Shown here piece by piece: positions 1-31,582 of a DNA stretch of 31,582 nt (position 1 is the stretch's first letter; each line of letters starts with the position of its first letter). Below the pieces are notes generated by a model. That model was not told where the DNA came from, did not search any database, and saw nothing but the letters and a program-made list of their open reading frames with translations. The position numbers were made by a program, and so were the translations under genes. The stretch is from a virus. The DNA is taken from the IMG/VR virus record IMGVR_UViG_3300018428_001881, positions 1 through 31,582 of that record. One strand, 5' to 3'.

Positions 1-336
1 GATAATCTTAATGAAATGGGACAGTATGGTATGACCACAGTTAGTGCAACAGGTCTTGCCGGCATGGAAAATCTTACTGAACTTGGTAAGTGGGGCATGG
101 AAGGTATTTGGCTCACTGCTGAGAACGGTATGGATGGAATGCAGGCACTTGGTGAAGCAGGTATGACCAACCTCACCACACTTGGTACAACTGGTATGGG
201 ATTAGTCGATACGCAAGGTTCTAATTATGCTACAATTATTGCTAATATGCAGGCGACTATCAATCAATTGGGAGCCGATTTGGCTGATCCAATTACTTGT
301 AGTCAAAATGCAGACGGCTTATTTGTTTGTCAATAA
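1..336 (+). CDS. C-terminal part of a repetitive virion (fibre-like) protein, 5' end outside window
   Basis: The reading frame is open from base 1, so this is the last 111 residues of a longer protein; the first ATG in view (16) has no ribosome site and is probably internal. Residues 8-73 of the visible part consist of six consecutive 11-residue units, each starting Gly-Met and mostly following GMxxLxxLGxx. The last ~40 residues leave the repeat and end in a short tail with two cysteines (ITCSQNADGLFVCQ). Hendecad repeats suit an elongated coiled-coil or solenoid shaft, so a tail-fibre or other virion appendage is likely, but no family is recognised. A strong terminator follows immediately, so it closes an operon that comes from upstream. 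Confidence 0.75.
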   Translation, partial: DNLNEMGQYGMTTVSATGLAGMENLTELGKWGMEGIWLTAENGMDGMQALGEAGMTNLTTLGTTGMGLVDTQGSNYATIIANMQATINQLGADLADPITCSQNADGLFVCQ

Positions 337-350
337 AAATAGAACGATTC

Positions 351-375
351 AAAGGGCGGAAACGCCCTTTTTTTT
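351..375 (+). terminator. Rho-independent terminator after the fibre-like gene
   Basis: An 8-bp perfect stem AAAGGGCG/CGCCCTTT (351-358 with 363-370) closes a GAAA tetraloop and runs into a tract of eight T (368-375). It starts 14 bp after the stop codon of the partial gene and separates it from the promoter at 400. Confidence 0.95.
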
Positions 376-399
376 GTTTTTGAGTTCAAAATTTACCAA

Positions 400-428
400 T
401 TGACAGTAATATTTTTAGAAGTTATACT
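400..428 (+). promoter_or_regulatory. Sigma70-type promoter for the 388-aa gene
   Basis: TTGACA (400-405), 17-bp spacer, TATACT (423-428). The downstream gene starts at 466 after a good Shine-Dalgarno (GGAAAGG, 455-461). There is no late-type ATAAATA box here, so this gene is probably transcribed by unmodified host polymerase, unlike its structural neighbours. Confidence 0.85.
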
Positions 429-465
429 AACTATCGTTTGTTAGTTTAAAATCCGGAAAGGAATT

Positions 466-1632
466 ATGGCAAGAAAAAAACAAAAAAGTATTTACTTGAT
501 GCCCGAGCCCAAATGGCAAGAAATTCACGAATGCAAGACCGACGAAGAAAGAACGTCACTGTATCGTAAATTTGAATATTTTGTGCATTATGAGGTAGCG
601 GATAAGAAGCAAGATGCGACTATCAGGACTTGGCTGGAAAAAGACAGTGGGTTAGATGCTGAACTTCTTAAAAAGTTAAAGAAAGTTCCTGATGTCTGGT
701 TTAGAAGTTTTGCCAAACATACATATATTTGGACTAAAACAAAAGGCTATATGAATCCAGATATAAGAGAGCATCTGCTTAACAAAATTCCAGCCTTAGA
801 AGATAAAGCAGAAATCATTATAGAAGAAAAACAAAAGAAAGAAGCAGAAAAGCCTAAAGTTACTGTAAGTATTCAGCAAAGAATGATGCAACAACTTTAT
901 GATTTATGTGGTGAATGGGAAGAAAAACTTGACCAACACATGGACTCAGGTAAAATAAACGTTAAAGATTTTGACTTTGAAAAAGATATGAAAATTTACA
1001 AAGGTGGAATCATTAAACCAGCACATGCAAAACTTATCAAAGAAACATATATACCTAATCTAGAAGAAGCAAAAGAAAGTCTTGCTGGTGAATGCGAACA
1101 GTTAAAAGAAGCATACAGTTTCATGGACAAAAAAATGAAGCAAGACTATGTTGCGTTTTATGAAAAAATCATGAACGCCTGCGATGCTTTAATTCTTACA
1201 GGAAAAGCAAATAGAAAAACAAGACAGCCTAGAGCAAGAAGTAAGGAAACTATTGTTAAAAAAGTAAAATTCCAAGTTAACGACAGTGCGTTAGGAATTG
1301 CGTCTATATCAACTGTAGACATCGTATATGCTAACGAACTTTGGGTATATAACACTAAGAGTCGTAAAGTAGGTGTTTATCATGCTTTAAATAAAGATCC
1401 AAAAGGATTAGGTAGACCAGGTGCAGGACTTATGGTCAAAGGTACAACAATACAAGACTTTGATCCTGAAACTAGTTTACAAAAAACACTCAGAAAACCA
1501 GCAGAACAAATCAAAAATTGGACTGGAAATGCTAAAACAAAATTTGCCAAAGCATTTGATGAAGTAAAAGCAGTCGAAACAAAACTTAACGGCAGACTCA
1601 ATGATACTACTATATTACTTAAAGCCTTTTAA
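466..1632 (+). CDS. Conserved-looking phage protein of unknown function, 388 aa
   Basis: The start is set by the Shine-Dalgarno GGAAAGG five bases upstream. The protein is very basic and helix-rich: a KK-rich N-terminus, an aromatic-rich segment at about residues 36-95 (FEYFVHYEVADKK, VPDVWFRSFAKHTYIWTKTK), a Lys/Glu-rich helical middle (about 110-250, probable coiled coil), an Arg/Lys-rich hinge (about 248-262, GKANRKTRQPRARSK) and a more beta-like C-terminal third. I recognise no catalytic motif. The charge suggests contact with nucleic acid, and the sigma70-type promoter suggests expression before the late genes that follow. It is the only gene with such a promoter on the structural side of the window. 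The gp13 late box lies 10 bp after its stop. Confidence 0.85.
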   Translation: MARKKQKSIYLMPEPKWQEIHECKTDEERTSLYRKFEYFVHYEVADKKQDATIRTWLEKDSGLDAELLKKLKKVPDVWFRSFAKHTYIWTKTKGYMNPDIREHLLNKIPALEDKAEIIIEEKQKKEAEKPKVTVSIQQRMMQQLYDLCGEWEEKLDQHMDSGKINVKDFDFEKDMKIYKGGIIKPAHAKLIKETYIPNLEEAKESLAGECEQLKEAYSFMDKKMKQDYVAFYEKIMNACDALILTGKANRKTRQPRARSKETIVKKVKFQVNDSALGIASISTVDIVYANELWVYNTKSRKVGVYHALNKDPKGLGRPGAGLMVKGTTIQDFDPETSLQKTLRKPAEQIKNWTGNAKTKFAKAFDEVKAVETKLNGRLNDTTILLKAF

Positions 1633-1642
1633 AGGTAGAAGT

Positions 1643-1650
1643 GATAAATA
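1643..1650 (+). promoter_or_regulatory. T4-type late promoter box of gene 13
   Basis: GATAAATA followed by exactly 5 nt (GTAGT) and the ATG of the gp13 homologue at 1656. No Shine-Dalgarno lies between box and ATG. In T4 the late box occupies about -13 to -6, which would place +1 on the A of this ATG (leaderless mRNA). Confidence 0.75.
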
Positions 1651-1655
1651 GTAGT

Positions 1656-2423
1656 ATGGCAACCAAAATAGATCAAATAGGATATAATAACAGAGACGAA
1701 CTGATAGACGAGTTACGTTTGCGTCTTGCAGACGGAATGGTTGATGTTGAATTAGATAGAGACCATTATGATATTGCAATTAACAAAGCAATAGCAAAAT
1801 ATCGTCAATTAAGTACAGGTTCTGTAGAAGAAGCAATTATTTTTATTCAAACTCAAGCAGGTGTAACAAAATACACATTGCCTGATGAAGTTATAGATGT
1901 AAAAAGATTGTATAGAAGAGGTATTGGCACCAACAGTGGCGGCGGTACTAACTTTGATCCATTTGATGTTGCATTTAATAATATGTATATGCTACAAGCA
2001 GGACAACTAGGCGGACTTGCTGTATTTGATGCGTTTGCACAATACAAAGAAGTTATAGGTCGTGTATTTGGTAGCGAATACAATTTTCAATTTAACAGAA
2101 GCACTAAAGAATTAACCATATTAAGAAATGTTAGACATGCAGAAGATGTAGCAGTTGGTGTACACAATTTCATTCCTGAAAGTGTATTAATCAAAGACGT
2201 ATATGCAAGTGACTGGCTTTCTGCTTATGCCTTAGCTCAAAGTAAAATGATGCTAGGAGAAGCAAGAAGTAAATTCCCAGGAGGATTACCAGGCCCAGGC
2301 GGAGCAACTACACTTAATGGAGATGCTTTAAAAAGTGAAGCATTAACAGAAATCGAACAACTTATTGCAGGATTACATAATATGGAAGAAGGTAACAGTC
2401 CATTAGGATTTGTTATAGGATAA
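1656..2423 (+). CDS. 13: Neck protein gp13 homologue (head-tail connector)
   Basis: From the ATG at 1656 this is a 255-aa protein; T4 gp13 is about 309 aa. The N-terminal helix pair (DELIDELRLRLADGMVDVEL, then DHYDIAINKAIAKYRQLS) matches the T4 gp13 start (LKDVILRRLGAPIINVEL, DQIYDCIQRALELYGEYH) residue for residue in pattern. The C-terminus (LPGPGGATTLNGDALKSEAL ... SPLGFVIG) matches the T4 gp13 end (MLPGGVTIDGQRLIEEA ... PPFGILVG). gp13 with gp14 forms the collar that closes the packaged head and receives the tail. An upstream in-frame GTG at 1641 is rejected because it sits across the late box. Three oxygenase-like genes follow, which is not T4 gene order. Confidence 0.82.
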   Translation: MATKIDQIGYNNRDELIDELRLRLADGMVDVELDRDHYDIAINKAIAKYRQLSTGSVEEAIIFIQTQAGVTKYTLPDEVIDVKRLYRRGIGTNSGGGTNFDPFDVAFNNMYMLQAGQLGGLAVFDAFAQYKEVIGRVFGSEYNFQFNRSTKELTILRNVRHAEDVAVGVHNFIPESVLIKDVYASDWLSAYALAQSKMMLGEARSKFPGGLPGPGGATTLNGDALKSEALTEIEQLIAGLHNMEEGNSPLGFVIG

Positions 2424-2426
2424 ATA
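2419..2426 (+). promoter_or_regulatory. Late promoter box of oxygenase-like gene A
   Basis: GATAAATA overlaps the gp13 stop codon. The ATG at 2449 is 22 nt further on and has a normal Shine-Dalgarno (TAGGAG, 2438-2443), so this transcript would carry a short leader. Confidence 0.65.
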
Positions 2427-2448
2427 TGTGTAACAATAGGAGTAAAAA

Positions 2449-3393
2449 ATGTTAGATACAAATGTACAAGACAATTTTGTAGTAGACAGTGAAATCCAAT
2501 TTGACAGTACACCAGCACACAAAGGCAACTACATCGATTTAGATATACCTATGCCTTTCGAAACAAAAGATTTATTTACTGACATTGATTATGAGTTTGC
2601 AGAGGAATACGGAGAACAAATTAAGTTTAAAGATTCTTTTAAAAGTAAAAACATTCAATGGTTTATTCACTACAACAAAGACAGACCAGCAGGATCTTTA
2701 GGTTATATTACATCTAAAGAGCATCAATATGCATTGAGAGATTATTTCAATGACAACTTTCAAATTGATATTATGAAAGATATGCTTCATCCTATACCTG
2801 GCAAAAATATGTTTCCAGTAACATTAATTAAATTCCAACATACTTCTCACTGGCACAGAGAAGGTTATGCAGAATGGATGGTCGGTGATAGCAGAATGGA
2901 AAAAGCATTTGCTCCTCACAGAAGTCAATTTGCAATTAACTTTAAACTGTACGGCGATGAAACAGGCACAGCAACTGAATTTGGTGAGCCTAGCGAATTT
3001 ATAACTAATACTGAAAAGAGACTTGCAGAAAACTTAGTACAAAGATTTGAAGCAGGTGCTAGTCTTCAAGACAAAACTCTTAACGAACATAGTATTAAAG
3101 TAAATGATGGACCTACTAGAGAATTAATACAAGACGAAAACGGCAATGATGTTTTTGGTGTATGGCCTGGTAGAGACGGTTTTACTGGTACAGGTGACGA
3201 TTTAGAAAATAAAGAAATCACAACAACATGTAGAAGAGAAGGATACACAAGTCCTTACATTATAAACCTACAAAAAATGCACAGAGTTATTACTACAGGA
3301 ACTCCAAGAATAAGCATGAGATTCATGTGTGGAACAAAACGTAGTTTTAATGAAGTAGAAGCATTACACGAAAAAGGTTTACTACTTAAATAG
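2449..3393 (+). CDS. Double-stranded beta-helix (2OG-Fe(II) oxygenase-like) protein A
   Basis: This 314-aa protein is the first of three tandem paralogues. The likely metal triad is H136-x-E138 (motif HWHREGY) plus distal H278 (INLQKMHRV), followed nine residues later by R287 of TPRISMR, a plausible 2-oxoglutarate anchor. Between them lies a strand pair FAINFKLYGD and a FGEPSEF motif shared with genes B and C. Fe(II)/2OG dioxygenases of the cupin type use this HxD/E...H...R arrangement; the substrate cannot be read from sequence. Copy A carries an extra segment (about residues 205-260) absent from B and C. Its place between neck and tail genes and its late promoter suggest a virion component or a modifier of virion or host surface proteins. 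A non-enzymatic structural role is possible. Confidence 0.6.
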   Translation: MLDTNVQDNFVVDSEIQFDSTPAHKGNYIDLDIPMPFETKDLFTDIDYEFAEEYGEQIKFKDSFKSKNIQWFIHYNKDRPAGSLGYITSKEHQYALRDYFNDNFQIDIMKDMLHPIPGKNMFPVTLIKFQHTSHWHREGYAEWMVGDSRMEKAFAPHRSQFAINFKLYGDETGTATEFGEPSEFITNTEKRLAENLVQRFEAGASLQDKTLNEHSIKVNDGPTRELIQDENGNDVFGVWPGRDGFTGTGDDLENKEITTTCRREGYTSPYIINLQKMHRVITTGTPRISMRFMCGTKRSFNEVEALHEKGLLLK

Positions 3394-3400
3394 TTCAAAA

Positions 3401-3440
3401 AGTAAAAGTGTCCTGCATAAATATTTGCGGACACTTTACT
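3401..3440 (+). other. Long hairpin with a late promoter box in its apex
   Basis: AGTAAAAGTGTCC (3401-3413) pairs with GGACACTTTACT (3429-3440), a 12-bp stem with one bulged A. The loop contains a further GCA/TGC pair and the late box CATAAATA (3416-3423). Predicted +1 by T4 geometry is 3429, the first base of the right arm. It could terminate read-through from gene A, or act as a late promoter whose template or RNA folds. The T tract after the stem is weak. Confidence 0.6.
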
Positions 3441-3441
3441 T

Positions 3442-4242
3442 ATGAATACATATATTGATATACCAGAGTTATTAAACTACCCTTTGCCTTTTTCTAAGGA
3501 CGAAGTTTTTCTAGACGAAGATTTTGATTTACAAGATGGTACCACTCCCAACGAAGATGTATTTCCTAATGCTAAAAAAATTGCATGGATGAGTAACCAA
3601 AGTCCTGGTTTGCTTATAGGTCATTTAGTAGACAAAGGTTTACAACGTAGAGTTAAGGAGTGGGCAGATGATTTATTCCCCAGCAACTTTCTAACAGATA
3701 AATTTTATAAAGGTGCAATAAAATTATTTCCTTGCACATTTATTAAAACGTTTCCTGAGTCTACAAGCAGGTGGCATTACGAAGGTCAGTATCCGTGGAC
3801 TACAGACAAGTATGGTCCTTTTACTAGAACAAGTGCTGTATTAAATTTTAAAGTAATAGGTGAAGATAATAGTGATGTAGTCTTTGGAGAGCCTTCACAC
3901 TACGTTCAACAAACAGTAGAAAGTCTATATAATCAATTACCTGATAATCCTGGAGTTAACGATGTGCAATGGTGTAAAGATAAAAATATACGTTCCAATT
4001 TATACAGTGATGCAATTTGGAGTATAGATGAACAGGTTGTTGAAATAGACAGAAAAGTTGGATACGAGTCGCCTTTTCTTTTAAATCTAGGACATCTACA
4101 TGACCATCCTAATCCTTGGCACAGAGTAGATAATACAAAATGTACTCAGCCAAGAATAAGTTTTAGATTGATGGTTAACGAACAAATACCTTTTAGTTAC
4201 TGGAAAGATTTGATACAGAAAGGGGAATTTTTAAAATGTTAA
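3442..4242 (+). CDS. Double-stranded beta-helix (2OG-Fe(II) oxygenase-like) protein B
   Basis: Second paralogue, 266 aa. The putative metal motif is H112-x-E114 (RWHYEGQYPW), the strand motif is VLNFKVIG (133-140), then VVFGEPSHY. The distal region reads FLLNLGHLH (212-220) followed by an insertion and WHRVD (226-230) before PRISFRLM (237-244). Either H220 or H227 could be the distal ligand, with R238 or R242 as the 2OG anchor. The C-terminal phrase IPFSYWKDLI recurs in gene C. The ATG at 3442 follows the promoter hairpin by one base and has no clear Shine-Dalgarno. The next gene starts inside its last codons (ATG 4236, stop 4240-4242), so B and C are translationally coupled. Confidence 0.6.
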   Translation: MNTYIDIPELLNYPLPFSKDEVFLDEDFDLQDGTTPNEDVFPNAKKIAWMSNQSPGLLIGHLVDKGLQRRVKEWADDLFPSNFLTDKFYKGAIKLFPCTFIKTFPESTSRWHYEGQYPWTTDKYGPFTRTSAVLNFKVIGEDNSDVVFGEPSHYVQQTVESLYNQLPDNPGVNDVQWCKDKNIRSNLYSDAIWSIDEQVVEIDRKVGYESPFLLNLGHLHDHPNPWHRVDNTKCTQPRISFRLMVNEQIPFSYWKDLIQKGEFLKC

Positions 4243-5066
4243 ATTGTTATTGTGAATTACCGCAATTAGAAAATCCCTTCACTGCATCAGAGATATTGTG
4301 CGACCAGGATTTAAAAATGATTTTTGAAAATGACACAAGTAATTTAAATGCTGGAAAGATTGCATGGAATCATACTACGGATGATTATTTTACAGGCAGA
4401 GAAAAACAAGATAAATTTGTTGGAGTAGGATACATAACAGATAAAGAACTTCAATATAAATTAAGAGATTTTGTAAATGATGTTTTCCCACCATATTTTA
4501 TTCACAATATGTGGCCAACACCGATTGGAACAAAACTTTTTCCTTGTACTATTTTAGTGTTCAGCGAATCATCACAATGGCATTGCGAAGGTGTACAATA
4601 TCCTTTTCAAAATCATTCTGACATCAAAAAAGGCAGATTTAGTACAGTGTGTAACTTTCCTTTGATAGGAGATGGTGGAAGTAGTAAAATATTGTTCGGA
4701 GAAGCAAGTAAGAAATTACAAACAGAACTAAAAAATTTAACAGACAACTTTGTACGCAATAATAATGTTTTTATCAACAGTGGCATTTATCGAAATCAAA
4801 AAACCAGAGAAATTGCAGAAGATATGAGTATTATGACTGGTCCTTCTAATGATTATATTTGTAAACCAGACATTTGGGATAAAGAAATTGAAGTTATTGC
4901 ATCCAAAGAAAGATTCGATAATCCTTTTTTATTAAATTTAGCACGTTGGCACAAAGTTGAATTTAAATCTAATACTCCACGAGTAACTTTGAGGTTAATG
5001 GCAGAACGTGAAGTACCTTTTGAATATTGGGAAAATTTGATTGACACAAACAGTTTTTTACAGTAA
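4236..5066 (+). CDS. Double-stranded beta-helix (2OG-Fe(II) oxygenase-like) protein C
   Basis: Third paralogue, 276 aa, overlapping gene B by 7 bp. The putative metal motif is H116-x-E118 (QWHCEGVQYPF), with strand VCNFPLIGDGG, then ILFGEAS (152-158). Distal H239 is in FLLNLARWHKV and R249 in TPRVTLRLM; the tail VPFEYWENLI matches gene B. The spacing from distal His to Arg (10) is close to gene A (9), supporting a shared active-site layout. It ends 27 bp before the dNMP kinase gene. Retention of three diverged copies side by side implies different partners or substrates rather than redundancy. Confidence 0.6.
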   Translation: MLNCYCELPQLENPFTASEILCDQDLKMIFENDTSNLNAGKIAWNHTTDDYFTGREKQDKFVGVGYITDKELQYKLRDFVNDVFPPYFIHNMWPTPIGTKLFPCTILVFSESSQWHCEGVQYPFQNHSDIKKGRFSTVCNFPLIGDGGSSKILFGEASKKLQTELKNLTDNFVRNNNVFINSGIYRNQKTREIAEDMSIMTGPSNDYICKPDIWDKEIEVIASKERFDNPFLLNLARWHKVEFKSNTPRVTLRLMAEREVPFEYWENLIDTNSFLQ

Positions 5067-5093
5067 AATATTTTCTTTTAGGTAAGTAGTAAT

Positions 5094-5756
5094 ATGATTA
5101 TAGGAATCACAGGATTTATAGGCAGTGGCAAAGACACAGTAGCCAATATGTTTGTAGAACGCGGATGTACACATGATAGTTTTGCGGCACCCTTAAAAGA
5201 TTTATGTGCAAGTGTTTTTGGGTGGGACAGAGATATGCTAGAAGGCGATACTGTAATTAGTAGAGATTTTAGAGAAACTCCAGACATTTATTGGACTAGA
5301 AAATTAGGTATAGATAATTTTACACCTAGATTAGCCTTGCAATTATTAGGCACAGATATTATGCGTACACACTTTAATCAAGACATTTGGTTAAACAGTT
5401 TAGAATATCGTGTTAGAAAACTATCAGCAGAGTCGCCTTGTGTTGTGATAAGTGATTGTAGATTTAAGAATGAACTCGATTTAATCAAACAATTAGGCGG
5501 TGCTGTAATACATGTATTAAGAAACGACTTACCTGAATGGTACGAAACAGCCGTACATGCAAATCAAGGAAGTGTTCCAGCAAAACATACAATGGAAACA
5601 CGATTTGCATCAGTACATGCCAGCGAATGGAAGTGGGTTGGATACGATTTTGACTATGAAATACTTAATAATGGTACTTTAGAAGATTTAGAAAACAAAG
5701 TATCTCAAATTTGTGAAGAATTACAAAATAATACCAAACTCACCCTTATTAAATAA
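5094..5756 (+). CDS. 1: Deoxynucleoside monophosphate kinase (T4 gp1 family)
   Basis: This enzyme phosphorylates dNMPs with ATP and supplies dNDPs for phage DNA synthesis; in T4 it acts on dTMP, dGMP and hmdCMP. The 220-aa protein (T4 gp1 is 241 aa) opens with a P-loop GFIGSGKDT at residues 7-15, followed by SFAAPLKDLCASVFGWDRDM, the typical lid-side helix of this family. The segment RLALQLLGTDIMRTHFNQDIW (about 73-93) and VVISDCRFKNELDLIK (about 116-131) are also characteristic. Shine-Dalgarno-like TAGGTAAG lies 8 bp upstream. It sits between the oxygenase-like genes and the sheath gene. With ThyX at the other end of the window it makes a dUMP to dTMP to dTDP route. Confidence 0.9.
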   Translation: MIIGITGFIGSGKDTVANMFVERGCTHDSFAAPLKDLCASVFGWDRDMLEGDTVISRDFRETPDIYWTRKLGIDNFTPRLALQLLGTDIMRTHFNQDIWLNSLEYRVRKLSAESPCVVISDCRFKNELDLIKQLGGAVIHVLRNDLPEWYETAVHANQGSVPAKHTMETRFASVHASEWKWVGYDFDYEILNNGTLEDLENKVSQICEELQNNTKLTLIK

Positions 5757-5830
5757 AATTTCTATATTTATACAAAGTTAATTTTTTTGCAATCATCCCT
5801 TGTGTAATAATACCTTTTAGTACTTCTTTT

Positions 5831-5838
5831 GATAAATA
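5831..5838 (+). promoter_or_regulatory. Late promoter box of the sheath gene
   Basis: GATAAATA 47 bp before the ATG of gene 18. Predicted +1 (T4 geometry) is 5844, which is the first base of the 5' hairpin annotated next. The Shine-Dalgarno AGGAG is at 5875-5879. Confidence 0.75.
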
Positions 5839-5843
5839 TCATT

Positions 5844-5863
5844 ACTAATAAACGATATTTAGT
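5844..5863 (+). promoter_or_regulatory. 5'-terminal hairpin in the gene 18 leader
   Basis: ACTAATA (5844-5850) pairs with TATTTAGT (5856-5863, one bulged T) around loop AACGA. The stem begins at the predicted transcript start, so the sheath mRNA may carry a 5'-end stem-loop of the kind that protects abundant mRNAs from decay. A second inverted repeat, TAAATATC/GATATTTA (5833-5840 with 5854-5861), overlaps it and could form only in DNA or read-through RNA. Confidence 0.45.
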
Positions 5864-5885
5864 ATATATCAAATAGGAGATTATA

Positions 5886-8672
5886 ATGGCAGAATTAGTA
5901 TCACCTGGTGTTAGTATTAGTGTATCAGACGAATCGTTTTACGCCTCGGCTGGTTCAGGTACAGTACCACTTATAATCATCGCAACTGCTCAAGATAAGA
6001 GTAGCCCAGATGGTTCAGGTACAGCATCTTTCACTAAGAAAGCAGAAGCAGGGAAATTAAAATTAATTACCAGCCAAAGAGAATTATTACAAAACTTTGG
6101 TAATCCATTGTTCTATAGCAGTGGTGGTACAGCATTAAATGGTTATGATCTCAACGAATACGGCTTACTAGCGGCCCACAGTTTCTTAGGTCTAGCCAAT
6201 AGAGCATACGTTGTAAGAGCAGATATTGATCTTGGTGAATTAGAAGCATCAAGCAAGGCTCCTACAGGTGCAATAGCAGATGGCTCTTATTGGTTTGACA
6301 CTGCAAGTTCTTCATTCGGACTTAGAGAGTGGGACGGAAGTGCATGGGTTAAAAAGTCCGTAAAAGTTGCAGATGACATAGACATTAATAGTAGCACAGG
6401 TGCACCAAAAAGAGGTTTCGGCCTTAACGGTGACTATGCAGTTGTGGCAAACACAGCGGCTGGTGGCACAAGCTCAACATTTAAGTACTTCGAAAAGTAC
6501 AGTGATGATTGGTATGAAATAGGTAGTACAAGTTGGGTATCTGCTACAAGCAGTGACTTCCAATTTGCTAACCACTTAGCAGTACCTACATTACAAAGCG
6601 ATGGCGTTAGTTCTTTAACTAGCGGTGACGTTTTCATTCAAACAAGCACACCTAATCAGGGTGCAAATTTTGTAGTTAAAGTTTACAGCGGAACAGCAAA
6701 ATCTTTCAGTGCAGTTGGTAGCCCTGTGTATGCATCAACAGATGCGGCTTACACAGACATCGGCCTTGCTAACGTAAGTGTTGGAGATTTAGTTGCTATT
6801 CACGATGCAGATTCGGCTGATTTTGACCTTAAGAGACACAACGGTAATAGTACTGTTGTTGCTACAGGTTCAGATATTTCAGCAGGTGTAGATGTTTCAG
6901 GTAACTCAAGCATTCAAATCGTGTACAATGGCACAACTGTTAACGTAACATTAAGCAATACAATTAGTGGTAACGCAACAAATTCAACTGCCGAAGATGC
7001 AGTATTTGACATTAACAGCGGTCTTTCAGGCGCTGGTGTTACAGAAGTTGTTGCAAGTGAAGGCTCAGATAACAACCTCGTCCTAACTTCAAGTTCAGGT
7101 AGAGATATTGTTGTTAATAGTTTACACAGTGACTTTGGTCCAAGTTCAATTGGTCTAGGTTCTGGAGCCGTTACTGCAAACATTACTTTCACTAACTTTG
7201 TAGATTTAAGTTACGAAGCAAGTAAAACTTCAATAACAGGTACATTAGCAGAAGGTACTTTCTGGTACGATGCTAATATTGTTAAAACAAACATTGATAT
7301 ACTTGAAAATGATTCAGCAAATGGCTGGGTTTCATTCTCAGGTGATTTACAAGTTGCTTCAAGCGAGCCTACTACACAAAGCGGTGGTGGTTCATTAAGC
7401 AGTGGCGACCTATGGTTGGACAGCGACGACACAGAAAACTTCCCAGTAATCTACAAGTATTCAGGTAGTGCATGGGCTAAAGTTGACGGTACAGACCAAG
7501 TAACAAGCGATGGTATTATATACGCAGACTTTAGACAATCAAGTTCTTCTAGTTTAGACGCAGACGCACCAGCAAACACATCTTACCCACAAGGAATCTT
7601 AGGATTTAACAAACGTGCTTCAGGTGGTAATGTTAAAGAATATAAACTTAACTATACACCTGCAGGAACAAACGTTGGTAATGTTTGGGTAGATGCAAGT
7701 GGCAACAAACCAGATGGTAGCATGTACGGTTTAAGAAAAGCAGTACATAACTTGGTTAAAACTAAAATGCAAGGTGCAATCGTATCTAATGATGATATCA
7801 GAAGTGAAATTAATTCATTTAACTTAATTTCTGCTCCTGGTTATCCAGAACTATTAGATGAAATGATTGCTCTAAGTGGTGACAGAAGAAATACAGCATT
7901 TGTTGTTTCTGATACTCCATTTAGACTTAAAGCAGATGCTACAAGCACAAAAAACTGGGCAACTAACGCCAACAATGCTAGTGAAAACGGCGAAGATGGT
8001 TTACTTTCTAGTTCTCCATATGCGGCAGTTTACTATCCACCTGCTTTATCAACAAACTTAGATGGTACTAACGTTGTTGTACCACCAAGTCATGTTGCAT
8101 TGAGAACACTTGCTTATAACGACCAAGTGGCTTTCCCATGGTTTGCCCCAGCAGGCTTCCAAAGAGGTCTTGTACAAAACGCAACAAGTGTAGGTTATGT
8201 TGATCCTACTTCAGGTGAATATGTTCCAGTAACATTGAATGAAGGTCAAAGAGATACATTATACCTTAACAAAGTTAACCCTATCGCACAATTCCCAGGT
8301 AGAGGTCTAGTTGTTTTCGGTCAGAAGACACTTAACCCAACTGCAAGTGCATTAGATAGAATTAACGTTGCAAGACTAGTTGTTTATATCAGAGAAAGAC
8401 TTGACGATATCGTTAAGCCATTCTTATTCGAGCCAAACGATGATGTCACAAGACAAAATGCAAAAGGTGTCGTAGATAGTTTCTTATCTAACCTTGTAAT
8501 TCAAAGAGGTTTGTTTGACTTCGTAACAGTATGTGATGGATCAAACAACACTCCAGCAAGAATTGATAGAAACGAACTTTACATTGATATTGCTATACAA
8601 CCAGTTAAAGCAATTGAGTTCATCTACATTCCAATCAGAATTCAAAACACATTAGGTTCCACAGGCTCTTAA
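5886..8672 (+). CDS. 18: Contractile tail sheath protein gp18
   Basis: The N-terminus (MAELVSPGVSISVSDESF) and the C-terminal domain (VNPIAQFPGRGLVVFGQKTL, then INVARLVVYIRERLDDIVKP, ending IEFIYIPIRIQNTLGS) are the conserved halves of T4-like sheath proteins. The subunits assemble around the gp19 tube and contract at infection. At 928 aa it is far longer than T4 gp18 (659 aa). The extra mass is a Ser/Thr/Gly-rich central insertion (about residues 125-540) with repeated beta-motifs of the form sGdxWxDs...Y.gsxWxxv, seen near 126-156, 243-275, 449-483 and 500-532. These probably form surface-exposed domains. It has its own late promoter, leader hairpin and downstream terminator, as expected for a very abundant protein. 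Confidence 0.95.
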   Translation: MAELVSPGVSISVSDESFYASAGSGTVPLIIIATAQDKSSPDGSGTASFTKKAEAGKLKLITSQRELLQNFGNPLFYSSGGTALNGYDLNEYGLLAAHSFLGLANRAYVVRADIDLGELEASSKAPTGAIADGSYWFDTASSSFGLREWDGSAWVKKSVKVADDIDINSSTGAPKRGFGLNGDYAVVANTAAGGTSSTFKYFEKYSDDWYEIGSTSWVSATSSDFQFANHLAVPTLQSDGVSSLTSGDVFIQTSTPNQGANFVVKVYSGTAKSFSAVGSPVYASTDAAYTDIGLANVSVGDLVAIHDADSADFDLKRHNGNSTVVATGSDISAGVDVSGNSSIQIVYNGTTVNVTLSNTISGNATNSTAEDAVFDINSGLSGAGVTEVVASEGSDNNLVLTSSSGRDIVVNSLHSDFGPSSIGLGSGAVTANITFTNFVDLSYEASKTSITGTLAEGTFWYDANIVKTNIDILENDSANGWVSFSGDLQVASSEPTTQSGGGSLSSGDLWLDSDDTENFPVIYKYSGSAWAKVDGTDQVTSDGIIYADFRQSSSSSLDADAPANTSYPQGILGFNKRASGGNVKEYKLNYTPAGTNVGNVWVDASGNKPDGSMYGLRKAVHNLVKTKMQGAIVSNDDIRSEINSFNLISAPGYPELLDEMIALSGDRRNTAFVVSDTPFRLKADATSTKNWATNANNASENGEDGLLSSSPYAAVYYPPALSTNLDGTNVVVPPSHVALRTLAYNDQVAFPWFAPAGFQRGLVQNATSVGYVDPTSGEYVPVTLNEGQRDTLYLNKVNPIAQFPGRGLVVFGQKTLNPTASALDRINVARLVVYIRERLDDIVKPFLFEPNDDVTRQNAKGVVDSFLSNLVIQRGLFDFVTVCDGSNNTPARIDRNELYIDIAIQPVKAIEFIYIPIRIQNTLGSTGS

Positions 8673-8693
8673 TAGTTTAGAATAAATGATTTA

Positions 8694-8723
8694 GAAAGGG
8701 ATCTATATGGTCCCTTTCTTTTT
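8694..8723 (+). terminator. Rho-independent terminator after the sheath gene
   Basis: GAAAGGGATC (8694-8703) pairs with GGTCCCTTTC (8709-8718) around loop TATAT, with one G-U pair, and runs into five T (8719-8723). It isolates the gene 18 transcript from the next late promoter, 10 bp downstream. Confidence 0.85.
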
Positions 8724-8732
8724 GACTGTAAT

Positions 8733-8740
8733 TATAAATA
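8733..8740 (+). promoter_or_regulatory. Late promoter box of the Asp/Asn hydroxylase-like gene
   Basis: TATAAATA, the exact T4 late consensus, followed by 5 nt (CTTGC) and ATG at 8746. No Shine-Dalgarno intervenes, so the mRNA is predicted to be leaderless. Confidence 0.8.
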
Positions 8741-8745
8741 CTTGC

Positions 8746-9561
8746 ATGAAATGGACTAGAGAAGAAAAACTTTATAATGCTAACAAAAAGTTTTGGGTTA
8801 GAGGAGAAGTAAAAGAGTTCGATGATGTTTTAGATTTTGTTGAATCTAAAATACCTGGACTTACTTCAGATTTATTAGACCAATACAAAGGCGATAGACA
8901 TACTCAAATTAATCAAGTATTAAAAAGAAGTGATGTTAGACCTGTTATAGAAGATGACAGATATGCAGAAGAAGTACAACAACAAATTATTAAGAAAAAT
9001 CCTAAAGGACTAAGTGCATGGATGGCTATATTTTTGCGATATGGTTTCGATATTCCGGGCAATGAAAACGTTTACAATTATGGTGACAGGTTTGGATTTG
9101 GTGAAGGCGATGTTGCACCAAATATGGATATATTCCCCACAGCAAAAGAAATACTAACAGAGTTTGGCACTGACGTTTGCAGTATTGCAACATATTCTAT
9201 ACTAACAAGCGAATCTATAATTTATAGACATACTGGTATGGAAAATAGAAAAGGAACATTCATGCGAGTCCATATTCCTTTATATGTACCACCCGGCGAT
9301 TTATTTTTAGAAGCAGTAGGTAATGAAATCACTTGGGATGAATCTTTTGGCTTTAATAATCAATTTGTGCATAGTGCATACAACAATACACCGGAACATA
9401 GACTATGTTTTATATTTGACATCAAAAGAGAGTTCATTGGCATACCAAATGCTATGAATTATAGCAGTTCAGGCTTTAAAAAAATAGGCGGAGAACTGGG
9501 AGAACCTTTTGTTAGAACGTCAAAACCACGTCCTTATACCGGAAAGTATCAATCTATTTAA
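8746..9561 (+). CDS. Aspartyl/asparaginyl beta-hydroxylase-like oxygenase
   Basis: This 271-aa protein has the C-terminal signature of the Asp/Asn beta-hydroxylase family of 2OG-Fe(II) enzymes: YRHTGMENRKGTFMRVHIPL (about 161-180) with the first metal His and the R-H pair, an acidic/aromatic turn (WDESFGFNNQ), then FVHSAYNNTPEHRLCFIFDI (about 207-226) with the distal His and the Arg that binds 2-oxoglutarate. Known family members hydroxylate Asp or Asn side chains of proteins; the phage substrate is unknown, and the flanking sheath and tube genes make virion or host-surface proteins candidates. An in-frame ATG at 8707 is rejected because it lies in the terminator loop, upstream of the late box. 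It is the fourth oxygenase-like gene of the region but belongs to a different family from the three at 2449-5066. Confidence 0.8.
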   Translation: MKWTREEKLYNANKKFWVRGEVKEFDDVLDFVESKIPGLTSDLLDQYKGDRHTQINQVLKRSDVRPVIEDDRYAEEVQQQIIKKNPKGLSAWMAIFLRYGFDIPGNENVYNYGDRFGFGEGDVAPNMDIFPTAKEILTEFGTDVCSIATYSILTSESIIYRHTGMENRKGTFMRVHIPLYVPPGDLFLEAVGNEITWDESFGFNNQFVHSAYNNTPEHRLCFIFDIKREFIGIPNAMNYSSSGFKKIGGELGEPFVRTSKPRPYTGKYQSI

Positions 9562-9591
9562 AGTACCTTTTAATAAAAATACTCCAATTAT

Positions 9592-9599
9592 GATAAATA
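9592..9599 (+). promoter_or_regulatory. Late promoter box of the tail tube gene
   Basis: GATAAATA; predicted +1 is 9605, exactly where the leader hairpin of gene 19 begins. Shine-Dalgarno TAGGAG is at 9631-9636. Confidence 0.75.
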
Positions 9600-9604
9600 A
9601 ATGT

Positions 9605-9631
9605 AACTTGAACTATAATAGTTTATAAGTT
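9605..9631 (+). promoter_or_regulatory. 5'-terminal hairpin in the gene 19 leader
   Basis: Nested inverted repeats: AACTT (9605-9609) with AAGTT (9627-9631), and AACTA (9611-9615) with TAGTT (9619-9623) around loop TAA. It starts at the predicted transcript start and ends against the Shine-Dalgarno. It parallels the gene 18 leader hairpin. Confidence 0.5.
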
Positions 9632-9643
9632 AGGAGAAAAGAA

Positions 9644-10300
9644 ATGGCAAATTTTGGTAATTTAAACAAGTTCGGTGTACCAATCGATGATTCAGGTACA
9701 GCGGGAATTTTGATGCCTAAATTAAAATATCGTTTTAGAGTTAAAATGATGAACTTCGGTGGTCTTACTGAAACTAAAGAGTTTACACAAAACGTGATGA
9801 ACGTTAGTAGACCTAAGTTAAACCATGAAGAAATTGAAATTCATAGTTACAACTCTAAAGTGTATGTAGCCGGCAAGCATACATGGGACGCAGTTACTAT
9901 CGTATTGAGGGATGACATTCAGAACTCAGTTGCTAGAATCTGTAACAACCAAATGCACAGACAATTGAATCACTTTAACCAGCAGAGTCCATTGTCAGGC
10001 GGAGACTACAAGTTTAATATGAGGATCGAAATACTAGATGGTCAAACTACAAGTCCAATGGAAACATGGGCAGTAGAAGGTTGCTTCTTACAGAATATTG
10101 ATTTCAGTGAGAGTGACTATGCTACTAGTGAACCTGTTCAAGTTACACTAACTATTAGACCGGATAACTGTTTACAATCAGGCGGTGACGGTGACGGTGC
10201 AGGTAGTACTGTTGCAGGTGGTTCTGGAACTATCGATACTTTCGAAGATTCTAACCCATTTGGAGCAACCGCTAACCCAGCCACTGGTAACGCAATTTAA
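9644..10300 (+). CDS. 19: Tail tube protein gp19
   Basis: A 218-aa protein with the T4-like tube pattern: N-terminal PKLKYRFRVKMMNFGG, the conserved VSRPKLNHEEIEIHSYNSKV (about 56-75), then AGKHTWDAVTIVLRDDI (about 78-94) and WAVEGCFLQNIDFSESDY (about 146-163). T4 gp19 is 163 aa; the extra length is mainly a Gly/Ser/Asp-rich C-terminal tail (about 182-218). The protein stacks as hexameric rings inside the sheath and carries DNA during ejection. Late promoter, leader hairpin and a strong Shine-Dalgarno all fit high late expression. Confidence 0.93.
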   Translation: MANFGNLNKFGVPIDDSGTAGILMPKLKYRFRVKMMNFGGLTETKEFTQNVMNVSRPKLNHEEIEIHSYNSKVYVAGKHTWDAVTIVLRDDIQNSVARICNNQMHRQLNHFNQQSPLSGGDYKFNMRIEILDGQTTSPMETWAVEGCFLQNIDFSESDYATSEPVQVTLTIRPDNCLQSGGDGDGAGSTVAGGSGTIDTFEDSNPFGATANPATGNAI

Positions 10301-10348
10301 TTCGGATTAGTAGGTAGTAGTAATATTGAAATAATGTAGAGGTACGAC

Positions 10349-11422
10349 ATGGCATTTAGTGTAGCAGATTATCTTAAACAGAGATTGTTAGGTACTCTTG
10401 TTTACAACAATACTGGACCTTGGGTTAATAACCCAAACCATGCTAATCCGCAAGGACCAGGTCAAAACCCGGTACGTCAAAAATTTAATGGATACGTCAA
10501 TTTTCACTTTAACGGTGAGGTTGGCGAATCCATTACTACTTTAAACAACAGTGATAATCAAGTAACACTTAGCAGTCTTATCAAAACCAGCACTATACCT
10601 AGTGTTGAATTCGACACGGATGTAAAAAATCAGTACAACAAAAAACGTATCACTATGACAAAAGCAGATTTTAAACCTGTGCAAATGTCAGCATACGATA
10701 CTGTAGATAGTTCTTGGGTAATGTTATTGATGAGAATGTATGCTCATTTATTTTCTAATCCTTTGTCTCAGTTTGAAAGCCAAGGATCCGCAGGCATTCC
10801 TGAAAGTCACAGTAGTGTGAAACCTAAAAAAATTCCGTACGATGTTGTACCCGACATTGTACAGCAAGGTGGCGGTGAGAGCAATGTATTTGGATTCAAT
10901 AATTATTATACTGATAATAATATGGGTTTGAATCTACAGCCAGGTAATGCAAAATATTTTATAAGTCATATAGACATTGTGAAATTTCATGCACAAAAAT
11001 GTATTGTATACACAATGTTTAATCCTATTGTTAAAAGTTTTGAAATTGACGGCATAGATCATCAAAGTTCAGAAGCACAATTTATCAATATGGATATCGA
11101 ATATGAAAATTTCAGTATTAATCCTGTAGTAAATGGTTTTATTCCTGAAGATGATATGAAAAGATTTTTCAAAGGCAAGTCTGTGTTTGATCAAACAGGA
11201 GACCATAATGAAAAATATAAAAGAGCAAGATCAAACGGCATTAGTTTAGAAGATGATTATGCTGGTGCGGCTAAGGTACAAGATAAGGACGATCCAAGAA
11301 ATAATTTAACTTTTAAAACGCAAAATTTTGAACCTTCATTAGGTGAAGAAGGAGCAGACATTAGTAGACAGATATCAGATCAAGATAATAACTTTTGGAA
11401 AACAGCAGGTGGTTCATCTTAA
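10349..11422 (+). CDS. Virion protein with tail-tube-like fold features, 357 aa
   Basis: The gene follows gp19 by 48 bp, with Shine-Dalgarno AGAGG (10338-10342). The segments IPSVEFDTDVKNQYNKKRIT (about 82-101), DSSWVMLLMRMYAHLF (about 119-134) and YTMFNPIVKSFEID (about 224-237), followed by FINMDIEYENFSINP, resemble the strand order of gp19/gp54-type tube-fold proteins, in which a field of beta-strands ends in a conserved symmetric-contact strand. It is likely a tube-initiator, tube-terminator or other tail-axis protein, but exact orthology is uncertain. The last 90 residues are charged and low in predicted order. Its stop overlaps the next start (TAATG). Confidence 0.6.
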   Translation: MAFSVADYLKQRLLGTLVYNNTGPWVNNPNHANPQGPGQNPVRQKFNGYVNFHFNGEVGESITTLNNSDNQVTLSSLIKTSTIPSVEFDTDVKNQYNKKRITMTKADFKPVQMSAYDTVDSSWVMLLMRMYAHLFSNPLSQFESQGSAGIPESHSSVKPKKIPYDVVPDIVQQGGGESNVFGFNNYYTDNNMGLNLQPGNAKYFISHIDIVKFHAQKCIVYTMFNPIVKSFEIDGIDHQSSEAQFINMDIEYENFSINPVVNGFIPEDDMKRFFKGKSVFDQTGDHNEKYKRARSNGISLEDDYAGAAKVQDKDDPRNNLTFKTQNFEPSLGEEGADISRQISDQDNNFWKTAGGSS

Positions 11423-11856
11423 TGAAAAGTTTATATGAAACATTTGGCAATGAGCCTGATTTTGAAGTAAGAAGAGGAAAACTTGTTCAGTTTTTAAAAA
11501 ATAACACAATCTATTTTCCTTTGCCTGAAGCAAGTGTAGAAATATTAACAAATATGGTTTCTAGACTTACTAATAGAGGCATGGATGCTACCAAAATCGA
11601 TATGGTAAAAAATAGATTAGAAGATATAGGTTTTAATGGACCTACAGCAAACACATTGGCATTAGCATTGATAAAAATTGCAGATGACCAAGGTGTACAC
11701 CCAATATCATACTTTGAACTTAATCAGGAAAGTATTAAGTTAGCAGAGAATACATATAAAGCACTAAATACGATTAGACCCAAAGGTAATTTAGTAGGTT
11801 TAACTGTTTCTAAAAAGAACAAAGACAGTAAAATCTCTAATGTAATTAGACCTTAG
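11422..11856 (+). CDS. Small unknown protein of the tail module, 144 aa
   Basis: The start ATG at 11422 overlaps the previous stop (TAATG), indicating translational coupling; an in-frame ATG at 11395 would overlap the upstream gene further and is rejected. The protein is mostly helical (SVEILTNMVSRLTNRGMDAT, TANTLALALIKIADDQ) with a Lys-rich C-terminus. I recognise no family. Its position between a tube-like protein and gp4 suggests a tail or neck assembly role, by context only. Confidence 0.75.
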   Translation: MKSLYETFGNEPDFEVRRGKLVQFLKNNTIYFPLPEASVEILTNMVSRLTNRGMDATKIDMVKNRLEDIGFNGPTANTLALALIKIADDQGVHPISYFELNQESIKLAENTYKALNTIRPKGNLVGLTVSKKNKDSKISNVIRP

Positions 11857-11866
11857 GAGAAGTTGT

Positions 11867-12331
11867 ATGCCTAACAGTAAATATTCACAAGGAAATTATG
11901 TAATTCAAAATCCTAGCAAGTATGTAGGAGGCAAAGTGCCCTTTGCAAGAAGCAGTTGGGAAACAGCATTCATGAGATTTTGTGATAGTCATCCTAATAT
12001 ACTAAAGTGGGCAAGTGAAAACGTAAAGATACCTTATAGACATCCATTTACAGGAAAAATTACAAATTATGTACCTGACTTTATGGTACAATATCAAGAC
12101 AAAAACGGTAAAGTCAGAATAGAACTTATAGAAATTAAACCTAAAAGCCAATCTATTATTGAAAATGCTAGGGGCAAAGGAGACAAACTTGCTACACAGA
12201 TAAATGCCGCAAAATGGGATGCCGCTAGTGCATGGTGTAAAGCAAAAGGTATACATTTTAAAGTAATCACTGAAGACCAAATTTTTAGAAAACCTTCAAG
12301 AACAAACAAACCACGTCGCAAGATGCGATAA
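11867..12331 (+). CDS. 4: Head completion protein gp4
   Basis: 154 aa (T4 gp4 is 150). The opening SKYSQGNYVIQNPSKYVGG and RSSWETAFMRFCDSHPNILK closely follow T4 gp4 (KYKQGNYRVKNPHKYIGD, RSSWELKFMNWCDNHPNV). Gp4 is needed to finish the DNA-filled head before tail joining. The sequence also has a PD-(D/E)xK nuclease-like layout: E in SSWE (about 32), D in VPDFMV (about 67) and ExK in IELIEIKPKS (about 86-90), consistent with a TnsA-like endonuclease fold. The C-terminus is basic (KPSRTNKPRRKMR). A Shine-Dalgarno TTAGGAGAAG lies just upstream, and the late box of gene 16 overlaps its stop. Confidence 0.93.
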   Translation: MPNSKYSQGNYVIQNPSKYVGGKVPFARSSWETAFMRFCDSHPNILKWASENVKIPYRHPFTGKITNYVPDFMVQYQDKNGKVRIELIEIKPKSQSIIENARGKGDKLATQINAAKWDAASAWCKAKGIHFKVITEDQIFRKPSRTNKPRRKMR

Positions 12332-12334
12332 ATA
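12327..12334 (+). promoter_or_regulatory. Late promoter box of the small terminase gene
   Basis: GATAAATA overlaps the gp4 stop codon; 5 nt (TTTGC) then ATG at 12340, with no Shine-Dalgarno. Predicted leaderless. The box plus spacer (ATAAATATTTGC) is identical to 12 bases at the promoter in the 3401-3440 hairpin. Confidence 0.75.
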
Positions 12335-12339
12335 TTTGC

Positions 12340-12858
12340 ATGACCAAAAAACTCGAAGAAGAATTTAATTTACCACCTATTGACGAAGTGCTATCTGCAG
12401 AAGAAAAGCAAGAAGTTTTAGATGAACTTAATCCAGAAAAGTTGCCTGATATAGAAGATATTCAATCCTTTGAAGTTGCAGACATTGAAAGGGCACTTAC
12501 TACAGCAGAAAAAATTGACCATGCGTTAAAAAGTGTGAAAGGTGTCGATGAACACGATGTTGATATGGACGATATTGCACAACAGGCTGTTGACAGTTAC
12601 CAACAATTAATGAACTTAGGCATGAATGTAAGTGATAGAGATGCAGGCAGTATATTTGATAGTGCCGCAAAAATGTTAAAAACGGCTTTAGAAGCCAAAG
12701 ATAGTAAAATTAATTCCAAATTAAAACAGATAGATTTAATGGTTAAAAAAGCAAGACTTGATAACAATGCCGGTGAGTATTCTAACAAAGATGACGGCAC
12801 TAAAATGATTGATAGAAACGAATTATTAAAAGTTATTAATGCAAGTAAAAAAGATTAA
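12340..12858 (+). CDS. 16: Small terminase subunit gp16 (probable)
   Basis: 172 aa, close to the 164 aa of T4 gp16. The N-terminal third is acidic and probably flexible; residues about 50-150 form a helical, coiled-coil-prone core (IERALTTAEKIDHALKSVKG, MLKTALEAKDSKINSKLKQI), as in the central oligomerisation domain of gp16; the C-terminus is short and charged. Gp16 assembles into rings that recognise DNA and stimulate the gp17 motor. Call rests on size, coiled-coil architecture and position between gp4 and gp17 rather than a unique motif. The stop overlaps that of the convergent minus-strand gene by 4 bp. Confidence 0.7.
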   Translation: MTKKLEEEFNLPPIDEVLSAEEKQEVLDELNPEKLPDIEDIQSFEVADIERALTTAEKIDHALKSVKGVDEHDVDMDDIAQQAVDSYQQLMNLGMNVSDRDAGSIFDSAAKMLKTALEAKDSKINSKLKQIDLMVKKARLDNNAGEYSNKDDGTKMIDRNELLKVINASKKD

Positions 12859-13487
12859 CGCCAAGGTAGTAATTTAAATCTTTCTTTTGGCAAGCCTAAA
12901 AAATTAGTAGTCCATGCACTCTGCCCAACAAAGTCTAATTCTTCCCATTCATGTTTTCTACTTAATTTAATTTTACCAATGTGATCCCAATCGTGTTCTT
13001 GTAATACTTCTTCGATATGATATTTCATTTCTTGTACAGTCCAAATATTATGGTCGTCCCATTCAAAGTGAAATAATTCAAATACATTTCCTTCTTTATC
13101 AGCATAATCTAAACTGATATCTATACCCCATTTACCTTTGTATTTTATCATTTTCCATAATAAAGGATTTCCTGGAGCCCAATGACTGAGTTGTTCTAGA
13201 GCGTATCCGTGATATCCTTTACGCTCGTATAAATCTGCATGGTTTACATGCACGTTATTAAACTCTGTTTGTTCCTCTAACCAATCTTGTTTAATACATG
13301 CTTTGTAACGCATATAATCGTATTCGCCTATATTAACTTTTGCATATTCTTGTTCTAACATGCATAAGTCATACCCACTTTGGTCAAAACGTTCAAGCAT
13401 TTTAGGGTGCGGACAAACCTGCGATTCTACTGCTACTCCCCAGGTTTTTTGCTCATTGAATTTATTTTGGCTAATCTTAAAGTGCAT
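12855..13487 (-). CDS. Only minus-strand gene: unknown 210-aa late protein
   Basis: A 210-aa protein rich in Trp, His, Tyr and acidic residues (for example LSHWAPGNPLLWKMIKYKGK, FELFHFEWDDHNIWTVQEM). No family recognised; no signal peptide or membrane segment. It is real by length and by its promoter: a late box CATAAATA on the minus strand (13503-13496) lies eight bases before its ATG, giving a predicted 3-nt leader and no Shine-Dalgarno. It sits between gp16 and gp17 region genes, convergent with gene 16 (shared TTAA for both stops) and divergent from the next gene. Transcription against the late + strand operon may also produce antisense RNA to gene 16. Confidence 0.8.
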   Translation of the reverse strand: MHFKISQNKFNEQKTWGVAVESQVCPHPKMLERFDQSGYDLCMLEQEYAKVNIGEYDYMRYKACIKQDWLEEQTEFNNVHVNHADLYERKGYHGYALEQLSHWAPGNPLLWKMIKYKGKWGIDISLDYADKEGNVFELFHFEWDDHNIWTVQEMKYHIEEVLQEHDWDHIGKIKLSRKHEWEELDFVGQSAWTTNFLGLPKERFKLLPWR

Positions 13488-13495
13488 ACTTTAAC

Positions 13496-13510
13496 TATTT
13501 ATGATAAATA
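13496..13510. promoter_or_regulatory. Palindromic divergent late promoter
   Basis: TATTTATGATAAATA is a perfect 15-bp palindrome around a central G. It reads CATAAATA on the minus strand and GATAAATA on the plus strand, one late box for each of the two divergent genes. The plus gene has a Shine-Dalgarno and ATG at 13534; the minus gene starts at 13487. Confidence 0.75.
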
Positions 13511-13533
13511 AGAGTGTAACAGGAGTTTATACT

Positions 13534-14229
13534 ATGAAAGATTTGAAAGACATCATAAATGAATCCTTTAAAAAGGAGTATGGCTATAAAGTTAAAATTG
13601 CCAGCGATTGTACTCCGGAGGATTTATCAAAATTAGAATCAGTATTGCAAAAGTATAACATTGTAAGTGCTACTCCTTGGAAAAGAACACCAATTACAGA
13701 AAACCCAATGGAGTTCCAAAGGCATAAAGGAGCAAGATTTACAAGTGAAGTTTGCAGTACAGATATTATTTTAAAGTATCCTATAAATGATAGAATACTA
13801 GAAGTTTACCTAGCAGTTAATCTTGGCATTGACCATGAAAGAGTTTTATGCTATGGTATTAAAGATCCAAGAAGAATTGAAAGCGAATTAGCCGCTGAAA
13901 GATTAGAGGCTGATGAAGATAGATTTGTAACTCAAGAAGATGCAGAATTAAACAAAGAAGAAATGGCCCATTATGAAAACGAAAATGTAGATGTCGATTT
14001 TAGTACTTCATTATATGGCGAAGGTTATAACTCCAAATTCTTAGCAGAACTTGAAAGAATTAAAGCAGAAAAAGGTGCAGACTATTTCCGTAACTACCCA
14101 AGCAAAGATGGTATTATGGGAGATGATGTTAAAGCATTATATGACACAATTACTGGTACAGCAGGCGGTGGTAAATCACCTGAACCTAAAGAAGTTGATG
14201 TTATTAGTCAAGCGGCAAGAAGACATTAA
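13534..14229 (+). CDS. Unknown protein of the packaging region, 231 aa
   Basis: The start at 13534 is chosen for its Shine-Dalgarno (AGGAG, 13521-13525); the in-frame ATG at 13501 lies within the late promoter. Features: MKDLKDIINESFKKEYGYKV at the N-terminus, a mixed alpha/beta region (EVCSTDIILKYPINDRILEV), an acidic helical stretch (about 120-165) and a Gly-rich hinge (TGTAGGGKSPEP) before the C-terminus. Family not recognised. The late promoter and position just before gp17 suggest a virion or packaging accessory. Its stop overlaps the next start (TAATG). Confidence 0.8.
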   Translation: MKDLKDIINESFKKEYGYKVKIASDCTPEDLSKLESVLQKYNIVSATPWKRTPITENPMEFQRHKGARFTSEVCSTDIILKYPINDRILEVYLAVNLGIDHERVLCYGIKDPRRIESELAAERLEADEDRFVTQEDAELNKEEMAHYENENVDVDFSTSLYGEGYNSKFLAELERIKAEKGADYFRNYPSKDGIMGDDVKALYDTITGTAGGGKSPEPKEVDVISQAARRH

Positions 14230-14621
14230 TGAACGATATAGATTTCAACAAAAAATTACTAGAAGCATGTGACTCATGTGCTTCTAGTGAATCTACTGAA
14301 TCACATACTTATTCTAAAAGTATAAGAGGTGATACAGGGTCAGTGACAGTATCTGCGAATGCAGAAAGCATAGACGAATTAAAAATGTTACTTGGCAAAG
14401 TAGGAATCACATTACCAAAAGATAAAGAAGAAGTTGGACACGACATGGATCACAGTCCATGTGATGACAGCGAAGAACCAATGAAAATTGTTAAAGTAGA
14501 TGTTGATGGAGAAGTTGAACCACAAATAAATCCTTATAATAGTGGTCAACCTGACAAACAAGTTTTAACAAACATTATCAGAGATAAACTTAAAGATTAT
14601 TTACGCAATAGTCAATCCTAA
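14229..14621 (+). CDS. Unknown acidic small protein, 130 aa
   Basis: Starts at the ATG overlapping the previous stop, so it is translationally coupled. The sequence is Ser/Asp/Glu-rich with a CDSCASS motif near residues 14-20, an amphipathic helix SIDELKMLLGKVGITLP (about 47-63), a His/Asp cluster (GHDMDHSPCDDSEE, about 69-82) that could bind metal, and a basic C-terminal helix (VLTNIIRDKLKDYLRNS). Family not recognised. Position directly before the large terminase gene suggests a late role in head or packaging. Confidence 0.75.
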   Translation: MNDIDFNKKLLEACDSCASSESTESHTYSKSIRGDTGSVTVSANAESIDELKMLLGKVGITLPKDKEEVGHDMDHSPCDDSEEPMKIVKVDVDGEVEPQINPYNSGQPDKQVLTNIIRDKLKDYLRNSQS

Positions 14622-14642
14622 GCAAAAATCCACATTTTAAAT

Positions 14643-14650
14643 ACTAAATA
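14643..14650 (+). promoter_or_regulatory. Late promoter box of the large terminase gene
   Basis: ACTAAATA, the CTAAATA variant of the late box, then 5 nt (ACTGT) and ATG at 14656, with no Shine-Dalgarno. Predicted leaderless; same 5-nt spacing as genes 13, 16 and the hydroxylase-like gene. Confidence 0.6.
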
Positions 14651-14655
14651 ACTGT

Positions 14656-16257
14656 ATGCCAAAAGGAACAGTTAATACAGAATTAGTTAAATCTGCATAT
14701 ACTAAAGTAAATTACGACCAAGACATGTTACGTGAGTTTCAGTTTTGTTGTGACCCTATAGACGGTCCTATGTATTTTATGAAAGAATATGTACGAATAC
14801 AGCATCCTACAAAAGGTGGAATTAGATTTAGTCCTTTTGATTACCAGGAAGATTTAGTTAAAAACTACAACGAAAACAGATACAGTATCAACATGCTGGG
14901 CAGACAGATGGGTAAAACCACTGTAGCCGCAGGTTATTTGTTATGGTTTGCTATGTTTAAACCAGACAGTACAATATTAGTTGCGGCTCATAAGGCGGCA
15001 GGTGCCCAAGAAATTATGCAACGTATAAGATATGCATATGAAACTATACCTAATCATATTAGAGCCGGTGTTACTGAATATAACAAAATGAGTATCACAT
15101 TCGATAATGGTAGTAGAATTGTTGCAAGTACAACTACAGAAAACACTGGTAGAGGTATGTCACTTACATTGGTTTACTTAGATGAGTTTGCTTTTGTACC
15201 TCCTCGTATTGCGGCTGAGTTTTGGACATCATTATCACCTACACTAGCAACTGGCGGTAAATGTATTGTAACATCAACACCAAACAGTGACGAAGATACC
15301 TTTGCAGGCATATGGAATCAGTCACAAAAGACTGTAGATGAATATGGTAATGAATTAGAAGTAGGCATTAATGGATTCAAAGGGTATCTTGCAAAATGGC
15401 ATCAACATCCTGATAGAGATGACAAGTGGGCAGAAGAAGAACGTGGTAGAATCGGCGAAGAACGTTTTAGAAGAGAACACGAATGTGAATTTATAATTTA
15501 CAATGAAACACTCATAGATTCTTTGTGTTTAGCAAATATGAAACACACTGATACTTTATATAGGACAGGAGAAACACGTTGGTATTCTAGACCTAAGAAA
15601 GGAAATATGTATGTTGTAACACTAGATCCTAGTGCAGGAACAGGCGGAGATAATTCTGCTATACAAGTAGTAGAACTACCTACAATGAAACAGGTTGCAG
15701 AATGGTGTCATAATAAAACTCCTGTTGAAGGGCAAATTAGAATTTTAAGAGAAATACTCAAAGAAATTCAACAGTATGAACCTAGAGAAATTTATTGGAC
15801 AGTAGAAAATAACACTATAGGTGAAGCGGCTCTTGTAGTAATTAGAGATACTGGAGAAGAAAATTTTGCAGGGCAAATGTTACACGACCCTGTTAAAAAA
15901 CAAGGAGTTCGAGGTCGTAAAGGATTTCATACAAGTGCTAAAACAAAAATGGACGGATGTATTGCACTTAAACGATACATAGAACAAAACAAATTAAAAG
16001 TTTACAGCAAGGCATTTTTAAGAGAATTAAAAGTGTTTGTTGCAAGAGGTAACAGTTTTGCCGCACAACCAGGTGACACTGACGATTTTGTTATGAGTAT
16101 GATTATTGCAGTTCGAATGATTAACTTTATTTCTACATTTGAAGACGATGTATTTGATGTAGTAAATCAAGATTTAAGAGCAGACGGCGAACAAGATTTA
16201 AGGAATACAGAACCGTTTGATGAATATGATGACCCAATGCCAATCGGTTTATTATGA
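14656..16257 (+). CDS. 17: Large terminase subunit gp17 (packaging motor ATPase and nuclease)
   Basis: 533 aa. The N-terminal ATPase has Walker A LGRQMGKTTV (81-90), the same R-Q-M-GKTT form as T4 gp17, and Walker B TLVYLDEFAF (171-180). The coupling motif is TSTPNS (206-211). The C-terminal RNase-H-like nuclease has the first catalytic Asp in YVVTLDPSAGTGGDNSAI (D324), the family's W-x-V-E-N-N motif (about 384-389) and a late Asp in QPGDTDDFVMS. It translocates DNA into the prohead and cuts the concatemer. It is slightly shorter than T4 gp17 (610 aa), missing mostly terminal sequence. The ATG of the next gene overlaps its stop (ATGA). Confidence 0.97.
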   Translation: MPKGTVNTELVKSAYTKVNYDQDMLREFQFCCDPIDGPMYFMKEYVRIQHPTKGGIRFSPFDYQEDLVKNYNENRYSINMLGRQMGKTTVAAGYLLWFAMFKPDSTILVAAHKAAGAQEIMQRIRYAYETIPNHIRAGVTEYNKMSITFDNGSRIVASTTTENTGRGMSLTLVYLDEFAFVPPRIAAEFWTSLSPTLATGGKCIVTSTPNSDEDTFAGIWNQSQKTVDEYGNELEVGINGFKGYLAKWHQHPDRDDKWAEEERGRIGEERFRREHECEFIIYNETLIDSLCLANMKHTDTLYRTGETRWYSRPKKGNMYVVTLDPSAGTGGDNSAIQVVELPTMKQVAEWCHNKTPVEGQIRILREILKEIQQYEPREIYWTVENNTIGEAALVVIRDTGEENFAGQMLHDPVKKQGVRGRKGFHTSAKTKMDGCIALKRYIEQNKLKVYSKAFLRELKVFVARGNSFAAQPGDTDDFVMSMIIAVRMINFISTFEDDVFDVVNQDLRADGEQDLRNTEPFDEYDDPMPIGLL

Positions 16258-16970
16258 TACACTCAGATGTGATTTGCTGTTTTGGGCCACCTAAAACAGG
16301 TACAACTTGGCTATATGATAATCTTGTTTTAGACAATAATTTTAATTCTTTTTATGATATTAAAGAAATTAATATTTGGAGTAAATGGAGCCCTTCTCAT
16401 TTACCGGAGGATGAATGGCGCCACAATCCACTACACAGTGAAGAAGAATATTTTACTGCTATAAAAAACAGCGATAAGCCTATATTAGATTTTACATTGT
16501 GTTACAAAGAAGCATTAATGGAACCTGACAATGTAAAAAGGTTTACCGACAAATTTAATGTTACATTTATTTGTATTTTAAGAGATCCTGTTGAAATATT
16601 AATATCTGCAATAAATTCTTTAAACATGTACGGATTAATTACAAACAGTAAAAAACCAGAACCTATGGAACAACTTTTAAATTTAAAATACAATAACGGT
16701 TTAAACCACTTTTTTGGATTAGCAAAATACAGCGAATGGTTACCTAGTTGGGATAATTACAATATTAAATATTTAGACTATGCTAGATTTAGTGATACAA
16801 AATACATAAACAAAACATTAGGCATAGATATTGAATACCCTGTAGCAACATCAAATGTTACTAAAAACAAAAAATTAAGGAAAGATAGAATGAACCCTGA
16901 TACATTAAAGGTGCTGGAAAATTTCTATAAAAAAGATTTAGACTACATAATGGCTTTAAAAGATAAATAG
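16254..16970 (+). CDS. PAPS-dependent sulfotransferase-like protein
   Basis: 238 aa. Residues 11-20 (GPPKTGTTWL) are the 5'-phosphosulfate-binding loop (PKTGTTW) of sulfotransferases, and ICILRDPVEILISAINS (106-122) is the 3'-phosphate-binding element with R110 and S118. The enzyme would move sulfate from PAPS to a hydroxyl or amine; a carbohydrate or lipid of the host surface, or a virion glycan, are candidates. No signal peptide or membrane segment, so it would act in the cytoplasm. Translationally coupled to gp17 by the ATGA overlap, so it is made late. The fold is short but within the range of bacterial sulfotransferases; it is not part of the T4 core. Confidence 0.85.
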   Translation: MIHSDVICCFGPPKTGTTWLYDNLVLDNNFNSFYDIKEINIWSKWSPSHLPEDEWRHNPLHSEEEYFTAIKNSDKPILDFTLCYKEALMEPDNVKRFTDKFNVTFICILRDPVEILISAINSLNMYGLITNSKKPEPMEQLLNLKYNNGLNHFFGLAKYSEWLPSWDNYNIKYLDYARFSDTKYINKTLGIDIEYPVATSNVTKNKKLRKDRMNPDTLKVLENFYKKDLDYIMALKDK

Positions 16971-16986
16971 TAGTAGGAGATAAATA
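16962..16986 (+). promoter_or_regulatory. Tandem late promoter boxes before the 422-aa gene
   Basis: GATAAATA at 16962-16969 overlaps the sulfotransferase stop; with T4 geometry +1 is 16975, the first base of the Shine-Dalgarno AGGAG. A second GATAAATA at 16979-16986 is only one base from the ATG and may be chance. Confidence 0.6.
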
Positions 16987-16987
16987 A

Positions 16988-18256
16988 ATGGCAATTAGTG
17001 TAAAAACAGTAGCAGACAAAGTTTATAATTTGCTTAAAGGCATGGGTTATAAAACTGATGTATTCAACAAAGAAGGTGAGTCTGTTGGCGATCCAGCAGA
17101 AGCAATAAGATTTTTTGTTGAAGATCCAAATTTATTAGTTACACTGAATGTACCTAGCGAAGAGATTAAATTTAGTGTTAGTGAGAACACTGATGAAACA
17201 GATACATTAAGAAATCAATTATCTAATCTTGCTAGGAGTCATTTAATGAGTTTAGATTTTAGAGTATTTGGAAAAAGTTTAAAACCAATAAGTGATAAAA
17301 TTAATGTAGAAAAAGAGAAAGAAATGGAATCAGTAAAAGAAGCAAGTTTAGGTTCATCATATGGATCTATTAAAACAAGTTATCAACCACTTGACTTTGT
17401 CAAGTTAGTTGTAAAACATACTAAGCCTGTAAACGAAGAAGTACGCGGTGCTAGAAGCAGAAATATTAGTAAGATTTTTATTCAGACTAATGAAGAACGT
17501 TTCTTGTTCCCAAGTAAAAATTTACAAGGTGCAAGAGCAATGGCAAGACACATTTATAATGGTGGTACTATGCATGACACAGTTGCAGAAAGTATTATTC
17601 AAATGTGTAACGACATGAAAACCCTTAGAGAGTTTGTTAACTATGTAAACAAAAAAGGCTTAGTAACTGAAGAAAATACTACATATATCTCACTAGCAAA
17701 AGAACATATTGATACAATTAAATCAACATTTAAGAAATTAGGTGGTGTAAAAACTTACAGTAAAGCAGTTGAAAGTTTAAGTGATTACGACAATATTGAA
17801 ATTGTAAACGAAGTTAATTTAGAGGATCACTTCACTGAAACACATTTTGATGATAAAGTAGGAAATGCACATCAAACACTTTCCAAACTTGTTAACAAGC
17901 AGTCAGCATTCGAAAGTTTCATAATGAAAACAATTGAAAGCGAAACATTTGAAGGTGCAAAAGGACTAATAGCAGAGCAACCAATGGAGTTTGCAAATCC
18001 TCATTCTAGATTAGGATACCAAGTAAGTCAATTAAGTTCTACATGTAAAGACCAAAGACTTGCAAATTATTTAGGTGGCATTGGTAATAAATTATCAGAC
18101 GGCGGCACATTAGATCCTATGGAATACAGAGCAGTTAAGGCAAGTTTATTGTCTGCACAACAACCACAAAATGTAAAAGTTGCAGAAGATTTAACAGAGT
18201 CAAAAACAAAAGAATACGAAAAATTTATAGACAGTTTTGTTATTTTTGATAAATAA
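16988..18256 (+). CDS. Unknown late protein, 422 aa
   Basis: Shine-Dalgarno AGGAGA ends 7 bases before the ATG. The N-terminal 90 residues look like a small alpha/beta domain (VKTVADKVYNLLKGMGYKTD, then an acidic strand region), then SSYGSIKTSYQPLDFVKLVV, and a long helical C-terminal half (about 150-420) with repeated MC/ML-type helices (TVAESIIQMCNDMKTLREFV). No catalytic motif, signal peptide or membrane segment seen; family not recognised. It is the last gene with a late box before the replication block, so a virion or internal head protein is plausible. Confidence 0.85.
   Translation: MAISVKTVADKVYNLLKGMGYKTDVFNKEGESVGDPAEAIRFFVEDPNLLVTLNVPSEEIKFSVSENTDETDTLRNQLSNLARSHLMSLDFRVFGKSLKPISDKINVEKEKEMESVKEASLGSSYGSIKTSYQPLDFVKLVVKHTKPVNEEVRGARSRNISKIFIQTNEERFLFPSKNLQGARAMARHIYNGGTMHDTVAESIIQMCNDMKTLREFVNYVNKKGLVTEENTTYISLAKEHIDTIKSTFKKLGGVKTYSKAVESLSDYDNIEIVNEVNLEDHFTETHFDDKVGNAHQTLSKLVNKQSAFESFIMKTIESETFEGAKGLIAEQPMEFANPHSRLGYQVSQLSSTCKDQRLANYLGGIGNKLSDGGTLDPMEYRAVKASLLSAQQPQNVKVAEDLTESKTKEYEKFIDSFVIFDK
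18248..18255 (+). promoter_or_regulatory. Possible late box overlapping the end of the 422-aa gene
   Basis: GATAAATA at the codons for Asp-Lys-stop, 130 bp before gene 32. It matches the box but may simply reflect the coding sequence. If active, gene 32 would be transcribed late as well as from the sigma70-type promoter. Confidence 0.3.
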
Positions 18257-18290
18257 TTTTTAACTACTTGTCAGCAGTAGTATAAAAAGG

Positions 18291-18319
18291 TTGACAACAT
18301 GGCACAAAGAAAGTAAACT
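18291..18319 (+). promoter_or_regulatory. Sigma70-type promoter of gene 32
   Basis: TTGACA (18291-18296), 17 bp, TAAACT (18314-18319). The -35 lies in the 13-mer TAAAAAGGTTGAC (18283-18295), which recurs exactly at 22383-22395. A 6-bp inverted repeat ACTACT/AGTAGT (18263-18268, 18276-18281) lies just upstream. The leader to ATG 18385 is about 60 nt; no clear pseudoknot like that of T4 gene 32 is evident. Confidence 0.7.
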
Positions 18320-18384
18320 AAGGCACATAGTAAAGACACTAACAGTTTTTACAAACATGGCACATACATATAAGGAGAAACATT

Positions 18385-19386
18385 ATGGCATCTTTGGCAG
18401 AAATCAGAGCAAAATTGGCGGCGATGGAAAACAAACCATCTTCCAACAATTCATCAAGCGGCGGCGACAACGCAATTTATCCCCACTGGAATATCGACGA
18501 AGGCACTTCAGCAACACTGAGGTTCTTGCCTGACGAAGATCCTAATAACACATTTTTCTGGGTTGAAAGACAAATGATTCGTTTGACTTTTCCAGGTGTT
18601 AAAGGCGGTGATATGAAACCTATAACTGTACAAGTACCTTGTGCAGAAATGTACGGCGATACTTGCCCAGTACTAACTGAGGTTCGTCCTTGGTTCAAAG
18701 ACGCAAGTCTAGAAGACATGGGTCGTAAGTATTGGAAAAAACGTTCTTACATTTTTCAAGGGTTTGTTACTGAGAATCCTCTCAGCGAAACAGCACCTGA
18801 AAATCCAATTCGTAGATTTGTGATTTCACCACAAATCTTTAACATTATAAAATCTGCATTAATGGATCCAGATATGGAAAACATTCCAACTGATTACGTT
18901 AATGGTACTGATTTTAGAGTGACTAAAACAACCAAAGGTCAATACGCAGACTACAGCACATCTAAATGGGCTCGTAAAGAAAGAGCATTAGATGAAACTG
19001 AACTTGCGGCAATTGATACGCATGGTTTATACAACTTATCAGACTTTTTACCAAAAAGACCTGGAGCAGAAGAAATTCAAGCAATCGCTGAAATGTTCCA
19101 AGCATCGGTTGATGGTGAACTGTATGATGTTGAGAGATGGGGTAACTTCTACAAGCCTTACGGCGTAGATGTACCACAAACTCAAGCAACAAGTAAACCT
19201 GCTCAAGCACCTGCACCAGCACCAGTAGTTGAGAAAGTAGCAGAGCCAACTGCCCCTCTTTCTGAAGCAGTTGAAACTCAAGCAACTGCACCGAGTACTG
19301 AACCTGCACCAGCAGTAGCAGAGCAACCAACCGGCGAGAAACCAAGTGCGGATGATATCTTAAACATGATCCGAAATAGAGGATAA
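18385..19386 (+). CDS. 32: Single-stranded DNA-binding protein gp32
   Basis: 333 aa (T4 gp32 is 301). The N-terminus MASLAEIRAKLAAMENK is the basic cooperative-binding arm; IYPHWNIDEGTSATLRFLPD (31-50) and YWKKRSYIFQGFV (about 115-127) belong to the conserved OB core. The C-terminus has a Pro/Ala/Glu-rich linker (about 268-315) and ends ADDILNMIRNRG, the likely protein-interaction tip. Where T4 gp32 binds zinc with one His and three Cys, only C86 and C94 are present and there is no CxxC, so this site appears lost. The protein coats ssDNA in replication, recombination and repair. Shine-Dalgarno AAGGAG at 18372-18377; uvsX follows after 9 bp, forming one operon. Confidence 0.95.
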   Translation: MASLAEIRAKLAAMENKPSSNNSSSGGDNAIYPHWNIDEGTSATLRFLPDEDPNNTFFWVERQMIRLTFPGVKGGDMKPITVQVPCAEMYGDTCPVLTEVRPWFKDASLEDMGRKYWKKRSYIFQGFVTENPLSETAPENPIRRFVISPQIFNIIKSALMDPDMENIPTDYVNGTDFRVTKTTKGQYADYSTSKWARKERALDETELAAIDTHGLYNLSDFLPKRPGAEEIQAIAEMFQASVDGELYDVERWGNFYKPYGVDVPQTQATSKPAQAPAPAPVVEKVAEPTAPLSEAVETQATAPSTEPAPAVAEQPTGEKPSADDILNMIRNRG

Positions 19387-19395
19387 GGAGATATC

Positions 19396-20505
19396 ATGCA
19401 GAAACCATTTGATTTAAACAAGTTCCGTACGGGTCTTACAAAGAGCATATCTGGAATAAGTGCAGGATTTCACGATCCGCAAGATTGGATATCAACTGGT
19501 AACTACACACTGAATTATCTTATTAGTGGGGACTTCAAAAAAGGAGTCCCTCTTGGTAAGGTGAGTGTATTTGCTGGTGAGTCTGGATCAGGTAAAAGTT
19601 TTATCTGTTCAGGTAACCTTGTGAGAAACGCACAGGAGCAAGGCTGTCAAGTTGTATTGTTTGACAGTGAAAATGCACTTGACGAAGAGTGGCTACAAGC
19701 ATTAGACGTTGATACAAGTCCTGAGAAACTTCTCAAAATTAGTGTATCAATGATTGATGATGTTGCTAAAACTATTAGTGATTTTGTAAAAGATTACAAA
19801 TCTAACTATGGTGATTTGCCATATGAAGAACAACCTAAAATGCTGTTTGTTATAGACAGTTTAGGTATGTTGTTAACACCCACAGATGTTGACCAATTCC
19901 AAAAAGGTGACATGAAAGGTGATATGGGTAGAAAGCCTAAGGCATTAACTGCCCTAGTTAGAAATACAGTTAATAGTTTAGCACCACACCCAATTGGCTT
20001 GATTGCAACAAACCATACTTATGCATCACAAGACATGTTTGACCCTGATGATAAAATATCAGGCGGACAAGGTTTTATCTATGCAAGTAGTATTGTTATT
20101 GCAATGAAGAAACTAAAACTTAAAGAAGACGCAGACGGTAACAAAGTGTCAACTGTACAAGGTATTCGTGCCGCATGTAAAGTTATGAAAACACGTTACA
20201 GTAAGCCTTTCGAAAGTGTACAAGTAAAAATTCCTTATGAGACTGGCATGGATCCATATAGTGGTATGGTAGAAATGTTAGAAGCAAAAGGCATTTTGGA
20301 AAAAGTTGGTAATAAATTATCATACACTTCTCCTATAACTGGTGAAGAAATAAAAGAGTTCAGAAAAGGATGGACTGGAGAACGTCTTGAAATAATTATG
20401 CAAGAGTTCGGACAAAATCCTAAAAAAGATTCTGATGGCGAAGAAGACATCGATATCCAAGAACTCGATAACATCAATGCAGAGGAGTTAATCGATGAAT
20501 CCTGA
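19396..20505 (+). CDS. uvsX: UvsX RecA-like recombinase
   Basis: 369 aa (T4 UvsX is about 390). Walker A is GESGSGKS at 61-68, after the typical VPLGKVSVFA strand; QVVLFDSENALDEEWLQAL (about 80-98) carries the conserved acidic turn, MLFVIDSLGML (about 149-159) is Walker B, and GLIATNHTY plus ISGGQGFIYASS (about 202-210 and 223-234) correspond to the DNA-binding loop region. The C-terminus is strongly acidic (DGEEDIDIQELDNINAEELI). It forms filaments on gp32-covered ssDNA with UvsY and drives strand exchange and recombination-dependent replication. The next gene starts inside its last codons (ATG 20495). Confidence 0.97.
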   Translation: MQKPFDLNKFRTGLTKSISGISAGFHDPQDWISTGNYTLNYLISGDFKKGVPLGKVSVFAGESGSGKSFICSGNLVRNAQEQGCQVVLFDSENALDEEWLQALDVDTSPEKLLKISVSMIDDVAKTISDFVKDYKSNYGDLPYEEQPKMLFVIDSLGMLLTPTDVDQFQKGDMKGDMGRKPKALTALVRNTVNSLAPHPIGLIATNHTYASQDMFDPDDKISGGQGFIYASSIVIAMKKLKLKEDADGNKVSTVQGIRAACKVMKTRYSKPFESVQVKIPYETGMDPYSGMVEMLEAKGILEKVGNKLSYTSPITGEEIKEFRKGWTGERLEIIMQEFGQNPKKDSDGEEDIDIQELDNINAEELIDES

Positions 20506-20725
20506 TATTCAATTTTTAGTAAGTGTTTGGGACACTATCAAACACTATGTCCCTAAAAAAGATCGCATAGACGCGGCAGAACATCTCGTAAGAGTTTTTG
20601 ACGAAGAGGCTGATCTCGGACACATCGAAGACGAAGTTCAAACATTTGATTCTGTTTTAAAAACAGCAGTCAAAGGTCATTTCGGATTAGATGATGAAGA
20701 TGAAAATGAGGACGAGTGGAATTAA
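20495..20725 (+). CDS. Small acidic protein between uvsX and uvsY, 76 aa
   Basis: Overlaps the uvsX end by 11 bp, so its translation is probably coupled. The first 60 residues form two to three predicted helices (IQFLVSVWDTIKHYVPKKDR, IDAAEHLVRVFDEE), and the C-terminus is a run of Asp/Glu (DDEDENEDEWN). Function unknown. The tight position between two recombination partners and the DNA-mimic-like acidic tail suggest an accessory to UvsX/UvsY/gp32. Confidence 0.8.
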   Translation: MNPDIQFLVSVWDTIKHYVPKKDRIDAAEHLVRVFDEEADLGHIEDEVQTFDSVLKTAVKGHFGLDDEDENEDEWN

Positions 20726-20728
20726 GAT

Positions 20729-21190
20729 ATGGCAGGTTGGTATAATTCAGTAGTTGAAGATCTCAGTAAAATAGTTGATTCAATTGACTATTATGAGAAA
20801 CAACTAGAAGAAGCCAAATACGAAGTCGGTATTAAGGGTAGCCTGGAAAAATCCAGTGCCGCCCTTCCTGGTATTACAGAACATCGATTTAATCAATTAC
20901 AAGAGATTGAAGCAATACTAGAACACTTAAATATAGAACTCCGCAAAGAACGTTCTAAGACATTCCGCAAATATTTAGAAGCATACAATAGACAACTTAG
21001 CAGTAGAGATGCTGAAAAGTTTGTAGACAGCGAAGATAGTGTTATAAATCTAACACACCTTTGTAACCAATATGCTCTTTTAAGAAACAAATACCTAGGT
21101 ATAATGAAAGGGCTTGATACCAAACAGTGGCAAATAGGTCACATCACAAGACTTAGAACTGCTGGTATGGAAGATATTGTGATACAGTGA
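20729..21190 (+). CDS. uvsY: UvsY recombination mediator
   Basis: 153 aa (T4 UvsY is 137). Long helices dominate: MAGWYNSVVEDLSKIVDSID, a central LPGITEHRFNQLQEIEAI (about 47-64), then LRKERSKTFRKYLEAYNRQL and YLGIMKGLDTKQWQIGHITR. The Lys/Arg-rich middle helices and LPGI-x-EHRF motif are typical of marine T4-like UvsY proteins. UvsY displaces gp32 and loads UvsX on ssDNA, which fits its place two genes after uvsX. Its stop overlaps the GTG start of the next gene (GTGA). Confidence 0.85.
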   Translation: MAGWYNSVVEDLSKIVDSIDYYEKQLEEAKYEVGIKGSLEKSSAALPGITEHRFNQLQEIEAILEHLNIELRKERSKTFRKYLEAYNRQLSSRDAEKFVDSEDSVINLTHLCNQYALLRNKYLGIMKGLDTKQWQIGHITRLRTAGMEDIVIQ

Positions 21191-21603
21191 TTAATATATT
21201 TTTTCAGGGAAGAATTAAAAACAAAGATAAAATTGTGCAAGCCGCAGAAGATATGCTGTATGAACTTTGTCCTGAATGCAATCACGATGTAGACATAAAC
21301 ATAGAATTATTAAAAGAAGTTGACCAACAAATGGCAGGATATTGTTGGGGAGATTTCGAACAAATAGAAATTGAATTAGCAAGAAATTCGCATGACCACG
21401 AATACACTGTATCTGAATTGCTAATTAACCTCACACATGAACTAGTTCATGCAAAACAACTAATAAATTTAGAAAGACATGACTGGCATAAACATATGGA
21501 CTATCGAGAACTTCCTTGGGAAGTTGAAGCATATAAGTTAGAAGAGTCATTATGTACCAAATATTTTGGTAAACTTTCGGTTGACAGCGAACCTACATTT
21601 TAG
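21187..21603 (+). CDS. Zinc-metallopeptidase-like protein (HExxH), 138 aa
   Basis: GTG start at 21187 overlaps the uvsY stop (GTGA). Residues 84-88 are HELVH, within NLTHELVHAKQ, and PWEVEAYKLEES (111-122) supplies a downstream Glu (E112 or E114) as third ligand, the layout of gluzincin- and SprT-like minimal peptidases. No signal peptide, so it would act in the cytoplasm. The substrate is unknown; its placement in the recombination operon allows a role in processing DNA-bound proteins, in the way SprT/Spartan proteins do, but this is inference. The promoter of the next gene lies inside its 3' end. Confidence 0.7.
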   Translation: MINIFFQGRIKNKDKIVQAAEDMLYELCPECNHDVDINIELLKEVDQQMAGYCWGDFEQIEIELARNSHDHEYTVSELLINLTHELVHAKQLINLERHDWHKHMDYRELPWEVEAYKLEESLCTKYFGKLSVDSEPTF

Positions 21604-21609
21604 TATAAT
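21581..21609 (+). promoter_or_regulatory. Consensus sigma70 promoter inside the peptidase gene end
   Basis: TTGACA (21581-21586), 17-bp spacer, TATAAT (21604-21609): both hexamers are perfect. It drives the 59-aa gene and the exonuclease gene. The -35 is preceded by GG, giving GGTTGAC as at 18289 and 22389. Confidence 0.9.
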
Positions 21610-21639
21610 ATAGACATTATTTAAAAATAGGAGTGCAAT

Positions 21640-21819
21640 ATGGATCAATTCCAATTTCAATACGACAAAGAAGTATCCTTTGAAAGCAATTTTAATAAAT
21701 GGAGAACTTTGAATTCAGAAGAAAGGTCGGCTTATCAAGAGCCTCAACTTTCAGAAGATGAAGCTCAAATACTTTTTAATAAATTGTTTGGTCAGTATAA
21801 AGTTCAAGGCGTTAAATAA
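21640..21819 (+). CDS. Small unknown protein, 59 aa
   Basis: ATG at 21640 follows Shine-Dalgarno AGGAG (21629-21633) and the perfect promoter at 21581-21609, so expression is very likely. The protein starts MDQFQFQYDKEVSFESNF and is hydrophilic with two short helices (LNSEERSAYQEP, SEDEAQILFNKLFGQYK). No family recognised. The stop is 2 bp before the exonuclease start. Small proteins with the strongest early promoter of a region are often host-takeover factors, which is a suggestion from context only. Confidence 0.8.
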   Translation: MDQFQFQYDKEVSFESNFNKWRTLNSEERSAYQEPQLSEDEAQILFNKLFGQYKVQGVK

Positions 21820-21821
21820 CT

Positions 21822-22361
21822 ATGTCCACCCATGCAATGATAGATATTGAAACTCTGGCTACAACGCCAGAAGCAGTAGTATTAAGTGTGGGTGGAGTAA
21901 AGTTTAATCCTTATACAAACGAAGAACCACATGCTCATTTAGAGTTTAGACTAGATATAGATGAGCAAACAGCATTGGGCAGAGACATAGACGAAGGCAC
22001 ATTGCAATGGTGGGCAAAACAACCTGAACATATAAGGGATAAAGCATTTTCAGATGAGGGCAGAACTAACTTGTCCGATTTCACTAAAACACTCAATAAA
22101 TGGTTAGTAGGCTGTGATGAAATATGGTGTCAAGGCCCACAATTTGATATGGTCATTATTGAGAATCTTTATAAGCAATATGGACACCATCAAAATTGGG
22201 CATATTGGCAGATTCGAGACAGCAGAACTGTATTCAGCATGATGGATGTAGACCCTAGAAAAGGCGTCCAAGAAGACCTACATAGTGCATTAGATGATGC
22301 AAAATGGCAGGCAAAATGCTTACAAACCTGTTTTTTCATGCTAAACATCAAAAAATCTTAA
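21822..22361 (+). CDS. DEDDh 3'-5' exonuclease (DexA/RNase T-like)
   Basis: 179 aa. The three exonuclease motifs are visible: ExoI with D8 and E10 (MIDIETLATTPEAVVLSVGG), ExoII with D109 (WCQGPQFDMVIIENLY) and ExoIII with H154 and D159 (DLHSALDDAKWQ), an HxxxxD pattern that places it in the DEDDh class. T4 DexA (exonuclease A) and the Rv2179c-like exoribonucleases have this arrangement and size. Substrate could be DNA or RNA ends; the recombination neighbours favour DNA but do not decide. The start has no separate Shine-Dalgarno and probably relies on coupling to the 59-aa gene. Confidence 0.87.
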   Translation: MSTHAMIDIETLATTPEAVVLSVGGVKFNPYTNEEPHAHLEFRLDIDEQTALGRDIDEGTLQWWAKQPEHIRDKAFSDEGRTNLSDFTKTLNKWLVGCDEIWCQGPQFDMVIIENLYKQYGHHQNWAYWQIRDSRTVFSMMDVDPRKGVQEDLHSALDDAKWQAKCLQTCFFMLNIKKS

Positions 22362-22363
22362 CT

Positions 22364-22388
22364 TTTTTACCAAAAAAAGTGGTAAAAA
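22364..22388 (+). repeat. Inverted repeat touching the -35 of the AAA+ gene promoter
   Basis: TTTTTACCA (22364-22372) and TGGTAAAAA (22380-22388), 9 bp with a 7-nt loop, ending 2 bp before TTGACT. No T tract follows on either strand, so it is a poor terminator; an operator or activator site is as likely. Confidence 0.5.
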
Positions 22389-22390
22389 GG

Positions 22391-22418
22391 TTGACTTCTG
22401 TACCAAAAGACGTATAAT
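22391..22418 (+). promoter_or_regulatory. Sigma70-type promoter of the AAA+ ATPase gene
   Basis: TTGACT (22391-22396), 16 bp, TATAAT (22413-22418). Shares the 13-mer TAAAAAGGTTGAC with the gene 32 promoter. Shine-Dalgarno GGGAG (22441-22445) precedes ATG 22451. Confidence 0.85.
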
Positions 22419-22450
22419 AGTATTATAAGTTAAACAAAACGGGAGTAAAG

Positions 22451-23485
22451 ATGACTAACTTTGTAAAAATTAAACATGGTACTTACAGAAAGAATACTGT
22501 TGAAAATACTGTATTTCCTATTGTAAAGCCACTTAACATTGGTAAGAAAGGTGCTTTTATTACTGTAGACGGTACTGAAGTACTTGGCGACCAGTTCAGT
22601 AAAATCCGAGTGCTTATTGAAGATCCTACTAGTGACCTTGAATATGTAACTCCGGCGGTATATGCCGAACAACCTAAAATCGACAACACTCCTGCAGAGC
22701 AGAAGGAAGAGTCCGATGAGCAAGCCATTGAACGTATTCGTGAAAGGTTTGATATTTTGGACAGAATGACTCATGCTGTAGCAGAAGGTACTGTAAGAGG
22801 TATGATTGTTTCAGGCCCTCCAGGTGTTGGTAAGTCATTTGGTGTTGAATCTGTTCTTGAAGATTACGACATGTTAACCGAAGTTGCTGGTAAGCCACAA
22901 AGGACTGAAGTTGTAAAAGGTTCTGTTACACCAATTGGTTTGTTCCAGACACTTTACAATAACTCCGATAAAGGTAACATCTTAGTATTTGATGACTGTG
23001 ACTCGGTGTTGTTTGATGAGGTATGTTTGAACATGCTGAAGGCTACACTCGACTCTGGTAAGAAACGATACATTACTTGGAAGTCAGAGTCCAATGCACT
23101 TCGTAGAGAAGGTATACCTGATAGGTTTGAGTTCAAAGGTGGTTGTATTTTTATTACCAACGTTGACTTTGAAAACGTTCGTTCTAAAAAGATTAAAGAC
23201 CACCTAGCGGCTCTTATGTCAAGGTGTCACTACTTGGATCTAACAATGAACAGTGCTCGTGATAAATTCCTAAGAATTAAGCAAATTGTTCGTGATGGTA
23301 TGCTTGACGAATACGAGTTTGGTAAAGATGGTGATACTGAGATCATTGACTTCATGATTGAGAACACAGACAGGTTGAGAGAAATCAGTTTGCGTATGGT
23401 TCTTAAGATTGCAGACCTTAGAAAAATGGACTCAGATAACTGGAAGTCATTAGCCAAAACTACTTGTATGAAAGGAGTCATCTAA
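22451..23485 (+). CDS. AAA+ ATPase, 344 aa
   Basis: Walker A is SGPPGVGKSF (121-130); Walker B ILVFDDCDSVLFDE (177-190); a sensor-1-like IFITNVDFEN follows near 235, and RCHYLDLTM with a helical lid domain completes the module. The N-terminal 100 residues are a separate beta-rich region plus a helix (EQAIERIRERFDILDRMTHA). It is not the gp44 clamp loader (no SRC motif or zinc) nor the CobS type. AAA+ proteins of this kind recur in marine T4-like phages with unknown task; helicase loading, remodelling or unfolding are possible. Single-gene transcription unit: own promoter and terminator. A structured 3' region follows its stop. Confidence 0.85.
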   Translation: MTNFVKIKHGTYRKNTVENTVFPIVKPLNIGKKGAFITVDGTEVLGDQFSKIRVLIEDPTSDLEYVTPAVYAEQPKIDNTPAEQKEESDEQAIERIRERFDILDRMTHAVAEGTVRGMIVSGPPGVGKSFGVESVLEDYDMLTEVAGKPQRTEVVKGSVTPIGLFQTLYNNSDKGNILVFDDCDSVLFDEVCLNMLKATLDSGKKRYITWKSESNALRREGIPDRFEFKGGCIFITNVDFENVRSKKIKDHLAALMSRCHYLDLTMNSARDKFLRIKQIVRDGMLDEYEFGKDGDTEIIDFMIENTDRLREISLRMVLKIADLRKMDSDNWKSLAKTTCMKGVI

Positions 23486-23499
23486 TATAAGTAATACTG

Positions 23500-23550
23500 C
23501 TAACGGTTCCCTGGTGCTCAAACGTTAGTCATCCCCCACTTAGAGCACCA
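23500..23550 (+). ncRNA. Candidate H-type pseudoknot in the 3' UTR of the AAA+ gene
   Basis: Two interleaved stems: CTAACG (23500-23505) with CGTTAG (23523-23528), and TGGTGCTC (23512-23519) with GAGCACCA (23543-23550). Loops are GTTCCC, AAA and a 14-nt C-rich strand. The region is conspicuously GC-rich for this genome and abuts the terminator. It could be a 3'-UTR-derived small RNA or an mRNA-stabilising element; no known riboswitch class is recognised. Confidence 0.45.
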
Positions 23551-23551
23551 C

Positions 23552-23589
23552 GAAGCCCGGGCTCCCCGGGCTTCACTTTATTTAATTTT
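23552..23589 (+). terminator. Strong GC-rich terminator before the receptor gene
   Basis: GAAGCCCGGG (23552-23561) pairs with CCCGGGCTTC (23565-23574) around CTC, followed by ACTTTATTTAATTTT. The stem is perfect; the T tract is interrupted. It insulates the receptor gene from the AAA+ gene. Confidence 0.85.
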
Positions 23590-23594
23590 AATAC

Positions 23595-23622
23595 TTGACT
23601 TTTCCATATTTCCGTGTATAAT
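23595..23622 (+). promoter_or_regulatory. Sigma70-type promoter of the TonB-dependent receptor gene
   Basis: TTGACT (23595-23600), 16 bp, TATAAT (23617-23622). Shine-Dalgarno GGAG (23642-23645) precedes ATG 23651. No late box is present, so expression should begin while the host polymerase is unmodified. Confidence 0.88.
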
Positions 23623-23650
23623 TACTATTGTTAATTAACATGGAGAAAAC

Positions 23651-25396
23651 ATGAACGAATTCGATAAGAATTTCCACATCAACTTTTCACCACTTTACTT
23701 TGCATTTGCAGTTATGATGTTTATGCTTTGGTCAAGTGAAGTACAAGGAAGTGATATAGAGGAAGTTGTTGTTACTGCTCAACAAGTAGAAACTAAAAAA
23801 GCAGATCCAATAAGTTCCAGTAGAGTTATATCTGCAATAGTAAGCGATTTTACTTATAGCCCAGGAGGCTATGGTGGCTTTGTTGGATATAACGAGCGTG
23901 GTGCTCAAACTATACACACATCAGTTATAGTAAACGGTATACCTGCTAATGACCCGGGTAGTGGCTGGTATGACTTTGGACATGATTTTGCTAGTGGGCA
24001 AACAGTAAAAGTTGTTAGCGGTGCTAACGGTGTGCTGTACGGCTCAGGTAGTATTGCTGGTACTGTATTAATACAAGACACAATCGACACAGGTGCATTG
24101 CTGAGATTAGAAGATGGCAAAGAAATAAATTATATTAGGTTAGCACCAATTGAACAATTTGAATTATCTTATGTTGCAGACGACATGGACAGTGTGCGTA
24201 ATGACAATGACGAAGAAGATGAATACACGAATACTACTGCAAGGTTTAATGTTGACGCAGGAGATTTTGTATTAGTTGGAAAGTTCACTGATTATGAATA
24301 TGATTACGATAATTGTTATGCATTTGATTTTAGTACATCAAATGACTGTGTACAAGATGGCGAACGTTATAGTGTTAGTATTAGAAATGATTATATTACC
24401 CTAGGCAGAAATTATTCTAATAGTGAATATGCAACTAATGAATCAATTACTTACACTAATGAAAGTTATAGAGACTTTCTAAGGATTGGTAATTCTCAGG
24501 AGTTAAGTAAATTTGCAGATATAACTTATGGTATTGATGTAGAAAAACTGGCATATAACACAGATTTCTTTACAAGCGAAACTGAATCTACAGTTGAAAA
24601 ATATACAGATGATAATTATGGTGCATATATTTCAGCAAATATAGATTTGATTTTGTCATACAACTTTGGTATTAGAGTTGGTAACGATGACCAAAATGCA
24701 TTAAGACTAGGTATTGAAAAAGGACCGTGGTACTTTAATGTTGGAAATAGTTTTAGAAAACCCAACTTATATGAAAAGTTTGGTGACGGTTATGTAAATG
24801 CAAGTCCTGACTTAGACTCCGAAGAGGGAGTAGGTTATGAATTAGGCTTTGGAGCATTAAGCATTTACCATTACGAGTTTGAACAAACTATACTGTATCA
24901 ACCTGCATTTGCAACTACAATAATAATTGAACCTGCTAGTATAGATCCTGAAACGGGTTTAGAAATTCCTGCTGTTACAGAAGAAATTTGGACTGACCCA
25001 ACATATTATAATGGCGGTGAATACGATACTACTGGTGTTAGGTTTGCTAACACATTAGGTCCAATCAGTTGGTCATTTAAATATACTGACACAGAGCAAC
25101 CAAGAGTACCAAAGTATTCTGCAAGTATAGATTATATGCAAGTTGTCAGAGATGTAAATCTAAGAATTAAATATGCTGTAAATTTAGATAGAGTTCCTAG
25201 TGAGTTTGATGTTCTTCCAGAAGGACAAAACTTTCTAGATGATTTACACAAAGTAAATTTTTATGCTACAAAGAAACTAGAAAATTTTGTGATTAGTTTT
25301 AAAATAGAAAATCTGTTAGATGAAGAATATGAGGTTGTTCCTTTTTATCCTAATCAAGGCAGAGAGTATTACTTGACACTAGCATACAATTGGTAA
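23651..25396 (+). CDS. Phage-encoded TonB-dependent outer-membrane receptor
   Basis: 581 aa, about the size of BtuB. Residues 1-33 are a signal peptide (hydrophobic FSPLYFAFAVMMFMLWSS, cleavage likely after VQG). A TonB box IEEVVVTAQ (36-44) begins the mature protein. A short plug domain (about 48-145) has the family phrases ERGAQTIHTSVIVNGIPAND (82-101) and VKVVSGANGVLYGSGSIAG (119-137). The barrel contains the diagnostic SFRKPNLYEKFGDG (367-380) followed by SPDLDSEEGVGYELGFG, and ends in NLLDEEYEV...GREYYLTLAYNW with the terminal aromatic used for outer-membrane assembly. C222 and C233 may form a loop disulfide; an acidic loop (about 177-191) is notable. Such proteins import scarce ligands (iron chelates, cobalamin, sugars) using TonB energy, and are often phage receptors. 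Base composition matches its neighbours. Ligand unknown. Confidence 0.93.
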   Translation: MNEFDKNFHINFSPLYFAFAVMMFMLWSSEVQGSDIEEVVVTAQQVETKKADPISSSRVISAIVSDFTYSPGGYGGFVGYNERGAQTIHTSVIVNGIPANDPGSGWYDFGHDFASGQTVKVVSGANGVLYGSGSIAGTVLIQDTIDTGALLRLEDGKEINYIRLAPIEQFELSYVADDMDSVRNDNDEEDEYTNTTARFNVDAGDFVLVGKFTDYEYDYDNCYAFDFSTSNDCVQDGERYSVSIRNDYITLGRNYSNSEYATNESITYTNESYRDFLRIGNSQELSKFADITYGIDVEKLAYNTDFFTSETESTVEKYTDDNYGAYISANIDLILSYNFGIRVGNDDQNALRLGIEKGPWYFNVGNSFRKPNLYEKFGDGYVNASPDLDSEEGVGYELGFGALSIYHYEFEQTILYQPAFATTIIIEPASIDPETGLEIPAVTEEIWTDPTYYNGGEYDTTGVRFANTLGPISWSFKYTDTEQPRVPKYSASIDYMQVVRDVNLRIKYAVNLDRVPSEFDVLPEGQNFLDDLHKVNFYATKKLENFVISFKIENLLDEEYEVVPFYPNQGREYYLTLAYNW

Positions 25397-25402
25397 TATA
25401 AT
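25373..25402 (+). promoter_or_regulatory. Sigma70-type promoter of the uvsW operon
   Basis: TTGACA (25373-25378) lies in the last codons of the receptor gene; 18 bp later is TATAAT (25397-25402), directly after the receptor stop codon. The short leader holds AAAGG before ATG 25414. Confidence 0.75.
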
Positions 25403-25413
25403 AAAGGTTAATT

Positions 25414-26871
25414 ATGCCTAAATGTGTTTTAGAAATTCGTGATGAAGTAAACGTTAAGTTCGTTGGGCTTGATGTAAAAACCAGACGAGCAATTTCCGAT
25501 GCCGCAAAATATTTTTTACCTTATGCATACCATATGCCTGCTTACAAACTAGGCAGATGGGACGGATGTGTAAGGTTCTGTGATATAGGCGGCAGAACAT
25601 ATTTAAATTTATTAGATAGACTTATTCCTATAGTTCAAAAAGCAGGATATGATATTGAAGTGCAAGATAACAGAAATGTATGGGACTTAAACTTTGAAGA
25701 AATAGACCAACTTAGATATGAAAATGTAAGTTGGCCAAAAGGTCATCCTGCAGAAGGTGAACCTATTATACTTAGAGACTATCAAGTAGAAGTAATTAAT
25801 GAGTTTTTAAAGAATCCACAGAGTTTACAGGAAGTGGCTACAGGCGCCGGTAAGACGCTCATAACAGCCGCCTTAAGCGATTGTTGTGAGCAGTATGGTA
25901 GAACTATAGTAATTGTTCCTAACAAAGACTTGGTTGTACAAACAGAACGTGATTATAAAAACTTAGGACTTGATGTTGGTGTGTTGTTTGGAGATAGAAA
26001 AGAATATGACAAAACACACACCATATGTACTTGGCAAAGTCTAAGCATAATGGAAAAGAAAAGTAAAAAGTTTGAAGCAGACTTTCCTATAGACCAGTTT
26101 TTAGCAGGAGTTGTTTGCATCATGGTAGACGAAGTACACAAAGCAAAAGCAGATGTACTTAGAAATTTACTAGGAGGTGCTTTTGCAAATGTTCCTATAA
26201 GATGGGGACTTAAAGGAACAATACCTAAAGATGAACATGAAGCAGTTGGGTGTATTTGCTCAATAGGACCTGTAACAGGAAATCTAAGCAGTAAAGAATT
26301 GCAAGACAAAGGTGTATTAGCCAACTTAGATATAAACGTGTTTCAGTTACAAGATGGTGTGCTAGGATTTAATAACTATGCACAAGAATTAAAGTGGCTG
26401 GTAACAGACAAAGATAGAGTACAACATATTAGTGATATTATTACTGGACTGAGTGGTTCAGGAAATACATTAGTATTGATTGATAGATTAGCAACAGGAG
26501 AACTACTAAATGAAATAAATCCAGAGTGGGTGTTTATAAGTGGTGACATGAAAGTTGCTGACAGACAAAAAGAATATAGAGAAGTAAGCGAAATGGATAA
26601 TAAAGTGATTGTGGCAACATATGGTGTAGCCGCAGTTGGTATTAATATTCCACGTATATTTAACTTAGTTCTTTTAGAGCCAGGAAAAAGTTTTGTGAGA
26701 GTAATACAAAGTATTGGACGTGGCATTAGAAAAGCAGAAGATAAAGATTATTTAAATGTAGTCGATATAACAAGCAATTTAAAATATAGCAAAAGACATT
26801 TGACTAAAAGGAAGGCATTCTATAAAGAGCAAGGATTTCCGTTTCAAGTGACTAAAGTGGAGTATAAATGA
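25414..26871 (+). CDS. uvsW: UvsW superfamily 2 helicase
   Basis: 485 aa (T4 UvsW is about 500). The N-terminal domain (1-115) resembles the UvsW DNA-binding extension. Helicase motifs follow: LRDYQVEVINEFL (Q-like, 120-132), Walker A VATGAGKT (141-148), IVIVPNKDLVVQTERD (Ia), DEVH box VDEVHKAKA (238-246), LKGTIPK (motif III region), and motif VI QSIGRGIRKAED. T4 UvsW unwinds R-loops and branched DNA, switching replication from origin- to recombination-dependent mode. It leads a run of overlapping genes: the next ATG overlaps its stop (ATGA). Confidence 0.95.
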   Translation: MPKCVLEIRDEVNVKFVGLDVKTRRAISDAAKYFLPYAYHMPAYKLGRWDGCVRFCDIGGRTYLNLLDRLIPIVQKAGYDIEVQDNRNVWDLNFEEIDQLRYENVSWPKGHPAEGEPIILRDYQVEVINEFLKNPQSLQEVATGAGKTLITAALSDCCEQYGRTIVIVPNKDLVVQTERDYKNLGLDVGVLFGDRKEYDKTHTICTWQSLSIMEKKSKKFEADFPIDQFLAGVVCIMVDEVHKAKADVLRNLLGGAFANVPIRWGLKGTIPKDEHEAVGCICSIGPVTGNLSSKELQDKGVLANLDINVFQLQDGVLGFNNYAQELKWLVTDKDRVQHISDIITGLSGSGNTLVLIDRLATGELLNEINPEWVFISGDMKVADRQKEYREVSEMDNKVIVATYGVAAVGINIPRIFNLVLLEPGKSFVRVIQSIGRGIRKAEDKDYLNVVDITSNLKYSKRHLTKRKAFYKEQGFPFQVTKVEYK

Positions 26872-27371
26872 AAATATTAACAGTAGATAATTCAGTATAT
26901 GAAATAGACCATGTACCTGACGAAATAGATGATATTCGCTTTTGTGTTTTTGACACAACAGATACAGAGTTTATGGATTATTACTTTTTGCCTTTAATCT
27001 TTTTAGAAAGTTTCTATGCACCAGCAATCTGTTTACAAATAGGCGAGTACAATATACAGATGCCAATGGATTGGAGCATAGCAATTACAGATGAAGATTT
27101 AAGTGGAATAGAAGTTATACCTTTAACAAGTCTCAATAATAGAGGATTCTTAACAGCAACATTAAATCCGTTATCAGGAAAATTAATTGAGTGTGAAGAA
27201 ATAAAAATTACAAACATCTATCAAGATGTAAAATGGTTTTTTCCAAAGTTAAAGCATGGACACATGCTTGTAGCACCTTTAGAATCAGGACCTGAGCCTA
27301 AATGTGCATTCTTTGTAAAAGAAGCAAATAAAATACCTAATGAAATTGACATTGGGCATTTACTAGACTAG
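26868..27371 (+). CDS. Conserved marine T4-like phage protein, 167 aa, unknown function
   Basis: Coupled to uvsW by a 4-bp ATGA overlap. The sequence is beta-rich with the phrases FLPLIFLESFYAPAICLQIG (about 41-60), YNIQMPMDWSIAI (about 62-74), VIPLTSLNNRGFLTATLNPL (about 83-102) and NIYQDVKWFFPKLKHGHMLV (about 116-135), which I associate with a protein that follows uvsW in cyanophage-type genomes. No catalytic motif. Function unknown; its constant position suggests a link to replication or recombination. Confidence 0.82.
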   Translation: MKILTVDNSVYEIDHVPDEIDDIRFCVFDTTDTEFMDYYFLPLIFLESFYAPAICLQIGEYNIQMPMDWSIAITDEDLSGIEVIPLTSLNNRGFLTATLNPLSGKLIECEEIKITNIYQDVKWFFPKLKHGHMLVAPLESGPEPKCAFFVKEANKIPNEIDIGHLLD

Positions 27372-27379
27372 GAGGAATT

Positions 27380-28117
27380 ATGAGTTTAGATAAAGATATT
27401 GAAAAAATGACCGACAAATTAAAAGGCACAAAAAGACGTTATAGAATTGAGCCTGGTAATTATGGCGGTGAAATGGTAGTTGGCGAAGTTTCAGAAGAAT
27501 TTGTCAATTACTGGATAGACAGAGACCATTATGATTTAATGGAACAGGTGTTGAACACTGGAGAAGGTGCTGATGAAGATGAAAACCCAGATGATAATTC
27601 TCCAGAAGTAAAAGAAGATTTTACATACTGGCATGATTGTGATGAGTACGAACACTTGAATGGTGCTTTTTCAGATGGTACTTGGACAGTATACGAAGTT
27701 CCAGCAGACGGTTCAGATGATTGGGACTGGGAAAAAGAAATTTTCGAAGGAGAAGCAAATCATATATATGGCAGAGAATGTTACTTTGATAATAGCACAC
27801 CAGATGATATGGAAGACTATGTTCCTGTGTTGTCTTTTATGAGTGTGGAAAAAGGTAATTTTGGTGTTTGCTTTTTAGATTTAGAAGGCGAAGAGTTTGA
27901 CCCTGAAAAATTACGTTTTGGATCTTGTGAAAGTAATTTAGCAGATTTAGTTGAAACTGTATATTACGGTAAAGAAGAATTAGAACTCAATTACGACTAT
28001 GCAGATACAACTGGTAAAAGTTATGAAGTACAAGTTGGATATATGAATACGAAATGGAGAGATGATCCGGATCAGTATACTGTAGAATATTTAGAGGAAG
28101 AAGGATATTTTGATTAA
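27380..28117 (+). CDS. Very acidic unknown protein, 245 aa
   Basis: Shine-Dalgarno AGGAGG-like (TAGGAGGAAT, 27370-27379) precedes ATG 27380. Asp, Glu, Tyr and Trp dominate, with acidic clusters GEGADEDENPDDNSPE (about 56-71) and DGSDDWDWEKEIFEGE (about 110-125), and a C-terminal YTVEYLEEEGYFD. No family recognised. The charge profile is that of a DNA mimic or a flexible adaptor, but this is only composition. The stop overlaps the next start (TAATG). Confidence 0.8.
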   Translation: MSLDKDIEKMTDKLKGTKRRYRIEPGNYGGEMVVGEVSEEFVNYWIDRDHYDLMEQVLNTGEGADEDENPDDNSPEVKEDFTYWHDCDEYEHLNGAFSDGTWTVYEVPADGSDDWDWEKEIFEGEANHIYGRECYFDNSTPDDMEDYVPVLSFMSVEKGNFGVCFLDLEGEEFDPEKLRFGSCESNLADLVETVYYGKEELELNYDYADTTGKSYEVQVGYMNTKWRDDPDQYTVEYLEEEGYFD

Positions 28118-28644
28118 TGGATTTAAAAAAGATAATTCGGAACGTACCTGATTTTCCAGTTAAAGGTATACAGTTTAAAGACATAAGCAGTATATTAGAA
28201 AATCCAGATGCATTTAAATACTCTATTGATAAAATTACTGCATACTGTAAGAAATCGGGTATAACACACATTGTGGCTCCAGATGCCAGAGGGTTTATAT
28301 GGGGTGCTCCTGTTTCTTATAAATTAAATATTCCTTTTATAATGGCTAGAAAAGCAGGAAAACTTCCCCCACCTGTCAGTAGTTACTCATACAAATTAGA
28401 GTATGGTGAAGCAACATTAGAAATACCAGAGTCAGTTAATTTAAAAGACGGCTCAAAGGTATGCATTATTGATGATGTGTCTGCTACAGGCGGCACAGCA
28501 AATGCTATGGTAGGTTTATTACAGAAAGCAGGTGCAGATGAAATATATTATGCTTGTGTTATGGATTTAAAATTTTTACAAGGAACTAAAAAACTACTTG
28601 ACTATTGTGGAGTAGAAAGTTATAGTGTAGTAGATTATGAGTAA
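28117..28644 (+). CDS. apt: Adenine phosphoribosyltransferase
   Basis: 175 aa, normal APRT length. The N-terminal IIRNVPDFPVKGIQFKDISS (6-25) is the family hood motif, APDARGFIWGAPVSYKL (54-70) the adenine-site loop, RKAGKLPPPVSSYSYKLEYG (78-97) the flexible loop, and VCIIDDVSATGGTANAM (115-131) the PRPP-binding motif. It makes AMP from adenine and PRPP. The next gene encodes an MTA/SAH nucleosidase, whose product is adenine, so the two form a complete salvage step. Translationally coupled on both sides (TAATG; ATG 28637 inside its end). Confidence 0.95.
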   Translation: MDLKKIIRNVPDFPVKGIQFKDISSILENPDAFKYSIDKITAYCKKSGITHIVAPDARGFIWGAPVSYKLNIPFIMARKAGKLPPPVSSYSYKLEYGEATLEIPESVNLKDGSKVCIIDDVSATGGTANAMVGLLQKAGADEIYYACVMDLKFLQGTKKLLDYCGVESYSVVDYE

Positions 28645-29176
28645 TTTAATTTTTATTGCATTGCAATCAGAAGCACCTACTATGGAAAAATGGGATAATG
28701 TACATTTTACAGGCGTAGGTAAAGTAAATGCCGCAATGGTGGCGTCTGCAATGATACAAGAGTTTAGACCTAAAACAGTCTGGAATTTTGGAACTGCAGG
28801 TGGTATAACTGTACAAGGTGGATTACACGAAGTTACAAAATTTGTTCAACGTGATATGAAATGCTGTGAGTTTGGTTTTGAATTAGGTCAAACACCTTTC
28901 GAACCAAGCAGTAAAATTATAGATTTTGGAAAAGGATTGACATGTAGTACAGGCGATAATTTTGTTAGTGATCCAAATTTAGAAATACCTGCAGATGTTG
29001 TAGACATGGAGGCGTATGCTATTGCAAAAGTTTGCCAATACCACAATGTAAATTTTAGATGTTTTAAATATATAAGTGATAGTGCAGATGAAAATGCAAC
29101 TAAGGAATGGCATGAAACTGTAGCAGACGGTGAACAGTTTTACATTAATACATATTTGGAAACTGTAAATGGCTAA
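28637..29176 (+). CDS. MTA/SAH nucleosidase-like phosphorylase-fold enzyme
   Basis: 179 aa, shorter than cellular enzymes (about 230). The fold's landmarks are present: IALQSEAP with E12 (general acid region), FTGVGKVNAAMVAS (24-37), VWNFGTAGGI (48-57), CSTGDNFVSD (103-112), VVDMEAYAIAKVC (121-133) whose M123-E124 pair contacts ribose, and YISDSADENA with D148 (catalytic Asp position). By these motifs it should hydrolyse 5'-methylthioadenosine and/or S-adenosylhomocysteine to adenine. Its overlap with the APRT gene supports adenine recycling to AMP. Substrate preference versus purine nucleoside phosphorylase cannot be fixed from sequence. The next start overlaps its stop. Confidence 0.87.
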   Translation: MSNLIFIALQSEAPTMEKWDNVHFTGVGKVNAAMVASAMIQEFRPKTVWNFGTAGGITVQGGLHEVTKFVQRDMKCCEFGFELGQTPFEPSSKIIDFGKGLTCSTGDNFVSDPNLEIPADVVDMEAYAIAKVCQYHNVNFRCFKYISDSADENATKEWHETVADGEQFYINTYLETVNG

Positions 29177-29636
29177 GAAACCTCAAATACCTCTAGCAGA
29201 AGTTATGCGAGCCATAGATAAAAAAGATAGAGAATGGTACAATAACTTAACTGCTGAACAAAAGAAAGCATTCAGTCCTTGGATGATGATGAGGTATGCA
29301 AGTAGTGTTCAAGGTTCACAAGCACCAGACTACATTTGGATGGTAAATGAATTAGTAAATCATAAATTTACTGATGTTAGTAAACATCCAGAATTGCAAT
29401 GGTTGTTAATGACAGCATCTGGTAGCGGAAAGGTTCAACATCACCCTTATATAAAACCACCTAATAGTAGAAAAAAGAAAAATAAAAAGTTTGAGTTTGT
29501 AAGTAGCATTTTACCACATTTAAAATTAGATGAAATAGAATTATTTTTGTCTATGAATAGTGATGATGATTTAAAGGACTTAGCACTTGCAAATGGTTAT
29601 GATGATAAAGAAGTAAAGGAATTGTTTAAGAAATGA
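29169..29636 (+). CDS. 62: Clamp loader small subunit, gp62-like
   Basis: 155 aa (T4 gp62 is 187). The pattern PLAEVMRAIDKKDREWYNNL (8-27), KKAFSPWMMMRYASSVQGS (32-50), VNELVNHKFTDVSKHPELQW (64-83) and LDEIELFLSMNSDDDLKDLA (119-138) matches the short clamp-loader A subunit found in cyanophage-type genomes. With gp44 (outside this window) it loads the gp45 sliding clamp. Sequence similarity to T4 gp62 itself is weak, so the call rests on the marine-family pattern. Overlaps both neighbours. Confidence 0.68.
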   Translation: MAKKPQIPLAEVMRAIDKKDREWYNNLTAEQKKAFSPWMMMRYASSVQGSQAPDYIWMVNELVNHKFTDVSKHPELQWLLMTASGSGKVQHHPYIKPPNSRKKKNKKFEFVSSILPHLKLDEIELFLSMNSDDDLKDLALANGYDDKEVKELFKK

Positions 29637-30307
29637 GTATGGAATGCAAATGGTGTGGTAAATCTTTCGTTAGTGAGAGAACACTAGCAGTTCATATGTG
29701 TGTTAAAAAAAGACGTTGGGCTGATAGAGAAATGAGTCATATACGTTTGGCACATAGAGCATTTCAAATGTTTTATGAATTAAACACAACTGCAAAAGCA
29801 TCTAAAACAATAGAAGAATTTATTGTCAGCCCGTACTATGAAGCATTTGTAAAATTTGGTAGAGCATGTCAATTTAACGAATGGCTTGAACCTGAAAAGT
29901 ATACTGAACACTTAATAAAAGAAGGTGTTAAATTAAAACAATGGACTACTGATAAAGAATATGACAAATATTTAAAAAAGTATGTAAGAAAAGAACCAGG
30001 CATAAGAGCATTAGAAAGAACTATTGTTTATCTTGCTAAATGGAGTGAGGAGTCTGGAAATGATTGGCAAGATTATTTTAAATCTGTTCCACCTAGCAGA
30101 GCAGTACATGACTTGCGTAGTGCTAAAATAAGTCCATGGGTGTTATATTTGTGTGAAACAGGAGACTCCCTTTTGGAAAGATTTAATTCTGAACAGGTAA
30201 AATTAATAGAAGATATTATCGATCCTCCATTTTGGATGAAACTATTTTCGCAGAACAAAGAAGAGGTAGCAGAAATAAAACAGGCATGCCAGGGAGCAAA
30301 TTTGTGA
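29633..30307 (+). CDS. Protein with N-terminal zinc finger, 224 aa
   Basis: Starts inside the previous stop (ATGA). Residues 5-23 form CxxC-x12-HxC (C5, C8, H21, C23; CKWCGKSFVSERTLAVHMC), a single C2H2-type zinc finger variant, followed by a basic patch VKKRRWADREMSH. The remaining 190 residues are helical, with the phrase KYVRKEPGIRALERTIVYLA (about 115-134) and WVLYLCETGDSLLERF near 164. No enzyme motif recognised. DNA or RNA binding is likely from the finger; the neighbours are replication proteins. The GTG start of the next gene overlaps its stop (GTGA). Confidence 0.82.
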   Translation: MSMECKWCGKSFVSERTLAVHMCVKKRRWADREMSHIRLAHRAFQMFYELNTTAKASKTIEEFIVSPYYEAFVKFGRACQFNEWLEPEKYTEHLIKEGVKLKQWTTDKEYDKYLKKYVRKEPGIRALERTIVYLAKWSEESGNDWQDYFKSVPPSRAVHDLRSAKISPWVLYLCETGDSLLERFNSEQVKLIEDIIDPPFWMKLFSQNKEEVAEIKQACQGANL

Positions 30308-31161
30308 ATAAGTTACTAGTTGCCGGCGCAAGTTTTTCTATGTGTAATTGGGAGTTAAAACATTGGGCTGAAATAATTGCAGAAGAAAACAACCTAGATA
30401 CTATTTTTACAGGCATACCATGGAGCGATTGGGAGTCGGGTGTATTTATTTCTGCAGGAAGAATAATGAATGATCCTAAAATTACACACTGTATATGGAC
30501 TTCAACATATCATTTCTTTACACATTATCAACAAGAAAAAAGAACTAATCCAAAAGACTTAATTGATTTTGATAATCAATTACATATGGATTTGATGACA
30601 GCAAACGATTTTAAATCTAAAAACAGAATACTGTTTAATAAATTTTTACCCAAATTAAGTAATGATCCTTTCTTTAAACGAATGGGAACACAAGATTGGG
30701 TAGCACATAGACCAGACTTTGAACCAGGTTATGCACCTCAAGAAGTAGCACAAAGTACATCTATCAAAAAAACAGTTGATGATGAGGGTAAAATATTTGT
30801 TGGCATTAATGACGAAGAATTTTTTAATGAACCTACATATAAAATGTATTTAAGATTTTATACCAGTCTTGCATTTATGAAGGAAATTTGTAATCAGTAC
30901 AATGTAAAATTACTGTTTGCACATTTTCCATTCACTGACTCTACGTTAAACAGTCATATTTGTAAATTTGTAGATTGGGTAGACACTTGGGACGTCATTG
31001 TGGATTCATTTGGGTCTATTCCTGCATGGAGAAAAATATCAACAGAAAAGAAGTGGGCAGAAAAGGCATCGCATTTTGATGAAGAAGGACATCAAATAGT
31101 AGCAGAGGCATTTAAAAACAATAAATTCAATAACCAATGGATAAAAGGAAACCTAAAATGA
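30304..31161 (+). CDS. SGNH/GDSL-like hydrolase
   Basis: The start is taken as the GTG at 30304, overlapping the previous stop (GTGA), as at 21187; the in-frame ATG at 30232 would overlap the upstream gene by 76 bp and precede the natural first strand. The product is 285 aa. It begins NKLLVAGASFSMC, a block I-like strand and nucleophile turn, and near its C-terminus has KASHFDEEGHQIVAEAF, the block V pattern with catalytic-type D and H. The Asp of the classical GDS motif is absent, so activity is not assured. No signal peptide. Possible substrates are acyl or acetyl esters of glycans or lipids. Confidence 0.65.
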   Translation: MNKLLVAGASFSMCNWELKHWAEIIAEENNLDTIFTGIPWSDWESGVFISAGRIMNDPKITHCIWTSTYHFFTHYQQEKRTNPKDLIDFDNQLHMDLMTANDFKSKNRILFNKFLPKLSNDPFFKRMGTQDWVAHRPDFEPGYAPQEVAQSTSIKKTVDDEGKIFVGINDEEFFNEPTYKMYLRFYTSLAFMKEICNQYNVKLLFAHFPFTDSTLNSHICKFVDWVDTWDVIVDSFGSIPAWRKISTEKKWAEKASHFDEEGHQIVAEAFKNNKFNNQWIKGNLK

Positions 31162-31582
31162 AAGTAAAAATTATTAGCCACAGTCAAGCACCATATGATG
31201 ATAGTTTACACAAATTATCAGCATTAGATTTGATAGCCTATTGTGCTAGAGTAAGTAACCCGGACAATCAAAACAATACAGAAACAAGTGAAAAACTTGT
31301 GAAGTATTTGATGAAACACAAACATTGGTCACCACTTGAAATGGTATCAGCATGTTTAGAAATTGAAACAACCAGAGACATTGCTAGGCAGATTCTGAGG
31401 CATAGAAGTTTTAGTTTCCAAGAGTTTAGTCAACGTTATGCAGATCCTACAAAAGACTTGGATTTTAAAACTAGACAAGCAAGATTGCAAGATCCTAAAA
31501 ATAGACAAAACAGCATAGAAGCAGACAACGACGGTTTAGAAATCGAATGGCATAAACGCCAAAGAGAGGTAATAAAAGCCGC
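31158..31582 (+). CDS. thyX: Flavin-dependent thymidylate synthase ThyX (5' part)
   Basis: The gene runs off the window end; 141 residues are visible. ATG overlaps the previous stop (ATGA). IAYCARVSNP (about 27-36) and HKHWSPLEMVSACLEIETTR (about 54-73) precede the ThyX signature RHRSFSFQEFSQRY (about 80-93), which matches RHRxxSxxxxSxRY and binds FAD and dUMP. It converts dUMP to dTMP with methylene-tetrahydrofolate and FADH2. With the dNMP kinase at 5094 it feeds dTTP synthesis for phage replication. Confidence 0.96.
   Translation, partial: MKVKIISHSQAPYDDSLHKLSALDLIAYCARVSNPDNQNNTETSEKLVKYLMKHKHWSPLEMVSACLEIETTRDIARQILRHRSFSFQEFSQRYADPTKDLDFKTRQARLQDPKNRQNSIEADNDGLEIEWHKRQREVIKA

Follow-up and report, generated by a model that had tools for sequence, protein, structure and literature searches.

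The window, a 31.6-kb (31,582-nucleotide) metagenomic virus fragment from IMG/VR, carries a gene for a complete TonB-dependent receptor (TBDR) with a plug, a TonB box and a full barrel. The closest known kind of this receptor is BtuB, and the gene is nearly core in the jumbo-phage lineage to which the window belongs. The explanation we favor, with a probability of about one half, is that the phage makes a BtuB-type importer that would be synthesized early, driven by the TonB of the host, and take up cobalamin or a closely related corrinoid. As the first-pass annotation had stated, the gene lies between phage genes: that of an AAA+ ATPase upstream (phrog_1250; positions 22451-23485) and that of the UvsW helicase downstream (phrog_16; 25414-26871). 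For the AAA+ neighbor, an assignment as a CobS-like cobalamin gene was ruled out; it is instead similar to T4 nrdC.10. The receptor gene with its parts and signals, its two neighbors and the nucleosidase gene described below are on the plus strand.

Structure of the receptor and its kinship with BtuB

Profile searches, NCBIfam, an AlphaFold2 (AF2) model and a fold match identify the 581-residue product of positions 23651-25396 as a BtuB-like TonB-dependent outer-membrane receptor. The reading frame is uninterrupted from ATG to stop. The Pfam Plug domain (PF07715) was found at residues 40-138 with 30.9 bits, above the cut-off of 23.9, which was also passed by six of six relatives tested. The Pfam search gave no match to the barrel model TonB_dep_Rec (PF00593) at E ≤ 1, so that of the two domains read from the sequence at the outset only the plug was recovered by profile, and the barrel is assigned by its fold because PF00593 was not detected. 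The AF2 model, calculated from a 29-row alignment (pLDDT 78.6, pTM 0.74), starts with a hydrophobic helix at the N-terminus, followed by a plug and a large barrel of approximately 22-23 strands, the architecture originally proposed. According to the AF2 secondary structure and the match with the BtuB fold, the beta-barrel comprises residues 148-581 (24092-25393); the C-terminal residue is tryptophan. The TonB box IEEVVV occupies residues 36-41 (23756-23773), of which E37 and E38 are invariant in the 29-sequence alignment. Because the Plug score exceeds the cut-off, a TonB box is present and the model spans residues 7-594 of BtuB, the receptor is complete and not a fragment, as had been claimed.

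In the fold search, B12 transporters occupied all of the first 15 rows out of 996 aligned PDB chains. E. coli BtuB (residues 7-594) matched the model with a Z score of 33.5 and 2.4 Å over 466 residues, followed by B. thetaiotaomicron BtuB with Z scores of 29.5-31.1; PirA, ZnuD and ChuA ranked lower. With regard to size, E. coli BtuB is among the smaller TBDRs, and the longer BtuB of B. thetaiotaomicron (approximately 625 residues) still outranked ZnuD and ChuA, which are of similar length. A profile of the phage receptor family run against the PDB sequences matched only BtuB over nearly the full length (E 9e-9). The TonB-B12 model TIGR01779 matched three of the four members tested, the window receptor (3e-7), L058 (1e-11) and L069 (4e-13), for each of which it was the best or near-best NCBIfam match, and L025 gave just a weak match to a haemoglobin/transferrin-type model. 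The TIGR01779 scores (29.3 bits for the window, up to 48.6 for L069) fell far short of the equivalog cut-off of 599.7, and the protein is therefore termed BtuB-like, not BtuB. A fold common to the whole length relates it to BtuB of E. coli, BtuB1 and BtuB3 of B. thetaiotaomicron and the riboswitch-linked proteobacterial homologues, and it shares with BtuB the TonB box, the plug, the barrel, an acidic loop L2 and the Tyr-Asp residues of loop L3. It differs from BtuB in its identity of only approximately 18%, its sub-equivalog score and a plug shortened by approximately 20 residues. Unlike the BtuB-type homologues, the gene is encoded by a phage, specifies a phage leader and is preceded by a plain sigma70 promoter; no riboswitch was found on the phage receptor gene.

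Cellular relatives of the receptor are distant. A pattern scan of one genome per species revealed a single weak relative, and profile searches of approximately 700 proteobacterial genomes yielded distant matches (best E 3e-17); in neither was a close cellular copy found. A Cobalamin or AdoCbl-II riboswitch occurs at the locus of 26 of the 30 nearest cellular relatives checked, compared with 1 of 19 other TBDRs of the same genomes (Fisher p 1e-8), a control set from which one locus repeating a test locus was excluded. In a 32-row tree, the non-B12 TBDRs split from the B12 kin and the phage proteins (SH-aLRT 99), and the phage proteins, on a long branch, join the AdoCbl-II-linked proteins (SH-aLRT 97). 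A larger tree gave SH-aLRT values of 83-92 for the B12-side grouping and 83 for phage plus AdoCbl-II-linked proteins. An AU test of the 32-row tree did not reject a grouping of the phage with the non-B12 TBDRs (p 0.186). The tree partners of the phage clade come from AT-rich genomes of 1.1-1.3 Mb with an AdoCbl-II-linked receptor, the loci of which have 27-28% GC; in five of these genomes there is one TBDR each.

The plug (residues 36-143, positions 23756-24079) is shorter than usual, as suspected earlier. From the TonB box to the plug end there are 108 residues in 7 of 7 phage copies and 126-129 in 13 cellular BtuB-like proteins. The phage copies lack a strand-helix ahead of the conserved 'LPGV' region, and the longer form occurs in no phage copy of the 29-sequence alignment. 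The loss of approximately 20 residues could impair gating. The loops were assigned from the AF2 model and barrel parity. Among the regions that vary least are the apical plug and the extracellular loops L2, L3, L6 and L9; L5 (24572-24586), into which relatives have insertions of approximately 50-75 residues, and L8 (24881-24985), which varies in length and sequence, are hypervariable. Loop L2 (residues 180-192, 24188-24226) contains the acidic motif DSVRNDNDEEDEY, with R183, D185, N186, E188, D190 and Y192 invariant, at the place of BtuB D193 and D195, which we take to be members of the five-aspartate calcium cage. Loop L3 (residues 219-233, 24305-24349) has the pattern YDNC...NDC with two invariant cysteines at the place of BtuB Y229/D230. 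The invariant residues D190, Y219 and D220 align with D195, Y229 and D230 of BtuB; the counterpart of D179 is a serine, and the calcium cage is therefore only partly conserved. In BtuB, Y229 and D230 are among the L3 residues that contact cobalamin, and the calcium-binding cage of five aspartates is located near the pocket (PMC7360065). The L3 pattern with both cysteines was also seen in L224, a cellular, riboswitch-linked BtuB-like protein. Ratios of dN/dS of 0.07-0.36 among close receptor pairs show purifying selection on the receptor gene.

Early expression, ligand and alternatives

An intrinsic terminator with a 10-bp stem, 8 GC pairs and a T-rich tail (23552-23574) closes the upstream AAA+ unit. 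The receptor gene follows with its own sigma70-type promoter TTGACT-16-TATAAT (23595-23622) and, read from the sequence, a GGAG ribosome-binding site (23642-23645), similar to the GGAG/AGGA of relatives, which bears out its description as a single-gene unit. A perfect sigma70 promoter for uvsW, TTGACA-18-TATAAT (25373-25402), overlaps the 3' end of the receptor gene. All 17 representative close-clade copies at the AAA+/uvsW site have a near-perfect promoter 24-52 nt before the start; the sigma70-type promoter is absent from the copies at the nucleosidase site, from the two that lie ahead of the AAA+ gene and from the distant clade. Such promoters are numerous in the genomes of relatives, with 36 in the 340-kb contig G001 (0.8 expected) and 22 in the 250-kb contig G003 (1.0 expected), and they extend to uvsW in G001 and to a ribonucleotide reductase gene in G003. 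They likely constitute an early-promoter set. Their spacers are mostly 16-17 nt, and most are located directly before genes. Since the promoter of the receptor gene is of this host-type sigma70 class, the gene is presumably expressed early by the host polymerase.

From these features we infer the timing, localization, TonB coupling, ligand and benefit of the receptor as follows. Host RNA polymerase would transcribe the gene early from its own sigma70 promoter, the phage leader would direct export via the host Sec and Bam machinery, and host TonB-ExbBD would power the receptor; in 13 records, all fragments, no phage-encoded TonB was found. The apical plug and loops L2 and L3 would bind cobalamin or a closely related corrinoid, which the receptor would pass to the periplasm for uptake across the inner membrane by the host. 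B12-dependent reactions would in this way be kept supplied through the long infection by a jumbo phage, and the demand for B12 may lie in host enzymes.

The ligand had at first been given as iron, cobalamin or other; the fold, the profile and the riboswitch-linked kin favor cobalamin. The conserved loop residues and two phages with B12-domain radical-SAM proteins would also count for cobalamin. The B12-binding domain exceeds the Pfam cut-off in one of these proteins (G001:C1:111207-113057; L102:11207-13057) and falls below it in the similar protein of G003 (G003:C1:243161-245230; L126:3161-5230). The best NCBIfam match of both is the KedN5-type methylcobalamin-dependent methyltransferase, below cut-off. 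Relatives of the G001 protein occur in 10 viral contigs of IMG/VR only, and because of this small number the gene fails to explain the whole lineage. A need of B12 for a phage class II ribonucleotide reductase was ruled out in the 340-kb relative, which encodes a class Ia NrdA with NrdB. Against cobalamin are to be set the identity of approximately 18%, the scores far under the equivalog cut-off, the partial calcium cage, the shortened plug, the lack of a riboswitch, the outcome of the AU test, the class Ia reductase and the lack of a known universal consumer in the phages.

Several of these points would also be accounted for by an importer that descended from a BtuB-type ancestor and takes up another scarce ligand, such as haem, another metal chelate or a nucleoside-like compound. 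The low identity to BtuB and the partly changed calcium cage would fit such a change of specificity, as would weak matches of the plug to haem-receptor families, the location of the gene directly behind a nucleosidase gene in some phages and the circumstance that no clear B12-consuming enzyme is known in most of these phages. The nearest cellular kin, however, are overwhelmingly cobalamin-regulated, and residues of the B12- and calcium-site loops are among the conserved ones. Another ligand is thus conceivable, but we doubt it.

It is rather unlikely that the protein serves superinfection exclusion or receptor replacement, a role that the first-pass annotation had considered alongside import and the shedding of receptor. 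In such a scenario the phage barrel would compete for TonB or displace BtuB and other TBDRs of the host, which are receptors for other phages or bacteriocins, and import would be incidental. Phages and colicins are known to use TBDRs such as BtuB and FhuA as receptors (PDB entries), the promoter is of an early type, the hypervariable loops L5 and L8 resemble surface diversification, and the shortened plug could change gating. A decoy, however, could do without conservation of the TonB box and of the ligand face, both of which belong to the most conserved parts of the protein; this argues against a pure decoy as far as can be judged from the alignment. Kinship with B12 transporters would also be unnecessary for exclusion.

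The phage metabolic genes described to date act mostly inside the cell. With a near-core, probably early outer-membrane importer of the kind favored here, some phage groups would alter the uptake of the infected cell from its surroundings, and if the ligand is cobalamin, phage infection would be tied to how much of a scarce vitamin is available. In addition, a potential phage receptor that is itself encoded by a phage would sit on the cell surface. The near-universal occurrence of the importer gene in the lineage suggests that these phages may alter host intake.

The leader module

The receptor begins with a phage-specific leader, MNEFDKNFHINFSPLY followed by a hydrophobic stretch (23651-23755), which is common to unrelated proteins and free micropeptides. 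It forms the hydrophobic helix of the model and is a putative signal peptide, yet its n-region is acidic and unusual. Unexpectedly, the profile search matched only the leader part in two other contigs. One instance (L310:6479-7165) is a 228-residue DUF481 protein with the leader, the DUF481 domain of which scored 64 bits against a cut-off of 21. DKNFHINFSPLY plus the hydrophobic span is found not only on the TBDR but, in related phages, also on a DUF481 outer-membrane protein and two small proteins, and as a free peptide. A pattern scan, together with two further loci, gave 72 leader instances, some of which are overlapping copies of one contig; 57 are on TBDRs and 15 elsewhere. The latter comprise DUF481 proteins, proteins of 139 and 159 residues, free peptides of 29-30 residues and one 56-residue ORF; besides L310, contigs with such instances are L361, L330, L318, L338, L373, L379 and L380. 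Several of the free peptides are encoded downstream of nrdA/nrdB, and for the free peptide there was no PHROG and no match among isolate phages. Most receptor copies have the phage-specific leader. Those of L053, L056 and L058 have ordinary-looking signal peptides instead, and the leader is therefore not obligatory.

The lineage may own a reusable module, M-x-x-F-D-K-N-F-H-I-N-F-S-P-L-Y plus the hydrophobic span, which occurs free or fused to captured envelope proteins and which after cleavage would be an active membrane peptide. We propose this tentatively. If it is true, each exported protein with the leader would amount to a remodeled outer membrane plus a phage-made peptide in the inner membrane. 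That the leader is the selected feature, with the DKNFHINFSPLY-plus-hydrophobic peptide being freed by signal peptidase to act in the inner membrane and the receptor being secondary, is very improbable. The occurrence of the same leader on the TBDR, the DUF481 protein, the two small proteins and stand-alone peptides of 29-30 residues speaks for it, but copies such as those of L053, L056 and L058 have retained the receptor in the absence of this leader, and the receptor body itself is under purifying selection. In L311:6722-6907 (G689), the 56-residue ORF contains leader DNA that is 99% identical to the leader of the L025 receptor, without a receptor body; it appears to be a remnant or a recent duplication of the leader.

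Distribution of the receptor gene in jumbo phages

The phage backbone is that of a jumbo phage of the T4 superfamily, and its nearest relative is the Pseudomonas phage PA5oct, to which the terminase TerL (57%) and the tail sheath (45%) are closest. The designation T4-like is therefore apt in the broad sense but does not extend to classical T4. The Arenbergviridae, represented by PA5oct, form the nearest classified backbone, with a similar gene order. PA5oct has no annotated receptor gene in the inspected region from the terminase past UvsX. Synteny between the window and the 340-kb contig L058/G001 extends over nearly all genes. The two are 82% identical in UvsW and 78% in the AAA+ protein but only 42% in the receptor, which therefore evolves faster than its neighbors.

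At least 127 relatives of the receptor are found in IMG/VR, the best 80 of which are 36-73% identical. A search that started from UvsW yielded 79 informative loci, with one uninformative locus set aside, and in 75 of the 79 the receptor gene is immediately upstream of uvsW, so that the gene recurs at the same locus in related contigs. In the other four loci the receptor gene is absent, and the empty junction measures 116 or 513 bp. In L036-L039, the receptor gene is instead located before the AAA+ gene, and in 13 loci it is directly behind a nucleosidase gene; in two 90-kb contigs inspected, this nucleosidase-receptor pair is antisense inside the tail/baseplate gene cluster. In view of the alternative sites and its retention in 75 of 79 loci, the gene behaves like a movable cassette that is rarely missing. 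That the gene became attached to phage sequence through misassembly or cellular contamination, as might be suspected in a 31.6-kb metagenomic fragment, can be dismissed, since many of the 75 contigs with the receptor beside uvsW stem from different metagenome accessions, the remaining four loci are empty sites, the promoter is conserved among relatives and the searches of cellular genomes gave no close copy; a chimera at the receptor is ruled out by these independent contigs and by the separate contig L328, in which the N-terminal 77 residues are identical.

In INPHARED, no record, PA5oct included, matched the window receptor at E 0.01 (tblastn). The protein of a relative gave just four weak matches to isolate phages, two of them in Acinetobacter records with the annotation btuB, the others in Salmonella records. 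SusC-type TBDRs were reported in the marine megaphage Mar_Mega_1 and in LR745206 and read as auxiliary metabolic genes (PMC9723777). Like the window receptor they are full TBDRs in very large marine phage genomes, but they come from two genomes, in contrast to the lineage-wide gene described here. The best viral structural match is BFVD A0A8D9FQQ5, 'TonB-dependent receptor SusC [uncultured marine phage]', a SusC of 805 residues with 12% identity to the window receptor in the structural alignment. In the pelagiphage Skadi, a protein annotated as a TonB-dependent receptor, encoded between tail tube and capsid genes, was interpreted in the original study as pointing to the adsorption receptor (PMC10504331); it has this annotation in common with the window receptor and is set beside it by description only. 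No report of a phage-encoded BtuB was found in the open-access literature. As far as the literature searched shows, a lineage-wide, B12-type phage TBDR with a shortened plug and its own leader module is new.

The window also contains a gene for an MTA/SAH-type nucleosidase (28637-29176). It overlaps an adenine phosphoribosyltransferase gene, the two together occupying 28117-29176. In other phages, a relative of the nucleosidase is encoded immediately ahead of the receptor. In G001, a superoxide dismutase-like protein and two fatty-acid-desaturase-like proteins were recognized by eye (G001:C1:194765-195304 and 176932-178508).
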